This document shows, in pieces, positions 1 to 64,000 of a DNA stretch of 64,000 nucleotides. The notes below the pieces were generated by a model. That model worked only from the letters and a program-made list of their open reading frames with translations, had not been told where the DNA came from and made no database searches. Within the stretch, counting starts at the first letter, position 1; each line of letters opens with the position of its first letter. The DNA comes from Maribacter sp. HTCC2170 (GTDB lineage: Bacteria; Bacteroidota; Bacteroidia; Flavobacteriales; Flavobacteriaceae): assembly GCF_000153165.2 (NCBI RefSeq), contig NC_014472.1, positions 3,406,001 to 3,470,000 on the forward strand, written 5' to 3'. Made by a program: the position numbers and the translations under genes.

Positions 1-1
1 A

Positions 2-370
2 AATTCCTTTACGGTGATTGAACATATAACCCGTGGTTTAATGGGAATAAATGGACATGCAGAAATGAACACATTTTCAACAATTTCTCGATTGGAAAAT
101 GATTCTGTTACTGCAGAAATGAGGGGAATACCAATTCTTTCGAATAAAATATCCGTTACTCATACAGGTCTGAACAAATCTAAAGTTGGCAATATTAAAG
201 GAGAAATTATATGGTGGAAAGCCCAAATTCCTGGACGACATGAATTTTTATATATAAACGGCAACAAAAAGAAAAGCAAACAAGAAATTAAGCATGGTAA
301 TGAATATTCTTATCTGTTGGTGCAATTGAATCCAAACGATGCGGCTATTGTAACATCCATTCCTGAATAA
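2..370 (+). CDS. C-terminal part of an unrecognised protein (5' end outside window)
   Basis: The reading frame is open from the first complete codon at base 2 to the TAA at 368-370, so this is the tail of a gene that begins before the window. A GTG at 14 is the first start-like codon, but nothing indicates it is used. The visible 122 residues contain no motif I recognise. They are rich in Ile, Asn and Thr, with alternating hydrophobic residues that suggest beta strands, and no membrane segment is seen. The gene converges on the decarboxylase gene, with 11 bases between the two stops. Function unknown. Confidence 0.6.
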   Translation, partial: NSFTVIEHITRGLMGINGHAEMNTFSTISRLENDSVTAEMRGIPILSNKISVTHTGLNKSKVGNIKGEIIWWKAQIPGRHEFLYINGNKKKSKQEIKHGNEYSYLLVQLNPNDAAIVTSIPE

Positions 371-381
371 ATTTTCTTTAA

Positions 382-1806
382 TTATTTTACAAGGTTCCCC
401 AATAATTGTAATGCTAAATCAACTTGCTTCAAATGAGTTCTAAAAGATAGTACAGCAAAACGTATCCAATAGGCGCCATCAATTGTTGTGGATGACAGAA
501 AAATACGGCCGTCTTGCATAATTTGCTTCACTAATTTCAAATTATAAGCATTGGCATCTTCGGTTTTGGGAACATATCTAAAGATAGCTATTGACAGGTC
601 TGGCTCTGGCCCCACTTCAAAGCCCAGTTTTTGTATTTCTTCATAAAAGTATTGGCACAATAGTATTTTTTCTTCCAAAGCGGCCCTAAAAGGTGCTACC
701 CCCAATAACTGAAGGGATATCCACATACGAAGTCCACGAAAATGCTTGGTTAGCTCAGGAGAAAGGTCTGCAGGTGAGGGGTCTTCATCTAGGTTAAACG
801 CATCTTGCATGTAGTTCGCTGTATAATGATGTGTCTGGTACAAAGCGTCTGTATCCTTTATTAAAACCGCACCGATACCATAAGACAAAAACAAACCTTT
901 ATGTGGATCAATGGCAATAGAATCGGATAATTCTATGCCCTTAAAAGCAGGCTTTATTCTATTGGAAAGCATAAAAAACCCTCCGTAAGCAGCATCCACA
1001 TGAAACCACAATTTGTTTTCTTTGGCTATACCCCCTATTTTTTTCAATGGGTCAATGGCTCCTGTATCTGTGGTCCCTGCTGAACCAAAAACCATAAATG
1101 GCAATAAACCATTTGCTTTATCTTGTTCAATTTGGATGTTTAGTTTTTCAGGAATCATCTTAAAACTTGAATCCATAGGAATATATCGCACGATACTTTC
1201 CTTCATTCCAGCAACCCGTAATGATTTTTGCACACAATGGTGTAACTGCTTGGTCATATAAATAACACACCTGTCAACATCTTTAGCCTTAATTCCTTTT
1301 GCGTCCCTAGCCGTAGTGATAGCCGAAAGGTTAGCAATGGAACCTCCAGAAGTCAAATTACCCAAGGCCGTGACCGGATAACCAACCATCTTACACATCC
1401 ATCGAAGCAACATATTTTCCATACGCACACCCCCAGGACAGGCAAAGAAAATGCCAGCATAACGATTGGTTATCGCGGCTAGATAATCCCCAAGAGCGGT
1501 GGTAAAAACACCTCCACCAGGAATGTATCCAAAATGACCACCAGATGCTGGGTTTATATTGGGGGTATCCACATTTTCTTTCAAGCATTGCAAAACCTCC
1601 TCAATGGGTTTACCTTCATCTTCGATAGATAAATCTAGGATACCTTTACCCATATTTTCAGAAACGACAAAGGTGTTATTTTGATTGAATTCATCCAGAA
1701 AATTGTCAGCATACTTCTGTACAGAAGTATTCCAATGTGCCCTTTTGTTATTAACTGGTTCCAACTTACGTGAGATATCTTCCAACTCCATTATGCTTTT
1801 TTTCAT
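382..1806 (-). CDS. Pyridoxal-phosphate group II decarboxylase (aromatic-L-amino-acid/glutamate decarboxylase family)
   Basis: At 474 residues this has the usual length of group II PLP decarboxylases, which remove the alpha-carboxyl group of aromatic amino acids or glutamate in the cytoplasm. The N-terminal third carries the family's substrate-pocket region (NPASGGHFGYIPGG). The middle has the cofactor-binding HVDAAYGG motif. The Schiff-base lysine lies in AIDPHKGLF at about Lys303. No signal peptide is seen. The ATG at 1806 is the natural start: it is followed by MKKSIMELEDI and preceded by an AT-rich region. It is monocistronic, facing away from the STAS-like pair. The amine produced cannot be predicted; tyrosine/DOPA/tryptophan-type, glutamate or a related substrate are all possible. 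No antiporter gene adjoins it, so an acid-resistance role is not suggested by context. Confidence 0.88.
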   Translation of the reverse strand: MKKSIMELEDISRKLEPVNNKRAHWNTSVQKYADNFLDEFNQNNTFVVSENMGKGILDLSIEDEGKPIEEVLQCLKENVDTPNINPASGGHFGYIPGGGVFTTALGDYLAAITNRYAGIFFACPGGVRMENMLLRWMCKMVGYPVTALGNLTSGGSIANLSAITTARDAKGIKAKDVDRCVIYMTKQLHHCVQKSLRVAGMKESIVRYIPMDSSFKMIPEKLNIQIEQDKANGLLPFMVFGSAGTTDTGAIDPLKKIGGIAKENKLWFHVDAAYGGFFMLSNRIKPAFKGIELSDSIAIDPHKGLFLSYGIGAVLIKDTDALYQTHHYTANYMQDAFNLDEDPSPADLSPELTKHFRGLRMWISLQLLGVAPFRAALEEKILLCQYFYEEIQKLGFEVGPEPDLSIAIFRYVPKTEDANAYNLKLVKQIMQDGRIFLSSTTIDGAYWIRFAVLSFRTHLKQVDLALQLLGNLVK

Positions 1807-1974
1807 AAAGCGTAATTACAAAAAATAATTTAACTCAATTAGGAAGTATTGTTATTAATCTGTTCAAAAGAATGAGTTTGTAAGTAAATACCTTATTTCA
1901 TAAGTGTTCTTCTATCAAAAATTTATATTTTTAGTTGTCTTGTTCAACAGATTTAAGATTTATTTTATAAAATA

Positions 1975-2358
1975 ATGAACACGAGTAGAAAAGTTACTTA
2001 TCAGCCAGAATTAAATCTGGTGGAGATAAAATTAGTTGGAATAAATACTGCTCAGGATGTATATGACGTAACCTATGAAGCCATAAAATTGTCCGAAAAA
2101 TATAATTCGCTAGGTTGGCTTGTAAATTCAGGTGAATTGATTGTCAGGGCCAGCAGGGCAGAGTTGTTTGAGCTTCCCAATAAGTTATATAGTTTATGGA
2201 ATTTAAATCCCACGACCAAAATTGCCATTATTGAACCCAAAGAGACCCATACAAAAGCAAAGGCGCATTTTTACATATTGGCAACCAATAATCTTGGGTG
2301 GCAAGCAGAAATATTCAGTTCAGGTAGAAAGGCAATATTATGGTTGCAAGAAACTTAG
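1975..2358 (+). CDS. SpoIIAA/STAS-like small cytoplasmic protein, copy 1
   Basis: This 127-residue protein has no signal peptide. Its alternating beta-alpha pattern and closing Trp-rich strand (GWQAEIFSSGRKAILWLQ) resemble the SpoIIAA-like (STAS/SEC14-type) proteins common in Bacteroidota, which are predicted cytoplasmic binding or anti-sigma-antagonist folds. The next gene is a paralogue of the same length and layout, with the shared features KYNS near residue 45, a central IxxPK motif, FYI(L/M)A and a final GW-A-x-F-x-(S/N)-x-(R/K)KA-x-x-WL. No conserved phosphorylatable Ser/Thr can be assigned with confidence. A TATATTTTTAG string shortly upstream could be a degenerate -7 box. The fold call is tentative and no partner kinase or sigma factor adjoins. 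Confidence 0.65.
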   Translation: MNTSRKVTYQPELNLVEIKLVGINTAQDVYDVTYEAIKLSEKYNSLGWLVNSGELIVRASRAELFELPNKLYSLWNLNPTTKIAIIEPKETHTKAKAHFYILATNNLGWQAEIFSSGRKAILWLQET

Positions 2359-2468
2359 TCATAGCTCTATGTACTTTTAGTGTATTGATTTATTATCCTT
2401 TTTTTATGGTTTAATTTCAAATTTATATTTTAGTCTACTATTTCTATAGGGTTATTATTATTATTTAA

Positions 2469-2846
2469 ATGAATTGGAAAATAGAATTTTTTGAAGATGA
2501 AGCGGTGCTTAAGATGACTGTCAAAGGCATATTTAACACTGAAGCTACCATCAAAGCAAACGAAGCACAATTAGTAGCGGGCAAAAAGTACAATAGTTCA
2601 AAGTTTCTTGTTGATTCTTCACTATTGGTTTTGGACATTAATCGTTCTGTTGTTTTTGAGATTATCTCAAACTTATATCCAAGTCATGATATAAGCTCAA
2701 GTTCTTATTTCGCTATGGTAAAACCTAAAGATTCTCAATCTGAGGCACTAGTGACATTTTATATAATGGCAATGGAAAGAATGGGATGGACTGCCAAGAT
2801 GTTCCCAAATAGTAAAAAAGCTTTAGATTGGTTATGCGAATTCTGA
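2469..2846 (+). CDS. SpoIIAA/STAS-like small cytoplasmic protein, copy 2
   Basis: This 125-residue paralogue follows copy 1 after 110 bases on the same strand. It keeps the same plan: an N-terminal beta hairpin (WKIEFFEDEAVLKM), the KYNSSKFLVDSS segment, a VKPKDSQ turn, FYIMAMERMGW and a closing KKALDWLCEF. The two proteins are clearly related but well diverged, which suggests an old tandem duplication rather than a recent one. An AT-rich gap with a TATATTTTAG string precedes it, so it may have its own promoter. The function is unknown; a STAS-like or SEC14-like ligand-binding fold is inferred only from the pattern. Confidence 0.65.
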   Translation: MNWKIEFFEDEAVLKMTVKGIFNTEATIKANEAQLVAGKKYNSSKFLVDSSLLVLDINRSVVFEIISNLYPSHDISSSSYFAMVKPKDSQSEALVTFYIMAMERMGWTAKMFPNSKKALDWLCEF

Positions 2847-2984
2847 TTGACTTTTACAAATCGTTCTTTTCATAAATTTCCATATCACTTACTATATTCC
2901 ACTAAAAACAAATTAGAAATCTTATCTACAAAAAAGTTAATACCTAAACTCATGCTTTTTAATAACAAATCGTAATTTTAGTTT

Positions 2985-3803
2985 ATGATAAAAAATAAAA
3001 TTGATGGTATCGCAATTCTCTTTTTCTTTTGCCTCTATATAGGGTCAACCCAACAAGAAGCAAATGCGCAAGAGCAGGCATTTGAAACATATAAGATTGA
3101 AGAGTTTGAATTTCAAGGTCGAAATGCCAAAGTAGTTTTTCCAAACCTCGTGAATGCTTCGCGAAAATGGGTGTGGCGTGCACGTTTTTGGGGTCATGAG
3201 CCACAGGTTGACGAGGCTTTGCTTGATAAAGGATATCATCTAGTATATGTTGATGTTGCTGGACTTTATGGTAACCAAAAAGCTGTTCAGGTATGGAATG
3301 ACTTTTATGACTTTGTAACAAAAAAATATGAACTCAATTCAAAAGCTGTTCTAGAAGGCTTGAGTCGAGGCGGACTAATCATTTACAACTGGGCAGCACA
3401 GAATACTGATAAAGTGGCGTGCATTTATGCCGATGCTCCTGTCTGCGATATCAAAAGTTGGCCTGGTGGATTATATACTGGGATCGGAAGCCCTAAAGAA
3501 TGGCAAGAGTGTTTAAATGCCTACGGACTTGATGAACAGTCTGTTTCAGATTTTAGTGAATTCCCGATAAATACGAGTGTTAAAGTGGCCCAGGCAAAAA
3601 TCCCTGTAATTCATGTTTATGGTGATAATGACAAAGTGGTTCCCCATTTTGAAAACACAGAACGGTTAGCAATAAATTTTGTGCTTGCAGGAGGTAATAT
3701 TAAAATTATTAGAAAAAAGGGAATAGGTCACCATCCACATAGCTTGGAAGACCCTACCCCGATTGTAAATTTCATTTTAGAACATAGTCTGCACGCTGAA
3801 TAA
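2985..3803 (+). CDS. Secreted alpha/beta hydrolase (prolyl-oligopeptidase/esterase-like)
   Basis: The 272-residue product begins with a hydrophobic export signal ending near ANAQEQA. The nucleophile elbow is EGLSRGG with Ser127. The acid is Asp214 or Asp216 in VYGDNDKV, and the catalytic His lies in IGHHPH (249-252), so a full Ser-Asp-His triad is present in the right order. The product is probably periplasmic or outer-membrane associated and acts on an ester, a peptide or an acylated sugar; the substrate is unknown. The ATG at 2985 lies only a few bases after a TAATTTTAG string, so the message may be leaderless or nearly so. It is followed by the VOC gene on the same strand after 69 bases. 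Confidence 0.8.
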   Translation: MIKNKIDGIAILFFFCLYIGSTQQEANAQEQAFETYKIEEFEFQGRNAKVVFPNLVNASRKWVWRARFWGHEPQVDEALLDKGYHLVYVDVAGLYGNQKAVQVWNDFYDFVTKKYELNSKAVLEGLSRGGLIIYNWAAQNTDKVACIYADAPVCDIKSWPGGLYTGIGSPKEWQECLNAYGLDEQSVSDFSEFPINTSVKVAQAKIPVIHVYGDNDKVVPHFENTERLAINFVLAGGNIKIIRKKGIGHHPHSLEDPTPIVNFILEHSLHAE

Positions 3804-3872
3804 ACATCAATCTCTTGAAAGTCTCAAAAGACCTCATAATAATAAAACAATCTTTTAAAAAATTACATAAAC

Positions 3873-4301
3873 ATGGAACAAAGAGCCACAATAGTAGGTT
3901 TGGGGGTAAATGACTTAGTGGCTTCCACCAACTTTTATAGAGAAAAATTTGGATGGGAACTCATGGATTCAAGCAATGATAGTATTTCCTTTTTTCAATT
4001 AAATGGAATCCTATTATCGCTTTATCCCCGGGAAAAACTTGCTGAAGATGCCCACATTAACGCAAAGGGTAATGGTTTTAAGGGATTTACTCTAGCATAT
4101 AACACTAGAACAAAAGAAGAAGTAGATGCACTTTTTAAAGAATTAGAACAAAAAGGTGTCAAAATCATAAAACAACCCGAGGAAGTTTTTTGGGGTGGTT
4201 ATAGTGGATATATTGCGGATTTGGACGAAAACCTATGGGAAATTGCTTTTAACCCGTTTTTAGCGTTAGACGAACAAGGTAATACCATTGCAAAAGAATA
4301 A
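3873..4301 (+). CDS. VOC family protein (glyoxalase/bleomycin-resistance fold)
   Basis: At 142 residues with two beta-alpha-beta-beta-beta modules, it matches the vicinal-oxygen-chelate family. Module 1 opens with the typical GLGVNDLVASTNFYREKFGWEL; module 2 ends in GYIADLDENLWEIAFNP, where the metal-ligand Glu of the family normally sits. It is cytoplasmic, with no signal peptide. Family members are isomerases, dioxygenases, thiol transferases or drug-binding proteins, so the reaction cannot be specified. The spacing of 69 bases to the secreted hydrolase suggests shared transcription but not a shared function. A hairpin with a T-run follows the stop. Confidence 0.85.
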   Translation: MEQRATIVGLGVNDLVASTNFYREKFGWELMDSSNDSISFFQLNGILLSLYPREKLAEDAHINAKGNGFKGFTLAYNTRTKEEVDALFKELEQKGVKIIKQPEEVFWGGYSGYIADLDENLWEIAFNPFLALDEQGNTIAKE

Positions 4302-4306
4302 ATAAG

Positions 4307-4334
4307 GGAAAGTATTAAGCCACTTTCCTTTTTC
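4307..4334 (+). terminator. Rho-independent terminator after the VOC gene
   Basis: A seven-base stem (GGAAAGT pairing with ACTTTCC) with an eight-base loop is followed by TTTTT. It starts a few bases after the stop of the VOC gene and lies just before the convergent ThuA/sugar-dehydrogenase gene. Confidence 0.6.
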
Positions 4335-4354
4335 TTTAAAACACTTAATAAATC

Positions 4355-7300
4355 TCATTCAAAACGCACATTGACCAGTGCCACAGGGGCATCACCCCTA
4401 TCCTCTCCTTTTTTCGGTACGTGAACAAAATAAATCTCATTTGCCTTAACATCCAATGGTTTATTAAAGACTATGGCTATCATACCACCAGGCTGACCTG
4501 GTACCGGAGTTGGCATGCTACCAGAACCTATCACCTTTCCGTCCGGGGCATTCAACCTCATTTCAAAGTGAACTCCAGCTTTTGGAGGAGCTTGCCACCC
4601 AGCTGTTATGTAGGCTGCCTTTACACCTTTTAAATCAATATTCTCAAATACAAACCAACCTTCATCTTTTGGAGCCAACAATAGGTCACTCCCACCAAAG
4701 GAAACGGGCATAAACCCCTTATTTTTCGTTGTTGGCGTAAATGGCACCGTACTACCTTGAAGCGCTTTGGAACTAACTCCCGTCAATGGTGGTATATTAC
4801 CATTGCCACTATCGGTATAGCTGGCGGTGATTACCATTACATTATCTCCTTCAGTAGGATCCGGAATAATATTTCCTGACGTAGGTAAGGTCTTGCTCTG
4901 AGCACCACTGCTAACCAAAGATTGTATGTACAATGTTATTTGCCTAGTCTCATCTTTGGTCACATTAGGGTGAGCTGGCATCATAACCTCTCCCCAAACT
5001 CCTGTCCCGCCTTCAACAATTTTCTTTTGCAAATACGCCACGGCCTTTGGGTTATCTTTATACTTTTCCGCCACAGCTTTGTACTCTGGACCAATTGAAG
5101 CACCGATTTCTTTATGACAAGCTTTACAATCCATTGCTTGGGTCAACGCTTTACCCATTGCTGCCGCTGACACTTGTTGGTGACCCTGAGATTTGTTCAC
5201 CTCATCCATCCCAGACATATAGTCAACCGATACAAATATATTTGACTCATCAATTGTCTCTTCATCTGCATCTTTAACTGAAACGCTATACTTAATAGGT
5301 ATTCCTTTAATAAAGAAAGAAGAATTTCCTCCACTAAAATCAATGGCGACCTCAGGTCTTGAATTACCTGCTGTTACAGAAACTACCTGGCTTAAGGCCT
5401 TCTCGCCTTTGTCATCTTTTGCTTCAACAGTAATTTTGTACGCACCTCCTTCGGTATATGTATATTTTAATTCAGGAATATTGGTTTCTTTTGTTTCACC
5501 ATTTCCTAAATCCCATACATAAGTCATTGAATCATCTTCACGATCTCTGGCATTTACCTTCGCCTTTACTGTTAGGGGAAGTTTCCCGGAAGTCTTATCA
5601 ACCGTAATTCCTTCAATTACAGGAGGTCTGTTCCCGCCATTAAATTGAATATAACCCAAGTTTGAATTTTCATTTTGTTGAAACCAACCACTACCATATT
5701 CCAATAAATAAACCCGACCATCTGGGCTCATTTCCATATCAATTAAATTATTGACTTTTATATCAGAAGCAAACGGCTCCATTTTATTGAAGGTTCCATC
5801 CTCAAACAAGGTTACTGCTTTCATCCAACCACGCATCCAATCAAAGATTATGACCTTTTCATCATAATATGCTGGTAAGCCCCCACCATTTGGATAAAGG
5901 TCAGAATAATAGGTTGGCCCAGCCATAGCATTTCTTCCTCCCGTACCAACTTGGGGAAAATCCCCTGTTTCTGCATATGGGTAATACGCATATGCCCCTT
6001 GTGCTGGTGGCAACTCATTAAGCCCCGTATTGTTATTTGAATCGTTGATAGGTTTTAGCGGGTCAAAAGTTGCACCACTCTCCCCTGTACTATAATCATA
6101 ATCTTTATAAGGTTTGTTGTTGCCAATGAATAAAGGCCATCCAAAATTACCAGCTTCTCGGGCTTGGTTCATTTCGTCATAACCTCTAGGGCCCCGATTT
6201 GCAATATCATCTTTTCCCGCATCAGGACCAACATCGCCCCAGTAGAGATACCCTTTCTTAGGGTCAACCGAAATTCGATATGGATTTCTATGACCCATAG
6301 TATAAATTTCAGGTCTCGTTTTTTCTGTACCTACCGGAAACAAATTTCCTTCAGGAATATCATAAGAACCATCTTCATTGACTTTTATCCTCATAATCTT
6401 ACCTCTAAGATCATTTGTGTTTCCTGACGAGCGTCTTGCATCATATTGCTCTTTTCCTGGAAGGTCGTTTAATGGTGCATATCCATTATTCACATATTTG
6501 ACACCTTTCTCGTCAAATGGCGTAGTATTATCCCCTGTTGAAAAGTATAAAAGGTTGTCAGGACCAAATGCGATAGAACCTCCCGTGTGGCAACATATTT
6601 CGCGCTGACTATCAACAATTAAAATTACTTGTTCAGAACTTAAATCAAAAACACCATTTTCATATTTAAATCGTGACAAGCGATTGATCCATTCATCACC
6701 TGTAGGGCTATAATACAGATAAATCCAATTGTTCACTTCAAAATTCGGATCTTTCTGTAATCCCATTAAACCCTCTTCGGCATTAACTCCGGGCGTATTC
6801 AGTGTTTTATAGTAAACATCTAACTTTGCTATTTCCTTTAGTTCATTTGCCTCTGCATCAAAAAGTAGCACCTCTCCCCTGCGTTGGGCGATCAATACAT
6901 CATTGTTTGGTAATACAGCCATTTCGGTCGGTTCAAAAAATTTACCTGAAGTCAATGTGACTTTTGAAAAACGATCTATTTCTGGGGGCATTTGTGAAGT
7001 TGCTTTGCCATAATCCAAATTCAGATTCTCTCCAATGGCATATTGTATTCCTCCCAAAACATGTTTTAAAAATTTCTCTTCGGAAAAACTTTCGTCCGTG
7101 TGACCCGCAGCGGTATAAAAAGCTCTACCGCCATCATAATCGTGATACCAGCTCATTGGGTGGAACTCTCCATTCTCTCCGCCTTCATAGGTGCTTTCAT
7201 CCACGGTTATCAAGACATTGACATCAGAATTAATGTTCTTAAAATTGTAGAGTTCATCATCTCTATTCCAAATGGAATCAGTAAAATGCGTTGTTGCAAT

Positions 7301-7759
7301 GAACGAATTATCTTTTACTATAAAATCTGAGTTTGGTGTCCCTGCCGGATGGCTTAAAAATTGGGCTCCTACCAATTTATTGTACCAACCCCAATCATAC
7401 TCGGTATCTGTTGCTGCATGGATTCCTACAAAACCTCCTCCAGATTGTATGTAGCGCTCAAAAGCTGCTTCTTGGTAATGGTCCAATATATTTCCAGTTG
7501 TACTCAAGAAAATAATGGATGAGTATTGCTTAAGATTTTTATCGGTAAATAAAGCCGCATTTTTGGTAGTATCAACGGCAAAGCCATTTTCAGCTCCCAG
7601 TTTTTGAATTGCCGCTATTCCGTTGGGAATTGAGGCATGTTTAAATCCCATAGTTTTTGAAAAAACCAATACTCTTGGCTCGCCATCTCTTTTATTATTA
7701 CAACTACTTATGACTATAGCAAAAATCACCATAGACAACAAGAATACCTTTCTCATCAT
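4355..7759 (-). CDS. Multidomain lipoprotein: ThuA, PQQ-type sugar dehydrogenase propeller, PKD, cytochrome c, C-terminal binding domain
   Basis: This 1134-residue exported lipoprotein (lipobox cysteine at 20, VISSCNN) combines several modules. Residues about 28-240 form a ThuA-type class I glutamine-amidotransferase-like domain (KTMGFKHASIPNG, GIHAATDTEYDW). About 260-690 is a six-bladed GSDH/PQQ-dependent sugar-dehydrogenase propeller (GLQKDPNF, GSIAFGPD, GHRNPYRI, WGDVGPDAG). About 710-800 is a PKD domain. A cytochrome c with CKACH follows near residue 876, and about 990-1134 is a beta-sandwich resembling a carbohydrate-binding domain. Known relatives in Bacteroidota share this order. The inferred role is oxidation of a sugar or polyol at the outer membrane, with electrons passed to the fused heme. 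It stands alone, divergent from the YdeI gene. Confidence 0.88.
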   Translation of the reverse strand: MMRKVFLLSMVIFAIVISSCNNKRDGEPRVLVFSKTMGFKHASIPNGIAAIQKLGAENGFAVDTTKNAALFTDKNLKQYSSIIFLSTTGNILDHYQEAAFERYIQSGGGFVGIHAATDTEYDWGWYNKLVGAQFLSHPAGTPNSDFIVKDNSFIATTHFTDSIWNRDDELYNFKNINSDVNVLITVDESTYEGGENGEFHPMSWYHDYDGGRAFYTAAGHTDESFSEEKFLKHVLGGIQYAIGENLNLDYGKATSQMPPEIDRFSKVTLTSGKFFEPTEMAVLPNNDVLIAQRRGEVLLFDAEANELKEIAKLDVYYKTLNTPGVNAEEGLMGLQKDPNFEVNNWIYLYYSPTGDEWINRLSRFKYENGVFDLSSEQVILIVDSQREICCHTGGSIAFGPDNLLYFSTGDNTTPFDEKGVKYVNNGYAPLNDLPGKEQYDARRSSGNTNDLRGKIMRIKVNEDGSYDIPEGNLFPVGTEKTRPEIYTMGHRNPYRISVDPKKGYLYWGDVGPDAGKDDIANRGPRGYDEMNQAREAGNFGWPLFIGNNKPYKDYDYSTGESGATFDPLKPINDSNNNTGLNELPPAQGAYAYYPYAETGDFPQVGTGGRNAMAGPTYYSDLYPNGGGLPAYYDEKVIIFDWMRGWMKAVTLFEDGTFNKMEPFASDIKVNNLIDMEMSPDGRVYLLEYGSGWFQQNENSNLGYIQFNGGNRPPVIEGITVDKTSGKLPLTVKAKVNARDREDDSMTYVWDLGNGETKETNIPELKYTYTEGGAYKITVEAKDDKGEKALSQVVSVTAGNSRPEVAIDFSGGNSSFFIKGIPIKYSVSVKDADEETIDESNIFVSVDYMSGMDEVNKSQGHQQVSAAAMGKALTQAMDCKACHKEIGASIGPEYKAVAEKYKDNPKAVAYLQKKIVEGGTGVWGEVMMPAHPNVTKDETRQITLYIQSLVSSGAQSKTLPTSGNIIPDPTEGDNVMVITASYTDSGNGNIPPLTGVSSKALQGSTVPFTPTTKNKGFMPVSFGGSDLLLAPKDEGWFVFENIDLKGVKAAYITAGWQAPPKAGVHFEMRLNAPDGKVIGSGSMPTPVPGQPGGMIAIVFNKPLDVKANEIYFVHVPKKGEDRGDAPVALVNVRFE

Positions 7760-7792
7760 TAAATATTATCTTTAGTTCATACCAGATAAGGC

Positions 7793-7824
7793 TAAATATA
7801 GCAATAGTGATCATGATTCACCAA
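7793..7824 (-). promoter_or_regulatory. Predicted Bacteroidota-type promoter for the ThuA/sugar-dehydrogenase gene
   Basis: On the minus strand, TTG (7824-7822) is followed after 21 bases by TATATTTA (7800-7793), close to the TTG / TAnnTTTG consensus of the primary sigma factor in Flavobacteriia. It lies about 35 bases upstream of the start codon. The last base of the -7 box departs from consensus. Confidence 0.4.
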
Positions 7825-7870
7825 ATGTTATAACAAATAGAACAATTGAATGACAAAATAGGAGATAATA

Positions 7871-8440
7871 ATGAATGAAATTGATCACTATTATTTTGAA
7901 AATGACAAAGAATGGCGCGCATGGCTGGACAAAAATCATTTAACGGTTCGTGGTGTTTATCTCATATTTTATAAAAAAGGTCATGAGAAAGAAAGTATGA
8001 ATTGGGAAGAGGCCGTTAGGGTAGCGTTATGTTATGGATGGATAGACAGTACAGTAAAAAGTTTAGGCGATGGGAAACGGCAGCAGTATTTTTGTAAACG
8101 AAAGCCCAAAGGCACTTGGAGCAAAGTAAATAAACTTCATATTAAAGACTTGACAAAATTGGGGTTAATGCATGAAAGTGGTTTGAAGGCCATTAATTCT
8201 GCCAAAAGCAATGGTTCTTGGACACTCTTAGATGATGTTGAAAATGGTATTGTTCCTAAAAACCTACAAAACGCATTTAAACAAAGCCCTATAGCATTCA
8301 AACATTTCCAGAATTTTACTTTCGGGCAACGAAAAAGTTACCTCTATTGGTTAAAACAGGCAAAAAGGGAGGAAACTCAACAAAAAAGAATCAAAGAAAT
8401 TATTAAGCTTTGCGAAGCAAATATTAAACAACGTACTTGA
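7871..8440 (+). CDS. YdeI/OmpD-associated family protein
   Basis: The 189-residue cytoplasmic protein shows the YdeI signature: WRAWLDKNH at the start, then MNWEEAVRVALCYGWIDST, the R/K-rich QYFCKRKPKGTWSKVN segment, and a C-terminal bacteriocin-protection-type tail (KHFQNFTFGQRKSYLYWLKQAKREET). Members are widespread; E. coli YdeI is linked to stress and antimicrobial tolerance, but the biochemical role is unknown. A purine-rich AGGAGATAATA directly before the ATG at 7871 is an unusually good Shine-Dalgarno sequence for this window and supports the start. The gene is followed by a bidirectional terminator. Confidence 0.85.
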   Translation: MNEIDHYYFENDKEWRAWLDKNHLTVRGVYLIFYKKGHEKESMNWEEAVRVALCYGWIDSTVKSLGDGKRQQYFCKRKPKGTWSKVNKLHIKDLTKLGLMHESGLKAINSAKSNGSWTLLDDVENGIVPKNLQNAFKQSPIAFKHFQNFTFGQRKSYLYWLKQAKREETQQKRIKEIIKLCEANIKQRT

Positions 8441-8463
8441 TTGATTAAGTTCTTTGCTATTCA

Positions 8464-8501
8464 AAAAAAAGACCCTTCAGATATTGCGAAGGGTCTTTTT
8501 T
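8464..8501. terminator. Bidirectional terminator between the YdeI gene and the tricorn-like protease gene
   Basis: A perfect eight-base GC-rich stem (GACCCTTC / GAAGGGTC) with a nine-base loop is flanked by an A-run on the left and a T-run on the right. It can therefore end transcripts from both converging genes. Confidence 0.85.
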
Positions 8502-8519
8502 GATTTATATAGATTTATA

Positions 8520-11500
8520 TTATTTTACCTCTTTCATTAGCTCTTCAATAGATCTCTCAAGTTGCTCATCCCTACCTTTATCAACTACCCCTGGCATATT
8601 CTTTACCTTAATATCAGGATTAGTCTGGTTATTTTCCATCCATTCACCAGCCTTGTTTTTAGCACTTACAGGTACTACTCCCCAAACACCGCCATTGGGT
8701 AAACGTTCCCATCCTGCAAAACTACAGGTCCCAGGAACTGGCATACCAACAGTCTTACCAATCTTTAAATCGGAATAACCACTAGCAAAACAATGGCCAT
8801 CACTATACATAGATTCATTATACATGGCCAGGGTAGGCTTGGTCCATCTTGATGTTGGTTCTCCTCCAACTCTTCTACTTTCAGTTTCATAAGATATAAA
8901 CGGTACACCTGTGAAGAACATGGCCAAATCTGCCACTAAATCCCCTCCTCCGTTGAACCTTGTGTCTACAATAACCGCCTTCTTATCAGAAAATTTACCC
9001 ATCATTCGCTCATAAATGGTGCGGTAAGGACCATCACTCATCCCCGGAATATGAACATACCCTAAAGTACCGTTACTTTTCTTTTCAACTTCTTTCTCAT
9101 TTTGTTTTACCCAACGTTTGTATAACAAACCTCTTTCTTCGCCTAAGGAAATTGGTTTTACCGTTATCTGTCTTCTTGCCCCTTTAGAATCCAAAACCTC
9201 AAGCAAAGTAAAATTACCTGCTATCCTATTTAAATAAGTGGCAACATCTTTTGAAGGCATAATGGTTTCACCGTTGATTTTGTCAATAACCATTCCTTTC
9301 TTTAATTTCAAGGATGCTTTGTCTAACGGACCTCCGTTAAGTATCTCTGCGATTTTAATCCCATTTCCAGAATGTGAATAATCCATAAAAATACCTAAAG
9401 ACGCAGTTGCGTCACCATTAGGTATTGAACCTCTATACCTTCCACCAGCATGGGAAACATTCAATTCACCTAAAAATTCCGAAATCATTTCAGCAAACTC
9501 ATGGGAGTTCCCAATATGTGGCAAATATTTCTCATACTCCGTTCGCATTTGTTTCCAATCTATTCCATGAAAATTAGAATGATAGAAAATAGCATTGGTT
9601 CGTAACCAAATATGATCGAACATGAATCTTCTTTCAGCATCTGCGTCCAAAACCATTTCTGAGTTTATTTTCACAGCTTTGGTCTTTTTTGCCTTTAGGT
9701 CAACTTTAGAAATTTTACCATCGCTCAAAAGGAATAAGTTTTCCTGCTTTTTATCCCATTGCAAACTAGCAGACTTGGCGCCAAGTGAAACAAGCATTTT
9801 TGTACTCTTTGTTCGCAACTCGGTTTCCCAAAGGTTCAATCCTTTTTCAAATTGTGCCAGATAATAAAGCTTCTCTCCATCTTTGGAAAGCACGGCATCT
9901 GCCAATCGAGAGGAATGTATGGTCAATCTTGATTTTCTTGATTTTAAGTCTTCCCAATCAAATTTCAAGGTTTTTACAGCTTCTTCTTTTTTGTCTTTAT
10001 CCTCATCTTTCTTCTTTTTCTTACTTCCCTTATCAACTTCTTTTTTATCCTTGTCTTCTTTGTTTATTTCTTCAATCTGTTTATTCAGCTCGTTCTCCTC
10101 CTTGGTCATCTTGAACTTATCCCAACTTTCCTTAGTTAAAAACATGCTATAGACATCAGCTTGACTACGACCACTGGTCGCGTAGCTTTTTAAACCATGA
10201 CGATTGGCAAACCAGATCATCTGCTCGCCACCATTCACCCATTTAGGATAAAAATCATAATAACCGCTTTCGGTTAGGTTTTCTCTTTTGCTTCCATCAG
10301 CAGCCAACATTAGAATTTCCCCATTGCTCAATGAAGCAGCCCAACTTACCAATAACCACTTACTATCAGGGCTCCATTTAAAATATTTATCGCCATCGGA
10401 CATATGAAACAGGTCCTTGGGCGTCAACAATGTTTTGGTCTCTTTTGTTTTCAGGTTCATGACTTTTAGTGTTCGTCTACCTTCTATGAACGCCACTGAA
10501 TTACCATCAGGGGAAAACTCAGGTAGATAAACATCCATATTACTTGACACTAAGGTTTCTTCTTTTACCAAAGTTGACCCATAAAAGAAAGGTTCCTCTT
10601 TTCGGACTTTTTTGGTTTGGTAGATACTCCATTTACCATTTCTTTCAGAAGAATAGGCAACTGCTTTTCCATCATGGGTGAATTTCACAAAGCGTTCTTG
10701 TTCTGGTGTATTAGTTAATCTTTTGGTCAATGAATTTTCAACTGAAGTCACAAAAACCTCTCCTCTCGAGATAAAGGCAATCTGTTTGCCATCGGGAGAT
10801 ATATCCATTTCCTGCACACCTCCTTTTATCGAAACGAATTTATCAGAATTAGTACCGGCCTGTGTTCGAATATTGATTTGCACCTTATTTGGCTCCTCAC
10901 CATCCTTCAATGTATACAATTCTCCGTCATAACTAAAGGCCATTGTACCTGCTCCTATACTCAAGGAACGTACCGGGTGCTTAGCCAGACTTGTTAGCCT
11001 TTCGTTCTGGGTTGGGTTCTCTAAACTCATTTTGTGCACATTAAAAGTGCCACTTTCCTCGCTCAGGTAGTACACGGTGTTTTGGTCTTGTGAATAAACA
11101 GGGTTACGATCTTCCCCGGCAAATGAGGTAATCATTTTATGTTCTCCCGAAGACACATCAAACGTCCAGACATCCCTTGTAATTGAAGATACATGGTGTT
11201 TTCTGAACTCATCTTCATATCCTTTTTTATCATGATAGATCAATTGCGAACCATTATTATTCACTTGTACATCTTCTATAGGCAAGGTAAGTACTTGACG
11301 CACCCTTCCCCCTTCTTTAGATACTGCGTATAATTCCGGTTGAGATCCTGTAGGGTATTGTCTATGGGCGACGTCATCTTGGCGCTGAGCTCCAAAAAAC
11401 ACCTCACTATCGTCTGCAGAAAAAGTATAGGGCCTTTCGTTATTACTATGAAACGTTAGCCTTGTTGCAGGCCCTCCTTTGGCATCCATAGTAAAAACAT

Positions 11501-11765
11501 CAAAATTACCATACCTATTGGATGCAAATGACAAGGTTTTGCCATCCTTGCTCCAAATAGTTGCATAATCATGTGCTTCATGAAAAGTAAGTTGCGTGGC
11601 ATCACCACCACTTGTTGCAACACTGTAAAGGTTGCCTTTATACGTAAAAGCAATAACTGACCCATCCGGCGAAATAGATGGGTATCTAACCCATTGCGGA
11701 TTTATCTGGGCAAATGCAAAAAATGTACTAAGAAGAAAGGTGAAGTAAAATGTTCTGATTTTCAT
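8520..11765 (-). CDS. Exported tricorn-like S41 peptidase with N-terminal beta-propellers and PDZ domain
   Basis: The 1081-residue product has a cleavable signal peptide (ending FFAFAQ). Repeated TolB/WD40-type blades (SPDGS, SKDGKTLSFASNR, SPDGKQIAF) run from about 25 to 550. A lysine/glutamate-rich linker spans roughly 560-600 and further propeller residues reach about 720. A tricorn core domain follows, then a PDZ domain (about 820-880) and the S41 domain. Tricorn catalytic features align: His772 in NVSHAGG, VDTRFNGGGD, and the nucleophile Ser988 in MYSDGHC. The role is probably degradation of oligopeptides in the periplasm or at the surface; Thermoplasma tricorn does this in the cytosol. 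It is read toward the bidirectional terminator and diverges from the propeller-amidohydrolase gene. Confidence 0.9.
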   Translation of the reverse strand: MKIRTFYFTFLLSTFFAFAQINPQWVRYPSISPDGSVIAFTYKGNLYSVATSGGDATQLTFHEAHDYATIWSKDGKTLSFASNRYGNFDVFTMDAKGGPATRLTFHSNNERPYTFSADDSEVFFGAQRQDDVAHRQYPTGSQPELYAVSKEGGRVRQVLTLPIEDVQVNNNGSQLIYHDKKGYEDEFRKHHVSSITRDVWTFDVSSGEHKMITSFAGEDRNPVYSQDQNTVYYLSEESGTFNVHKMSLENPTQNERLTSLAKHPVRSLSIGAGTMAFSYDGELYTLKDGEEPNKVQINIRTQAGTNSDKFVSIKGGVQEMDISPDGKQIAFISRGEVFVTSVENSLTKRLTNTPEQERFVKFTHDGKAVAYSSERNGKWSIYQTKKVRKEEPFFYGSTLVKEETLVSSNMDVYLPEFSPDGNSVAFIEGRRTLKVMNLKTKETKTLLTPKDLFHMSDGDKYFKWSPDSKWLLVSWAASLSNGEILMLAADGSKRENLTESGYYDFYPKWVNGGEQMIWFANRHGLKSYATSGRSQADVYSMFLTKESWDKFKMTKEENELNKQIEEINKEDKDKKEVDKGSKKKKKDEDKDKKEEAVKTLKFDWEDLKSRKSRLTIHSSRLADAVLSKDGEKLYYLAQFEKGLNLWETELRTKSTKMLVSLGAKSASLQWDKKQENLFLLSDGKISKVDLKAKKTKAVKINSEMVLDADAERRFMFDHIWLRTNAIFYHSNFHGIDWKQMRTEYEKYLPHIGNSHEFAEMISEFLGELNVSHAGGRYRGSIPNGDATASLGIFMDYSHSGNGIKIAEILNGGPLDKASLKLKKGMVIDKINGETIMPSKDVATYLNRIAGNFTLLEVLDSKGARRQITVKPISLGEERGLLYKRWVKQNEKEVEKKSNGTLGYVHIPGMSDGPYRTIYERMMGKFSDKKAVIVDTRFNGGGDLVADLAMFFTGVPFISYETESRRVGGEPTSRWTKPTLAMYNESMYSDGHCFASGYSDLKIGKTVGMPVPGTCSFAGWERLPNGGVWGVVPVSAKNKAGEWMENNQTNPDIKVKNMPGVVDKGRDEQLERSIEELMKEVK

Positions 11766-11927
11766 GATTGATTCCTGAATTAAAAATAGTTTCGGAAGAT
11801 AGGGAAAAGAAAAAAACTAGCCTGAGTAAAAGGTGAATTTATCGCTTCTTCCCATTAACATCATTTTAAGACATTGTCGCAAAGATTTAGGTATATTTAT
11901 GCGACTAATTAACCCACCTTACAACCA

Positions 11928-14900
11928 ATGAAAAAATTACTCCTCACACTGGTGCTGTTCGCATCTATTTCCTTATTTGGCCAAGAAGACAAAAAAGATA
12001 CAAAAACAAAGGAAAAATGGGATATCTCAAACCCGAAGGGGCAGTTTAATTATATTGAACATCAATTTAAGACAGACGAAGGTACATGGATGAACCTTGA
12101 TGTAAGCCCAGATGGAAAAACCATTGTCTTTGACCTTCTAGGAGATATTTACAGTATACCCATTACTGGAGGAAATGCAAAAATTTTGCGAACTGGTATT
12201 CCTTTTGAGATACAACCAAGATTTAGTCCTAATGGAAAAAAAATTGCCTTCACCAGTGATGCAGGCGGTGGCGATAATATTTGGACCATGAATATCGATG
12301 GTAGTGATGCCAAGCAAATCACTAAAGAAAAATTCAGGTTGTTGAATAATGTAAGTTGGATGCCCGATGGAAACTATTTTGTGGCCAGGAAGCATTTTAC
12401 ATCACAGCGGTCCTTAGGAGCAGGTGAACTTTGGCAATATCATATTTCAGGTGGTTCTGGGTTGCAACTTACCAAACGAAAAAATGATCAGCAAGACGTA
12501 AACGAGCCCAATATTTCTCCTGATGGTAAGTATATGTATTATAGTGAAGATGTTTATCCTGGTGGATATTTTCAATACAACAAAGACCCAAACAAACAAA
12601 TCTATGTTATAAAACGATATGATTTTGAAACAGGCAAGACCATTATTGTAACCGGAGGACCGGGAGGTGCAGCCAGACCTCAAGTTTCTCGTGATGGGAA
12701 AAAGTTGGCTTTTATTAAAAGGGTTAGAACAAAAACAGTATTATTCATTCATGACTTGGAAACGGGGGAAGAGTGGCCCGTAATTGATTCACTTAACAAA
12801 GACCAGCAGGAGGCATGGGCCATTTTTGGTGTTTACCCTAGCTTTAGTTGGTTACCTAATGACAAGGGCATTGTTTTTTGGAACAAAGGAAAGATTCACA
12901 AGGTTGATATAAATACCTTGGTGGTTACAAATATTCCGTTCACAGTTGATGCTAAAATAAAAATCGCCGAAACCGTTCATTTTGATTCGCCCGTTGCGCC
13001 AGAAGAATTTTCCGCTAAGGTTATTAGACATGCTGTGACTTCACCAGATAAAAAAACCTTGGTATTTAGTGCATTGGGACATTTATGGACCAAAAGATTA
13101 CCAAATGGCAAACCAAAACGTTTGACCAAATCTGAGAATTTAGAATTTGAACCGTCGTTCTCAGCTGATGGAAAAAAACTAGTATACGTATCATGGAACG
13201 ATGAGAGTTTGGGGGCAATACATTCAATTCCAGTAACGGGAGGAACCCCCTCCAAATTAACGACTCAAAAAGGAATTTACAGAACTCCTACTTATAGCCC
13301 AGATGGTAAAATGATTGTTTATGGAAAAGAGTCTGGCAACAATGATCAGGGGCGAACTTTTTCTAAGAAATCGGGGTTATATACCATGAGTGCTAACGGA
13401 ACAAACCCTAAATGGATTTCAAAAGAAGGTGAATATCCACAGTTTACAGCCAACGGAAAACGCATCTTTTACAGAACAGGAGGAACTTACTTCGGTAATT
13501 TGACCAAAACACTTCATTCTATAGACCTTAATGGAAAGGATAAAAGAAATCATATTAAATCAAAATATGCCAATTTACTAGTACCTAGCCCTGATAATAA
13601 GTGGGTTGCATTCACCAATTTACACAAAGCCTTTATTGCACCATTAAACTTGAACGGAAAAACTGTTGATTTAGATAATAATTCTAAATCAGTTCCAGTT
13701 TCACAAATTGCTAAAGATGCCGGCATTAATCTTCATTGGTCTAAAGACAGTAAAACGATTTTCTGGACTTTGGGAGATGAATACTTTTCCAACAATATCA
13801 AGGATCGTTATACTTTTTTACCTGGCTCACCTGAAAAAGTTACAGCTATGGACTCTGTAGGACTAAAAATTGGTCTTACCGGTAAAACGGATAGGCCTGA
13901 AGGTCGTATAGCTTTTACCAATGCCAGGATTATTACAATGGAAGGTGATGAAGTAATTGAAAACGGCACTATATTAATTCATGAAAACCGAATTGAAAAA
14001 TTGGGCAATTCAGGTGATATCAAGATTCCTTCTGGAGTAAAAATCTATGATGTGGAAGGAAAGACCATTATGCCAGGCATAGTTGATGCCCATGCCCACA
14101 TAGGTGGTTTTAGGTATGGTTTGGCAACACAAAAACACTGGCAATTATATGCCAATTTGGCCTTTGGTGTTACCACTGTACATGATCCATCTGCCAATAC
14201 AGAGAGTATTTTCACAATGTCAGAAATGGTCAAAAACGGAACAATGGTAGGACCTAGAATTTATTCCACCGGCTTTATTCTTTATGGTGCCGATGGGGAT
14301 TTCAAAGCTGTTGTCAACAATTTAGAAGATGCCAAATCAGCAATAAGACGTACCAAAGCCTTTGGTGCTAAATCGGTAAAGAGTTATAATCAACCCCGTC
14401 GAGAACAACGTCAACAAATATTACAGGCAGCACGTGAATTGGGAATAAATGTTGTTCCAGAAGGTGGCTCTACCTTCTATGCGAATATGACAATGGTTAT
14501 GGATGGGCATACAGGGATTGAACATAATATTCCCGTAGCCCCTGTTTATAAAGATGTAATTGAATTATGGAAAACGAGTGGTTCGGGCTATACACCAACA
14601 TTGATTGTGAATTATGCAGGCATGAGTGGAGAATATTACTTCTACCAAAAAGATAATGTCTGGGAAAATGAAAAATTGTTGAAATACACTCCTAGAGCGA
14701 TTATTGATGCCAGATCAAGACACAGGGTTATGGTTCCTGATGAAGAATACGAGAATGGTCATATACTAACCTCAAAAACAGTAACCGATCTTTCCCAAGC
14801 CGGAGTCAAGGTAAATTTAGGAGCTCACGGGCAATTACAAGGTCTTGGTGCTCATTGGGAGCTTTGGATGCTACATCAAGGTGGAATGACCAATCATGAG

Positions 14901-15224
14901 GCACTACAGACAGCTACTATTAATGGGGCTAATTATATAGGGGCAGGAAAAGAAATAGGATCCTTAAAAGAAGGTAAGTTGGCAGATTTGATTGTATTAG
15001 AAAACAATCCTTTGGAGGATATACGGAATACCGAAAGTGTAATATACACAATGGCCAATGGTAGATTGTACGATACCGATACCATGCATGAAATTGGAAA
15101 TAACACCAATAATCGTGGTATGTTTTGGTTTGAAAACAATAAGTATAACGGCTCATTTCCTTGGCATGAAGAGGCCCAAAGTTTTACCAGACCTGGCTGC
15201 GGTTGCCATATAGGTCACAATTAG
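11928..15224 (+). CDS. Exported amidohydrolase with N-terminal TolB-like beta-propeller
   Basis: The 1098-residue product starts with a signal peptide (LFASISLFGQ). Residues about 40-640 are TolB/DPP-type propeller repeats (VSPDGKTIVF, FSPNGKKIAFTSD, ISPDGKYMYY, YSPDGKMIVYG). About 665-1060 is a metal-dependent amidohydrolase barrel: DAHAHIGG supplies His722 and His724, further histidines lie in DGHTGIEHN and LGAHGQ, and the barrel closes with GSLKEGKLADLIVL. The family hydrolyses C-N bonds, for example prolidase-like or N-acyl-dipeptide substrates; the substrate is unknown. The C-terminus ends in a Cys-Gly-Cys-His cluster. The sortilin-like gene follows after 28 bases with an almost identical N-terminal signal sequence, so the two form an operon, divergent from the tricorn-like gene. 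Confidence 0.9.
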   Translation: MKKLLLTLVLFASISLFGQEDKKDTKTKEKWDISNPKGQFNYIEHQFKTDEGTWMNLDVSPDGKTIVFDLLGDIYSIPITGGNAKILRTGIPFEIQPRFSPNGKKIAFTSDAGGGDNIWTMNIDGSDAKQITKEKFRLLNNVSWMPDGNYFVARKHFTSQRSLGAGELWQYHISGGSGLQLTKRKNDQQDVNEPNISPDGKYMYYSEDVYPGGYFQYNKDPNKQIYVIKRYDFETGKTIIVTGGPGGAARPQVSRDGKKLAFIKRVRTKTVLFIHDLETGEEWPVIDSLNKDQQEAWAIFGVYPSFSWLPNDKGIVFWNKGKIHKVDINTLVVTNIPFTVDAKIKIAETVHFDSPVAPEEFSAKVIRHAVTSPDKKTLVFSALGHLWTKRLPNGKPKRLTKSENLEFEPSFSADGKKLVYVSWNDESLGAIHSIPVTGGTPSKLTTQKGIYRTPTYSPDGKMIVYGKESGNNDQGRTFSKKSGLYTMSANGTNPKWISKEGEYPQFTANGKRIFYRTGGTYFGNLTKTLHSIDLNGKDKRNHIKSKYANLLVPSPDNKWVAFTNLHKAFIAPLNLNGKTVDLDNNSKSVPVSQIAKDAGINLHWSKDSKTIFWTLGDEYFSNNIKDRYTFLPGSPEKVTAMDSVGLKIGLTGKTDRPEGRIAFTNARIITMEGDEVIENGTILIHENRIEKLGNSGDIKIPSGVKIYDVEGKTIMPGIVDAHAHIGGFRYGLATQKHWQLYANLAFGVTTVHDPSANTESIFTMSEMVKNGTMVGPRIYSTGFILYGADGDFKAVVNNLEDAKSAIRRTKAFGAKSVKSYNQPRREQRQQILQAARELGINVVPEGGSTFYANMTMVMDGHTGIEHNIPVAPVYKDVIELWKTSGSGYTPTLIVNYAGMSGEYYFYQKDNVWENEKLLKYTPRAIIDARSRHRVMVPDEEYENGHILTSKTVTDLSQAGVKVNLGAHGQLQGLGAHWELWMLHQGGMTNHEALQTATINGANYIGAGKEIGSLKEGKLADLIVLENNPLEDIRNTESVIYTMANGRLYDTDTMHEIGNNTNNRGMFWFENNKYNGSFPWHEEAQSFTRPGCGCHIGHN

Positions 15225-15252
15225 AATATATAGAAAATACAATAGAAACAAA

Positions 15253-18200
15253 ATGAAAAAATTACTTTCCGTAGTGATGCTCTTTGCATCAATTTCACTT
15301 TTTGCACAAGATTTTAAGATGGACATGGTCCAGGATATGAAACCCCGAAATATTGGGCCTGGAGGAATGAGTGGCCGTGTTACCGCAATTGATGTTGTTC
15401 ACAATAATCCTGATGTAATTTACGCGGGTACAGCTTCTGGCGGGCTTTGGAAATCTACTTCTGGAGGAATTAAATGGGAACCTATTTTTGATAAGGAAGT
15501 AACCGCTTCAGTAGGTGCTGTTGCGATTCAGCAGTCCAATCCGTCTGTGATTTGGGTTGGTACAGGGGAAGGAAACCCTAGAAATAGCTTAAATGGAGGT
15601 TATGGAATCTACAGATCACTTGATGGTGGCAAGAATTGGAAATCAATGGGATTGGAAAAAACCCGGCATATCCATAGAATCAAAATTGACCCAACTGACC
15701 CAAATACCATTTATGTTGGGGCCATTGGTTCACCCTGGGGAGAACATGCAGAACGAGGTGTTTACAAAACTACCAACGGAGGAGAAACTTGGGAAAAAAT
15801 CCTTTTCGTAAATAACAAAACCGGAGTCGCAGATTTGATAATGGATCCCACCAATCCGAATAAACTCATTGCAGCCATGTGGGAACATAAAAGGGATCCG
15901 TGGTTTTTCAAGTCAGGTGGAAAAGGCAGTGGTTTGTACATGACCCATGATGGAGGAAAAAATTGGAAAAAACTATCAGAAAAAGATGGCCTGCCCAAAG
16001 GCGAACTTGGAAGAATAGGTGTTGCCATAGCACCAAGTAAACCAAACATTGTTTATGCTTTGGTCGAAGCAAAAAAGAATGCACTGTACAAGTCCGAAGA
16101 TGGTGGTTTTAAATGGGAAAAAATAAATGATAAACCAGGAATAGGCAATAGACCTTTTTATTATTCTGAGATTTATGTTGACCCCCAAAATGAAAATAGG
16201 CTTTATACAGTATTTACCTATGTAAATGTATCTCAGGATGGTGGTAAAAACTTCAAGGAATTAATGCCTGCGTATGGAGTTGACAACGGCATTCACCCGG
16301 ATCACCATGCTTGGTGGATACATCCTGAAAATGGCCAATTTATGGTGAATGGTAATGACGGAGGGCTTAATATTACTAGAGATGGTGGACAATCATGGCG
16401 TTTTATTGGCAACCTTCCTGTTGCACAGTTTTATCACATAAACACAGACAATGAATACCCGTACAATGTATATGGAGGTATGCAAGACAATGGCTCTTGG
16501 AGAGGACCTGCATACGTTTGGAGATCGCAGGGGATTCGCAACAGTTACTGGCAAGAAATTAGTTTCGGTGATGGCTTTGATGTTGTACCGGACCTAGAGG
16601 ATTCAAGATATGGTTATACTATGAGTCAACAAGGGTTTGTACAACGTTACGATCATGAAACCGGTAATAATTATATCGTACGCCCAACTCCACCAGATGC
16701 AAAAACGAAGCTACGTTTTAATTGGAACGCGGCTATTGGCCAAGATCCTTTTAATAATAGCACAGCGTATTTTGGCAGTCAGTTTGTGCACAAAACTACT
16801 GATAAGGGCCTGACATGGACCGTTATTTCCCCTGATTTAACCACCAATGACCCAGAAAAACAAAAACAAAGTGAAAGTGGCGGATTGACCATGGATGCCA
16901 CCGGAGCAGAGAACCATTGTACCATTTTGGTGATTGAACCATCTCTGTTAGAAAAAGATATGATGTGGACGGGCAGTGATGATGGTAGGGTGCACTATAC
17001 ACAAAACGGCGGTGCCAATTGGACAGAGGTGACACAAAATATCAAAGGATTACCAAAGGGTAGTTGGGTTGCTCAAATAAAAGCATCGAAAAAAAATAAA
17101 GGCGAAGCCCTGTTGATTGCTAACGACTATAGAAGATTCAACTACACCCCATATGCTTATAGAACAAAAAACTATGGCAAGACCTGGGAGCGTATTGTTG
17201 ATGGTACAGATGTAAAAAGCTATACTCTTTCTATTGTTGAAGATACTGAGAATCCAAATTTGATGTTTTTAGGAACAGACGATGGACTGTACATTTCCTT
17301 CAACGCTGGTGTAAAATGGCAAAAATGGACAGAAGGCTTCCCAACCGTATCAACCAAAGACTTAGTAATTCACCCTAGAGAACAAGATTTAGTGATTGGT
17401 ACTTTTGGCCGCGCTGCATGGGTCTTAGATGATATTCGCCCTCTAAGAGCAGTTGCCAGCGATGCCTCATTTCTAAAAAAAGAAATCGAGGTTTTCTCCC
17501 CTCCTACCGCTTACCAAGCAGCGTATCAACAACCTACTGGCAGTAGGTTCGGTGGTGATGCTCTTTATAATGCTGAAAACAGGAAATCAGGTGCAATGAT
17601 TACTTATTACCTGAAAGAAGGAAAGAAAAAAGAAAAAGATGATAGCGCCAAAAACGATAAAAAAGAAGAAGAAAAATCGGATAGCTCGGAGGAAAAAAAG
17701 AAATTGACCGGAGTTCAGAAAAAAGATTCCGTAATGTTTCAGATTTATGATGGTGAACGTTTAATTCGGACTATAAAGAAAAAGACTCCAGAAAAAGCTG
17801 GTTTCCATAGAATTTATTGGAACATGGATGAGAAAGGTCCAGACAGTCCTTCACGTAAAATCTCCAAAAGCAAAAATGAGAGAGGTGGTGCCGATGTAAA
17901 ACCTGGGAAGTTTAAGGTTAAAGTAAGCTTTGGTGAAATGAGCGATGAAACGAGCATTGAAGTAAAATCAGACCCAAGAATAGATGTTTCTTCAACCTCA
18001 ATCAACGAAGTTTACGAAACTTCACAAAAAATCAGTGACTTCACCCAAAAAGCAGCCGACGCTGTTAAACAATTGGTTGAGAGTAAAAATGTAGCAACCA
18101 AATATCAAAAAGAACTTAAAGAGTTAGATGATGATAAATATAAAGATCAAATAAAAGCTTCTAAGGATATTGTAATACAAATAGATTCTGTTATTGCACT

Positions 18201-18477
18201 CTATATAGGTAAAGAGGACAAAAGACAGGGGATTACCCGGAATCCTGAAATTACGGTAATGCAGCGCCTTGGCAATGCCAATTATTACTCTGCTACCCGT
18301 AAAACAGGAATTACCGCAACTGAAAAGAGACTTATTCATTTTGCTGAAGAAGAGCTTAGAAGTGCCCTTGAAAAAACGAATGCTTTCTTTAATGATAAAT
18401 GGAAGGCCTATAGAGAGGACATTGAAAAACAAGAATTTAGTCCTTTTAAAAAGGTCGAAACCTTTAGTTTGGACTAA
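15253..18477 (+). CDS. Exported sortilin/VPS10-like BNR (Asp-box) beta-propeller protein
   Basis: This 1074-residue secreted protein has a signal peptide (LFASISLFAQ) and about ten Asp-boxes spread over the first 700 residues, among them SLDGGKNW, TTNGGETW, THDGGKNW, SEDGGFKW, TRDGGQSW, TQNGGANW and TKNYGKTW. These are the fingerprint of the sortilin/glycosyl-hydrolase-like BNR propellers common in Bacteroidota. A Lys/Glu/Ser-rich low-complexity stretch at about 788-818 separates the propeller from a C-terminal beta domain and a helical tail. No glycosidase catalytic residues can be assigned, so a binding or scaffold role is as likely as hydrolysis. It is co-transcribed with the amidohydrolase upstream and ends before a clear terminator. 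Confidence 0.88.
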   Translation: MKKLLSVVMLFASISLFAQDFKMDMVQDMKPRNIGPGGMSGRVTAIDVVHNNPDVIYAGTASGGLWKSTSGGIKWEPIFDKEVTASVGAVAIQQSNPSVIWVGTGEGNPRNSLNGGYGIYRSLDGGKNWKSMGLEKTRHIHRIKIDPTDPNTIYVGAIGSPWGEHAERGVYKTTNGGETWEKILFVNNKTGVADLIMDPTNPNKLIAAMWEHKRDPWFFKSGGKGSGLYMTHDGGKNWKKLSEKDGLPKGELGRIGVAIAPSKPNIVYALVEAKKNALYKSEDGGFKWEKINDKPGIGNRPFYYSEIYVDPQNENRLYTVFTYVNVSQDGGKNFKELMPAYGVDNGIHPDHHAWWIHPENGQFMVNGNDGGLNITRDGGQSWRFIGNLPVAQFYHINTDNEYPYNVYGGMQDNGSWRGPAYVWRSQGIRNSYWQEISFGDGFDVVPDLEDSRYGYTMSQQGFVQRYDHETGNNYIVRPTPPDAKTKLRFNWNAAIGQDPFNNSTAYFGSQFVHKTTDKGLTWTVISPDLTTNDPEKQKQSESGGLTMDATGAENHCTILVIEPSLLEKDMMWTGSDDGRVHYTQNGGANWTEVTQNIKGLPKGSWVAQIKASKKNKGEALLIANDYRRFNYTPYAYRTKNYGKTWERIVDGTDVKSYTLSIVEDTENPNLMFLGTDDGLYISFNAGVKWQKWTEGFPTVSTKDLVIHPREQDLVIGTFGRAAWVLDDIRPLRAVASDASFLKKEIEVFSPPTAYQAAYQQPTGSRFGGDALYNAENRKSGAMITYYLKEGKKKEKDDSAKNDKKEEEKSDSSEEKKKLTGVQKKDSVMFQIYDGERLIRTIKKKTPEKAGFHRIYWNMDEKGPDSPSRKISKSKNERGGADVKPGKFKVKVSFGEMSDETSIEVKSDPRIDVSSTSINEVYETSQKISDFTQKAADAVKQLVESKNVATKYQKELKELDDDKYKDQIKASKDIVIQIDSVIALYIGKEDKRQGITRNPEITVMQRLGNANYYSATRKTGITATEKRLIHFAEEELRSALEKTNAFFNDKWKAYREDIEKQEFSPFKKVETFSLD

Positions 18478-18503
18478 AAACTATTTAAAAAATACAGAAC
18501 CAT

Positions 18504-18536
18504 AACCCCTCTAGTTATAAATTTGAGGGGTTTTTA
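18504..18536 (+). terminator. Rho-independent terminator ending the amidohydrolase-sortilin operon
   Basis: An eight-base stem (AACCCCTC / GAGGGGTT) with a 13-base AT-rich loop is followed by a T-run, 26 bases after the stop codon of the sortilin-like gene. Confidence 0.85.
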
Positions 18537-18672
18537 TTTATTACATGTTTCTATTTTTCTTTCATCAACATAAATACTTATTAGTAATAAGTTAGACTTT
18601 TTGACCCTTTAAAAAAGCATAAAATTTTACAAAAACTTGATTTTTATCAGGTTTTCCCATACAGCTCACTAG

Positions 18673-18680
18673 TACATTTG
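18673..18680 (+). promoter_or_regulatory. -7 box upstream of the DUF2490 gene
   Basis: TACATTTG matches the TAnnTTTG consensus exactly and lies 53 bases before the preferred ATG at 18734. No TTG is found at the ideal -33 distance; TTT at 18652-18654 is the closest match, with 18 bases between. Confidence 0.45.
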
Positions 18681-18733
18681 TAAACTCCCAACCGTATATT
18701 ATTTTGGGAGCAATAACAAACCAAACAACAATC

Positions 18734-19411
18734 ATGAAAAAAGCCCTCTTGCTTATTTCGCTACTGCTCACAATTACATCTAATTCTCAAAATACCAATG
18801 AAGATAATTGGGGTTCTTGGATTATGCTGTATGGCACCAATAGAATAGCTGATGACTTCAAAATAATTACAGAATTTAGAGTTCACCACTTTGAATTATT
18901 CAACGATCTAGACAATCAGTTCATAAGAACAGGACTTGACTATCAACTAACATCAGGCATCTCAGTAACTGCGGGGTACATTCATCAATACTCTGAAACA
19001 CTTAACGACATCAGTGTTTCAGAAAATAGGCCCTATGAGGAAATCACTTTTAAAAGCAATTATAAAAAATTCAAAATAGCTCACAGATATCGAATAGAGC
19101 ATAGATGGATAAACAAAGAAGGAAATACTGATTTTAAACATAGACTACGGTATCGTTTTCAGATTAAACATCCTTTATCTGAACGCGTTTATCTTATGGC
19201 AATGAACGAATTATTCCTTAACCTCAAAGAATCCGTTTTCAATCAAGATAGGCTGCAAATGGGGGTTGGGTATGTTTTCAGTTCGGATCTTAAACTGGAA
19301 TTAGGCTACTTAAAAAACTACTTCTCAACCAGTGACATTGATATTTTCAGAATAGGAATCCTATTCAACACTGATCTTCGTAAAAAGAGCAAACCAGAAT
19401 TAAAGAATTAA
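18734..19411 (+). CDS. DUF2490 outer-membrane beta-barrel-like protein
   Basis: The product of 225 residues has a signal peptide (LLISLLLTITSNSQ), then the DUF2490 pattern of many short amphipathic strands (WGSWIMLYGTNRI, KIITEFRVHHFE, FIRTGLDYQL, VTAGYIHQYSE, HRYRIEHRW), ending in an aromatic strand (IFRIGILFNTDL). This suggests a small outer-membrane barrel of unknown function. The frame is open to an ATG at 18704, but the start at 18734 is preferred because it places the signal peptide at the N-terminus. It is followed after 52 bases by the hydrolase-OsmC fusion. Confidence 0.8.
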   Translation: MKKALLLISLLLTITSNSQNTNEDNWGSWIMLYGTNRIADDFKIITEFRVHHFELFNDLDNQFIRTGLDYQLTSGISVTAGYIHQYSETLNDISVSENRPYEEITFKSNYKKFKIAHRYRIEHRWINKEGNTDFKHRLRYRFQIKHPLSERVYLMAMNELFLNLKESVFNQDRLQMGVGYVFSSDLKLELGYLKNYFSTSDIDIFRIGILFNTDLRKKSKPELKN

Positions 19412-19463
19412 GTATTTCCATTGATCCACGACCAACCATTCAAATCATAAAAACCAGATTTGA

Positions 19464-20681
19464 ATGAATTTGCAAAAAGTTAATTTCAAAAATAAAAATG
19501 GCGAATCTCTAATCGGTAGATTAGAGCTTCCGGTAAATCAACATCCGCACAATTATGCCATTTTCGCTCATTGCTTTACCTGTAATAAAAATTTATCTGC
19601 GGTGAGAAATATTAGCAAAGCGCTAATTTCAAGTGGTTTTGGGGTGCTTCGTTTTGATTTTACCGGCCTGGGAGAGAGTGAGGGTGATTTTTCAGATACA
19701 AATTTCTCAGGCAATGTTGAAGATTTAGTGGTCGCAGCTGATTTTTTAAAGAAAAACTATAAGACTCCTTCCCTGATTATTGGGCATTCGCTCGGAGGTG
19801 CCGCAGCAATTTATGCTGCATCACAAGTAGAATCGATTAAAGCAGTAGCAGTAATTGGCGCCCCCTCCAATCCGAGGCATGTAAAACATTTGTTGCAAAA
19901 CAGCGTTGAAGAAATTGAAAATAGCGGAAAGGCAATTGTAAATCTTAGCGGCCGCGATTTCACCATTAAAAAACAGTTCCTGGATGACCTTGAACATAAA
20001 ACACTGCCAGAAACGCTAAAAAAACTTAGAAAACCGGTCCTAATTTTACATTCTCCTCAAGACACCACTGTTGAAATTAAAAATGCTGAAGAACTCTATA
20101 TAGCAGCAAGGCATCCAAAGAGTTTTGTGTCTTTGGATGGAGCGGATCACCTATTAACCGGTAAGGATGATTCAACATATGTAGGTGAAGTCATATCCGG
20201 TTGGGCGAAAAGATACTTGAATATAAATTCATTAGAAAGCCGACCCACAACCAAACATCAAGTTGTAGCCAGTTTGGATTATGAAGACGGTTTCACCACC
20301 CAAATGAAAGTGGGCAGTCATTTTATGGTAGCCGATGAACCAATTAGCTTTGGTGGCAATGATTTTGGCCCTTCACCATATGAGCTAGTTTCAGCCGGAC
20401 TCTCGGCATGTACGGCAATGACCTTGCAGATGTATGCTAAGCGCAAGAATTGGCAAATAACCAATGTTGAAGTGCATACCACATATAGCAAAACGCATGC
20501 TAAGGATTGTGAAGATTGTGAATCGCCTTCAGCTAAAATCGATACGTTCAATAAAGAGATTAAAATTGAGGGTGACTTGAATAACAAACAGTTGGAACGT
20601 CTCTTACAAATTGCTGATAAATGCCCCGTTCACAAAACACTTCACAGTGATACTCAGATAATAAGCAAACTAATTCTCTAA
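19464..20681 (+). CDS. Bifunctional alpha/beta hydrolase-OsmC fusion protein
   Basis: Two cytoplasmic domains are fused in 405 residues. Residues 1-255 are an alpha/beta hydrolase with the elbow GHSLGG (Ser109), acid Asp200 and His229 in GADHLL. Residues about 265-405 are an OsmC/Ohr-type domain with the two redox cysteines at 316 (LSACTAMT) and 387 (DKCPVH), as in thiol peroxidases that reduce organic hydroperoxides. Both catalytic sets look intact. A CxxC-like cluster (DCEDCE) lies at about 348-352. Such fusions are known in bacteria and are taken to couple hydrolysis of peroxidised esters with detoxification, but that is inference. The next gene is the YceI lipoprotein, with its own promoter. 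Confidence 0.9.
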   Translation: MNLQKVNFKNKNGESLIGRLELPVNQHPHNYAIFAHCFTCNKNLSAVRNISKALISSGFGVLRFDFTGLGESEGDFSDTNFSGNVEDLVVAADFLKKNYKTPSLIIGHSLGGAAAIYAASQVESIKAVAVIGAPSNPRHVKHLLQNSVEEIENSGKAIVNLSGRDFTIKKQFLDDLEHKTLPETLKKLRKPVLILHSPQDTTVEIKNAEELYIAARHPKSFVSLDGADHLLTGKDDSTYVGEVISGWAKRYLNINSLESRPTTKHQVVASLDYEDGFTTQMKVGSHFMVADEPISFGGNDFGPSPYELVSAGLSACTAMTLQMYAKRKNWQITNVEVHTTYSKTHAKDCEDCESPSAKIDTFNKEIKIEGDLNNKQLERLLQIADKCPVHKTLHSDTQIISKLIL

Positions 20682-20753
20682 AGTCGCAAGGCGGCTAAAC
20701 CTGGCCAAATTGCTTTATAATTAAATGCATACGGTCCAATACCTTGACGAATC

Positions 20754-20784
20754 TTGCGCTCCTCGAATTATTAATTAACTTTAG
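20754..20784 (+). promoter_or_regulatory. Predicted promoter of the YceI lipoprotein gene
   Basis: TTG at 20754-20756 and TAACTTTA at 20776-20783 are separated by 19 bases, the usual spacing for Bacteroidota primary promoters. The -7 box deviates from consensus only in its last base. The start codon is 25 bases further on. Confidence 0.45.
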
Positions 20785-20808
20785 ATCAAAATCCAAAAAC
20801 AAAGACAA

Positions 20809-21444
20809 ATGAAAAAAATCAAAATACTTGCATTAGGCCTGATTTTATTAGTAGGTTATAATTGTAAGGATGCTAAAAAGGAAAAAGCAAAAGAGGTCAA
20901 GGAAATCACCCAAGATAGTTTCACCATTATAAAAGACTCCACAAAAGTGAGTTTTACCGCTTATAAAACCTCGGAAAAGCTACCTGTAGGAGGCAAATTT
21001 CTTGAGGTTAATTTCAAAGAAACCAAAAGTGGAGTAACCGCAATGGAAGCATTAAACGGAACATCATTTAGTATTCCAGTTAGAAGTTTGTTCACGAATG
21101 ATGCAACAGGGACTAGGGACCCCAAACTTTTGGAGTTCTTTTTTGGAGTTATGAAAAATACAGATTTAATATCAGGAGTGTTCAAAACCGGGGCGGATAA
21201 TACATGCTCAATTGATGTGACCATGAATGGTGAAACAGCCAACATCCCTTTGGAATTTACCATAGATTCAGAAACCAACATTACCTTTAATGGTAAGTTG
21301 AACCTAGAAGACTGGAAAGCTCTTGATGCTCTTGCCTCTTTGAATGAAGCTTGCAAAGAATTGCATACTGGAAAAGATGGTGTTTCAAAAACTTGGAATG
21401 ACGTCGCTGTGCAGGCTCAAGTGCAATTAAATAAGAACAAATAG
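20809..21444 (+). CDS. YceI-family lipoprotein
   Basis: The 211-residue product has a lipoprotein signal with the cysteine at 19 (VGYNCKDAK). After a lysine-rich spacer the YceI-like lipocalin-type barrel begins: DSTKVSFTAYKTSEKLPVGGKF, FSIPVRSLFTND, DPKLLEFFF, and SGVFKTGAD near the end. YceI proteins bind long isoprenoid or amphiphilic ligands in the periplasm. The variant here, with a conserved EACKELH segment at the C-terminus, is typical of Bacteroidota and its ligand is unknown. It stands alone between a predicted promoter and a good terminator. Confidence 0.82.
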   Translation: MKKIKILALGLILLVGYNCKDAKKEKAKEVKEITQDSFTIIKDSTKVSFTAYKTSEKLPVGGKFLEVNFKETKSGVTAMEALNGTSFSIPVRSLFTNDATGTRDPKLLEFFFGVMKNTDLISGVFKTGADNTCSIDVTMNGETANIPLEFTIDSETNITFNGKLNLEDWKALDALASLNEACKELHTGKDGVSKTWNDVAVQAQVQLNKNK

Positions 21445-21483
21445 GAAAATCAGAGGGCATTACCATTTGTCTTCTCAAAATTT

Positions 21484-21510
21484 AAAAGTCGCTTTAGGCG
21501 ACTTTTTTTT
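21484..21510 (+). terminator. Rho-independent terminator after the YceI gene
   Basis: A nine-base stem (AAAAGTCGC / GCGACTTTT) with a short TTTAG loop runs into eight consecutive T residues, 40 bases after the stop codon. Confidence 0.85.
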
Positions 21511-21658
21511 GTTTTATGCGTTCTCAGGATTATCTATGATTTTGATTCGCTCAAAATATTATCAAAAAATCAATAATCTGTCAAATCTTTGTAAAAAAAA
21601 AGCTCTATTCACTCAATGTCCTTTAATTTCCTTTAATTTGAGGCGTTAATCATTTTCT

Positions 21659-22849
21659 ATGAACCCTTCTTCCTCTGGCTGGATAGACAAGTTTGGATAC
21701 CTGGTCAAAGACCAGATGGATAACTACAAAGACTACCAAGACCTATACAACGCCTTAAAAAAAACAGGGTTTGTCTATGGAATGAATATTAGAATCCCAA
21801 GGTTTATTACCCCTGAACATAAGCTATCGGAAGACGAAAAAGCAAAAATCAATCTACTCGCAGCACTATATTTCACCTACCGTTTTGAAAAGAAAAACCC
21901 CGACTTCGAGTCTTTTTTACATGAGGTGTTTGGTTTTTATCAAGATTTAGGATTAAATCAAATTTCATTTCTAAAAAAACTCTTTATCGGTAGCAAAACT
22001 TCAAATCAGCTTGAAAAGTTGATAGATACAAGAGTTTATCTAGAAGATAATGTCATTAGTAAGACCTTCAATAGTATTATAACCAACTCACTACTTTATA
22101 TTGATGTACTCACTTTCAAGCACTATCTGAGTACTCGAGATTCAGTTGAGGAATATGCCGAAAATTTGGAATATATTGCTATGAACATTATTTATCATAC
22201 GCTTAATTCAAAGGAGAAAAACAAGAGTGATCATAAATTGGCCCATTTATTTGAAGCTTCATTAACCTATATTGATGGTTATGAACAAACTTATGATGAT
22301 AATTATCGGGAAAAAATAGCTGCGAATTTGTCGGTATTAGAGAATCAATATTTTCTAGATATTGCATCATTAACTATTTGGGAAGATCAATCGGTGCACT
22401 ATTTAGAGTCTGAATTCATCTACGGAATTGGAAAAGATCTAAAGTTCAATGATAACGAAATTGCAAATTCCCTTGATGAAATTGCTCGCTTTTTTGAGGA
22501 AAATTCGGAGGTGATTCCTTACATAAAAGACCACAATTTAGCTTTCAAATTTTATGAAAGTATGTCAAAAATTGTGAACAAACTAATTTTAAGGAATAGT
22601 AAAAGGCTTCAAAAAGAGCTTTCAGAAAGTAAGGAATTAGTAGCTCTAATTTCAAAATCAACCATTAGGGATTTGAGTTCAGAAGAGAAGAAAAAAGTAC
22701 AAAGTCAGTTGTTGGATATTTTTAAAAGCATACCATCCCTCGCTATTTTTATGCTACCAGGTGGAGCCGTTTTATTACCCATTTTCATAAAATTAATTCC
22801 GAAGTTGTTACCATCATCCTTTGACGAGAACAGAATTGACAAAAAATAA
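21659..22849 (+). CDS. LETM1-related protein (biofilm-associated family of Bacteroidota)
   Basis: The 396-residue, mainly alpha-helical protein lacks a signal peptide. Its closing region carries the LETM1-like sequence LRDLSSEEKKKVQSQLLDI-type segment, followed by the hydrophobic LAIFMLPGGAVLLPI and a KLIPKLLPSSF tail, which in mitochondrial LETM1 precedes the membrane segment. Flavobacterial homologues are annotated as LETM1-related and biofilm-associated, based on family resemblance. The role here is unknown; an inner-membrane attached protein is likely. ATG at 21659 is taken because no earlier start is in frame after the AT-rich leader. The LytTR regulator gene converges on it from the other strand. 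Confidence 0.78.
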   Translation: MNPSSSGWIDKFGYLVKDQMDNYKDYQDLYNALKKTGFVYGMNIRIPRFITPEHKLSEDEKAKINLLAALYFTYRFEKKNPDFESFLHEVFGFYQDLGLNQISFLKKLFIGSKTSNQLEKLIDTRVYLEDNVISKTFNSIITNSLLYIDVLTFKHYLSTRDSVEEYAENLEYIAMNIIYHTLNSKEKNKSDHKLAHLFEASLTYIDGYEQTYDDNYREKIAANLSVLENQYFLDIASLTIWEDQSVHYLESEFIYGIGKDLKFNDNEIANSLDEIARFFEENSEVIPYIKDHNLAFKFYESMSKIVNKLILRNSKRLQKELSESKELVALISKSTIRDLSSEEKKKVQSQLLDIFKSIPSLAIFMLPGGAVLLPIFIKLIPKLLPSSFDENRIDKK

Positions 22850-22929
22850 GCTTTTTCTTATGAAATACACACTATAAGAAATATCTATGATATATGTTAA
22901 TTAATTATAAATCAGATATTTAATTACTA

Positions 22930-23685
22930 TTATTCCAACCATAACTTAAAGTCTCGGACTCGCTCCCTACTTACAATGATTTCTTGGTCAATATAGCGAT
23001 TTAATTTGATTTTCAATCGCGAATTTGTGTAAGAAATGATGTCTTGGATATGGTTAATATTGATGTAATATTTTCTACTCACCCGGAAAAAAATCTTGGG
23101 TTCAAGTTCAGATTCCAAGTTTTCCAAAGTGGTGTCAAGTAAATAATTCCTACCATCAGAAGTAGCAGCATAGGTACCTTTATTTTCGCTATAAAAACAC
23201 TCTACCTCATCGGCATTTATAATTTTCAAGTGCTGCCCTACCCTAGTGGTAAATCTTTTTTTGTATTCTCTTTCAATTGGGTTGACCAACAACTTTTTTA
23301 TGTCGTCAAAATCCAATGACAATTTTTGTGATGTTGGTTTTAACGCTTTGAACTTTTTCACTGCACTTTCCAATTCCTCATCATCAATCGGCTTCAATAA
23401 ATAATCAATGCTATTTAATTTGAAAGCTTGCAACGCATATTCGTCATATGCAGTTGTAAAAATTATTGAGCTCTGAACATCTACATGATCAAAAATTTCA
23501 AAGGAGAGTCCGTCTGATAATTGTATGTCCAGAAAAATAAGGTCTGGATGGTCATTAGCTTCAAACCAGGTAATTGATTCTTCTACAGAATGTAGCATCG
23601 TTGACACCTCAACATTCAACTCTGATAATAATCGACTAAGTCTTCTTGCCGCAGGTTTTTCGTCTTCTATTATAATTACATTCAT
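22930..23685 (-). CDS. LytTR-family response regulator of the 2TM operon
   Basis: The 251-residue product is a receiver-LytTR regulator. The receiver occupies about 1-120 with the acidic pocket IIEDE, phosphoacceptor Asp53 in IFLDIQLSDG, Thr in FTTAYDE and the Lys in LLKPIDD. The LytTR DNA-binding domain runs from about 145 to 251 (FTTRVGQHLKIINADEV, FFRVSRKYYININHI), ending in a Trp-Leu-Glu tail. Such proteins bind direct repeats upstream of few targets. It is the last gene of a six-gene minus-strand operon that also holds a LytS-type kinase, 32 bases after the last 2TM gene. The paired 31-bp elements upstream of this operon and of its 2TM part are candidate targets. Confidence 0.92.
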   Translation of the reverse strand: MNVIIIEDEKPAARRLSRLLSELNVEVSTMLHSVEESITWFEANDHPDLIFLDIQLSDGLSFEIFDHVDVQSSIIFTTAYDEYALQAFKLNSIDYLLKPIDDEELESAVKKFKALKPTSQKLSLDFDDIKKLLVNPIEREYKKRFTTRVGQHLKIINADEVECFYSENKGTYAATSDGRNYLLDTTLENLESELEPKIFFRVSRKYYININHIQDIISYTNSRLKIKLNRYIDQEIIVSRERVRDFKLWLE

Positions 23686-23717
23686 ACAATTCAGATAATT
23701 TTTGTACTCAATTAGAA

Positions 23718-24071
23718 TTAATTATTTTTTTCAAGGTATTTCTTGATCTGTCTTTCTTCCCATTTTTTGATGAAGCCGGAAGCAGATTTTGTTTTATTCG
23801 ATTTTATAACATTGAAAGCAAAAAGCCCATGAATCAATACTCCTACCCCCCATAGCAGCGGTGTGCTGACCAAATTGATCATCCACCAATAGTGAAAATC
23901 AGGATCAATAATGTCTTGCCAATTAAACTGGTTATATAAGGTTGCATAAACCCCAACTAGTACGATATTAACAGCAATATATACACTGAGATGCCTGTAA
24001 AACCTCTTAATACCATCCACTCTCTTTTCGGCCTTCTTTAACAGTACTCTTCCATTTATATTCTCCTCCAT
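23718..24071 (-). CDS. 2TM-domain membrane protein 1
   Basis: This 117-residue protein has one 2TM domain: a basic amphipathic helix with KKAEKRVDGIKRFYRHL, two membrane helices (VYIAVNIVLVGVYATLY and the region ending LLWGVGVLIHGLFAF), and a cytoplasmic tail ending FIKKWEERQIKKYLE. The same plan, including the RV-x-x-(I/L)K-x-FY motif, G-x-G-x-x-x-HG and WEE-(R/K)-x-I-x-(K/E)-(Y/F), is found in the two neighbouring proteins and in the C-terminus of the kinase. Its start codon shares one base with the stop codon of the preceding 2TM gene (TAATG), which indicates translational coupling. The function is unknown; membrane-level signalling with the kinase is inferred. Confidence 0.85.
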   Translation of the reverse strand: MEENINGRVLLKKAEKRVDGIKRFYRHLSVYIAVNIVLVGVYATLYNQFNWQDIIDPDFHYWWMINLVSTPLLWGVGVLIHGLFAFNVIKSNKTKSASGFIKKWEERQIKKYLEKNN

Positions 24072-24412
24072 TACCTATATTTTTCAGCTTCGTTCCTATC
24101 TTTTTCCATATACTTCTGAATTTGCTTTTCTTCCCAATTTTTACCTAAAATAGGATTGTGCGAAAAGACTTTTGCACCATGAAAGAATACACCAATACCC
24201 CAAAAGAACCATACAGCAAATGTTCCAAAATCAAAAAACACATCAGTAAAACTTTTACCTTCCCCTAAATCGCTCATAATCTTCATTGTAGTAATAAAGG
24301 TGTTCACCATAATATAAACAGTTAAATGAATATAGAACCCCTTTAACTCCTCTACTCTTTTTTTGGCTCGTTTTAATTTACCTCTATCGTTGTTGTCGTC
24401 TATTACTTCCAT
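24071..24412 (-). CDS. 2TM-domain membrane protein 2
   Basis: The 113-residue protein has the 2TM layout: RAKKRVEELKGFYIHL helix, first membrane helix (VYIMVNTFITTM), second helix with FWGIGVFFHGAKVF, and the signature tail NWEEKQIQKYMEKD. Compared with the other copies it has a longer loop between the two helices (GEGKSFTDVFFDFG). It overlaps its upstream neighbour by 10 bases and its downstream neighbour by one base, so the three 2TM genes must be translated from one message. Confidence 0.85.
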   Translation of the reverse strand: MEVIDDNNDRGKLKRAKKRVEELKGFYIHLTVYIMVNTFITTMKIMSDLGEGKSFTDVFFDFGTFAVWFFWGIGVFFHGAKVFSHNPILGKNWEEKQIQKYMEKDRNEAEKYR

Positions 24413-24726
24413 CTCCTTTGTTTTTCATCGTCCTGCATATACTCCTTAATCTTACGTTCTTCCCAATTTCTACCAAAAAACGGGTTTAATTCAAACGCTT
24501 TAAGCGCGTGAAATATAATGCCTATACCCCAACCAAAAGCGGCCCATAAAAACCAAGGGTACCTCCATTCATCGGTCCAATAATTAATACCGGCCAAAAA
24601 GGCTATGAAGAATATATACGACATTAGATTTGTATAGAATTTTTTAATACAATCTACTCTCTCTTTTGCTCTAAAATACTTTCTGTCTTTTTCTGAAGTT
24701 TCCATTTTCTTGTTGGTTTTTTCCAT
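24403..24726 (-). CDS. 2TM-domain membrane protein 3
   Basis: The 107-residue protein is the copy closest to the kinase tail: RAKERVDCIKKFYTNL, two membrane helices, the GWGIGIIFHALKAFELNP segment and NWEERKIKEYMQDDE. The kinase's own C-terminus reads GWGFGVTVHGMEVFGYNP and GWEERKIRKFMDDD at the same positions, so one was probably derived from the other. The gene is first in the distal half of the operon. Its 88-base upstream gap contains a candidate operator and a TACTTTTG -7 box, so the distal genes can be transcribed separately from the kinase. Confidence 0.85.
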   Translation of the reverse strand: MEKTNKKMETSEKDRKYFRAKERVDCIKKFYTNLMSYIFFIAFLAGINYWTDEWRYPWFLWAAFGWGIGIIFHALKAFELNPFFGRNWEERKIKEYMQDDEKQRRWK

Positions 24727-24739
24727 TTATTTATTACTT

Positions 24740-24747
24740 CAAAAGTA
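24740..24747 (-). promoter_or_regulatory. -7 box of an internal promoter before the 2TM genes
   Basis: On the minus strand TACTTTTG (24747-24740) matches TAnnTTTG exactly and lies 13 bases upstream of the 2TM-protein-3 start codon. No TTG occurs at the -33 distance, which would fit a promoter needing an activator. Exactly 31 bases separate it from operator copy A. Confidence 0.5.
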
Positions 24748-24778
24748 TAATGTAGGCTACCATTTATTAAACATTCAT

Positions 24779-24809
24779 TACCCAATTGTCATTTTTCGTG
24801 GATGGATTG
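24779..24809 (-). promoter_or_regulatory. Candidate LytTR operator, copy A
   Basis: A 31-base element between the kinase stop codon and the 2TM genes. Read on the minus strand it is CAAtCCATCCAC..AAAA..ACAATTGGGTA, identical at 26 of 31 positions to copy B upstream of the whole operon. Both copies have the same orientation and the same 31-base distance to a -7 box. Binding by the operon's own LytTR regulator is inferred, not shown. Confidence 0.55.
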
Positions 24810-24814
24810 ATTAA

Positions 24815-26137
24815 TTAGAACTGATCGTCATCCATAAACTTTCTAATCTTACGTTCTTCCCAGCCCTTCCCCCATAAAGGGTTATAACCAAAAACCTCCA
24901 TCCCATGCACTGTCACTCCAAATCCCCAACCCAAAGTCGGGAAAATTATCCAAGGAAAACTGGTTGTATTGTAATTGAGAATAGCCAGACAGGGGATTAC
25001 AATTAAATATGCCGTAAGATTGCCATAAAACCCTTTAAGTTGTTCTACATGCTCCTTGGCCTTTTCATAGCGTTTGTCATCTATATATGTTTGTTGTGTT
25101 TCCATTACTGATACTTGTTTTGTGAGCAAGGGGATTTTTACTCTAAAATCATTAGTTGATTTTGTGATTTCCACTTGCCTATCTGTTAATATTCCGTAGC
25201 GTTGTTGAATATTTTGCAAGCCTACTCCACTACTCTTTTTTACTACCTGTTTTGCCTGGAGGTTATTTTCAACTATTAGCATACCTTCTTCTTCATAAAC
25301 CTTTAAATACAATGGTTTTGCAGACGTCACAATATTATGCTTTACAGCATTTTCTAACAACAATTGTAATGAAAGGGGAACAATTTTAGCTTCTGGATTA
25401 ATACTTTGATCTGGTATATCAAGATGTATACTATCCTCAAACCGCATTTTTAAAAGCTTAACATAGGTTTTGGCAAATTGAAACTCTTCATCAACTGAGA
25501 CCAAATCCTTGTTTTTCTGTTCCAGCACGTATCTATACACTTTTGATAATGAAGTTGTGAACTTTTGAGCTTGATACGGATCTTCCTCTATCAAACTGGT
25601 CAAAACATTCAGACTATTAAATAGAAAGTGTGGATCCAGTTGGTTTTTAAGGGCATCAAATTTTGCTGAAGCTGTACCAGCAATTATTTTCTGTTCCTTG
25701 ACCTTTTTATCCTGTAAGGCTCTATAGAAGTAGAATGCATGAAAGAAAAGTGTTACAATTAATGCAATTGCCAGAGCTATCAGGTAATAATTTAGCTTCT
25801 CACCTGCAATAAACTGCCCCAAAGTCTTGCCATAAATAACAACTGATAAGAACATCCGAATCAACCCATAAGTAATCACAGTTATTATAATGGAGCCAAT
25901 TGAGCCAACCAATAGCCTTTTTGTGGCCTGTGTCTCCCAACTGTACTTTTTCGAAATATATTTATTGTAATAGGCATTCACCATAGTCAACGAAAAAGCA
26001 AAAACGAAGTTCCATCCCATGAATTCGAGTTGCTCGAGCAATTCAAACTCGGTATTCCAATAAACAATCCTTGATACCAAGCCTATAGCCAAGGTAACAA
26101 CAATACTGATTTTCAATAATTTCCAAAACTCCTTCAT
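24815..26137 (-). CDS. LytS/YehU-type sensor histidine kinase with C-terminal 2TM domain
   Basis: The 440-residue kinase has four predicted membrane helices in residues 1-145, a short helical linker (residues about 145-165), and a His_kinase domain of the LytS class from about 165. The phosphoacceptor lies in LDPHFLFNSLNVL, the N-box is LLLENAVKHN, and the G-box is SGVGLQNIQQRYG. Residues about 350-440 are an added 2TM domain (RYEKAKEHVEQLKGFYGNL, GWGFGVTVHGMEVF, GWEERKIRKFMDDD) that matches the free 2TM proteins downstream. No extracellular sensor domain is present, so the signal is probably sensed in the membrane. It follows the TPR-like gene after four bases, and its cognate regulator ends the operon. 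Confidence 0.92.
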   Translation of the reverse strand: MKEFWKLLKISIVVTLAIGLVSRIVYWNTEFELLEQLEFMGWNFVFAFSLTMVNAYYNKYISKKYSWETQATKRLLVGSIGSIIITVITYGLIRMFLSVVIYGKTLGQFIAGEKLNYYLIALAIALIVTLFFHAFYFYRALQDKKVKEQKIIAGTASAKFDALKNQLDPHFLFNSLNVLTSLIEEDPYQAQKFTTSLSKVYRYVLEQKNKDLVSVDEEFQFAKTYVKLLKMRFEDSIHLDIPDQSINPEAKIVPLSLQLLLENAVKHNIVTSAKPLYLKVYEEEGMLIVENNLQAKQVVKKSSGVGLQNIQQRYGILTDRQVEITKSTNDFRVKIPLLTKQVSVMETQQTYIDDKRYEKAKEHVEQLKGFYGNLTAYLIVIPCLAILNYNTTSFPWIIFPTLGWGFGVTVHGMEVFGYNPLWGKGWEERKIRKFMDDDQF

Positions 26138-26141
26138 ATAA

Positions 26142-26762
26142 TTACTTACAATTTTTCAATACTTCAATAGCTCTATCTTGGCCCCAATTCGGATGAAAAG
26201 GTGCCTCCGGTTTAAAGTTAGCAAAAAGTTCCAAGGATCGTTCAATATCCTTACAGAAGGGAGTTGTGTCCTGCCCAAAGAATTTGGCTGACCCCATGTC
26301 CCATTCAGCTTTGGAGAACAAAACTCTTGGGTTCTCTGGATTCAATTGCAAAGCTTTTTGGTACAAGGCTACGACCTTTCCAGAATATAACATGCCATAT
26401 GTAGCCCCATCAAATGCCACCCACGCCGTATAGATCATGGCCTGTTGCACCAAAATTTCAGGATTATCGGGAGATATAGCCTTTGCTATATCAATGAATT
26501 CCTGCGCTTTCTCTAACTGCTGGGTTAGTTTCTCTTTGTCTTTTTCCCCAAAGGATGCCACGGTATTAACTTGTGCGGCATAATAGGCAGGCAACCAATT
26601 ATCAAGTTCAGCAGATGAGATTCTTTCAAACATATTTGCAGCCTCAGTGTTTTTACCTTCACCCCATAATTGAAATGCTTTTTCCATTCCGTTGGTGTAT
26701 CTATCCTGAGCCATTGAGATAGTGGCAACAAATAATAGCATTAATGTAATTCCTTTTTTCAT
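26142..26762 (-). CDS. Secreted TPR-like protein, first gene of the kinase operon
   Basis: This 206-residue protein has a signal peptide (LLFVATISMAQ) followed by about four helix-turn-helix units resembling tetratricopeptide repeats, e.g. AFQLWGEGKNTEAANMFE and KVVALYQKALQLNPENPRVLFSKA. Two cysteines remain in the C-terminal half (PFCKDI and LKNCK), possibly forming a disulfide. The position four bases before the LytS-type kinase suggests that it is a periplasmic partner or client of the kinase system. TPR-like proteins without known partners are common, so this is inference. The gene begins 67 bases downstream of operator copy B. Confidence 0.75.
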   Translation of the reverse strand: MKKGITLMLLFVATISMAQDRYTNGMEKAFQLWGEGKNTEAANMFERISSAELDNWLPAYYAAQVNTVASFGEKDKEKLTQQLEKAQEFIDIAKAISPDNPEILVQQAMIYTAWVAFDGATYGMLYSGKVVALYQKALQLNPENPRVLFSKAEWDMGSAKFFGQDTTPFCKDIERSLELFANFKPEAPFHPNWGQDRAIEVLKNCK

Positions 26763-26789
26763 GATTTTAGTTTTTAATTATTAATGGCC

Positions 26790-26814
26790 CAAAATTGAAT
26801 TATTAGCTTGAATA
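26790..26814 (-). promoter_or_regulatory. Predicted promoter of the kinase operon
   Basis: On the minus strand a TTG is followed after 17 bases by CAATTTTG (26797-26790), one mismatch from TAnnTTTG. It lies 28 bases upstream of the TPR-like gene's start, and exactly 31 bases separate its -7 box from operator copy B. Confidence 0.4.
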
Positions 26815-26828
26815 CAAAAAAAAAGAAA

Positions 26829-26859
26829 TACCCAATTGTAGTTTTAGGTGGATGGGTTG
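26829..26859 (-). promoter_or_regulatory. Candidate LytTR operator, copy B
   Basis: This is the second 31-base element, CAAcCCATCCAC..AAAA..ACAATTGGGTA on the minus strand. A further partial repeat of the ATTGGGTA part lies 33 bases further upstream (around 26862-26870), that is three helical turns. Direct repeats are the usual mode of LytTR binding. The element lies between the divergent kinase operon and the COG2509 gene, and could influence both. Confidence 0.5.
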
Positions 26860-26892
26860 TATACCCAATTTATTTCTTGACTTTATTTAAAG

Positions 26893-26900
26893 TAATTTTG
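26893..26900 (+). promoter_or_regulatory. -7 box very close to the COG2509 start (possible leaderless mRNA)
   Basis: TAATTTTG is an exact TAnnTTTG match whose last base is only four bases before the ATG at 26905. Transcription would begin at or next to the start codon. A TTG at 26877-26879 gives a spacer of 13 bases, shorter than usual. Confidence 0.4.
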
Positions 26901-26904
26901 ACCC

Positions 26905-28458
26905 ATGGTCAGACAAATTCAACTTAGGGTTTCTTTAAAGGAAGAATCCCAAAAAGATATTCTATTAAAAAAAGTCGCAAAATATCTGAGTGAACCAGAA
27001 AAGGACCTGACCATAAAGGTTTTACGAAGATCAATTGATGCCCGAAAATCCACCATTTATTTTAATTATAAGATGGAGGTCTACATTCGGGAACAGCCGA
27101 ACGAAAAACCCACATATGCTTTTGATTACAAAGATGTATCAAAAGCGAAGGAGGTACATATAGTTGGGTTTGGACCTGCTGGTATGTGGGCTGCACTAAG
27201 ATGCCTTGAATTGGGCTACAAACCAATTGTACTTGAACGCGGGAAAAAAGTTCAGGAGCGAAGACGTGACCTAAAGGCCATAAACCAAGACCATATTGTA
27301 AACGAAGACTCCAATTACTGCTTTGGAGAAGGCGGTGCAGGTACATACTCTGATGGTAAATTATATACACGAAGTTTAAAAAGAGGAGACGTAAAACGTA
27401 TTTTCGAAAGTTTGGTGCATCACGGAGCAACCGAACAGATACTAATTGATGCCCATCCCCATATTGGTACTAACAAACTCCCAAAAATTGTTCAAAATAT
27501 TCGTGAAACCATAATCAAATTTGGAGGTGAAGTCCATTTTGAAACCAGAGTTACCGATTTTGTTATCAAGAATAAAAAACTTGTGGCAATCGCTCTCCAA
27601 AATGGAAAGGAATTGAATGTAAAACGGGTGGTTCTTGCCACAGGTCATTCAGCGAGGGATATTTTCTATCTACTGAAAAACAAAGAAATAGCCTTAAAAG
27701 CAAAATCTTTTGCAATGGGCGTTCGGGTTGAACATCCCCAGCGAATAATAGATTCTATTCAATACCATTGTAAAGGGGAAAGAAATGAATTATTGCCAGC
27801 TGCGGCATATAGTTTGGTTCAACAGGTGAAAAATAGAGGTGTCTATTCTTTTTGTATGTGCCCAGGTGGATTCATAGTGCCAGCGGCTACAGCTCCAGGA
27901 GAAGTCGTTGTAAACGGCATGTCGCCTTCAAAACGAAATAATCTATTCGCCAATTCTGGTATTGTGGTCGAAATAAATGTTGATGAAGATATTCCGAAAT
28001 ACGAAAAATTTGGTGTGTTAAAAGGTTTGGAATATCAAAAAGATTTGGAACGACTCGCATTTACTGCTGGAGGGCGCAGCCAAGTTGCCCCGGCCCAACG
28101 ATTAACTGACTTTGTTGAAGGAAAGCTTTCCAATGACCTCAACCCCACATCTTATCAACCAGGATTAAAATCTGCTCCCCTACATTCATTATTGCCCAAA
28201 TTAATTGGTAGTAGACTTAGAAAAGGGTTTTCCGAATTCGGAAAGAAAATGCATGGCTATCATACCCTCGAGGCCAATATAGTTGGAGTAGAATCAAGGA
28301 CTTCATCCCCAGTAACGATTCCCAGAAATGACAACTTGGAACATATTCAAATTGAAGGACTTTTCCCCTGTGGTGAAGGCGGTGGTTATGCCGGCGGTAT
28401 CGTTTCGGCCGCCATGGATGGTGAACGTTGTGCAGAGGCTGCGATACGTGGTCTTTAG
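26905..28458 (+). CDS. COG2509-type FAD-dependent dehydrogenase
   Basis: The 517-residue cytoplasmic flavoprotein has an N-terminal alpha/beta domain of about 80 residues (VRQIQLRVSLKEE, KVLRRSIDARKSTIYFNYK), followed by a Rossmann FAD-binding motif at about 86 (IVGFGPAGMWAALRCLE). Then come the CFGEGGAGTYSDGKLYTR segment, VVLATGHSARD, and a C-terminal FAD site ending FPCGEGGGYAGGIVSAAMDGERCAEA. These features identify the uncharacterised COG2509 family. The substrate is unknown. It diverges from the LytS kinase operon and is followed after 66 bases by the RNA helicase, with a separate -7 box between them. Confidence 0.9.
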   Translation: MVRQIQLRVSLKEESQKDILLKKVAKYLSEPEKDLTIKVLRRSIDARKSTIYFNYKMEVYIREQPNEKPTYAFDYKDVSKAKEVHIVGFGPAGMWAALRCLELGYKPIVLERGKKVQERRRDLKAINQDHIVNEDSNYCFGEGGAGTYSDGKLYTRSLKRGDVKRIFESLVHHGATEQILIDAHPHIGTNKLPKIVQNIRETIIKFGGEVHFETRVTDFVIKNKKLVAIALQNGKELNVKRVVLATGHSARDIFYLLKNKEIALKAKSFAMGVRVEHPQRIIDSIQYHCKGERNELLPAAAYSLVQQVKNRGVYSFCMCPGGFIVPAATAPGEVVVNGMSPSKRNNLFANSGIVVEINVDEDIPKYEKFGVLKGLEYQKDLERLAFTAGGRSQVAPAQRLTDFVEGKLSNDLNPTSYQPGLKSAPLHSLLPKLIGSRLRKGFSEFGKKMHGYHTLEANIVGVESRTSSPVTIPRNDNLEHIQIEGLFPCGEGGGYAGGIVSAAMDGERCAEAAIRGL

Positions 28459-28496
28459 TATAAATGAACGGAAAAAAATTATCCCAACTATTACAT

Positions 28497-28504
28497 TACC
28501 TTTG
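28497..28504 (+). promoter_or_regulatory. -7 box upstream of the DEAD-box helicase gene
   Basis: TACCTTTG fits TAnnTTTG and is 20 bases before the start codon of the helicase. It suggests independent, possibly cold- or growth-regulated transcription; no -33 TTG is evident. Confidence 0.4.
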
Positions 28505-28524
28505 CCGCTAATTTTTCACACTAC

Positions 28525-29823
28525 ATGACATTCAAAAATTTAGGCATAATAGAACCCATCCTTAAAGCTCTGGGGCAAGAAGGTTATTCAAGTCCAACGC
28601 CCATTCAAGAGCAAGCTGTTCCCATACTTTTAAAAGGCAAAGACCTTTTAGGCTGCGCACAGACCGGTACCGGAAAAACTGCTGCGTTCGCTATCCCCAT
28701 ACTTCAACAAATCCATAATGACCGGCAATCAAATGACCGTCATCGAAAAATCAAGGCATTGGTTGTAACGCCAACACGAGAATTGGCCATTCAAATAGGT
28801 GAGAGTTTTACTGCGTATGGCAAATTCACAGGAATTAGAAATACAGTCATTTTTGGTGGAGTAAAACAAGGAAAGCAAACGCAGGCTCTAAAAAACGGAG
28901 TTGATATATTAATTGCAACACCAGGACGATTGTTAGATTTAATGAACCAAGGCTTTATTTCATTAAGAGATATAGAATATGCTGTTCTTGATGAGGCAGA
29001 CCAAATGTTGGATATGGGCTTTATTCATGACATTCGAAAAATCATTGCCAAATTACCTCCAAAAAGACAATCACTTTTCTTTTCAGCTACTATGCCCAAA
29101 GATATTGTAGCACTATCACGAACCATTTTAGGTGATTTTGAGCGTGTTACCATAAAACCCGAACAAGCTACAGCAGAAAAAGTAGAACAACTGGTATACT
29201 TCGTTAATAAATCGAACAAGGTTAAATTACTGGTACATCTACTGGAGAACAGGCCGAATAGTTCAGTTTTGGTTTTCTCAAGAACCAAACATGGAGCAAA
29301 CAAGATTGTTAAAAAATTAGGACAGGCTGATATTGCCTCAGCCGCTATTCATGGGAACAAATCACAAACGGCAAGACAAAAAGCCTTAGGTGATTTTAAG
29401 GCCGGAGAACTAAAAGTATTGATTGCCACCGACATTGCCGCCCGAGGTATAGATGTTGATGACCTGGCCTTGGTAGTGAACTTTGATTTACCTAATGTTC
29501 CGGAAACCTATGTGCACCGAATAGGTAGAACTGGAAGGGCAAGCGCAAGTGGTATTGCCATTTCATTTTGTGATAGGGATGAACAACCTTATCTACGTGA
29601 TATTGAAAAGCTTATTAAACAACAAGTGCCAAGAATGCCAGAACATCCGTTCATCAGCGATGATTCAACGGAAGTGCTTAATCCCAAACAAAATAAGGGG
29701 AATTCAGGTAATCGAAATAGGTCCTCATCTCAAAACAGAAGAAAATCAAATTATCGAGGAGGCAATAAAAACAATCGAAGGAAGAGAAACGATAACAGGA
29801 ACAAGTCTAGTGGAAGAGATTAG
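28525..29823 (+). CDS. rhlE: DEAD-box ATP-dependent RNA helicase, RhlE type
   Basis: The 432-residue product has all DEAD-box motifs in order: Q motif (PTPIQEQAVP), I (AQTGTGKT), Ia (PTRELA), Ib (TPGR), II (LDEADQMLDMGF), III (FSAT), IV (VFSRTK), V (TDIAARGIDV) and VI (HRIGRTGR). A short basic tail of about 55 residues, rich in Asn, Arg, Lys and Gly, follows the two RecA domains and would bind RNA non-specifically. The length and tail fit the RhlE group, which remodels ribosomal precursors and mRNA, especially in the cold. The symbol reflects that group rather than proven orthology. Confidence 0.93.
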   Translation: MTFKNLGIIEPILKALGQEGYSSPTPIQEQAVPILLKGKDLLGCAQTGTGKTAAFAIPILQQIHNDRQSNDRHRKIKALVVTPTRELAIQIGESFTAYGKFTGIRNTVIFGGVKQGKQTQALKNGVDILIATPGRLLDLMNQGFISLRDIEYAVLDEADQMLDMGFIHDIRKIIAKLPPKRQSLFFSATMPKDIVALSRTILGDFERVTIKPEQATAEKVEQLVYFVNKSNKVKLLVHLLENRPNSSVLVFSRTKHGANKIVKKLGQADIASAAIHGNKSQTARQKALGDFKAGELKVLIATDIAARGIDVDDLALVVNFDLPNVPETYVHRIGRTGRASASGIAISFCDRDEQPYLRDIEKLIKQQVPRMPEHPFISDDSTEVLNPKQNKGNSGNRNRSSSQNRRKSNYRGGNKNNRRKRNDNRNKSSGRD

Positions 29824-29989
29824 TAACTGCCATTTTTATTATTACAATGATTAGAGGTGTCAAGACTAATGCATGAGATGAAAAGCACCTACAAATGGGA
29901 TAATTTGAGAAACCATTTGGGCATTTTAGGTTAAACACCATGTAAAATCGAAGCTCAGGTAGGGCGTACAAGCCCTAAAATCAACATGA

Positions 29990-30568
29990 TTACTTAAAAT
30001 TGCTCATGACAGTATCAATATAGTCGTCTACTGCCTTTATAGAATGATTCTTTGCGAATAAAGAAAGTCCTTGAATACTACCTAATAAATAGGCAGCATA
30101 TTTAACACTATCAAACTGTATTGGCAACTCTTCATTGAACTTTATTTTTTCAAATAAGTCATAGAAGGTTTTTCTAAGAAATGCGAAATGATTATCAATT
30201 TCAATGGCTATCTCAGGATCTTTTTCTCCTACTTCCATTCCCGTGTTCATCATTAAACAACCATAGGGATTTTCACCGGATTGAATACCATGACCATAAG
30301 CCAATAAAAAAAACCGCAAATCATCTAAGTGGCCCTTTGAATACAGTAAATCCTTAAGAAATGTAGCTTTGATATGACTCTTATATTTCTTGAGAACCTC
30401 CAGAAAAAGACCATTTTTACTACCAAAACTAGAATATATTGAAAATTGGTTTATACCCATTTCTTTTTCAAGCAAACGAACAGAAGTACAACTAAACCCG
30501 TTGGCCCAAAAAGTGTGCATGGCCTTTTCTACCACTAAATCTTCTACATATTCTTTCTTTCGAGACAT
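29990..30568 (-). CDS. TetR/AcrR-family transcriptional regulator
   Basis: This 192-residue regulator has an N-terminal three-helix DNA-binding domain (KAMHTFWANGFSCTSVRLLEKEMGINQFSIYSSFGSKNGLFLEVL), which in order contains the usual second and recognition helices. The C-terminal all-helical ligand domain starts at about 60 and includes GCLMMNTGMEVG, a segment typical of the subfamily that represses quinone or reactive-electrophile response genes. It is divergent from the acidic repeat protein, sharing a 285-base intergenic region, which makes that gene and itself its likely targets. The ligand is unknown. Confidence 0.88.
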   Translation of the reverse strand: MSRKKEYVEDLVVEKAMHTFWANGFSCTSVRLLEKEMGINQFSIYSSFGSKNGLFLEVLKKYKSHIKATFLKDLLYSKGHLDDLRFFLLAYGHGIQSGENPYGCLMMNTGMEVGEKDPEIAIEIDNHFAFLRKTFYDLFEKIKFNEELPIQFDSVKYAAYLLGSIQGLSLFAKNHSIKAVDDYIDTVMSNFK

Positions 30569-30793
30569 AATTTCTTGTTTTAACTAGATTACCTTAATGG
30601 CTGATTCTATTAATTCTTTTCAATTGTAAAAATAATCCAAAAAACAACAAAACTTTTATTGATAACCAACTTAATAATTCGATTATTTTCAATTTTAAAC
30701 AATTATTAAATACTTCAGTTTACAAAAAAGTCAATTCACCTATCAAATAAGACGCTTCAGTTAAAATTTCTCCGAAAGTGAAAAGTCCTCGGC

Positions 30794-30801
30794 TACATTT
30801 G
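30794..30801 (+). promoter_or_regulatory. -7 box of the acidic repeat-protein gene
   Basis: TACATTTG, an exact consensus match, lies 52 bases upstream of the ATG at 30854, in the divergent region shared with the TetR gene. No strong TTG is seen at -33. Confidence 0.45.
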
Positions 30802-30853
30802 CTTCAGAAATAACAAAGAAATAGTTCAACAATCAATTTAAAAAATATATATC

Positions 30854-31453
30854 ATGGAAAAAGCAACAGTTTTATTAAGTACCGGAATTATGGCCCTCAT
30901 TTTCGCCTTCACAACAACAAATCACTGCTCAGAAGAGAATGAAAGCAATGACCATTCTAACAACCATATTATTTCTTATGCCAATTACGAGAATGATCCT
31001 TATCTAATTTTAAATACCGATGATTGCATTCTTGAGGGTTTGATATATATCGATGAAAACGATACTATAGAATTAGGGTTCGATACTAAAGAATACTTAC
31101 CAGAAGGATTCAATGCATACGAAGGAATGAGTTTTGATGTAAATGACATTGAGTATGCAGAAATTGAAGAGGAAATTGAATTAGGTTTTAATACCCAGAA
31201 ATACTTACCCATAGGATTTGATCCTTATGCAACTGTAGAACTTAATTTGGACGACATTGTATATATTGAAGACGAAGAAACGATAGATTTGGGTTTTGAC
31301 ACCGCTGACTACTTACCATTGGACTTCAACGCTCATGCAACAGCAGAGTTAGATTTAAATGAAATCATCTATATCGAAGATGAGGAAGAAATAGTATTAG
31401 GGTTTAAAACTGACAACTACCTTCCAGTAGGGTTTAATGCTTATAGTAAATAA
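30854..31453 (+). CDS. Exported acidic protein built of 36-residue tandem repeats
   Basis: The 199-residue product has an N-terminal hydrophobic export segment and then a Ser/Asn/His-rich stretch. Residues 62-199 are four tandem repeats (62-97, 98-133, 134-169, and 170-199, the last short by six). Each has the consensus (D/E)I-x-Y-I-E-D-E-E-x-I-x-LGF-x-T-x-x-YLP-x-GF-(N/D)-A/P-Y followed by a short beta-like VELDLN. The repeats are strongly acidic, lack cysteine, and are predicted to be mostly beta. I do not recognise the family. A calcium- or polymer-binding surface protein is possible. It lies divergent from a TetR regulator that may control it. Confidence 0.7.
   Translation: MEKATVLLSTGIMALIFAFTTTNHCSEENESNDHSNNHIISYANYENDPYLILNTDDCILEGLIYIDENDTIELGFDTKEYLPEGFNAYEGMSFDVNDIEYAEIEEEIELGFNTQKYLPIGFDPYATVELNLDDIVYIEDEETIDLGFDTADYLPLDFNAHATAELDLNEIIYIEDEEEIVLGFKTDNYLPVGFNAYSK
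31037..31450 (+). repeat. Four in-frame 108-bp coding repeats
   Basis: These are the DNA units encoding the 36-residue repeats of the acidic protein: 31037-31144, 31145-31252, 31253-31360 and a shortened 31361-31450. Codons have diverged between units, so the array is not of recent origin, while the amino-acid motif LGF-x-T-x-x-YLP is kept in every unit. Confidence 0.75.
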
Positions 31454-31511
31454 GTTGATTAAGTAATAAAATTATCAAAAATTTAGATTTAATTAATTTA
31501 TTAAGCACAAA

Positions 31512-31538
31512 AAACCTGTAGCCAATGACTACAGGTTT
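31512..31538 (-). terminator. Terminator of the secreted two-lobed protein gene
   Basis: A ten-base perfect stem (AAACCTGTAG / CTACAGGTTT) with a seven-base loop. Read on the minus strand, it is followed by a T-run, so it mainly terminates the minus-strand gene ending at 31563; in the plus direction the T-run is weak. Confidence 0.75.
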
Positions 31539-31562
31539 CGAAGTTTTACAAGTATTGGTTAT

Positions 31563-32345
31563 TCAGCGCACTTTGCGAATAAGCCTCGCTGTATATACAT
31601 ACTTCATGTCTCTTGCTGCTAAACCGTCCATCATCATTTTTGTTTGGGCAGGTGTTGAACCTTCAGTGTAGTTTATGTTAGCACTTAACATTTGTGCATA
31701 ATCTTTGTACATACTAACGGTCATGTGGGATGCATAGGTATCACTACCAATGGGGGACATAAATCGAATCAATCCCCAACTTTCCTTCCCACCTGAATCT
31801 ACTGCTTGTTGATGAAGGGGTTTAAAAACTTTTTCCTCTGCTTCTTCATAAATGCCATAATTGCTCAATGCGACTTTCATAAGATCAATCTGTGCAATAC
31901 AACCCAAAGGCATATCAAATTGCTGGGTGGTTGAAGATATTTCTTTACTGAATATTCGTACAGCAAGGTCTCTAGCCTTTGAAGTTTTATCAAAGGTTTT
32001 ATTTAATTCATCATCAGACATATTGGGATATGCTGCTTTTAAAGCGGCTCCAAAATCTCCCCCCTCAAGCATTTTCACAGGGTCGCTAAATAAAGTTACA
32101 GTTAGGTATTGAAATCCCTGATCTTCCCCACCTGGTCCAAGAGCCCACAAATCCCATCCTATTATGTCACCACTTTTAACACGTTGCTCATGAATTTTTT
32201 CCCAGAAACTCTCGGTTTCTCCATAAGCCCCTTGTTGGGATTCGTCAACTTTCATAAATTCAAATATCAAATGAAGGTTTTCCTGTGCTATGGTTAAATT
32301 TCCAACTAAAATAAGTACAACAAGTGTTAATAGCTTTTTCATCAT
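31563..32345 (-). CDS. Secreted two-lobed alpha/beta-barrel-like (ABM-type) protein A
   Basis: The 260-residue product has a signal peptide (VGNLTIAQ). It shows internal duplication: the N-half around FEFMKVDESQQGAYGETESFW and YLTVTLFSDPVKML repeats in the C-half around IDLMKVALSNYGIYEEAEEKV and HMTVSMYKDYAQML. Each half looks like a ferredoxin-like dimeric alpha/beta-barrel (ABM-type) module, so the protein may form the barrel within one chain. The family is not recognised by name. Two other genes nearby (35927 and 37664) encode exported proteins of the same length and plan. It lies downstream of the LytTR regulator and kinase on the same strand, beyond a 147-base gap, which suggests it is a regulated target. 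Confidence 0.65.
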   Translation of the reverse strand: MMKKLLTLVVLILVGNLTIAQENLHLIFEFMKVDESQQGAYGETESFWEKIHEQRVKSGDIIGWDLWALGPGGEDQGFQYLTVTLFSDPVKMLEGGDFGAALKAAYPNMSDDELNKTFDKTSKARDLAVRIFSKEISSTTQQFDMPLGCIAQIDLMKVALSNYGIYEEAEEKVFKPLHQQAVDSGGKESWGLIRFMSPIGSDTYASHMTVSMYKDYAQMLSANINYTEGSTPAQTKMMMDGLAARDMKYVYTARLIRKVR

Positions 32346-32492
32346 TTCATGATTTTGTGGTTATTACTAGCCTATTTTAGGTTAGTGTACCACATATTAA
32401 TACTCATATCATAAAAAAACCTATACTTTAGGATGAAAGGTATTGGTAACTGTCCGAAAGGCAGTTAAAAATTATCGGAATTAGTAGAGCAG

Positions 32493-33227
32493 CTAAATTG
32501 TTTGGAGTCTCTTTAAAAGTGAACCCTTATGCATCTTCCCCATGGGGATTACTTTCCGGTTAATCTCTAAATGGCCATCGGCAACCACATCGAGTTTTGC
32601 GATGTTAACCATATACGACCTGTGTACTCGCGAAAACGAATGCTTTGGCAACTTTTCCTCCATTGTTTTTAGTGTCGTAGTCAACAAATATTGATGCGAA
32701 GTGGTAACTACTCGACAATAGTTACGATCGGCTTCTATATAAAGAATATCTGCCAATAATAGCTTTACCATTTTCCCGTTGTGCCTAACGAAAATGCGGT
32801 CTTCCAAAACTTTTAAAGTCATGGTTTCCTTTTCTATCGGGTTGTTTTTTTCCTTTAACTGTTCAACTGCTAAAGCAAACGTGCGCTGTAATTGAACCGT
32901 ATTCAAAGGTTTGGGGATAAATGCAAAAGGTCGGGTTTCTTTGGCTCGGGCAAATGAAGTTTCATCAGTGTTTGCAGTGAGATAAATGATAGGTATACTA
33001 TTTTTTTCTTGAATTTTTTTTGCGGTCTGAATTCCGTCTAGTTCACCTTTTAAATTAACATCCATCAAAATTATATCGGGTGTATTCACTTGTGCGTGGA
33101 TTATTGCTTCTTCTCCCCTTGTCTCAATTCCAGTTACTTCATAATCCAAGTTAGTCAGCTGCAAACAAATATTAGCTGCTATGATCATATCATCTTCTAC
33201 CACTAAAACCTTTACCTTATCCTCCAT
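32493..33227 (-). CDS. LytTR response regulator paired with the TPR-HisKA_2 kinase
   Basis: The 244-residue regulator has a receiver domain (VVEDD acidic pocket, phosphoacceptor Asp56 in IILMDVNLKG, Thr in YLTANTD, Lys in FIPKPL) and a LytTR DNA-binding domain from about 145 (ILYIEADRNYCRVVTTSHQYLLTT, FSRVHRSYMVNIAKLD). It follows the kinase gene after two bases, so kinase and regulator are co-transcribed and probably form a two-component pair. It differs from the other LytTR regulator of this window in its receiver, which resembles those partnering HisKA_2 kinases. Targets are unknown but the flanking secreted-protein genes are the prime candidates. Confidence 0.92.
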   Translation of the reverse strand: MEDKVKVLVVEDDMIIAANICLQLTNLDYEVTGIETRGEEAIIHAQVNTPDIILMDVNLKGELDGIQTAKKIQEKNSIPIIYLTANTDETSFARAKETRPFAFIPKPLNTVQLQRTFALAVEQLKEKNNPIEKETMTLKVLEDRIFVRHNGKMVKLLLADILYIEADRNYCRVVTTSHQYLLTTTLKTMEEKLPKHSFSRVHRSYMVNIAKLDVVADGHLEINRKVIPMGKMHKGSLLKRLQTI

Positions 33228-33229
33228 TA

Positions 33230-35188
33230 TTATGCTGCTTTAAAATGCTGAAATTCAAAAGATACTACTGTTCCATTTTCAATATCCAAATCCATCTTAC
33301 CATCCAATTGTCTGGTTAACAATTGAATCAACTTAGTGCCAAATCCGGTTCCAATATTATCACTGCCTCTTTTACCTATCCCGTTATCTGAAACTTTCAA
33401 AAACAATTGGGATTCTTTTTTCTTTAAATGAACTGATACCATACCCTTAGCATTATCGGGAAAAGCATATTTCATTGAGTTTGTCAATAATTCATTCACT
33501 ATAAGCCCAATTGGGATTGCGCTATCAACATCCAACTCAATTTCTTCCATTTCAAAGATTATTTCTATTCTATTTTGTGCGTCAAAAACATTAACAATGT
33601 AATTGGCCAAGTTTTCAAAATAGGATTTCATTTCTATGGATGACAAGCTTTTTTCCTGATAGAGCTTTTGATGAACCATACTCATGCTTTGTATTCGGTG
33701 TCTACTTTTCTGCATGGCATCAACAATTTTTTTGTCATCTATTTCGGCAGATTGAAGGGATAACAAACTGGATACTATTTCAAGGTTGTTTTTTACCCTG
33801 TGATGAATCTCTTTCAATAAAAACTCTTTCTCCTTATTCTGTTCTTCAAGTAATTTGTTTTTTTTACTATTGGTTTTGACCGTCTTAAAAAGTAAGATCA
33901 AATACATGATCAACAGTACAACAACAATGGTTATCAATGTTTGCCTTGTCCGTTGCTTTACAATTTGACTTTCCTGTAATTGTATAATACTCTCTTTGTT
34001 TGCCACATCAAACTCAGTCTTGATAAGTGAAATCCTATGGTCGGCCTCGGCCGTAAAAATCTGTTTTTTAAGATTGTCATACTCAGCAAAAGCCTGGTAA
34101 GCCTCTTGATAATTGTGATTGCCCGCAAATGCCTTACCAAGCGTTTCATAAGCTTGACTTAGATAAAATTCATCTCCAAAATCTTCCGATGCGATTGCTA
34201 TACTTTTCTTTAAGCTCTCAATAGCGGAGATATATTTACCCTGAATATTTTGGGATTTACCAATTGACAACCAAGAGCGCATCATCATAAAATCATTGTC
34301 CAGTAACTGGGCATATTTAATCGCGTTTTTTCCAGCACTTTCGGCTTTTTCAAACTCATTCAAATATGTATAAAGGTCAACTTCAGAAATATAAACATCA
34401 GATAGATTGTTATAAAAACCATACCGCTCACCTATGGCCCTTGAACGCTCAAAATAATTCAACGCTTGTTCATAATTTTTTAGTCCCAAATAATTGTTCC
34501 CAACAACATAAAGCGTAAAATCATAATCAAGGTCATTAATATTTCGCTCCTCAAAAATATTTATCGCTTTCAATCCGTATTCCAAACCAGTTTCGTATTT
34601 CGATTGTTTCCAAAACAAATTGCTCAAGTCACTATATGCCAGTGCTCTTACCTTTTTATCTGCAAGTTCCTCTCCAAGCTTTAAAGAGACCAAGGCATAA
34701 TCCGCGGCCTGACTTAATTGCCCTCTTCGCTCAAAAACATAGCCCATTTGTGTGTAAAGAAACGGCAAATCTCTTTCCAAAACTTTGTTCTTTGCTTGTT
34801 TCAGCACATTGAAAGCACTATCCAATTTTTCCATTCGCAAAAGAACAGCTGCATGTGTTATCTGAAATCGTCCTTCCCAAAGCGTATCGCTCTTCTCTTT
34901 TGTAAGTTTAAGTCCTTCAAGGGTAAATTTTAGCGATGTTTTTAAATTACGGGTATGCCAATAATAGGCCAGATCGTTCAACATCGAAAATTTAAGTGTA
35001 TCTGTCTCGGTTAAATGGTACGAATCTTCCAATGTTTTAAGGTAAGATGCGCCGAAGTTATCAGAATCAACAAAGACCTTTTTGTAAGGGTTTTCGCTGC
35101 GAAAATCCACTATTTGGGAAACGCCGATATAACAATTCAATAAAGAAAAGGAAAGAAGAAAGCTAGAACTCAAAAAACGCGTTCTCAT
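33230..35188 (-). CDS. TPR-containing HisKA_2 sensor histidine kinase
   Basis: From the preferred start the product has 652 residues: a signal peptide (FLLSFSLLNCYIGVSQ), about eight tetratricopeptide repeats in the periplasm, one membrane helix (LITIVVVLLIMYLILLF), then a HisKA_2 dimerisation domain with KEIHHRVKNNLEIVSSLLSLQ and a HATPase domain (VNELLTNSMKYAFP, VSDNGIGKRG, GTGFGTKLIQLL). The open frame begins at 35281, but the first 31 residues are unlike a signal peptide and the ATG at 35188 places one correctly. TPR-kinases of this class are common in Bacteroidota and sense unknown periplasmic cues. The regulator gene follows after two bases. Confidence 0.88.
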   Translation of the reverse strand: MRTRFLSSSFLLSFSLLNCYIGVSQIVDFRSENPYKKVFVDSDNFGASYLKTLEDSYHLTETDTLKFSMLNDLAYYWHTRNLKTSLKFTLEGLKLTKEKSDTLWEGRFQITHAAVLLRMEKLDSAFNVLKQAKNKVLERDLPFLYTQMGYVFERRGQLSQAADYALVSLKLGEELADKKVRALAYSDLSNLFWKQSKYETGLEYGLKAINIFEERNINDLDYDFTLYVVGNNYLGLKNYEQALNYFERSRAIGERYGFYNNLSDVYISEVDLYTYLNEFEKAESAGKNAIKYAQLLDNDFMMMRSWLSIGKSQNIQGKYISAIESLKKSIAIASEDFGDEFYLSQAYETLGKAFAGNHNYQEAYQAFAEYDNLKKQIFTAEADHRISLIKTEFDVANKESIIQLQESQIVKQRTRQTLITIVVVLLIMYLILLFKTVKTNSKKNKLLEEQNKEKEFLLKEIHHRVKNNLEIVSSLLSLQSAEIDDKKIVDAMQKSRHRIQSMSMVHQKLYQEKSLSSIEMKSYFENLANYIVNVFDAQNRIEIIFEMEEIELDVDSAIPIGLIVNELLTNSMKYAFPDNAKGMVSVHLKKKESQLFLKVSDNGIGKRGSDNIGTGFGTKLIQLLTRQLDGKMDLDIENGTVVSFEFQHFKAA

Positions 35189-35381
35189 TTCAATGAATTT
35201 ATAATCGGGGGAAATGAGTTCTCTAAATATACAAATTTTCAAATAAGACAGTTTGAAAACTAATATATCAGGTTCGGACACTTTTATAAGCTATTCGTCC
35301 TTGACTGTTTTATTTAAACCATTAAAATCAATTCATTAGAGGTGATTAATTACTGATTACTGTTGGAATTTTAAATGGGGT

Positions 35382-35900
35382 ATGAAAAGGGCAAGCGCAT
35401 TATTTTTTTTGATTACAGTATTGGCATTTTCATGTCAAAGCAATCAAGAGACGCAACAAATTGAAAAAAAGAACGCGCTGATCTTAAAAAATTTTAAAAG
35501 TTTCATTGAAAATGCATGGAACAAAAAAAACATAGATAGTCTTAAAACCGTATCTGCTCCAGGTTATACTCGTCAACTCAATGGTATAAACGTCGCGGGA
35601 AACATTAATGAACTGGAAGCCAATATGAACATTTATTTCAATGGATTTCCCAATTTAGAAATATCAATTATGAACACTGTGGCCAAAGATAACCAGCTAT
35701 TCGTCCAGTGGACCTTTGAAGGTACGAATACCGGAGTTTTCGGGGAAACTCCTGCCACAGGAAAGCATGCTGTTGTCAGCGGCTACTCTGAACTCACTTT
35801 TGATGATATGGGTAAAATATCACACGAAAAAATCTATTACAATGAACTACAGCTCCTACAGCAACTAGGATACAACTTGGTTGAGCCCGTAGTGGAATAA
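35382..35900 (+). CDS. SnoaL/NTF2-like (ester-cyclase-type) lipoprotein
   Basis: The 172-residue product carries a lipobox with Cys18 (LAFSCQSN). The mature part has the SnoaL-like fold pattern: a helix (NALILKNFKSFIENAWNKKNIDSLKT), then APGYTRQLNG, a strand with QLFVQWTFEGTN and GVFGETPATGKHAVVSGYSELTF, and a final strand ending HEKIYYNELQLLQQLG. This is the pattern of polyketide-cyclase-like and ester-cyclase-annotated proteins, which bind small hydrophobic molecules. Divergent from the TPR-kinase gene and 26 bases before the second two-lobed protein, it begins a four-gene plus-strand operon. Confidence 0.82.
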   Translation: MKRASALFFLITVLAFSCQSNQETQQIEKKNALILKNFKSFIENAWNKKNIDSLKTVSAPGYTRQLNGINVAGNINELEANMNIYFNGFPNLEISIMNTVAKDNQLFVQWTFEGTNTGVFGETPATGKHAVVSGYSELTFDDMGKISHEKIYYNELQLLQQLGYNLVEPVVE

Positions 35901-35926
35901 ATTATGTCTAACCTAAATTAAATAAA

Positions 35927-36694
35927 ATGAGAACAAAAAGAATGAAACTTTTATTGTTGGCAACATTGTTAATGCCAATTACAATGATCTTAGGACAGGA
36001 TTCAGGCGAACGAAGGTCATTTCACATTCATGAAGATGTTGTAAAACCATCAATGGTGGGTGAATATGAATCTATAGTTAAAGAGTTTGTTGGTCATTTA
36101 AAGAAACATGAAATACAAGAAATAAGTATGATAGTGACCAATTTGGCCGATTCTCGCTACTTATATGTTGAACCAATAAAGAACATGGCTGATTTGGATA
36201 ATCACAATTTTTCCACTTTAGTCGAAAAAATGGGAAAGGAAGCTCTAGGAGAACTTTTTGATAGGATGGATAAATGTTATGACATAGAGCATGATTATAT
36301 AATTCATTTAGATGAGGAGTTGACCTATATGCCAGAAGGCATTACGCAAACACCAGAGGGTAAAGACTTTAGAAAGTTTCATTACCTCCATGTTACTCCC
36401 GCCAACCGATCTACTGTCAAAAAGAAAATGAAGGCCATAAAAGATCTTTTTGAGCAAAAAGGATCTAAAGAGTACTATCGTGTTTACAAAAGTGGTTTTG
36501 GAGCTAGAGGAGAATTTTATATGGTAGCAATTGCATCTAAAAGTCCACTAGACCAAGCTCAAATCTCCAAAGAAAATGATGCTTTATTAGGAGAGGAAGG
36601 GAATAACGCCATGCAAGCATTGTTTGCCAATTTATTGAAATATGAAGTTTATGAAGGTAGAATGCGACCAGATCTAGCCTATTCTCCAAAATAA
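35927..36694 (+). CDS. Secreted two-lobed alpha/beta-barrel-like protein B
   Basis: The 255-residue protein starts with a basic N-terminus and a hydrophobic segment (LLLLATLLMPITMILG); the start could be the ATG at 35927 or five codons downstream. After the signal, two ferredoxin-like halves follow: SFHIHEDVVKPSMVGEYESIV with ADSRYLYVEP, and FHYLHVTPANRSTVKKKMKAI with RGEFYMVAIASKSP. The N-terminal half retains a histidine-rich HIHEDVV start. Its overall size and plan match proteins A and C, but sequence identity is low, so the relationship is architectural. It is second in the plus-strand operon, between two NTF2-like genes. Confidence 0.62.
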   Translation: MRTKRMKLLLLATLLMPITMILGQDSGERRSFHIHEDVVKPSMVGEYESIVKEFVGHLKKHEIQEISMIVTNLADSRYLYVEPIKNMADLDNHNFSTLVEKMGKEALGELFDRMDKCYDIEHDYIIHLDEELTYMPEGITQTPEGKDFRKFHYLHVTPANRSTVKKKMKAIKDLFEQKGSKEYYRVYKSGFGARGEFYMVAIASKSPLDQAQISKENDALLGEEGNNAMQALFANLLKYEVYEGRMRPDLAYSPK

Positions 36695-36739
36695 TAAAGT
36701 ATTACCTCTATTCATACAAAAAATTAAATCAAAATAATC

Positions 36740-37633
36740 ATGAAAAAATTCATTCTAATAATTGCCATAATTTTTGGTTTCAGTTCGTGCCAGCAAGGAG
36801 CAGAACGTTACACGCAAAATTCACCTGAAATAGATACGGTGAAGAAATTGATAGCCAATTACAATAGTAAATCGTACGACACCAGTATGTATACCGATAC
36901 GTCCAAGACATTTTATAACACAAAAAAGAATTCAATGTCGCCAAGTGAGACGATGGCATATCACCAAGAAACTGACAAGGTATATAAATCAAGAGGTTTC
37001 CTCGACGAGGATCAAGAATATGAAATGGTCCTTACTGATGATGGCAATACTTGGGTCAATTGTTGGTTGGATTGGAAAGGCACCTTAGTCGGAAACAACA
37101 AAGAATATAATATACCCATTCATCTTACTTATCAATTTGAGAATGGTAAAATAGTAAGGGAGCATGGACATTGGGATTCTGGAGCCTTGGTATCGGCAAT
37201 GCAGGAAATAGAGATCATGAATAACTTGCCTCCTGAAGAAAACAGAGCTGTCGTAAATGGTATGTATCAGAATTTTGCCAAAGGAGATGTTCCTTCAGTA
37301 CTTGCTTCATTGGATCCCAACGTGGTTTGGATGGAAGCTGAAGGTAATGCGTATGCCGATGGAAACCCGTACCAAGGTCCGGACGCTGTACTGAACGGAA
37401 TATTCACGCGTATCGGAGATGATTATGAATTTTTTCATCTTAAAAACATCAAATTACACGAAATGGCCAATGATGAAGTTCTTGCCACGCTGCGATACGA
37501 CGGCAAACTTAAAGCAAACGGAGCCAAAATAAATGCGCAGGCCGCCCACCTTTGGACACTTAGGAATGGCAAAGTAATCCGTTTTCAGCAGTATGTAGAT
37601 ACCAAACAGCTTCATGATGCCATTAATAAATAA
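36740..37633 (+). CDS. Lipoprotein with two NTF2/SnoaL-like domains
   Basis: This 297-residue lipoprotein has a cysteine at 17 (GFSSCQQ). Two NTF2-like modules follow. Module 1 spans about 25-150, with KKLIANYNSKSYDTSMYTD, and ends in NGKIVREHGHWD. Module 2 spans about 165-297: NRAVVNGMYQNFAKGDVPSVLASLDPNVVWMEAEGN, GPDAVLNGIF, then NGKVIRFQQYVDTKQLHD. The second module matches the ketosteroid-isomerase-like proteins that bind or isomerise small hydrophobic compounds. It is third in the plus-strand operon; an activity cannot be assigned. Confidence 0.8.
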   Translation: MKKFILIIAIIFGFSSCQQGAERYTQNSPEIDTVKKLIANYNSKSYDTSMYTDTSKTFYNTKKNSMSPSETMAYHQETDKVYKSRGFLDEDQEYEMVLTDDGNTWVNCWLDWKGTLVGNNKEYNIPIHLTYQFENGKIVREHGHWDSGALVSAMQEIEIMNNLPPEENRAVVNGMYQNFAKGDVPSVLASLDPNVVWMEAEGNAYADGNPYQGPDAVLNGIFTRIGDDYEFFHLKNIKLHEMANDEVLATLRYDGKLKANGAKINAQAAHLWTLRNGKVIRFQQYVDTKQLHDAINK

Positions 37634-37663
37634 TAGACTATTAATCTCTAAATTATAGAAACA

Positions 37664-38428
37664 ATGAAAAAAATATTATTCACCTTGCTGCTCGCCCCAT
37701 TATTAATTGCTGCTCAAAGTTCGACTGAAAGCTTGATCATTGAAAATGTCATGTTTTCACCTCTTCCAGGAAAAACAGCAGAATTTGAGGCTGGTATTGC
37801 AGACCACAATAAGAAATTCCATGCAGATGGCCCATACGGGGTTAGGATCTATAATATCATGAATGGTAAGAACGCGGGTAAATATATGAATATCATGGGG
37901 CCTCTCCCTTGGAGTGCGATTGACGGTAGGCCACATAGCGATGCCCACAATGAGGATATGAGTAAAAATGTGAATCCGTATTTATCGGCTGAGGTCGAGG
38001 TAAATTATATGAAAATGCATCCTGAACTTTCTAACTTTTCCCGAGAGTTTGAAATAAATAAAGTATCCGTGTTTATGATTGATATAAAGCGCTTTAAAGA
38101 TATGGACTTCTATGACAAAGTGATTAAAAAGGTAGTTAAGGTCTACAAAGAAAAAAAGCCTGACCAATTATATGGGGTTTACTCCAATGAGTTACAAAAT
38201 ATGGATGGAAAGGACTTTGGATGGGTCGAGTTTTTTGACAGCTCTGCATGGTTAGGCAAAGAAGATAGTTTTCCAAAAGACTTTGAAGCAGTCCACGGTG
38301 AAGGAAGTTTTGTCCAATTTTTGGCTGATCTGGAGGCTACTACCAATGGCGAAGATTCTGAAGTTTGGGTTCTTCGAAAAGACCTTAGTGGACCAAATGC
38401 CAAAGTCGCGGCAGCCACGGGCCAATAA
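37664..38428 (+). CDS. Secreted two-lobed alpha/beta-barrel-like protein C
   Basis: The product of 254 residues begins with a signal peptide (LLLAPLLIAAQ). The N-terminal half (LIIENVMFSPLPGKTAEFEAGIADHN, AGKYMNIMGPLPWSAID) and C-terminal half (VSVFMIDIKRFKDMDFYDKVIKK, KDFGWVEFFDSSAWLG) each show a strand-helix-strand ferredoxin-like pattern. The N-half has a His-rich segment (HSDAHNED). Its size and plan match proteins A and B. It is the last gene of the plus-strand operon and is followed by a strong terminator. Confidence 0.62.
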   Translation: MKKILFTLLLAPLLIAAQSSTESLIIENVMFSPLPGKTAEFEAGIADHNKKFHADGPYGVRIYNIMNGKNAGKYMNIMGPLPWSAIDGRPHSDAHNEDMSKNVNPYLSAEVEVNYMKMHPELSNFSREFEINKVSVFMIDIKRFKDMDFYDKVIKKVVKVYKEKKPDQLYGVYSNELQNMDGKDFGWVEFFDSSAWLGKEDSFPKDFEAVHGEGSFVQFLADLEATTNGEDSEVWVLRKDLSGPNAKVAAATGQ

Positions 38429-38524
38429 TTGTTCAAGTTAATCATAGACTAACCTAAATATAAAAGGCAGATTCTAGGTCGCAAATATAATTTTGTGTTT
38501 ATTACTTAGCACGCTCTTTTCAGT

Positions 38525-38555
38525 AAAACCCAATTAATGTTGGGTTTTGCTTTTT
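38525..38555 (+). terminator. Terminator after the secreted-protein operon
   Basis: A nine-base stem (AAAACCCAA / TTGGGTTTT) with a six-base loop is followed by GC and five T residues. It lies about 100 bases after the last gene of the operon. Confidence 0.75.
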
Positions 38556-38631
38556 GGAGGGTATTCACTTTATTAACTAATTTCTTTACATTTAAAAAAC
38601 AAATACGTCCAGATTGATAACTTCTTAAAAT

Positions 38632-40029
38632 ATGATAACCAAAATAGGAGAAAAATTTACCGAGATTTTTAGAAAGAATATGCCTGATGCTTTTGTTTTT
38701 GCATTGGTCTTGACCTTGATAGTTGGCCTAACAGCTTTTTTCTGGGTGGGCAGTACACCATTAAAAATTATTCAATCCTGGTATGATGGTTTCTGGAGCC
38801 TCCTTACTTTTGGCATGCAAATGGTCCTACTGATCATAACTGGCTATAGTATCGCCTTATCCCCAGTTGTGGAAAAGGGTATTAATTATCTTACACGTTA
38901 TCTTAAAACACCGCTGAAGGTATATTTATTAGTGGTTTTATTTGGAATGTTAGTCTCCATGATAAGTTGGGGATGGCTCGTTATTACGGCATTACTTGCA
39001 AGGGAATTGGCACTTAGGGTAAAAGGAATAAATTATGCTTATTTAATTGCCTGTGTCTATTTTTCGTCCATCTCTTGGGTAACTGGCCTATCAAGTTCAA
39101 TACCCTTATTATTGAACACCGAAAAAAACTATATGATCGAAGCTGGGATTTTATCATCCGTTATCCCTACATCATTTACTTTAGGATCCCCCATGAACCT
39201 AAGTATGATCATTTTATTTCTGGTTATAGGGCCTTTGTTGATGTTACTATTGGTTCCAAAGGGCAAAAATCATAAAGAATTGAAAACGCTATTAGGGGAA
39301 TCGGTCAATGACGTTAAACCTACCATAAAACAGGAGGCGGATAGTTTTAATCTACCTTTTAAAACACTTTCAGATCAATTGAACAATAGTATCCTATTGC
39401 AATGGATTATTGCATTTATGGGGTTAATCTATATTATCTTTCATTTTAGCACCAAAGGCTTAGATCTTAATCTGAACATTATGATTTTTGTTTTCCTGAT
39501 CTTGGGGCTCTTTTTACATAAAACCCCAATGCGATTCAGCATATCAATGAAGCGGGCAAGCAATAACATTTCCGGTATTTTATTTCAGTTTCCATTCTAT
39601 GCCGGGATAATGGGAATAATGACTTTTACTGGCTTGGGTGAAAAAATAGGACAAGTACTTGCTACTAATGCTACAGTTGATTCCTACCCGTTTTTTGCAT
39701 ACTTGCTGGGGGGTATGGTAAATTTTGCAATTCCCTCAGGAGGTGGTGAATTTGCCGTAATTGGTCCCAGTGTAATTAATGCAGTAAATCAAATTGGCAT
39801 GGGATTACCTGCTAGTGAATTAACAGAAATGACCGCAAGGGCTTCCTTGGCCATAGCTTACGGTGAAGCCCTTACCAATCTTTTACAGCCATTTTACCTA
39901 TTATTAGTCATTCCAATAATGGCTTCTGGCATAAATGTACAAGCGAGGGATATTATGGGTTATTTAGTATTTCCTTTCCTTGTCTTTTTTATTATTCAGT
40001 CAATACTTGTGGTTTGGATGCCCATTTAA
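38632..40029 (+). CDS. AtoE-like short-chain fatty acid transporter
   Basis: At 465 residues with about eleven to twelve membrane helices, it matches the short-chain fatty acid transporter family (AtoE type, related to TIGR00366). Recognisable features are NMPDAFVFALVLTLIVGLTAF at the start, SWGWLVITALLARELALRVKGINYAYLIA, and FAIPSGGGEFAVIGPSVINA near the end, a membrane-embedded motif. Such carriers take up butyrate, acetoacetate or acetate. The open ORF begins with ATG at 38632 in an AT-rich leader that includes TACATTTA (a near-consensus -7 box) at 38587. It overlaps the convergent VOC gene by four bases at the stop codons. Confidence 0.88.
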   Translation: MITKIGEKFTEIFRKNMPDAFVFALVLTLIVGLTAFFWVGSTPLKIIQSWYDGFWSLLTFGMQMVLLIITGYSIALSPVVEKGINYLTRYLKTPLKVYLLVVLFGMLVSMISWGWLVITALLARELALRVKGINYAYLIACVYFSSISWVTGLSSSIPLLLNTEKNYMIEAGILSSVIPTSFTLGSPMNLSMIILFLVIGPLLMLLLVPKGKNHKELKTLLGESVNDVKPTIKQEADSFNLPFKTLSDQLNNSILLQWIIAFMGLIYIIFHFSTKGLDLNLNIMIFVFLILGLFLHKTPMRFSISMKRASNNISGILFQFPFYAGIMGIMTFTGLGEKIGQVLATNATVDSYPFFAYLLGGMVNFAIPSGGGEFAVIGPSVINAVNQIGMGLPASELTEMTARASLAIAYGEALTNLLQPFYLLLVIPIMASGINVQARDIMGYLVFPFLVFFIIQSILVVWMPI

Positions 40030-40400
40030 ATATCCCTATAAAAAGTTAATCCGTTTTTAAAAGGATCAAAAAAGGCAAATTCACGAGTACCCCATGCTGT
40101 TTCCCTTAAAAGCGTGTGGGCATGAAAAACATCTTTTTTTGCGTATTCATTATAAAGTGATTCAATATTCTGGGTGACGATTCTCAGCATAGGACGATCT
40201 ACTTTTTTATCCCATTCCGATGAATCATGCCATTGAAGATGTATCTCTATTCCATCCCGAATAATCCCAGCGTAAGTAGGTTTTTTGCTATCATCTGCGA
40301 AGGCAATCTTAAATCCCAATCTATTTACATAAAAATCAAGAGCTTCGACCACATCTTTTACCGGAAGCACAGGGTGAATTTGGTGTAAAAATCCTTTCAT
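40026..40400 (-). CDS. VOC/bleomycin-resistance-like protein
   Basis: The 124-residue protein has the VOC fold signature: HPVLPVKDVVEALDFYVNRLGFKIAF in the first module, and FAFFDPFKNGLTFYRDI in the second. The C-terminal pattern with Glu near REFAFFDP and the short length fit the bleomycin-resistance-type dimer. It has no signal peptide and thus is cytoplasmic. Ligand unknown. It converges with the fatty-acid transporter gene (four shared bases) and is divergent from the endonuclease/phosphatase gene. Confidence 0.82.
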   Translation of the reverse strand: MKGFLHQIHPVLPVKDVVEALDFYVNRLGFKIAFADDSKKPTYAGIIRDGIEIHLQWHDSSEWDKKVDRPMLRIVTQNIESLYNEYAKKDVFHAHTLLRETAWGTREFAFFDPFKNGLTFYRDI

Positions 40401-40459
40401 AAGAATTATCTGCTATTATATAATTACCTTGTGAATTAATTTACAAAATAATAGTTCAA

Positions 40460-41290
40460 TTGAAAAATCAGCTAATTCTACTTGTTGTCTTTACCATATT
40501 CTTCTCTGGCTTTGGGCAGGATTTTAAACTAATGACCTATAACATAAAATATGATAATAAAAAAGATACAGTAAACAACTGGAATGACCGTAAAGCAAGC
40601 TTGGTTAGATTGATCCGCCATTACGAACCTTCAATTTTTGGAACGCAAGAAGCATTACACCATCAAGTAAAGTATATTGATGAAGAGCTCCCTGATTTCT
40701 CCTTTATCGGTGTTGGTAGGGACGATGGTAAGCAAAAAGGGGAATACTCGTCAATTCATTATAACCATACTAAATACAAGGTACTATCGAGCAACACCTT
40801 CTGGTTGTCAAAAACCCCCAATAAAATATCTGTTGGTTGGGATGCATCTATGGAACGTATCTGTACCTATGGGCTTTTTGAAGAGTTAGAGACCAGTAAT
40901 ACGTTTTATGTCTTCAACACACATTTTGATCATAGGGGCAAAAAAGCAAGAGAAAAATCAGCCAAGCTTATCCTTAAAAAAATCAAGAAAATCAACTCGA
41001 GTAATCTTCCGGTGATCTTAATGGGGGATTTCAATTTAAATCCAGTAGAAAAACCTATAAAAAGTATAAAAAAGGTAATGGTCGATGGCCTTGATGCTAC
41101 ACAAAAACCTTTCTATGGGCCAAGTGGCACATTCAATGGCTTCAACCCGACAATGAAATTGGATAATAGAATTGACTATATTTTCGTCAAGAATATCAAG
41201 GTTAAAAGCTATACACATATTGATGATCGTATGGAAAACAACAAACATATTTCAGATCATTTACCCGTATTGATACATATAGAATATTAA
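40460..41290 (+). CDS. Secreted endonuclease/exonuclease/phosphatase-family hydrolase
   Basis: The 276-residue product has a signal peptide (FTIFFSGFGQ). The DNase-I-like fold motifs are present: LMTYNIKYDN with the first Asn/Asp pair, GTQEALHHQ with the metal-binding Glu, FNTHFDHRG with the His-Asp pair, GDFNLNP with the Asp-Asn pair, and a final SDHLPVLI containing the catalytic Asp-His. The enzyme is a metal-dependent phosphodiesterase or sphingomyelinase-like hydrolase, acting in the periplasm or outside; the substrate is unknown. No in-frame ATG exists upstream of the signal peptide before a stop at 40421-40423, so the TTG at 40460 is taken as the start. Confidence 0.88.
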   Translation: MKNQLILLVVFTIFFSGFGQDFKLMTYNIKYDNKKDTVNNWNDRKASLVRLIRHYEPSIFGTQEALHHQVKYIDEELPDFSFIGVGRDDGKQKGEYSSIHYNHTKYKVLSSNTFWLSKTPNKISVGWDASMERICTYGLFEELETSNTFYVFNTHFDHRGKKAREKSAKLILKKIKKINSSNLPVILMGDFNLNPVEKPIKSIKKVMVDGLDATQKPFYGPSGTFNGFNPTMKLDNRIDYIFVKNIKVKSYTHIDDRMENNKHISDHLPVLIHIEY

Positions 41291-41293
41291 CCC

Positions 41294-41911
41294 ATGTACA
41301 TACCACACAGCTATAAAAAAGAGAACCTAAATGAAGTCAAGGAGTTCCTAAAAAAGAACAGTTTTGGCATACTAGTGAACCAAGTTGATGGAAAACCTTG
41401 GGCAACCCATATTCCTTTGGAATTGGATGTTGATCAAGAAGGAAATGACATTTTAGTGAGTCACATCTCCAAAGCAAACCCGCAATGGAAATCTTTTGAA
41501 GATAAGAGTGAGGTCCTATGTATTTTCAATGGTCCTCATAGTTATATCTCATCCTCATGGTACAAAGAGGAAGAAGTTCCTACATGGAACTACGTCGCAG
41601 TTCATATATATGGTAAAATCAAGATTTTGAATGAAGCCGAAGTTTTGGTATCACTACATAAATTAGTTGATAAATATGAAGCCAACTCCAAAAATCCCGT
41701 TTCTGTGGTTAATTTTTCAGAGAAGACAATGCGTCAGATAAAGGGTGTTGTGGGGTTTCAAATCAAAATTGATAATATACAGGCTGCCTACAAACTATCT
41801 CAAGGCCGCGAGCATGATCATGCTAAGATTGTCACCGAATTAAATGAAACCCAAAATTCAGGAAGCAAGGCAATTGCTTCAGCAATAAAGAATTTACCGA
41901 AAAGCGATTAA
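41294..41911 (+). CDS. PaiB-like FMN-binding protein
   Basis: This 205-residue cytoplasmic protein begins MYIPHSYKKEN and continues FGILVNQVDGKPWATHIPLELDV, GPHSYISSSWYKEEEVPTWNYVAVHIYG, and MRQIKGVVGFQIKIDNIQAAYKLSQGR, which are the signature segments of the PaiB family (FMN-binding split barrel). Bacillus PaiB was described as a negative regulator of sporulation and degradative enzyme genes, but most family members are uncharacterised. It follows the endonuclease/phosphatase gene by three bases, hence co-transcribed, and overlaps the convergent epimerase gene by four bases at the stop codons. Confidence 0.9.
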   Translation: MYIPHSYKKENLNEVKEFLKKNSFGILVNQVDGKPWATHIPLELDVDQEGNDILVSHISKANPQWKSFEDKSEVLCIFNGPHSYISSSWYKEEEVPTWNYVAVHIYGKIKILNEAEVLVSLHKLVDKYEANSKNPVSVVNFSEKTMRQIKGVVGFQIKIDNIQAAYKLSQGREHDHAKIVTELNETQNSGSKAIASAIKNLPKSD

Positions 41912-42891
41912 AGCGCTTTATATACTGCCAAAATATTCTCAATCTTTAGATTTTTTTCTGGACTAATCCATTTTTTATCTGGGTTTTCATCTAACCATTT
42001 TAGCGTTCGTTTGATTCCCGAAGCAAAAGGTATTGTGGCTTTAAAAGAGGGTACAAAGGTCTTTATTTTGGTATTGTCAAAAATTACACTTTCAGCCTTA
42101 TCGGCCAACAGAGTCCCCGTAAATGAAGGCTCTATTTTACAAATAAAGTCAGAGGCAATATGTACGATTTTTGCCTCTCTTCCCAAACTATCAGCTAGGA
42201 TTTTATAAATCATGTTCCAGCTTAGAATCTCATCGGATGTAATGTGAAAAGCATGCCCTATAGCCTGGGTCAAGCCTAATAAACCAACAAAACCTTTTGC
42301 AAAATCATCTGAGTGTGTAACGGTCCATAATGAAGTTCCGTCACCATGTACAATAATTTCTTTTCCTTTTAAAATTCTATCTGCAGTGGTAAATTCCTTG
42401 AAACCCCCAATAGCTATCGGGATTACCGTATCATAGGTCAACGACGGCCTCACAATGGTTACAGGAAACCCTTCTTCACGGTAAGCTCGCATTAATCGAT
42501 CTTCACATTTGATTTTATCACTTGAATAATCCCAAAGGTTATTACACAATGGAGTAGATTCATTAATCACAGGGGAACTTAAGGGCGTTTGATAGCAAGA
42601 AGCGGAACTAATGAAAATGTATTGTCTTGTTTTTCCTTTAAAAAGGGAGATATCGCGTTCTATATCATTAGGAGTGAATGCAATCCAATTAACAACGACA
42701 TCCCACTCATGTTTTTTCAGTTCAACAAGCTCGTTTACTTTGTTTATATCACCTTTTATTGTTTTCACCCCAGGAATCCCAACATTGTTTGTCCCACGGT
42801 TAAGGTGATAAAGATCAACTCCCTGTGAAACGGCCAATTTACTAGATGCAGAACTAATATTACCTGTACCTCCAACAAACAATACCTTCAT
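41908..42891 (-). CDS. NAD(P)-dependent epimerase/dehydratase-like (atypical SDR) protein
   Basis: The 327-residue product has an N-terminal Rossmann motif (VLFVGGTGNISSASSKLA, glycine-rich GxxGxxS) and later YIFISSASCYQ, with the extended-SDR-like Ser but no clear YxxxK pair at the usual place; the C-terminal half includes HSDDFAKGFVGLLG and FHITSDEILSWNMIYKILA. It resembles atypical SDRs such as the isoflavone reductase/mRNA-binding-protein-like group. The reaction cannot be specified. No signal peptide. It diverges from the Tat-exported isomerase gene with an 84-base gap. Confidence 0.82.
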   Translation of the reverse strand: MKVLFVGGTGNISSASSKLAVSQGVDLYHLNRGTNNVGIPGVKTIKGDINKVNELVELKKHEWDVVVNWIAFTPNDIERDISLFKGKTRQYIFISSASCYQTPLSSPVINESTPLCNNLWDYSSDKIKCEDRLMRAYREEGFPVTIVRPSLTYDTVIPIAIGGFKEFTTADRILKGKEIIVHGDGTSLWTVTHSDDFAKGFVGLLGLTQAIGHAFHITSDEILSWNMIYKILADSLGREAKIVHIASDFICKIEPSFTGTLLADKAESVIFDNTKIKTFVPSFKATIPFASGIKRTLKWLDENPDKKWISPEKNLKIENILAVYKAL

Positions 42892-42975
42892 AATGAAAAT
42901 TTTAAACTTTTGACTAACAGATCGTGAATTTAGAAATAAATGAAGTAATTTGATAACTTACCTTAAAGCAATCAA

Positions 42976-43914
42976 ATGACGACTCGAAGATCTTTTATCA
43001 AAAAATCGGCTGTTGGAACAACGGCCGCAACCCTTCTACCTTTTTCAACTCTTGCTTCTTGTTCCTCACAGCGCATAAATCCTAAGATTTCATTGGCCCA
43101 ATGGTCATTAAACAAAGCCTTTTTTGCTGGGGAATTAAATCCCGAAAAATTCGCTTCCATTGCAAGAAAGGATTATAACATCAGCGCCATAGAATATGTA
43201 AATGCATTTTACAGGGATTCTGGGAATGATGAGAAATTTTGGCACAATCTAAAACAAAATGCTGAAAATGAAGATGTAAAGAGTTTATTGATAATGGTCG
43301 ATGACGAGGGTGACTTAGGCAATCCGAACGAAAGTGAAAGAAAAAAAGCTGTAGAAAATCACTACAAATGGATAAATGCGGCAAAAATTCTTGGCTGTCA
43401 CTCTATTCGAGTAAATGCATTTGGAAAAGGGGACAACGAAACTGTGGGCAATTCACTGGTAGATGGATTGGGTGCACTCTCAGAATATGGCCAAAAAGAA
43501 GGAATTAATGTACTTATTGAAAATCATGGATTACATACCTCCAATGCCAATTTTATAGTTGACATTATTAAAAAAGTGAACAACCCAAACCTAGGTACAT
43601 TGCCCGATTTTGGGAATTGGTGTTTGAACAAAGAATGGGGAAGTACTCAAAATAATGCATGTACCGATGTTTATGATCGCTATAAAGGGTTAGAAGAATT
43701 CTTGCCTTACGCCAAAGGTGTAAGTGCCAAAAGTTATGATTTTGATGAGCTTGGGAACGAAACCATAATGGATTATAGTCGATTGCTTAAAACAGTTAAA
43801 GATTCTGATTTTAAAGGTTATATTGGAATTGAATATGAAGGCGAAAGATTAAGCCCTACTGAAGGGATCAAAGCCACTAAAAATTTAATAGAGCACATTT
43901 GGTCAGAGCTATAG
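42976..43914 (+). CDS. Tat-exported sugar phosphate isomerase/epimerase-like TIM-barrel protein
   Basis: This 312-residue product starts with a twin-arginine signal (MTTRRSFIKKSAVGTTAATLL) ending in ASCSS, which also resembles a lipobox. The mature chain is an AP-endonuclease-2-like TIM barrel: ISLAQWSLNKAFFAGELNP, CHSIRVNAFGKGD, INVLIENHGLHTSNANF with a metal-binding Glu-Asn-His, LPDFGNWCL with Asp, and GYIGIEYEGERLSP with the closing Glu. Xylose isomerase-like enzymes of this family act on sugars or cyclitols. The substrate is unknown. It stands alone between divergent and convergent neighbours. Confidence 0.88.
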   Translation: MTTRRSFIKKSAVGTTAATLLPFSTLASCSSQRINPKISLAQWSLNKAFFAGELNPEKFASIARKDYNISAIEYVNAFYRDSGNDEKFWHNLKQNAENEDVKSLLIMVDDEGDLGNPNESERKKAVENHYKWINAAKILGCHSIRVNAFGKGDNETVGNSLVDGLGALSEYGQKEGINVLIENHGLHTSNANFIVDIIKKVNNPNLGTLPDFGNWCLNKEWGSTQNNACTDVYDRYKGLEEFLPYAKGVSAKSYDFDELGNETIMDYSRLLKTVKDSDFKGYIGIEYEGERLSPTEGIKATKNLIEHIWSEL

Positions 43915-43949
43915 TGATTGGAAAACTCTAAGCTTAAATAAGTTTTAGT

Positions 43950-45077
43950 TCAAAAATTAACACTGTACAATCGAATAGGATTTGCTTTTCCTCTAAGTGC
44001 CAACCTTCCTATTTGTGTAAATGAAATTGGATTTTCCTTTTGAAGCTCGTCAAACAATTCTCCTGAAACAAGGGCCTTGGCATTATACATATTGCATTCA
44101 GCCTGTATTCGGGCTGTTGTGTTTAAAACATCACCTGTGAAAATCATGTCTTTTTTAATAATTCCAATTTCTCCTGTGGTCACTTCTCCAATGTGATAGC
44201 CGGCCTTAAACTCTGGAATCACACCAAACTGGCCCAGGTAATCTTCCTTTTTAGTATCTAAAATTATCGAAATTTTTCGAAAACACTCAATACAATTATT
44301 ATTGTATACCCCAGTTTTATTGGTCCAGGTAATTACAATTTCATCTCCGACATATTGGTAAATTTCCCCAGCTGTTTCTAAAATGGCCTCGGTCATATCA
44401 GCATAATATTCCTTAAGTAATTCAAAGTACTTTTCGTGTCCAATTTTCTCGGCAATACTTGTAGAAGACTTCATATCCAAAAACATGAATATCCGAACCT
44501 CTTTTCTTGGTCTGTGATATTTCCCCAAATAAGTAGACATGATTCCATTGCCTAAATAGGCCTCAATTTCTGAGTAAAACAAGGCAATGTCCAAAATAGC
44601 TCCAGTATAAAGAATAACACTCCAGAAAGCAAACTTGCCCATAAAAGCTCGTGTGCTTGTCAAAACTTTCTCATCTAGAATATGGGTTTCATAATGTAGG
44701 GAGTTTGCAAGTATAGTAAGTACAGTCAAGAACAAAATGACCACAATGGTGTAGAATGTTCCTTTAAATGCCATTTTTTTCCATAAAGGACTTTTTGCAA
44801 ACCACTTTTTAAACCAAAGCACTTCAGCACAGCCCTGAAGTAGTCCCATTATAAAACTGCCAACAGCAATAGTAATTAGTGAATATTGAAAACTATACTT
44901 GTTTCCCGTTGATGGATACAATTTTGATTCACCTAGAAGGCCAACCTCAATAACAGCGTATAAGAATCCAAAAAAGAGCCAGATAAGGCCAAACGGAATA
45001 ATTTGTCTTAAATGCCTTTTAAATCTGGGTCGTAACATAGTTTCATAAATATAGGAAACTTGTAACCCAATTACCAT
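43950..45077 (-). CDS. Membrane class III adenylate/guanylate cyclase
   Basis: The 375-residue product has four predicted membrane helices in the N-terminal half (PFGLIWLFFGFLYAVIEVGLL, SLITIAVGSFIMGLLQG, FYTIVVILFLTVLTILA, FWSVILYTGAILDIALFY) and a class III cyclase catalytic domain from about 192. Metal-binding Asp201 (FLDMKSST) and Asp245 (YVGDEIV) are both present, and the transition-state Asn-x-x-x-Arg pair is in TGDVLNTTARIQAE, so it is probably active. ATG at 45077 opens the frame; an internal ATG at 45038 is an alternative start. Monocistronic. Whether it makes cAMP or cGMP is not certain. Confidence 0.85.
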   Translation of the reverse strand: MVIGLQVSYIYETMLRPRFKRHLRQIIPFGLIWLFFGFLYAVIEVGLLGESKLYPSTGNKYSFQYSLITIAVGSFIMGLLQGCAEVLWFKKWFAKSPLWKKMAFKGTFYTIVVILFLTVLTILANSLHYETHILDEKVLTSTRAFMGKFAFWSVILYTGAILDIALFYSEIEAYLGNGIMSTYLGKYHRPRKEVRIFMFLDMKSSTSIAEKIGHEKYFELLKEYYADMTEAILETAGEIYQYVGDEIVITWTNKTGVYNNNCIECFRKISIILDTKKEDYLGQFGVIPEFKAGYHIGEVTTGEIGIIKKDMIFTGDVLNTTARIQAECNMYNAKALVSGELFDELQKENPISFTQIGRLALRGKANPIRLYSVNF

Positions 45078-45189
45078 TATTTACAGTTGGTCCTATAAAA
45101 ATTACAATTGGGAAACAACAATTTTATCTTTTAATCTATTAAGAGCAATTTTACACCATAATTAATAGCAACATTTAAAAAATACAACC

Positions 45190-45442
45190 ATGAAAGCATC
45201 AATTAACAGAACAATTACAGAATCAAAAACTGGACAGTACTTTTCTTCTTTTAGGGGAAGTAAAAGAATACAATGGGCCCAATACAGAAACTTTAATAGA
45301 TAAGGCCAATCCACAATCAGAAAACAAAATCATGAAAACATTCATCAATCAATCACCAAGGGCATCTAAAAAAATTGAAATATTCGTATCATTTAAGGAA
45401 TATGGGACAATTCGATGGTCATCTCCAACTGACCGCTTTTAG
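45190..45442 (+). pseudogene. Two small ORFs, possibly a frameshifted small gene
   Basis: The first ORF (45190-45303) encodes 37 residues beginning MKASINRTITESK; the second (45332-45442) encodes 36 residues beginning MKTFINQSPRASK. The second frame is open without stops from 45194 to 45442, across the first ORF's end, and reads plausibly protein-like around GEVKEYNGPNTETL. A one-base shift near 45250 would join the two into a single chain of about 84 residues. Whether this is a small gene, two tiny genes or a decayed remnant cannot be decided. It is directly followed by a strong terminator, which favours a transcribed unit. Confidence 0.35.
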
Positions 45443-45464
45443 GGAAATAGAACATCAACCGAAT

Positions 45465-45511
45465 AAAAAAAGGGGATATATTTTAATAAAATATATCCCC
45501 TTTTTTTATAA
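45465..45511 (+). terminator. Strong bidirectional-looking terminator hairpin
   Basis: A perfect 20-base stem whose core is GGGGATATATTTT paired with AAAATATATCCCC and whose outer part is an A-run against a T-run, with a three-base loop (AAT). It ends the small transcription unit upstream and insulates the truncated copy and the AraC-type gene downstream. Confidence 0.85.
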
Positions 45512-45525
45512 GTATATTTGATTTG

Positions 45526-45639
45526 ATGGAGCCAATAATTAAAATTGACTTAATAGCCATAGTAATACTCTTAGGGATTTTTCTAGGAGTCTTTATATCG
45601 TACTTTATTATCAAAAAATCCTTGCTCAAGATTACTTAA
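45526..45639 (+). pseudogene. Truncated copy of the N-terminus of the adjacent AraC-type regulator
   Basis: The 37-residue ORF beginning MEPIIKIDLIAIVILLG aligns without gaps to the first 34 residues or so of the regulator that starts at 45700. In the 28-residue core (IKIDLIAIVILLG...SYFIIKKS against VNIDFIAIVILLG...SYFLIKKS) 20 positions are identical. The copy breaks off after KKS and ends with a stop eight codons later at the latest. A TATATTTG -7 box at 45513-45520 is five bases before its ATG, so it could still be transcribed and make a single-helix membrane peptide. It is most simply a remnant of a tandem duplication. Confidence 0.7.
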
Positions 45640-45685
45640 CCCCTTTGTTATGCATTAAGTTTTCCTTCTCAATAAGCTAAAAAAA

Positions 45686-45697
45686 CCTAAATTTAGG
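45686..45697 (+). promoter_or_regulatory. 12-bp palindrome adjoining the AraC-type gene start
   Basis: CCTAAATTTAGG is a perfect inverted repeat ending two bases before the ATG. It could be an operator covering the translation start or simply an AT-rich coincidence. Confidence 0.3.
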
Positions 45698-45699
45698 CT

Positions 45700-46857
45700 A
45701 TGCAAGATATACCCGTGAACATTGATTTTATTGCCATAGTCATACTATTAGGTTCATTTTTAAGTATTTTCACTTCGTACTTTCTTATTAAAAAATCGTG
45801 GAGTGCGAACTTACCAAACCTCTTCATGGGCCTTTTTCTATTGGCAATTGGACTAAGCATGATGGAGGGGTGGTTGAATTATACAAACATTGTATTCAAG
45901 GTGTTATGGTTGACCAATTTTTCAGAACCGACTAATTTTATAATTGCTCCCTTAATTTTTTTGTTTGTCGCATCCCAATTTAAGGATTTCAATAAAAGGA
46001 ACTATTGGTTGCATTTTATTCCATTTGTCCTTTGGTTGGGCTATTGTTTCTTCTTTTTCATTCAATCGAACGAGATGAAATATAGTTCCACTATTGAAGT
46101 AATGCAACTGGATTACCCAAGGGTCAAAGGCACGGGCAAAATTTTCGATGACCCTTTGAACATTAGGCCTTTTATAAATATAGCAACAGGAATATCATTT
46201 GTGATTTATAATATGCTGATTTTAAGATTGATTTTTATAAAGTCAAAATCCTTAGGGCAGACCATCTTCAACACTTCGAATCAGACATTGAAAACAATAC
46301 GAAACTCGCTCTACCATTTCGTCATTATAATCATCATTTTTATAGTGGTGAAATTGGTTTTTAAAAATGATGTTGGCGACTATTTCATCTATTTGTATGT
46401 GACATTTATGGTTTTCTTGACGGTTGCCCAAATCATGAATAAATCTGATTATTTCAACGAAGTATCCACCTTTCTAGAAGTACCAAGTTTAAAATACAAA
46501 AAGTCATCGCTCGATGATGAAGAAAAAAATGTTATTCTCAACAACATTGTTTCTAAAATGGAAAATGATAGATTTTTTCTAAAGAGCACAGCTTCTTTAT
46601 CCGGTTTGGCTAAGTCAATTAATGAATCCCCGCATCATGTTTCTCAAGTTATTAATGAAAACCTTGGGCAATCTTTTTTTGAACTTATGGCCACCTACCG
46701 GGTTCGAGAAGCGCAAGCAATTTTAAATACTGAATTGGGTAAAAAAATAACCATCGAAGAAGTCGCAGAACGAGTGGGTTATAACTCAAAATCGGCATTT
46801 AATACCGCATTTAAGAAAATTACCTCTCAGACACCCTCTATGTTTAGAAATTCGTAA
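45700..46857 (+). CDS. Membrane-anchored AraC-family transcriptional regulator
   Basis: The 385-residue regulator has about seven membrane helices in residues 1-245 (the first, IAIVILLGSFLSIFTSYFLI, is the part duplicated just upstream). The C-terminal AraC DNA-binding domain spans about 285-385: two helix-turn-helix units, SLSGLAKSINESPHHVSQVINE and ITIEEVAERVGYNSKSAFNTAFKKITSQTPSMFR, the latter with the family signature. Such regulators couple a membrane signal to transcription. A 12-base palindrome CCTAAATTTAGG ends two bases before the ATG and may be an operator. The acyltransferase gene follows after 123 bases and is a likely target. Confidence 0.9.
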   Translation: MQDIPVNIDFIAIVILLGSFLSIFTSYFLIKKSWSANLPNLFMGLFLLAIGLSMMEGWLNYTNIVFKVLWLTNFSEPTNFIIAPLIFLFVASQFKDFNKRNYWLHFIPFVLWLGYCFFFFIQSNEMKYSSTIEVMQLDYPRVKGTGKIFDDPLNIRPFINIATGISFVIYNMLILRLIFIKSKSLGQTIFNTSNQTLKTIRNSLYHFVIIIIIFIVVKLVFKNDVGDYFIYLYVTFMVFLTVAQIMNKSDYFNEVSTFLEVPSLKYKKSSLDDEEKNVILNNIVSKMENDRFFLKSTASLSGLAKSINESPHHVSQVINENLGQSFFELMATYRVREAQAILNTELGKKITIEEVAERVGYNSKSAFNTAFKKITSQTPSMFRNS

Positions 46858-46980
46858 ACGCCTGATAATCAAATACATTTTGCACGTGCCGATAAGGACG
46901 AACACCGTACTTATAGGGAGATTCTTTGTGCGGTGCTCTGTGTACATAGCTTTGTTTCATAATCAAAAAACAAAATTTTT

Positions 46981-48171
46981 ATGGACACACAAATCAAATC
47001 AAAAAACGAACGAAAATATTTCATAGATTGGTTGCGAATTGGCCTTATTATCAGCGTCTTCTTTTTCCATGTCGGAATGATTTTTAGACCTGAACAGTGG
47101 CATGTAAACAGCGCGGAATCGTTTCCTTTTTTAGACCCTATCATGTGGTGGCTGCATTTATGGAGAATGCCCTTATTATTTTTAGTTTCAGGAGTCGGCA
47201 CCTATTATGCAATTGGCCATAGAACCAGCTGGCAATATTTGAAAGAGCGTTTTACTAGGCTGTACATTCCATTTACTATTGGTTTTTTCACACTAGTACC
47301 CTTAATGATCTATGTAGAACGAATTGACTTATACCGTTCATTCTTGGATTATATTCCACACATGTTTGATGGTGGCCCCTATCCCGCAGGTAACATCTCA
47401 TGGCACCACCTATGGTTTATTCTGTATTTGTTTATCATATCGCTCTTGATTACCCCATTTTTAAATTATACTAAAAGTGGACATTACAATATGGTAAGAG
47501 GCAAGTTAATAAACATTGCCTCAAAAAAAATGGGACTCAATTGGTTGCTACCTATCATCATTCTATCTCAGTTAATTTTAAGACAGTATTTCCCAAATAG
47601 CACACATGCCTTATATAATGATTGGGCCTACTTCACATACTATTTGTTATTCTTTTTAAGCGGGTTTATATTATTTACTAGTGATAAAGTAATCAACTCG
47701 TTAGCCAATAACAGAAGGTTGTATTTGTACCAAACCATCGTATTTACAGTAATTCTATTTTCGTTGCCTTCAATTTTTGGAGAGCCTTCAATGGTTCAGG
47801 ATTATTCTCGGGGAATTACCGAAATGGTTATTTCATTGTCCTGCGGATTGACTGCTATAGGCTATTTCAAGAACTATTTCAATAAAGACCATAGCTCTAG
47901 AAAAGTGTTGAATGAAGCCATTTACCCTTTCTACCTATTACATCAACCCGCTTTGATTTTTGTAGGCTATGTGGTATTGCAATGGGATATACCTTATGGA
48001 TTGCAAGCACTATTAATAACCCTACTGTCATTGGTTTCTAGTATAGGGTTCTATTGGTTTATTATTAGAAAGTTCAATGTCTTAAGGGTTGCCTTTGGCA
48101 TGAAGGTAAAACCAAAAAAAGAAAGTTCGATAGCTACCGAATTGAGCAAAGCACCAGTATTTGACAAATAA
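46981..48171 (+). CDS. Acyltransferase-3 family membrane protein (OpgC-like)
   Basis: The 396-residue product has about ten membrane helices and the acyltransferase-3 signature near the N-terminus: YFIDWLRIGLIISVFFFHVGMIF, with the conserved Arg and His, and later RMPLLFLVSGVGTYYAIGHRTSWQYLKERFTRLYIPF. It resembles the glucan-modifying OpgC-type proteins that transfer acyl groups to extracytoplasmic glycans. The acceptor is unknown. It lies 123 bases after the AraC-type gene; the gap contains only a weak CACCG/CGGTG inverted repeat. The DUF6090 gene follows after 26 bases, likely in one operon. Confidence 0.88.
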   Translation: MDTQIKSKNERKYFIDWLRIGLIISVFFFHVGMIFRPEQWHVNSAESFPFLDPIMWWLHLWRMPLLFLVSGVGTYYAIGHRTSWQYLKERFTRLYIPFTIGFFTLVPLMIYVERIDLYRSFLDYIPHMFDGGPYPAGNISWHHLWFILYLFIISLLITPFLNYTKSGHYNMVRGKLINIASKKMGLNWLLPIIILSQLILRQYFPNSTHALYNDWAYFTYYLLFFLSGFILFTSDKVINSLANNRRLYLYQTIVFTVILFSLPSIFGEPSMVQDYSRGITEMVISLSCGLTAIGYFKNYFNKDHSSRKVLNEAIYPFYLLHQPALIFVGYVVLQWDIPYGLQALLITLLSLVSSIGFYWFIIRKFNVLRVAFGMKVKPKKESSIATELSKAPVFDK

Positions 48172-48197
48172 TTTAGTTCAACCAAAAAAAACACAAG

Positions 48198-48902
48198 ATG
48201 AAACTATTTAGAAAAATACGGCAGACGCTCATCAAAGAAGGAAACTTAAAACGGTACCTACTTTATGCCTTAGGTGAAATTCTATTGGTCATGATTGGGA
48301 TAAGCCTGGCATTTCAAGTGAATAACTGGAACGACAATCGAATAAAAGGAAATGCTGAGATAAGTTACTATGAAAATATTCGGGATCAAATAACGGATGA
48401 TGGAAGATTAATCCACACGCAAATAGATTTCAATAATAAGTATACGACGCAATTTAAATATGCCTACGAGATCCTGGAATCTGATGATCGAAGCCGAATA
48501 GATACCTTAGGACTTATCGTTCGCAACCTTCTGGAGTATTCTGATTTTGACCGTCAGGGTAATATATATGAAACCATGGTAAACAGTGGGGAAGTCAAAC
48601 TTTTGCGCAATCATGATATCATAAATGGTATTCGGCTTTTGGAAGAAAAATACCTCTATTTGAACAGAATGGAAAACATTCATTACGATGCAATGATTTC
48701 ACATGTAATCACTGCTGTAAACCCGGTTCTAAAGTTTTCAGATGGAAAGATCCAAAAACCGGATTTAGTATACACCTATGAGTTTCAAAACTTGGTTCTA
48801 TCGCTGCTAAAAGTCATGGAAGAAAAGGACAAAGTGTATCATGAGGCCTTACATGAGATTGAAGTAATCACTGGTTTAATAGATAAAGAGCTTCATAATT
48901 AA
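48198..48902 (+). CDS. DUF6090-family membrane-anchored protein
   Basis: This 234-residue protein has the DUF6090 hallmark: a basic start (MKLFRKIRQTLIKEGNLKRY), a single membrane helix (LYALGEILLVMIGISLAFQV) immediately followed by NNWND, then an all-helical extracytoplasmic domain (EISYYENIRDQITDDGRL, IVRNLLEYSDFDRQGNIYETMVNSGEVKLL). Family members are restricted mainly to Bacteroidota and have no known function. It follows the acyltransferase by 26 bases and may act in the same envelope process. Confidence 0.85.
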   Translation: MKLFRKIRQTLIKEGNLKRYLLYALGEILLVMIGISLAFQVNNWNDNRIKGNAEISYYENIRDQITDDGRLIHTQIDFNNKYTTQFKYAYEILESDDRSRIDTLGLIVRNLLEYSDFDRQGNIYETMVNSGEVKLLRNHDIINGIRLLEEKYLYLNRMENIHYDAMISHVITAVNPVLKFSDGKIQKPDLVYTYEFQNLVLSLLKVMEEKDKVYHEALHEIEVITGLIDKELHN

Positions 48903-49242
48903 GACTTCAAAAACGGCCAAGTGCCTATAATCTCGCACTTGTCACTATTTATAAAACGAAAATTTTAATGAGTTGATTTTCAGAGATATAAATGTATCAC
49001 CTTACAAGCCGGTACGTCATACTTGAAAGCTAGGTCTTAGGCTTCTCAACTGCACTTCATCTTTGTCAAAGCTTTAAGAGTTTATTCATTAATTAAAAAC
49101 AATCAAAAAAGAACTGAGAAATCTAAATGTGTTCTGAATTGTAATTCCGAAGGCTACAACAAATTCCTGAGAATACTTTTGCTCTGTAAATATTTTACTG
49201 CAGAATAATCATTCACATATAAACATTTAAAAACAATCAAAA
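48903..49242. other. Intergenic region of 340 bases
   Basis: No gene is recognised. A weak inverted repeat (CAAGTGC / GCACTTG, 48918-48941) without a T-run lies just after the DUF6090 stop. An exact -7 box TACTTTTG is at 49174-49181. The sequence TTAAAAACAATCAAAAA occurs at 49093-49109 and again directly before the next gene at 49227-49243, as if a leader had been duplicated. Confidence 0.5.
49174..49181 (+). promoter_or_regulatory. -7 box upstream of the hydrolase lipoprotein gene
   Basis: TACTTTTG fits the TAnnTTTG consensus and is 61 bases upstream of the ATG at 49243. A matching -33 TTG is not seen at the usual distance. Confidence 0.4.
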
Positions 49243-50034
49243 ATGAAAACATCAAAACGAGTATCAATTTTTCTAGCTCTAGCTAGCCTTATTGCAATTT
49301 CATGCAACAAGGACGATGACCAAATTTTAACGCCAACAAATTTGGTAGATGTAGGTAACTACAAATTATTTACAGAAACCGCAGGCGATGGTGCACATAC
49401 ACTTGTGTTCGAATCAGGACTTGGAGACAATTACGAAAGTTGGTTCAAGCTATTGGGACTTGCAGAGACCAACCAGGTAATAGCCTATAATAGGGCAGGC
49501 TATGAACCTTCAGAAGTTGCAACTAATGAAAGAAGTATTGTGCAATTGGCAGAAGACCTTCATCAAGTTATCCTAAGTAAATCAAAAAACAATAAAGTCA
49601 TTCTTGTGGGTCACTCCTTAGGAGGTGCGGTTGTCAGATATTATGCTGTTCAGCACCCAGAAATGGTAGAAGGAATTGTGTTTGTTGATCCTAGTCATGA
49701 AGATTTCGAGGTAATGACACAGGCCCAAGAAGATGAAATGGTCCAATTTTTTACAGGAGAAGGCCTTTTGCAGATAGCAAATGAAGCTGAACAATTTATC
49801 GAAAATTTTGAAACTCTCAGGGCATTAGCCACATTGCCAGATGTACCTACTGTGGTACTTACAAGTATACGTGACCGTGAAGGAGAAAATGAAGAACGCT
49901 GGATAAATGTGCATGCCACGCTTGGAGATAACGTAACTGATTTCACTCATATTACCACAGAGAATAGTGGTCACTACATTCAAGTTGATGAGCCCCAATT
50001 AGTGTTAGAGGCAATAGGCTTTTTAGTAGACTAA
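49243..50034 (+). CDS. Alpha/beta hydrolase lipoprotein
   Basis: The 263-residue lipoprotein carries the lipobox cysteine at 21 (IAISCNKDDD), followed by an acidic spacer. The fold is alpha/beta hydrolase: FESGLGDNYESW forms the oxyanion region, Ser125 is in GHSLGGAV, an acidic residue is in FVDPSHED, and the His is in TENSGHYIQ near residue 249. It probably faces the periplasm or the cell surface and hydrolyses an ester. It starts a plus-strand gene run: M23 lipoprotein after 42 bases, then a small protein and a DinB-family protein. Confidence 0.85.
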   Translation: MKTSKRVSIFLALASLIAISCNKDDDQILTPTNLVDVGNYKLFTETAGDGAHTLVFESGLGDNYESWFKLLGLAETNQVIAYNRAGYEPSEVATNERSIVQLAEDLHQVILSKSKNNKVILVGHSLGGAVVRYYAVQHPEMVEGIVFVDPSHEDFEVMTQAQEDEMVQFFTGEGLLQIANEAEQFIENFETLRALATLPDVPTVVLTSIRDREGENEERWINVHATLGDNVTDFTHITTENSGHYIQVDEPQLVLEAIGFLVD

Positions 50035-50076
50035 ATACTCAAAACATAAATATCAATCAAATCAAAAAAAAGACCA

Positions 50077-50763
50077 ATGAAAAATTTATTAAAAAGCACA
50101 ATCATTGTTGTCCTTCTATTTACAGTTTTAAACTGTGAAAAGGACAAGTTGCCAGATGCTGCGTATAGTGCCTATTTAAACTATGAAACAAAAACGGAAC
50201 TAGAACTTCCATTCAATGACGAGTGGTGGATTTTTTGGGGAGGACGAGGTGTTGCTGAAAATTATCATGCGGCATACAAAGAACAAAGGTTTGCCTTAGA
50301 TATTGTGCGAAAAGTCAATGGAAGCACACATTCTGGAAATGGTTCTAAGAATGAAGATTATTACTGTTTTGGAAAATCTTTGAATGCTCCTGGAAGCGGA
50401 AAAATTGTTGATATTGTAAATACGATAGCTGACAATATTCCAGGTCAGTTTAACCGAGACATTCCAACAGGTAACCGCGTTATTATCGATCACGAAAATG
50501 GTGAATTTTCAATCTTGGCCCATTTCAAACAAGGATCAATACTAGTATCGGTTGGGGACACAGTTATAAAAGGACAGGAACTAGGAAAAGCTGGGAACAG
50601 TGGCAACTCAAGCGAACCACATCTGCATTATCACCTGCAAACGACGGCTAATCCATTTGAAGGTTATGGTTTGCCAGCCCAATTTCAAAATTATTATGCC
50701 AATAACACTTTAATCGAAAAGGGAGAACCAGTACAGAACGAATTTGTCATAAATGATAATTAG
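50077..50763 (+). CDS. M23-family (LytM-like) peptidase lipoprotein
   Basis: The 228-residue lipoprotein has its lipobox cysteine at 20 (TVLNCEKDK). The LytM-type core includes QRFALDIV, NRVIIDHENGEFSILAHFKQGSI, VKGQELGKAGNSGNS-like turns, and the zinc-binding EPHLHYHL. The His of the usual HxGxD motif is replaced by Arg (RFALD), although an upstream NYHAAY histidine may provide the ligand as in some subfamilies. It is probably a peptidoglycan or peptide-cleaving enzyme on the periplasmic side, or an inactive relative. It follows the hydrolase lipoprotein after 42 bases. Confidence 0.82.
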   Translation: MKNLLKSTIIVVLLFTVLNCEKDKLPDAAYSAYLNYETKTELELPFNDEWWIFWGGRGVAENYHAAYKEQRFALDIVRKVNGSTHSGNGSKNEDYYCFGKSLNAPGSGKIVDIVNTIADNIPGQFNRDIPTGNRVIIDHENGEFSILAHFKQGSILVSVGDTVIKGQELGKAGNSGNSSEPHLHYHLQTTANPFEGYGLPAQFQNYYANNTLIEKGEPVQNEFVINDN

Positions 50764-50775
50764 TAATAACAAACT

Positions 50776-50964
50776 ATGAATAAACTAAATACAACAGAAC
50801 GAGAAATTATTGGTCAATTCATCCATCTCAAATATCTAAAGTTTGAAATAAATAATGGTTCCTATACGGTAAGTCTTAATGATTTATCTGGATATGACAT
50901 CGTTAGAGGATATGGTAATACTATTATTGAAGCTATCAACGATATGCATCGTGGTCTAATTTAA
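50776..50964 (+). CDS. Small uncharacterised protein (62 residues)
   Basis: The small protein contains no signal peptide and no known motif. It starts 12 bases after the M23 gene and ends 10 bases before the DinB-like gene, so it is most likely a real member of the same operon. The sequence is hydrophilic with several aromatic residues (GSYTVSLNDLSGYDIVRGYGN) and ends in a helix (TIIEAINDMHRGL). Function unknown. Confidence 0.55.
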   Translation: MNKLNTTEREIIGQFIHLKYLKFEINNGSYTVSLNDLSGYDIVRGYGNTIIEAINDMHRGLI

Positions 50965-50974
50965 TATCAAACAA

Positions 50975-51532
50975 ATGATAATTATAACAACAACATTGAT
51001 AACGGAGTTACTAGAAAGAACAAGAAGTAACACCCATAAAGTTGAAGGGTTTAAAAAACTTTCTGAAAAAGAATTAAATTATAAAGAAAGCAACGACGAA
51101 TGGAGCGCTTTAGAATGTATTGAACATTTGAATATCTATGGAGATTTTTATAACGCAGCCATCAGAGAAAGTATTGAAAAAGCATCTACGGCATCAAGCA
51201 AAATATTCAAAAGCGGTGTGATTGGAAACTACTTTGTCAACCTTATAGCTCCTAAAGAGAAATTGAATAAAATGAAGACCTTAAAGGAAAATAATCCGTT
51301 AGGTAGTCATTTGAATAAAAATGTTCTAGACCGGTTCATAAAACAACAAAACGAATGTCTTCATTTAATTGAAGAATCAAAAAATGTAAACCTTTCTAAA
51401 ACGAAGACAGCAATTAGTTTTTCTAAACTTTTAAAACTCAGATTAGGAGATACGTTTAGATTTATTACCGCTCATAACGAAAGACATTTGTTACAAGCAG
51501 AAAATATGTTTAAAAAAGCTCGTGTGTTATAA
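50975..51532 (+). CDS. DinB-like metal-binding protein
   Basis: The 185-residue protein has the DinB/YfiT four-helix-bundle pattern: TTTLITELLERTRSNTHKV, WSALECIEHLNIYGDFYN with the first His ligand, and FITAHNERHLLQAENM with the H-x-x-x-H ligand pair. These three histidines bind a divalent metal. Members include mycothiol- and bacillithiol-dependent transferases; the role here is unknown. It begins 10 bases after the small protein, and no terminator is evident behind it. Confidence 0.85.
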   Translation: MIIITTTLITELLERTRSNTHKVEGFKKLSEKELNYKESNDEWSALECIEHLNIYGDFYNAAIRESIEKASTASSKIFKSGVIGNYFVNLIAPKEKLNKMKTLKENNPLGSHLNKNVLDRFIKQQNECLHLIEESKNVNLSKTKTAISFSKLLKLRLGDTFRFITAHNERHLLQAENMFKKARVL

Positions 51533-51805
51533 AATGAACTCAAAAACTGTTATTAAAAATAATCCCCTATGAAATAACTTGGGGAGGAAGACTTACAACT
51601 GACTCTGAGATGTATGTTTTTGAAATCATATCGCTACTGATCAATCTGATTTTAGGTTTGACTTTATTAAAAAGTTTCTCAACATCGTTGTTTTTTATCG
51701 TCCTTATCATTCTCTTGATTTTATTGGGCGTTCGTATGTTGCGAACTAATAGGGAATAGTTTATTTTTATTGGTGATACCAAAACCACCAAATAAAAACC
51801 AATAT

Positions 51806-53128
51806 ATGTCTCAAGTTTCGATAAGTTCGCAAAAACCACGATTATCTTTTTGGCAAATCTGGAATATGAGTTTCGGATTTTTAGGAATCCAGTTCGGGTT
51901 TGCACTTCAAAACGCCAACGTAAGTAGAATATTTGAAACCCTCGGTGCTTCTAAAGATGAGCTTCCCATTCTATGGCTTGCGGCGCCTGTTACAGGTCTT
52001 TTGGTTCAACCAATAATCGGATATTATAGTGACCGTACTTGGCATAAAAAATGGGGACGAAGAAGACCATTCTTTGCTATTGGCGCAATCCTAGCTACTA
52101 TAGCATTGTTCGCAATGCCAAATTCCACGGCACTTTGGATGGCCGTTATCATGCTTTGGTTAATGGATGCCTCAATCAACATAAGTATGGAGCCCTTTAG
52201 AGCCTTTGTAGGTGATATGTTACCCAATGAACAACGAACCAGTGGTTTTGCCATGCAAAGCTTCTTTATTGGGATAGGCGCAATTGTAGCCTCTGCCCTA
52301 CCTTATATTTTTACCAACTGGTTTGGTATAAGTAATATAGCCCCTGATGGTGGTATTCCCGATTCAGTTAAATGGTCGTTCTATTTGGGTGGAATTGCCT
52401 ACTTCTGTGCAGTAATGTGGACTGTCATCAAAACAGAAGAATACCCACCGGACGATTTGGAACAACTAAAAGCGGAGAATGCCGAGACCGGAGTTTTCAC
52501 TGGGTTAAAGGAATCATTTATGGGAATTTTTCATATGCCCAAAACCATGGTACAGTTGTCTTTTGTACAATTTTTTTCATGGTTTGCTTTGTTTGCAATG
52601 TGGATTTATACAACATCAGCGGTAACAAGTCATGTCTACGGTACGTCGGACACTACCTCTACGATTTACAATGAAGGTGCGGACTGGGTTGGAATTTGTT
52701 TTGCCATTTATAATGGTATTGCCGCAGTAGTGGCTTTTCTACTTCCTGTAATCGCGAAAAAAACAAGTCGAAGAGTAACCCATTTAATGGCCTTGGTCCT
52801 TGGGGGAATAGGATTGATCTCAATCTACTTTATCACCGACCCTAATATGCTCTTAATTTCAATGATAGGTGTTGGAATCGCTTGGGCCAGCATTTTGTCT
52901 ATGCCTTATGCAATGCTATCGAGCATTCTCCCTGCAAATAAAATGGGATATTATATGGGGGTTTTTAATTTCTTCATAGTAATTCCGCAAATTGTCGCAG
53001 CCGGTATACTTGGGTTTATGTTAAAATCGTTTTTTGAAAATGATTCTATCTATGCCTTGATTATTGGTGGTGTTTCTATGTTCATTGCTGCCCTTTTATG
53101 TTTAATTGTTCAGGATAATGAAGAGTAA
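51806..53128 (+). CDS. SLC45/GPH-like major facilitator sugar transporter
   Basis: The 440-residue transporter has twelve predicted membrane helices. The loop-2/3 signature is DRTWHKKWGRRRPFFAIGAI, the RxGRRRP motif of SLC45-type sucrose or maltose/H+ symporters; LPNEQRTSGFAMQSFFIGIGAI follows. The frame is open from a GTG at 51770, but the ATG at 51806 (MSQVSISSQKPR) is preferred because the preceding codons fall in AT-rich leader DNA. The sugar is unknown. An AhpD-like gene starts 11 bases downstream, in the same operon, while a TonB receptor/FG-GAP pair converges from the other side. Confidence 0.88.
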   Translation: MSQVSISSQKPRLSFWQIWNMSFGFLGIQFGFALQNANVSRIFETLGASKDELPILWLAAPVTGLLVQPIIGYYSDRTWHKKWGRRRPFFAIGAILATIALFAMPNSTALWMAVIMLWLMDASINISMEPFRAFVGDMLPNEQRTSGFAMQSFFIGIGAIVASALPYIFTNWFGISNIAPDGGIPDSVKWSFYLGGIAYFCAVMWTVIKTEEYPPDDLEQLKAENAETGVFTGLKESFMGIFHMPKTMVQLSFVQFFSWFALFAMWIYTTSAVTSHVYGTSDTTSTIYNEGADWVGICFAIYNGIAAVVAFLLPVIAKKTSRRVTHLMALVLGGIGLISIYFITDPNMLLISMIGVGIAWASILSMPYAMLSSILPANKMGYYMGVFNFFIVIPQIVAAGILGFMLKSFFENDSIYALIIGGVSMFIAALLCLIVQDNEE

Positions 53129-53139
53129 TAAATGATTGC

Positions 53140-53745
53140 ATGAGTTGGATTAAAACAATTTCCTACGCGAAAGCAACTGCTCAGTTAAAAAGCATTTACA
53201 AAAGAGTAAAAGGGCCAGATAACAATATAGACAATGTATTAATGCTTCATAGCTTAAGGCCTCATACCCTATTGGGCCATATGACACTTTATAAAAGTGT
53301 TTTACATCATACCGGAAACACTTTGCCTAAATGGTATTTAGAGTCCATTGGTGTTTATGTTAGTTATTTGAATGATTGCGCCTATTGCGTAGAACATCAC
53401 TCAGCTGGTCTAAAACGATTGCTGAATGATGATGAGAAATATTACCGTTTTATGGAATCTATTGAAAATGATAAGCTCAAATCATTTTTTGATCCGACAT
53501 ATTTTTCTGGAATGGCATACGTTAAAAAGCTGACCTTATCACCAAATAAGATTCTAAAACATGATTTTACGACACTTCAGGATGTGGGTTTTTCGGATGG
53601 TGAAATTTTAGAAATCAATCAGGTTACGAGTTATTTTAATTATGTAAACAGAAGTGTTTTAGGGCTAGGAGTTAACACTAAAGGCGATATTATTGGTTTA
53701 TCACCCAAGGAGAATGATAACCCAGAGAATTGGAACCACACATAA
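53140..53745 (+). CDS. AhpD-like (carboxymuconolactone decarboxylase family) peroxidase-related protein
   Basis: The 201-residue cytoplasmic protein includes the AhpD redox motif NDCAYCVEHH with Cys80, Cys83 and His87, matching the alkylhydroperoxidase peroxidase-related subfamily that reduces hydroperoxides. The remainder (LPKWYLESIGVYVSYLN, FSDGEILEINQVTSYFNYVNRSVLGLGV) fits the CMD all-helical fold. It starts 11 bases after the sugar transporter and ends one base before the convergent FG-GAP gene, so it closes a two-gene operon. Confidence 0.88.
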   Translation: MSWIKTISYAKATAQLKSIYKRVKGPDNNIDNVLMLHSLRPHTLLGHMTLYKSVLHHTGNTLPKWYLESIGVYVSYLNDCAYCVEHHSAGLKRLLNDDEKYYRFMESIENDKLKSFFDPTYFSGMAYVKKLTLSPNKILKHDFTTLQDVGFSDGEILEINQVTSYFNYVNRSVLGLGVNTKGDIIGLSPKENDNPENWNHT

Positions 53746-53746
53746 A

Positions 53747-55210
53747 TTATTTTTTATAAACCCCATTATATTGGCTGCCCATATAGGAACCCCATTTGAT
53801 TTCCCCTACAATCGGAAATTTTGTGTCAATTCTGTTGATCTGCAGCCCATCAAATGTATATGTCTGCTTGACATTGGTTCCATGTACATAAATGATATCT
53901 AAATAGCCATTATCGTCCAAATCACCAATCCAAGGAGTGGATGAAAGATTATTTCCTTCATTTTGTAAATCCAATTCAGCCGAAACTTTTTCAGTGAACT
54001 CAACCGCCATAATATTGTTATGAAAGAATTTCATCTGATACTCATTGGTAATTTGATAATTCATGGGAAGTAACGCTTCATCCTTTCCGTCACCAGTTAA
54101 ATCAACCACCACTGGTGTACTTAATTGATAAAAGCCTAATGTGTCCTCATACTCAACTTTTCCGTTGCTACCATTTACCATTACTTGTTTAGACCATTCT
54201 AAGTCTGGCCATACCCCTTGAGCATAGGAGACAAAAAAATCAGGTATGTCGTCATCTGTGAATCTGCCCACAGCAACAGAACTATAGGCTTCTGTGTTTG
54301 GCACACTAACCGACCAAATTGGCTCATAGGATTTTCCATCAAATGCTAAAAGCCTACCATCAACCGCGTTTGTAACAATATCATAAGTGCCATCACTATT
54401 GATATCAACCCAAACACCAGGGCCTACAAAACCTTTTTTTTCACTTCTTGCAAGTTGAATCGAATTGGATAAATCCCCAGAATATATTTCGTCAATAGAA
54501 GTAACGTACAAATGGCCTCCTATGGTTTCACCACCTGTTCCAAAAATTACATTCTTATAGTCAGAAGGCATATTGGGTAATACGGAAACTGACATGTAAA
54601 TTTCACCCTCATCAGGCATTTTTGCCCTGCTGAGAATTTTTCCGTTTTTACTATCGATTATTACCAGATGACCTGGTGCCCTATTGGGATCATGAGGTTC
54701 AGCTAGAACATCTCCTCCATTTGATATTAATATATCATCCTGAAAATCGCCATTCTGATCTGGTATAAACTGCGGATTATAAAAATTAAACCATTCCTTT
54801 TCTTGACCAATAGGCTTTTCAAATCTCCAAATGACCTCACCCGTTTTACCATTTATGGCGATTAATTCTGCTGACCGTCCATTAATAAAAACATCCATAA
54901 TTCCATCGTTGGTAATATCGTGTAACGCTGCAGAGCCAAAAATTTGATCTTTGGCACCCACTTTCCAAAGCATTTTTCCCGACCTACCATCCAAGGCAAT
55001 CACGGCGGAATCACACGCTTGAAACTCTTTTCGGCCAGCACCAAGAACAATATCGCCAATTCCATCTTTGTTTAAATCAGTGATCCTAGGAGAAGAGAAT
55101 GTCCCTATTCCCGGAGCCTTTTTGGCCCATGATTTCTGCGCAAACAATGATGTATTACCTAGTAATATCATTATTAGAATCCCACAAATAATCCGTATTA
55201 CTTGAAACAT
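53747..55210 (-). CDS. Secreted FG-GAP/VCBS-type beta-propeller protein
   Basis: The 487-residue product begins with a signal peptide (MILLGNTSLFAQ) and consists of repeated FG-GAP or PQQ-like blades: ITDLNKDGIGDIVLGAG, LHDITNDGIMDVFING, VDINSDGTYDIVTNAV, VDLTGDGKDEALLP and IGDLDDNGYLDIIYV. Each has the calcium-binding D-x-N/D-x-D-G motif. Blades of the type VIALDGRSGKMLWKVG add a PQQ-like character. It is secreted or cell-surface and probably binds calcium. It lies 63 bases downstream of the TonB-dependent receptor on the same strand and is likely co-expressed with it. Confidence 0.85.
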   Translation of the reverse strand: MFQVIRIICGILIMILLGNTSLFAQKSWAKKAPGIGTFSSPRITDLNKDGIGDIVLGAGRKEFQACDSAVIALDGRSGKMLWKVGAKDQIFGSAALHDITNDGIMDVFINGRSAELIAINGKTGEVIWRFEKPIGQEKEWFNFYNPQFIPDQNGDFQDDILISNGGDVLAEPHDPNRAPGHLVIIDSKNGKILSRAKMPDEGEIYMSVSVLPNMPSDYKNVIFGTGGETIGGHLYVTSIDEIYSGDLSNSIQLARSEKKGFVGPGVWVDINSDGTYDIVTNAVDGRLLAFDGKSYEPIWSVSVPNTEAYSSVAVGRFTDDDIPDFFVSYAQGVWPDLEWSKQVMVNGSNGKVEYEDTLGFYQLSTPVVVDLTGDGKDEALLPMNYQITNEYQMKFFHNNIMAVEFTEKVSAELDLQNEGNNLSSTPWIGDLDDNGYLDIIYVHGTNVKQTYTFDGLQINRIDTKFPIVGEIKWGSYMGSQYNGVYKK

Positions 55211-55273
55211 ATAAATAATTACCTGTTTTTATATGCCAAGATAGTTTTTAATAATCAGTGCCTAGCATAACAA

Positions 55274-57433
55274 TCATAAATTGTCTAACTGGTTACTGTT
55301 TTTATCGTTGCTAATGGTCCAAAAGAACCCTACAAAGAAGAAAGTTTCTGCAGATGGTCTAATTGTTCTCCGTTCAAAAACTCCATTCATTTTAGCTTCA
55401 TTAGCATATTGATATCCGTTTACATTATTGAAACCCAGAGCATTGTTAATAGAGAAATAAAGTATTTTCTGTTGAGAGACAAGATACGCCCAATTGAAAC
55501 TCAAATTATTGTATGATTTGGTTTTTCCAGTTAGAAATGTGTTGGAATTTGGATTGTTATATGGTCTGCCCGAAGCATAATTATAGGAGAATCCTACTTG
55601 TGAACGTAAGTCTTCTACCCAATACTTGGTCACCAGCGAAAGGTTATGTTTTGGTGCAAAGTTGGGGGTTGCCTTTTCTTCAAAATTCAAATAATCACGC
55701 TCTGTATCTAAATAAGAATATGACACCCAATAATCCAGATTCTTGATGTTTTTATTATCCCTCCAAAAAACGTCAAGTCCTGCTGCATAACCACTCCCCA
55801 GGTTGTTGTATTCTGAGTTGAACTGTGGTCGTAATGTATTATACTTCACTAATTTGTCATAATCTTTGTAATAGGCTTCTGCCCTAAAAGTTTTGCCATT
55901 ATCCAAATACTGGTAATTAAAGATATAATGTGAAGTCTTTTCGGAATCAAGAGCTTCATCAAATTTCAAATATTCTACAGAAGGGTTTTGATAAAAATCC
56001 CCATAGGCCAAAGAGAATTGCCCCTTATCACTGCTCTTGTAGGCTAAAGAAACTCGTGGTGAAACATTGAATAGATTCATCGCATTTGAGTTTTCGGCCC
56101 GTAAACCCAATTTCATGGCAAATCTATTGCTGAAAAATATGTCGGCCTCACTAAATACCGCGAACAAATCATCGTTGAATTTACTTTCAAAGCTAGAGCC
56201 GTTCTGGGTAGTAAATAAATCATCATAATTCATATTAAAATACTCACCACCAAAATTTAATTGAAACCGGTTGCTAAAGTTCTTGCGTAATTTAAGTTTA
56301 AGGTGTGCTCCTATTTCCTTGGTTTCAATATCATCGGAAATAATTTCAATTTTATTCTTATCCATAGATATACTTGCACCAGTTGAAAGGGTCCAGTCAT
56401 TCTCCAAATAATGCTTGTATGATGAATTAAAGTAGAGGTTGTTGTTCTTTAATTTAAACCTTACGAAGTCTTCATAATTTATGTCTTCCTGTGAAATATC
56501 AAGATTACTATGATTAAAACCTGTATACAGTTTAAATATATTTTTCTCCCCTTTACTACGGAATACTGCTTCTCCAGAAATAGATTCATAGGGCCTGTTC
56601 CATTTTGTTCCTTGAGTGGAAGGAACCAATTTTTCGTAAGGGGCTAAATTAATGTATGAGGTATTTATACTCAATGATTCGTCTCCCCAAATCTCTGTAT
56701 GCCCTACTCCACCTCCAACAGACATTACAGAAATATCTGTTTTCTCTTGCTCGGGCTCATCAGTAGTATTCAACAATAATACACTTGAAAGCGCCTGACC
56801 ATATTCCGCAGAATAACCCCCAGTACTAAAAGTGATTCCTTTAAAAAGAAATGGTGAAAACCTTCCCCTAGTAGGAATATTATTGGCCGTTGCGCTAAAA
56901 GGTTGAAAAACCCTTAACCCGTCAATGAACACCTGCGTTTCACCTGCAGCTCCACCACGTACAAACAATCGGCCGTCTTCACTTACTGTACTTGTTCCCG
57001 GTAAGGTTTGCAGCGCTCCCACGAAATCTCCCGCCGCACCTGCCGTAGTAACAATATCCAGTGGTTTAAGAACTGATACTTTCGAATTATCACCTGCCTC
57101 AAAGGAACCAGCTGTCAAGGTAACCCCGGACAAATGATTTATCGCTTCGATCATTTTAATTTTCAAATCTTTGAAATAAGATACATCTCCCATTTCATAA
57201 TGAGTTTCATAGGTAATAGCGGAAACAATCAATGTTTGTGACCCGCTTTCCATGGTTTCAAATTCGAAGTTTCCATTATCATCGGTCGAAGATCCATCAT
57301 AAGTTCCTTCTAAATAAACGTTTGCCCCTATAACAGGATTGTTTTTTGAATCAGTAACGGTACCTGATACTTTGGTTTGGGAATGGGCAATCGTAGATAT
57401 GAGAATTACAGTAATTAAGACTAATTGTTTCAT
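55274..57433 (-). CDS. TonB-dependent outer-membrane receptor
   Basis: The 719-residue product has a signal peptide (VILISTIAHSQ), a carboxypeptidase-regulatory-like N-domain (about 20-95: VSGTVTDSKNNPVIGANVYLEGTYDG), a plug domain (about 115-225: GALQTLPGTSTVSEDGRLFVRGG, QVFIDGLRVFQPFS), and a beta-barrel that ends in a C-terminal aromatic strand (FFFVGFFWTIS). No SusD partner is next to it. The substrate may be a sugar, siderophore or peptide. Its start is divergent from the DUF2141 gene and it leads into the FG-GAP gene. The nearby SLC45 transporter suggests, but does not show, a shared carbohydrate substrate. Confidence 0.9.
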   Translation of the reverse strand: MKQLVLITVILISTIAHSQTKVSGTVTDSKNNPVIGANVYLEGTYDGSSTDDNGNFEFETMESGSQTLIVSAITYETHYEMGDVSYFKDLKIKMIEAINHLSGVTLTAGSFEAGDNSKVSVLKPLDIVTTAGAAGDFVGALQTLPGTSTVSEDGRLFVRGGAAGETQVFIDGLRVFQPFSATANNIPTRGRFSPFLFKGITFSTGGYSAEYGQALSSVLLLNTTDEPEQEKTDISVMSVGGGVGHTEIWGDESLSINTSYINLAPYEKLVPSTQGTKWNRPYESISGEAVFRSKGEKNIFKLYTGFNHSNLDISQEDINYEDFVRFKLKNNNLYFNSSYKHYLENDWTLSTGASISMDKNKIEIISDDIETKEIGAHLKLKLRKNFSNRFQLNFGGEYFNMNYDDLFTTQNGSSFESKFNDDLFAVFSEADIFFSNRFAMKLGLRAENSNAMNLFNVSPRVSLAYKSSDKGQFSLAYGDFYQNPSVEYLKFDEALDSEKTSHYIFNYQYLDNGKTFRAEAYYKDYDKLVKYNTLRPQFNSEYNNLGSGYAAGLDVFWRDNKNIKNLDYWVSYSYLDTERDYLNFEEKATPNFAPKHNLSLVTKYWVEDLRSQVGFSYNYASGRPYNNPNSNTFLTGKTKSYNNLSFNWAYLVSQQKILYFSINNALGFNNVNGYQYANEAKMNGVFERRTIRPSAETFFFVGFFWTISNDKNSNQLDNL

Positions 57434-57649
57434 TTTATTTGATTGTTGATTTTATAGGACAAAACTGCCCCGTTTTTAAATCTAGAACCAAATCATTTGA
57501 CCGAAGTGTCATTTTTAAAGGATGAAATGTGAGATGAAATCGAGGTTACAATTCACACCAAAAATTCAACAACTGGGTAAATTGTTTTTCGATTGAGAAT
57601 TGCTATTTCAGAGATTTGAACCAATGAATAACAATAAAACCTTAACATT

Positions 57650-58075
57650 ATGAAAACACTTAAAACCTTAATCATTATTGTAAAAATTGCATTAACAAGT
57701 TCAATGAATGCACAAGAAACAAATGGCAGTACTGTAACGGTGAACATTGAAAATGTTCTTTCTGACGAAGGCCAAATACTTGGAGCTTTGCACACAGAAG
57801 AAACTTTTATGAAAGGACCTGGTCTTTTTAATGAGACACTTAAAGCCAGTAAGGGAAATATCACCCTTACTTTCAAAAATGTACAACCAGGCACTTTTGC
57901 GATTATGCTACTACACGACGGAAATGAAAATAATAGAATGGATTTTGAGGCCAACGGAATGCCCAAAGAGGCATATGCAACTTCGGGAGAGATGGAACTA
58001 TATGGTCCACCGACCTTCAAGGCTTCCAAATTTGAGGTTACCAATGAAGATTTGGAGTTTAGCATCAGGTTTTAA
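57650..58075 (+). CDS. DUF2141-family secreted protein
   Basis: The 141-residue product has a signal-like N-terminus (MKTLKTLIIIVKIALTSSMNAQ) and the DUF2141 beta-sandwich pattern: VTVNIENVLSDEGQILGALH, ITLTFKNVQPGTFAIMLLHDGNENNRMDF with the conserved H-D-x-N-x-N-x-x-x-D motif, and MPKEAYATSG. The family is abundant in Bacteroidota; its function is unknown, though the acidic motif suggests calcium binding. It is divergent from the TonB receptor and followed by a perfect bidirectional terminator shared with Dps. Confidence 0.85.
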   Translation: MKTLKTLIIIVKIALTSSMNAQETNGSTVTVNIENVLSDEGQILGALHTEETFMKGPGLFNETLKASKGNITLTFKNVQPGTFAIMLLHDGNENNRMDFEANGMPKEAYATSGEMELYGPPTFKASKFEVTNEDLEFSIRF

Positions 58076-58088
58076 TAAATATCACTAA

Positions 58089-58127
58089 ACAAAAAGGGCT
58101 TGCCATTGGCAAGCCCTTTTTGTTTGA
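58089..58127. terminator. Bidirectional terminator between the DUF2141 and Dps genes
   Basis: A stem of at least fourteen bases (AAAAAGGGCTTGCC / GGCAAGCCCTTTTT) with an ATT loop is flanked by A and T runs on either side, so it serves both converging genes. Confidence 0.88.
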
Positions 58128-58138
58128 AGCATACTGGA

Positions 58139-58618
58139 TTATATTTCCTCTGCCAACCAAGCTTTCATCATCCAAACCGTTTTTTCTTGTTGGGTGATAA
58201 AATCGCTCATCATTGAATTTGTACCCTCATCTTCAGCATCATCAGAAGCGTTTAAAATTCCGCGCTCAATTATCAGTAATTGTGTAAGTGAGCCCACTAT
58301 CAGACGAATCGCTTCTTCATCTTTCGTTATGTTCTTTCCAACTGGGACTTTGGCACTTTCAATGTAATCCTCAAATGTATGCATCGGCACTCCTCCTAAT
58401 GTCAAAACACGTTCTGCGATTTCATCTACCTTTAAGTTTGCATCGTCATATAATTCCTCGAACTTCACATGAAGGTCAAAAAAACGTTTCCCTTTAATAT
58501 TCCAATGTATTCCCCTAAGGTTTTGGTAATACTGTTGAAAATTGGCCAAAAGTCCATTCAATTCATGGCTCAACTCCTTCGATTTATCCGCATTTAAGCC
58601 TATACTATTTAATATCAT
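58139..58618 (-). CDS. dps: Dps-family DNA protection and ferritin-like protein
   Basis: The product is about 159 residues from the preferred start (MILNSIGLNADKSKELSHELN). The Dps ferroxidase region LRGIHWNIKGKRFFDLHVKFEELYDD has the expected His and Asp/Glu ligands, and the remainder fits the four-helix bundle (VDEIAERVLTLGGVPMHTFEDYIESAKV). Dps dodecamers oxidise Fe(II) with hydrogen peroxide and protect DNA. The frame extends to 58654, but the ATG at 58618 matches the usual N-terminus. It lies divergent from the efflux set, and an OxyR-type gene follows that set, consistent with peroxide control. Confidence 0.92.
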   Translation of the reverse strand: MILNSIGLNADKSKELSHELNGLLANFQQYYQNLRGIHWNIKGKRFFDLHVKFEELYDDANLKVDEIAERVLTLGGVPMHTFEDYIESAKVPVGKNITKDEEAIRLIVGSLTQLLIIERGILNASDDAEDEGTNSMMSDFITQQEKTVWMMKAWLAEEI

Positions 58619-58795
58619 TGTTTTTGTTTTTAAATGTTGTATAAAATTATTCAATTGATTTATATCATTTTCATAGATTTCATTGATAGTTCTTATTCCT
58701 TTATTGAGTTGTACTATACTTTTCTTATTGGTTAAACCGAACTTATATTTTGTCTCTTTTTACTTTCAAAAATTAGGAAAACAATAACAACTGGT

Positions 58796-58828
58796 TTGGT
58801 TTTTGTGGTTAATAAATAATTAGATTTG
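58796..58828 (+). promoter_or_regulatory. Predicted promoter of the HlyD-FtsX-TolC operon
   Basis: TTG at 58796-58798 precedes TAGATTTG at 58821-58828, with a 22-base spacer. The -7 box fits TAnnTTTG exactly and lies 24 bases upstream of the preferred ATG at 58853. Confidence 0.42.
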
Positions 58829-58852
58829 ATTGTCATAACAACCACCGAAAAC

Positions 58853-60100
58853 ATGAATAAGAAAAAACTCTTCCTCTTTGGAACCCCCGTAATTATTGCT
58901 TTCCTTTTATACCTTTTCTTCGGAGGAACATCCGAGGAAGACATTGCCATCACTGCTAAAGTCACAAAAGGTTCCTTTTTAAATGAGGTTATTATTTCTG
59001 GAGAAGCACAATCCACTAGTCTAAAGAAAATAGATGCGCCTGTAGAGCTTCGAAATTATCGTCTCTATGATGTGAAAATCCAGGATTTAGTACCGGAAGG
59101 TACCGTCGTTAAAGAAGGGGACTATGTTGGCAAATTAGATCCTTCTGGTATTAATGGACAAATTTTAGATGCCCAATTAAATCTCGAAAGCGCCGAGTCA
59201 AAGTATACACAAGAACAATTGGATACCACCCTTACCCTAAAACAGGAAAGAACCTCTATCAAAGATATCCAATTCAATATAGAAGAGGATAAACTGGAAT
59301 TGAAGCGGTCCATATACGAATCTCCCGTTACCATTAGACAATTAGAAATAAAAATAGAAAGAGCAGAGAGGGACTTAAAAGAGAAAAAAGAAGATTATTC
59401 CATAAAAAAGAGAAAGGCCATAGCCAAAATGGTCGAGGTTGGTACTGAAGTTTCTAAAATTAGAAAGAAACTGGATGGCCTTCTTGAACTTCAAAAGTCC
59501 TTTACAATTCATTCTACAGCAAATGGAATGATTACTTATATGAAGAATAGAGATGGTTCTAAAAGAATAGTTGGGTCCAGCATTGCACCGTGGGATCCAA
59601 CCATTGCCACATTGCCGGATTTAACAAAAATGGAATCGAAGACTTATGCCAATGAAGTTGATATTCGGAAAATAAAAAAGGACTTGTCTGTTACTATTGG
59701 TTTTGATGCCTTCCCTGATGTAATGCTAGAAGGCACCGTTACCAGTGTTGCTAATGTTGGTGAAAAAAAGAGGGGATCTGATATCAATCTATTTCAAGTC
59801 ATGGTAAAACTAAATGAGACCAATACCAATATAAGGCCAGGTATGACCACTTCTAATCGAATTCTAATTGAAGAGGAAGAAAATGTATTAACCGTACCAC
59901 TTGAGGCCATTTTTTCCAAGGATTCCGTTAGCTACGTATATACAAAGTCTGGATTTTCAATTACAAAGAAGGAAATAGAACTAGGAGATTCTAACTTTGA
60001 TGCTGTGGTTGTTAAAAACGGTTTAAAAGAAAATGATGTGGTTTATTTAAGTAAACCCGATGGCCTTGAGGAAAAAAGTATTGCACTATTAAATAAGTAG
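58853..60100 (+). CDS. HlyD-family periplasmic adaptor
   Basis: From the preferred ATG at 58853 the adaptor has 415 residues. It has one N-terminal membrane helix (LFLFGTPVIIAFLLYLFF), a beta-barrel/lipoyl part (ITAKVTKGSFLNEVIISG, VPEGTVVKEGDYVGKL), a long coiled-coil hairpin at about 125-220, rich in Lys/Glu, and a C-terminal beta domain (NIRPGMTTSNRILIEEEENVLTVP). It should bridge an inner-membrane exporter and TolC. The frame also contains an upstream TTG at 58826, less likely as the start. The permease follows with only three bases between. Confidence 0.9.
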   Translation: MNKKKLFLFGTPVIIAFLLYLFFGGTSEEDIAITAKVTKGSFLNEVIISGEAQSTSLKKIDAPVELRNYRLYDVKIQDLVPEGTVVKEGDYVGKLDPSGINGQILDAQLNLESAESKYTQEQLDTTLTLKQERTSIKDIQFNIEEDKLELKRSIYESPVTIRQLEIKIERAERDLKEKKEDYSIKKRKAIAKMVEVGTEVSKIRKKLDGLLELQKSFTIHSTANGMITYMKNRDGSKRIVGSSIAPWDPTIATLPDLTKMESKTYANEVDIRKIKKDLSVTIGFDAFPDVMLEGTVTSVANVGEKKRGSDINLFQVMVKLNETNTNIRPGMTTSNRILIEEEENVLTVPLEAIFSKDSVSYVYTKSGFSITKKEIELGDSNFDAVVVKNGLKENDVVYLSKPDGLEEKSIALLNK

Positions 60101-60103
60101 TAC

Positions 60104-61465
60104 ATGATAGACAAAATACTTATTGAACAGGTTAAATCTAATCTGAAAGAGGCAATTCGTGTAATTCTAGCTAACAAGGTACGTACATTATTGACGGCCT
60201 TAGGAATCATTTTTGGGGTTGCAGCAGTAATTACCATGCTTGCTATTGGAAAGGGAGCCGAAAAAGAAATTCTCGCACAATTGGAATTAGTCGGTGTAAA
60301 CAATATTGTCGTTACACCTATACCGGAAGAAGCCGAAGAAGATGATTCCCAAGATAATGAAGATGGCAGTTCAGCAGAAATCAAGAGATTTTCGAAGGGA
60401 TTGGATTTATTGGATGTTAACAGTATACTAAATACTATTCCAACGGTTAAGCAGGTAAGCCCTGAGGTTATTATGGATACTTATGTGATAAATGCCGGGA
60501 AACAGAATTCTGTTAAATTGATCGGAGTTACCAATGCGTTCTTTGAAACTTCAAATATTAATATAGGTAGGGGGCGAAACTTTTCGGAAAAACAAGCCAT
60601 GCATGCTATGCCAGTATGTGTCATTGGGGAAAAAGTTGAAAAAAAAATATTTACAGGTGAAAGTGCCTTAGGCAAGCAAATTAAGGTCAAAGATGTTTGG
60701 CTTAAGGTGGTTGGCGTCATTGAGGAAAAACTAATTTCGGAAACCGCCCAAGAGAATTTGGGTATCCGAGATTTAAATCAAGATGTCTATATTCCCATAA
60801 AAGCGTTTTTAGTGCGGTACAAGGACCGTAAGGTAATTGGTGACCAACCGATAGATTATAATCAAATGTTTGGGCAACAAGGTGGTCCTAAAAAGCGTAT
60901 ACCAAGGGGAAATTATCATCAAATAGATAAGTTAACTATCCAGGTCAACAATTCAAATGAATTAAAATCCACTGCCGAAGTTGTTAGCAAAATGCTCAGA
61001 CGAAAGCATAATGATATGCTGGATTTTGAAATCACTATTCCCATAAACCTATTAAAACAACAACAGAAAACAAAACAAATATTCAATATTGTCTTGAGTA
61101 TTATTGCCGGGATATCATTGTTAATAGGCGGTATTGGTATTATGAACATTATGTTGGCCTCGATTCTTGAAAGAACAAAAGAGATAGGCATAATGAAGGC
61201 CATAGGCGCCACTAAACAGGACATCATATTACAATTTTTATCAGAATCTGTTTTAATCAGTTTAGGTGGGGGTATTATTGGTGTCCTTTTAGGTATAATA
61301 GCTTCTTACGGATTGCAATTGGCTACTGATATTGAAACCGTTATAACTGCTGGCTCCATTACTTTATCCTTTTTTGTGGCCACTTTTATTGGCCTTATTT
61401 TCGGAGTATTTCCTGCAAAATCAGCAGCTCAAAAAAATCCCATTGAAGCTATTAGACATGAATGA
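60104..61465 (+). CDS. FtsX/MacB-type ABC transporter permease
   Basis: The 453-residue permease has one membrane helix near the N-terminus (VRTLLTALGIIFGVAAVITML), a large periplasmic MacB-like domain (about 50-320, with a Glu/Asp-rich segment EEAEEDDSQDNEDG), and three C-terminal helices with the family's ERTKEIGIMKAIGATKQDIILQFLSES motif. It lacks the ATPase domain that MacB has, and no ATPase gene adjoins it, so its ATPase is probably encoded elsewhere. It is fused tightly to the adaptor (three bases upstream) and the TolC gene starts 72 bases downstream. Confidence 0.9.
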   Translation: MIDKILIEQVKSNLKEAIRVILANKVRTLLTALGIIFGVAAVITMLAIGKGAEKEILAQLELVGVNNIVVTPIPEEAEEDDSQDNEDGSSAEIKRFSKGLDLLDVNSILNTIPTVKQVSPEVIMDTYVINAGKQNSVKLIGVTNAFFETSNINIGRGRNFSEKQAMHAMPVCVIGEKVEKKIFTGESALGKQIKVKDVWLKVVGVIEEKLISETAQENLGIRDLNQDVYIPIKAFLVRYKDRKVIGDQPIDYNQMFGQQGGPKKRIPRGNYHQIDKLTIQVNNSNELKSTAEVVSKMLRRKHNDMLDFEITIPINLLKQQQKTKQIFNIVLSIIAGISLLIGGIGIMNIMLASILERTKEIGIMKAIGATKQDIILQFLSESVLISLGGGIIGVLLGIIASYGLQLATDIETVITAGSITLSFFVATFIGLIFGVFPAKSAAQKNPIEAIRHE

Positions 61466-61537
61466 ATTTAGCCGATAAAATAGCGCGTTCAATTATTTAA
61501 ATTATTACAATTTTCCTATCACTGAAAAAAATACAAA

Positions 61538-62998
61538 ATGAGAAGAATACTATTTTTGGGCTTTCTGATTGTCAACATTTGTACCTACGGACAATCCAAA
61601 AAAATACAATTGACAGAAGCTATTAAAATAGCTCAAAAAAAGTCTCCAGAGTACAAAAGAGCCTTAAACACCCACCAAAGAAGTTATTGGAGATACAGAA
61701 ATCATATTGCTGATTTCTTACCCCAAGTAAGTTTAGACGCAACCTTGCCAGAATATTCGAATTCTGCTACCAGAATCCTCAATGATGAAGGTCAATATAT
61801 TTTTGTGAAACAAAATCAATCTGCAATTGAGACTAGCTTAAGAATTCAACAAAGAGTACCTTTTACAGGTGGAGCATTTTTTATCAATACCAAATTAGAT
61901 CGTGTTAATAGATTAGGAGTAGATAAATCTACCAACTATTCATTTGTACCCTTTTCAATTAATTATTTTCAAAACTCCTTGTTTTATAACCCCTACAAAT
62001 GGGACCGTAAAATAGAGCCCTTGAGATATGAGGAATCCCAACGTAATATTATTGAGCGAATGGAAGATATCTCCCTATCTACCTGTCAACTTTATTTTGG
62101 TTTATTAAAAGCCCAAGTGAGTTTGGATATTGCAAAGAAAAATCTATCGAACCAGGATACCTTGCTTCAAATTACGGAAGGAAGATTTAAGATTGGTAAA
62201 GTCGCAGAAAATGAACTATTACAGATTGAACTGAGTCATTTAAATTCTAAAAACAATGTTACCACCAATACCGTTTTACTAAAAAGAACCTCACAAGATC
62301 TAGCTCGCTTTTTAGAATTGGAAACAGAATCGATTGAATTAGCAATTCCTGAAAAATTAGAAGATTTTGTAGTTAGTTTTGAAAAAGCCATGGAGGAGGC
62401 CGAAAAAAACAGAAAATCTGTTATTGAGTTTAGACGCAGACGTTTGGAAGCAGAACAGGAATTAGCGCGGGTTAAAGGAAGTAATCGTTTGGAAATAAAT
62501 GTGCGCGGCAACTTTGGATTAAATAGGCGGGCTGGCGATTATAATGATCTATTTCAAGATTACGACCAGCAACAGAGTGTCAGCGTAAGTGTTGGGATTC
62601 CCATTTTTGATTGGGGTGTATCCAAGTCAAGACGTAAAATCGCAGAAGCTGATTTAAGTTTAGTAGAAAATGACATCGATCAGGAGCAACAAGAATTTGA
62701 GCAGGAAATATACTTACACACCCTAAATTGGTCAAGTCAACGCGACTTTTTAGCCACAGCCGAAAAAGCGCAAGAAATTGCCCTTAAACGTTATGAAATT
62801 ACCAAGGAACGATATATTCTTGGGAAAATCACCATTACCGATTTGAATTTAGCACAACAAGAAAAAGATAAAGCGGTACTTGAATATCTTAAATCATTGG
62901 AGGAGTTTTGGGCAAATTATTATATACTTAGAAAATTAACGCTATATGATTTCCTTGAAGATGAAAAACTAAAAATTGCTGATATCGTGTTTGATTAG
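61538..62998 (+). CDS. TolC-family outer-membrane efflux protein
   Basis: The 486-residue product has a signal peptide (VNICTYGQ) and two TolC repeats: helices such as AIKIAQKKSPEYKRALNTHQRS, ISLSTCQLYFGLLKAQVSLDIAKKNL, and KAMEEAEKNRKSVIEFRRRRLEAEQELARVKGSNR, followed by EKAQEIALKRYEITKERYILGKITITDLNLAQQEKD near the end. It supplies the outer-membrane channel for the adaptor and permease upstream (same strand, 72 bases). Confidence 0.9.
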   Translation: MRRILFLGFLIVNICTYGQSKKIQLTEAIKIAQKKSPEYKRALNTHQRSYWRYRNHIADFLPQVSLDATLPEYSNSATRILNDEGQYIFVKQNQSAIETSLRIQQRVPFTGGAFFINTKLDRVNRLGVDKSTNYSFVPFSINYFQNSLFYNPYKWDRKIEPLRYEESQRNIIERMEDISLSTCQLYFGLLKAQVSLDIAKKNLSNQDTLLQITEGRFKIGKVAENELLQIELSHLNSKNNVTTNTVLLKRTSQDLARFLELETESIELAIPEKLEDFVVSFEKAMEEAEKNRKSVIEFRRRRLEAEQELARVKGSNRLEINVRGNFGLNRRAGDYNDLFQDYDQQQSVSVSVGIPIFDWGVSKSRRKIAEADLSLVENDIDQEQQEFEQEIYLHTLNWSSQRDFLATAEKAQEIALKRYEITKERYILGKITITDLNLAQQEKDKAVLEYLKSLEEFWANYYILRKLTLYDFLEDEKLKIADIVFD

Positions 62999-63056
62999 GA
63001 TTCATATGTTACTTTAGGTCAAATTTCCATAATTTTATAGTTATAAATTACTACGA

Positions 63057-63995
63057 ATGACCATTACCCAATTGCAATATGTTCTGGCCGTTGCCGAATA
63101 TCAAAATTTTACGCTGGCTGCCCAAAAAAGCTTCGTTACACAGCCCACACTTAGTATGCAGGTTCAAAAACTTGAAGATGAGTTGGATGTTCTGATTTTT
63201 GATCGCAGTAAAAAGCCAATTTCAATCACAGAAGTAGGAAAAAAAATAGTCGCACAGGCCAAGAATATTGTGAACGAAGCGGAACGCATTAAAGATATTG
63301 TTGACCAGGAAAAGGGATTCATTGGTGGTGATTACACCCTAGGTATCATCCCCACGATAATGCCCACCTTATTACCCATGTTCCTTAAGAGTTTCATTAA
63401 TAAGTACCCAAAAGTAAATCTGATCATTAAGGAACAGAGTACCGAAAATATGATTCGGAACATTCAGGATGGACATTTAGATGCTGGAATAGCCGCAACG
63501 CCCTTGGAAATTGAGTTCATTAAAGAACGTCCTTTATACTATGAGCCATTTGTAGGTTATGTTCCAAACAATCATAGATTGGCAAATACATCTAATCTAA
63601 ATCCAGAAGACCTAGACATATCAGATATTTTACTTTTAAAAGATGGGCATTGTTTTAGAGACGGAGTGATTAACATATGTAATGCACCCAAAGACTATGG
63701 TGAGGAGCATTTTCAATTGCAAAGTGGCAGTTTTGAAACTTTGGTCAATTTATCAAACGAAGGTCTTGGAATGACCTTATTACCTTATTTGAACACTTTG
63801 GAATTGGACGAAGGCAAAAAACAAAATCTAAAGTATTTTAATAAACCTTCGCCTGCGAGGGAAGTTAGCTTAATCTACCACAAGAGTGAATTAAAAATTC
63901 AAATAACCGAAGCTATTAGAGATGTTATTGCCGGAATAGTAAGAGGCGCAATTGCATTCCAGGACGTTAAGATAATTAGCCCCATCAATAAATAA
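63057..63995 (+). CDS. oxyR: OxyR-like peroxide-sensing LysR-type regulator
   Basis: This 312-residue regulator has the LysR winged helix (MTITQLQYVLAVAEYQNFTLAAQKSFVTQPTLSMQVQKLEDEL) and a periplasmic-binding-protein-like sensor. It carries the OxyR redox motif KDGHCFRDGVINIC, in which the cysteines fall at residues 199 and 208, exactly as in the E. coli protein, so reversible disulfide formation by hydrogen peroxide is expected. It starts 58 bases after the TolC gene. Likely targets include dps, about 4.4 kb upstream, and perhaps the export set. Frame end TAA at 63993-63995, near the window edge. Confidence 0.93.
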   Translation: MTITQLQYVLAVAEYQNFTLAAQKSFVTQPTLSMQVQKLEDELDVLIFDRSKKPISITEVGKKIVAQAKNIVNEAERIKDIVDQEKGFIGGDYTLGIIPTIMPTLLPMFLKSFINKYPKVNLIIKEQSTENMIRNIQDGHLDAGIAATPLEIEFIKERPLYYEPFVGYVPNNHRLANTSNLNPEDLDISDILLLKDGHCFRDGVINICNAPKDYGEEHFQLQSGSFETLVNLSNEGLGMTLLPYLNTLELDEGKKQNLKYFNKPSPAREVSLIYHKSELKIQITEAIRDVIAGIVRGAIAFQDVKIISPINK

Positions 63996-64000
63996 AACTT

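Follow-up and report, generated by a model that had tools for sequence, protein, structure and literature searches.

The 64,000-nucleotide stretch of the Maribacter sp. HTCC2170 genome analysed here (the window) carries an operon for a LytS-type kinase, 2TM-domain proteins and a LytTR response regulator. This response regulator very probably activates the TPR-kinase genes, the 2TM/regulator block and an envelope regulon in parallel, through tandem LytTR operators. Sequence shows the operator anatomy, its fixed geometry relative to the promoter, its conservation, the families of its targets and its co-occurrence with the kinase. Features in the window are collected in Table 1.

Table 1. Predicted operators, core promoters and genes of the regulon in the window. 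R1 scores are those of the profile model described in the text.
Feature	Position	Strand	Details
P1 operator	26829-26860	-	before TPR-kinase; R1 49.3 bits, E 1.9e-12
P1 half-sites	26852-26860; 26831-26839	-	ACAACCCAT, 12-bp spacer, ACAATTGGG
P1 core promoter	26790-26820	-	-33 TTTT (26817-26820), 19 bp, -7 box CAATTTTG (26790-26797)
P2 operator	24779-24810	-	before 2TM-2TM-2TM-regulator block; R1 40.9 bits, E 8.5e-10
P2 half-sites	24802-24810; 24781-24789	-	TCAATCCAT, 12-bp spacer, ACAATTGGG
P2 core promoter	24740-24770	-	-33 TTAA (24767-24770), 19 bp, -7 box TACTTTTG (24740-24747)
206-aa TPR-like protein	26142-26762	-	first P1-operon gene; weak TPR matches, best E 7.2e-5
LytS-type histidine kinase, C-terminal 2TM domain	24815-26137	-	Pfam PF06580 + PF13239
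Three 2TM-domain genes	24403-24726; 24071-24412; 23718-24071	-	Pfam PF13239 over cut-off in each
LytTR response regulator	22930-23685	-	proposed operator binder; Pfam PF00072 + PF04397 over cut-off
New operator-promoter	45082-45153	+	ACAGTTGGT-12-ACAATTGGG, box CAATTTTA; R1 31.5 bits, E 7.0e-7
New operator-promoter before TonB-receptor-like gene	57459-57530	-	ACATTTCAT-12-ACACTTCGG; -7 box CAGTTTTG (57460-57467); R1 29.1 bits, E 4.1e-6
New operator-promoter before DUF2141 gene	57547-57619	+	ACAATTCAC-12-ACAACTGGG; -7 box GAGATTTG (57611-57618); R1 33.7 bits, E 1.5e-7
719-aa TonB-receptor-like protein	55274-57433	-	proposed regulon member; Pfam PF00593, PF13715, PF13620, PF07715
DUF2141 protein	57650-58075	+	proposed regulon member; Pfam PF09912

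Minus-strand copies of a 31-bp element at 24779-24809 and 26829-26859 are identical at 26/31 bases and share one orientation. In both, exactly 31 bases separate the element from a TAnnTTTG-like -7 box, exact at P2 (TACTTTTG) and with one mismatch at P1 (CAATTTTG). These observations, made in a first-pass annotation of the window, were confirmed and lie well above chance by simulation. Direct 31-mer pairs with ≥26/31 identity within 6 kb numbered three in the window, the element pair among them, and one in total over 25 simulated Markov-1 windows; a chance origin was rejected on these counts. The 3.87-Mb genome contains two exact copies of the core CCATCCAC-N8-ACAATTGGGTA; the single further place within three mismatches lies inside an ORF. 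Since the spacer between the two blocks is 8 bases and not the 12 first assigned, the search pattern proposed with the annotation was mis-spaced. The conserved blocks that it described also mask the true symmetry, a direct repeat of ~9 bp with a 21-bp period.

To describe the element, an iterated 31-column matrix was built on 80 orthologous loci. Profile positions 0-8 read ACARTTCRT and positions 21-29 ACARTTSRG, with a column correlation of 0.70 at offset 21 and ≤0.23 at the remaining offsets from 5 to 49. An inverted-repeat operator was rejected, its best column correlation (0.43) being lower than the 0.70 of the direct repeat. The elements therefore have the form of LytTR-type direct-repeat operators, ACARTTCRT-12 bp-ACARTTSRG. 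Such operators are defined as two repeats of 9-11 nt with 11-13 nt between them in the available part of PMC4847170, and the 9-12-9 direct repeat falls within these bounds. The matrix yielded 163 operon-strand sites, one on the opposite strand and none when reversed; these strand counts are non-independent, the matrix having been trained on the same 80 loci. Independent evidence came from a blind scan of 299 family genomes with the window-derived core (≤3 mismatches), which gave 16 matches versus 3 for the reversed pattern. Excluding the window's own two, 11/14 matches lay beside regulon genes: nine immediately ahead of a 2TM or DUF2141 gene, one before a TPR-kinase (L046) and one ~0.4 kb before a kinase (L036). 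The other three (L003, L035 and L044) lay away from regulon genes.

Promoter geometry was analysed at the 155 sites with sufficient flank, the box not having been used to select them. All 155 have T at position 40 and TT at 67-68; 154 have A at 64 and 134 have G at 70. A TAnnTTTG box (≤1 mismatch) lay exactly 31 bp from the element at 130/155 sites, with ≤10 sites at any other single offset. The unit is thus laid out as 9 bp-12 bp-9 bp-10 bp-(-33)-19 bp-(-7), in which the -33 region itself is merely T-rich. LytTR sites are placed ~10 bp upstream of -35 in the part of PMC6193735 available; here 10 bp separate the operator from the invariant T at position 40 (155/155 sites). In F. psychrophilum the -7 box spans -12 to -5, according to the accessible text of PMC9723704. 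If the same applies here, the half-site centres would fall at about -71 and -50 and the operator centre at about -60, and transcription from P2 would start at ~24735; the predicted start for P1 is ~26785, and those for the new promoters of the DUF2141 and TonB-receptor-like genes are ~57623 and ~57455. The first downstream ORF usually begins some 20-50 bp past the box.

The -7 box at regulon sites is off-consensus, [G/C]AnnTTTG. The first base of NAnnTTTG was G in 66, C in 51, T in 9 and A in 3 of 129 regulon sites (G/C 117/129). Comparison boxes, defined as NAnnTTTG lying 15-70 bp ahead of the remaining ≥150-aa ORFs of these loci, had T in 58, A in 19, C in 8 and G in 6 of 91 cases (G/C 14/91). 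The G/C versus A/T contrast between the two sets gave a Fisher p of 1.7e-31, a value inflated by relatedness. P2 of the window is atypical for the family, its half-site 1 and -7 box both starting with T. Changing the first base weakens the -7/-10 element, and the off-consensus box suggests selection for a promoter that needs an activator. It offers a clean prediction on activator-dependent promoters in Bacteroidota.

Conservation was assessed in the 78 of 80 orthologous loci from which the kinase ORF was recovered. A P1 site lay ≤1.7 kb upstream of the kinase in 78/78 loci. An additional P2 site, ≤2.2 kb past the kinase and before the 2TM/regulator block, was present in 63/78; among fully flanked loci P2 was absent in 13/71, nine of these 13 being Aquimarina by their titles. 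Retention of both promoters agrees with the earlier suggestion that the kinase and the 2TM/regulator block would be controlled in parallel.

Kinase (E≤1e-90) and site (E≤1e-4) were next compared across 249 Flavobacteriaceae genomes. The kinase was found in 192 and the site in 187; 183 genomes had both, nine the kinase only, four the site only and 53 neither (Fisher p 1.1e-39, uncorrected for kinship). Because many sites share descent, the p-values overstate independence. The element is accordingly kept in most relatives that keep the kinase (183/192). LytTR domains occurred in 234/249 genomes, including 42 kinase-negative ones, of which 38 had no site and four had one. Site presence tracks the operon's kinase and not LytTR proteins generally, and a general LytTR motif unlinked to the kinase system was rejected on the 38/42 site-free genomes. 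Genome size may contribute to this contrast, as kinase-negative genomes are generally small. In G244, the sole one of the four site-only genomes looked at, the site stands before a diverged 2TM/kinase/LytTR cluster (L203). Rescanning the nine kinase-only family genomes and two order-level kinase genomes with a laxer filter gave weak matches alone. Two genomes had a match clearly next to the kinase, 0.75 kb before it in G251 (22.1 bits) and just after it in G160 (21.4 bits). G328 had one match of 19.3 bits ~1.1 kb past the kinase and one of 18.8 bits 3.2 kb before it, and G104 a weak match 2.3 kb from a LytTR gene.

Sites were also found in 14 of 295 class-level genomes, eight in the family and six outside it. 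The four outside-family sites examined, of six, stand before 2TM-kinase, receptor, TPR-2TM-kinase and DUF2807 genes; for two of them the match spans the operator part of the model alone. None of the six outside-family site-bearing genomes had a kinase match at E≤1e-60, and four outside-family genomes with such a match had no site at E≤1e-4.

The 3.87-Mb window genome was scanned with a sequence-only model, R1 (122 sites x 74 columns), which returned five sites at E≤1e-4, namely P1, P2 and three new ones. Each of these strong sites lies just upstream of an ORF start and not at a random place in the genome. Those of the DUF2141 and TonB-receptor-like genes are arranged head-to-head between the two genes. 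The site at 45082 is followed merely by a 37-codon ORF at 45190, with no intact long ORF; its target has possibly decayed. A sixth genome match (20.4 bits, E 0.002) precedes a beta-lactamase-fold gene. Another R1 match, of 14.9 bits (E 0.12, non-significant alone), precedes a DUF2807 gene that lies 7.5 kb beyond the window. This weak site is credible because strong sites precede DUF2807 genes elsewhere (L165, L174) and a similar gene, its family assigned by eye, lies past a site of 23.9 bits in another genome of the genus (L254). The DUF2807 gene is thus a probable further target. The first-pass annotation had not recognised the direct repeat, the off-consensus form of the -7 box or the additional targets, of which two (57459-57530 and 57547-57619) lie in the window.

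Targets at the orthologous loci were taken as the best-matching ORF starting ≤250 bp from each of the 163 sites. They were kinase/2TM (44), TPR (38), 2TMa (36), DUF2141 (19) and receptor (15) genes, with none at 11 sites. A further 60 sites were hand-picked, most of them far from the kinase; their first ORF was scored as receptor (23), DUF2141 (22), TPR (5), kinase/2TM (3) or other (7). The last group comprised two DUF2807 genes, two short ORFs that precede a kinase, and three genes assigned by eye, for an ABC ATPase, an ankyrin-like protein and a 205-aa protein. The element therefore precedes the same gene families across Flavobacteriaceae. By eye, the TPR, DUF2141 and receptor proteins have signal peptides and the DUF2807 protein a lipobox-like stretch.

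The PF06580 kinase gene lies beside the regulator gene, and the regulator combines receiver and LytTR domains with a phospho-acceptor aspartate. By the features tested, the system appears to be a LytS/LytTR two-component system. All 27 orthologue sequences compared share E7, D8, D53 and K98. The most conserved LytTR motif reads FFRCHNS in AgrA, with R198, N201 and S202 on the DNA, as described in the part of PMC4227749 available. Its equivalent, aligned by eye, reads FFRVSRK, with R201, R204 and K205 invariant in the 27 orthologues. The predicted structure of the regulator is weak as a whole (mean pLDDT 66.9, pTM 0.42), so only the LytTR part was used; block means are 82-93 from residue 161 on. 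In fold searches this part matched the AgrA-DNA chains 3bs1 and 4xqj with target TM of 0.78-0.79, and the top-scoring match was full-length ComE. As modelled, the LytTR part of the regulator resembles DNA-bound AgrA. When PDB sequences were searched with the regulator, most matches were receiver domains; the search also gave, weakly, the LytTR chain 3d6w (profile E 0.0014, domain 0.11); AgrA was absent from the sequence matches listed.

We infer that a signal, probably from the envelope, triggers the 2TM-tailed LytS-type kinase, which would phosphorylate the operon's LytTR response regulator at D53. Two regulator molecules would bind side by side on each operator, at the two 9-bp half-sites centred near -60, and would recruit RNA polymerase to a promoter held weak by its off-consensus -7 box. 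With operators at both P1 and P2, sensor and regulator would be amplified in parallel by positive feedback. Output would extend to unlinked envelope genes for TonB-receptor-like, DUF2141 and DUF2807 proteins, the last with a weak site in the window genome. The kinase has a 2TM domain of its own, from which we would guess that free 2TM proteins associate with the kinase, acting as inhibitor or sensor.

The earlier proposal that the elements are operators of the operon's own LytTR regulator is supported by their geometry, conservation and co-occurrence with the kinase. Another of the genome's LytTR regulators could instead bind them, either by itself or alongside that of the operon. At least 19 LytTR matches were counted in the window genome, and one site can serve more than one LytTR protein, as with the overlapping HdrR and BrsR regulons of S. 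mutans (PMC6193735, partial text). Against such cross-regulation, 38/42 genomes with LytTR domains and no kinase lack the site, and in 78/78 loci the element marks the very operon that encodes the proposed regulator; we regard it as unlikely. Still less probable is that the resemblance between the two elements has no function and reflects local duplication or coincidence, to which we assign next to no weight. The copies do lie 2 kb apart on one strand of an operon with repeated 2TM genes. Local duplication was nevertheless rejected, as the flanks of the copies are dissimilar, the motif is conserved at both positions in the 63 loci above and unlinked genes also carry it.

The operon's own regulator might also bind and repress, or act both ways, giving negative feedback. 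The sign of regulation is unreadable from sequence alone, and AgrA represses bsaA from a site downstream of the promoter (PMC4227749, in the portion available). The operators described here lie upstream of -33 at a fixed distance, which is the position of known activating LytTR sites, and the -7 box, off-consensus at most sites, suits an activator-dependent promoter. Repression or dual action is very unlikely in our judgement, and parallel activation by the operon's own regulator is the reading that we prefer.

Under parallel activation, an operator and regulon are assigned to a two-component system present in 192/249 sampled Flavobacteriaceae genomes. One regulator would tie together the 2TM, DUF2141, 720-aa TonB-receptor-like, 206-aa TPR-like and probably DUF2807 families, whose roles are obscure, so that their functions become testable together. 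More tentatively, the system could be a core Flavobacteriaceae envelope regulon, in which a 2TM-kinase, an array of free 2TM proteins modulating it by 2TM-2TM contacts, and a LytTR activator with fixed-geometry operators control membrane and secreted proteins. Its output would then comprise inner-membrane (2TM), secreted (TPR, DUF2141) and outer-membrane (TonB-receptor-like) proteins, with DUF2807 a probable member. If true, it would be a functional counterpart of Psp, Lia and Cpx, extending past the family within Bacteroidia. We consider this broader reading a genuine possibility, although not the likelier outcome. Cpx is an envelope response.

A description of this regulon was not found in the one open-access library searched, which does not establish its absence from print. 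LytTR is unmentioned in the main text, as far as available, of the F. psychrophilum transcription-start paper (PMC9723704). A Riemerella two-component system turned out to be OmpR-type and unrelated, according to the part of its source available. A parallel with Psp/Lia lies in DUF2807, a Toastrack family (PMC11237479, partial text) and a probable target here, and in the PspC-Toastrack gene that the DUF2807 gene adjoins in the Maribacter genome. The core here differs in being a LytTR system with 2TM proteins.

Similarities are also seen with other LytTR systems. LRS (HdrRM and BrsRM of S. mutans) share 9-bp repeats usually separated by 12 bp, a preferred position 10 bp upstream of -35 and membrane-protein partners, and their positive autoregulation is like the positive feedback proposed here (PMC6193735, available part). 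LRS differ in lacking a kinase, and those of S. mutans use a membrane inhibitor. Because the present system has a kinase and a receiver domain, and LRS act without a sensor kinase or receiver, identity with LRS was rejected. The LRS-like repeats of Bacteroides (11 bp with 11-bp spacing) are unlike the present ones in sequence (PMC6193735, same part). YpdA/YpdB of E. coli likewise pairs a LytS-type kinase with a LytTR response regulator at tandem direct repeats. YpdB has a single direct target, yhjX (PMC4847170, in the part available), in contrast to the own operon and several envelope genes that carry the operator here, where 2TM domains are an addition. The AgrA operators at agr P2/P3 of Staphylococcus aureus are also two direct repeats with a centre at about -60, upstream of a sub-optimal promoter and adjoining the regulator's own operon (PMC4227749, partial text). 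The AgrA system differs in repeat sequence, sigma-A type, target genes and contact motif (FFRCHNS versus FFRVSRK). By analogy, the operator described here would work like those of AgrA, YpdB and the LRS, and its geometry is one already known.

The operator-promoter preceding the TPR and kinase genes (P1) was retained without its counterpart before the 2TM/regulator block (P2) at 13 loci with full flanks, 9 of them from Aquimarina. In the window, the predicted transcription start would leave the first 2TM gene a leader of only 9 nt before its listed ATG at 24726. An alternative in-frame ATG lies at 24705 (window 24705-24726) and agrees with the spacing at nine same-genus sites, where the start codon falls 27-42 bp past the box. 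An exact TAATTTTG box was also found within window 26893-26905, in front of the divergent gene for a FAD-dependent protein. Since the box ends just 4 bp 5' of the ATG, this gene may be leaderless, or its true start may be a later codon.

Two predicted operators lie head-to-head on opposite strands between the receptor (TonB-receptor-like) and DUF2141 genes (window 57459-57619), and pairs of the same arrangement were located in other sequences (table).

Head-to-head operators, P1-only loci and the PspC-Toastrack neighbourhood (G, genome; C, contig; L, fetched locus)
Feature	Location
Head-to-head operator pair, opposite strands	G160 C1:529296/529379
Head-to-head operator pair, opposite strands	G010 C22:10537/10625
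Head-to-head operator pair, opposite strands	G008 C201:3860/3949
Head-to-head operator pair, opposite strands	G001 C1:628770/628941
P1-only loci	L080, L106, L111, L113-L116, L119, L120, L122-L124, L126
PspC-Toastrack gene, then DUF2807 gene	L133 45-2357 (window genome C1 ~3476000-3478400, right of window)

The sole ORF behind a strong operator-promoter at 45082 (31.5 bits in the site model; surrounding region, window 45082-45760) comprises 37 codons and begins at 45190; the gene regulated from this site may have decayed. Further downstream, the stretch at ~45540-45700 resembles a degraded duplicate of the first part of an AraC-type gene located at 45700 (repeat 45544/45721). A weak operator match (14.9 bits) was detected between the PspC-Toastrack and DUF2807 genes, through which phage-shock-like genes could possibly be tied to the 2TM/LytTR system.
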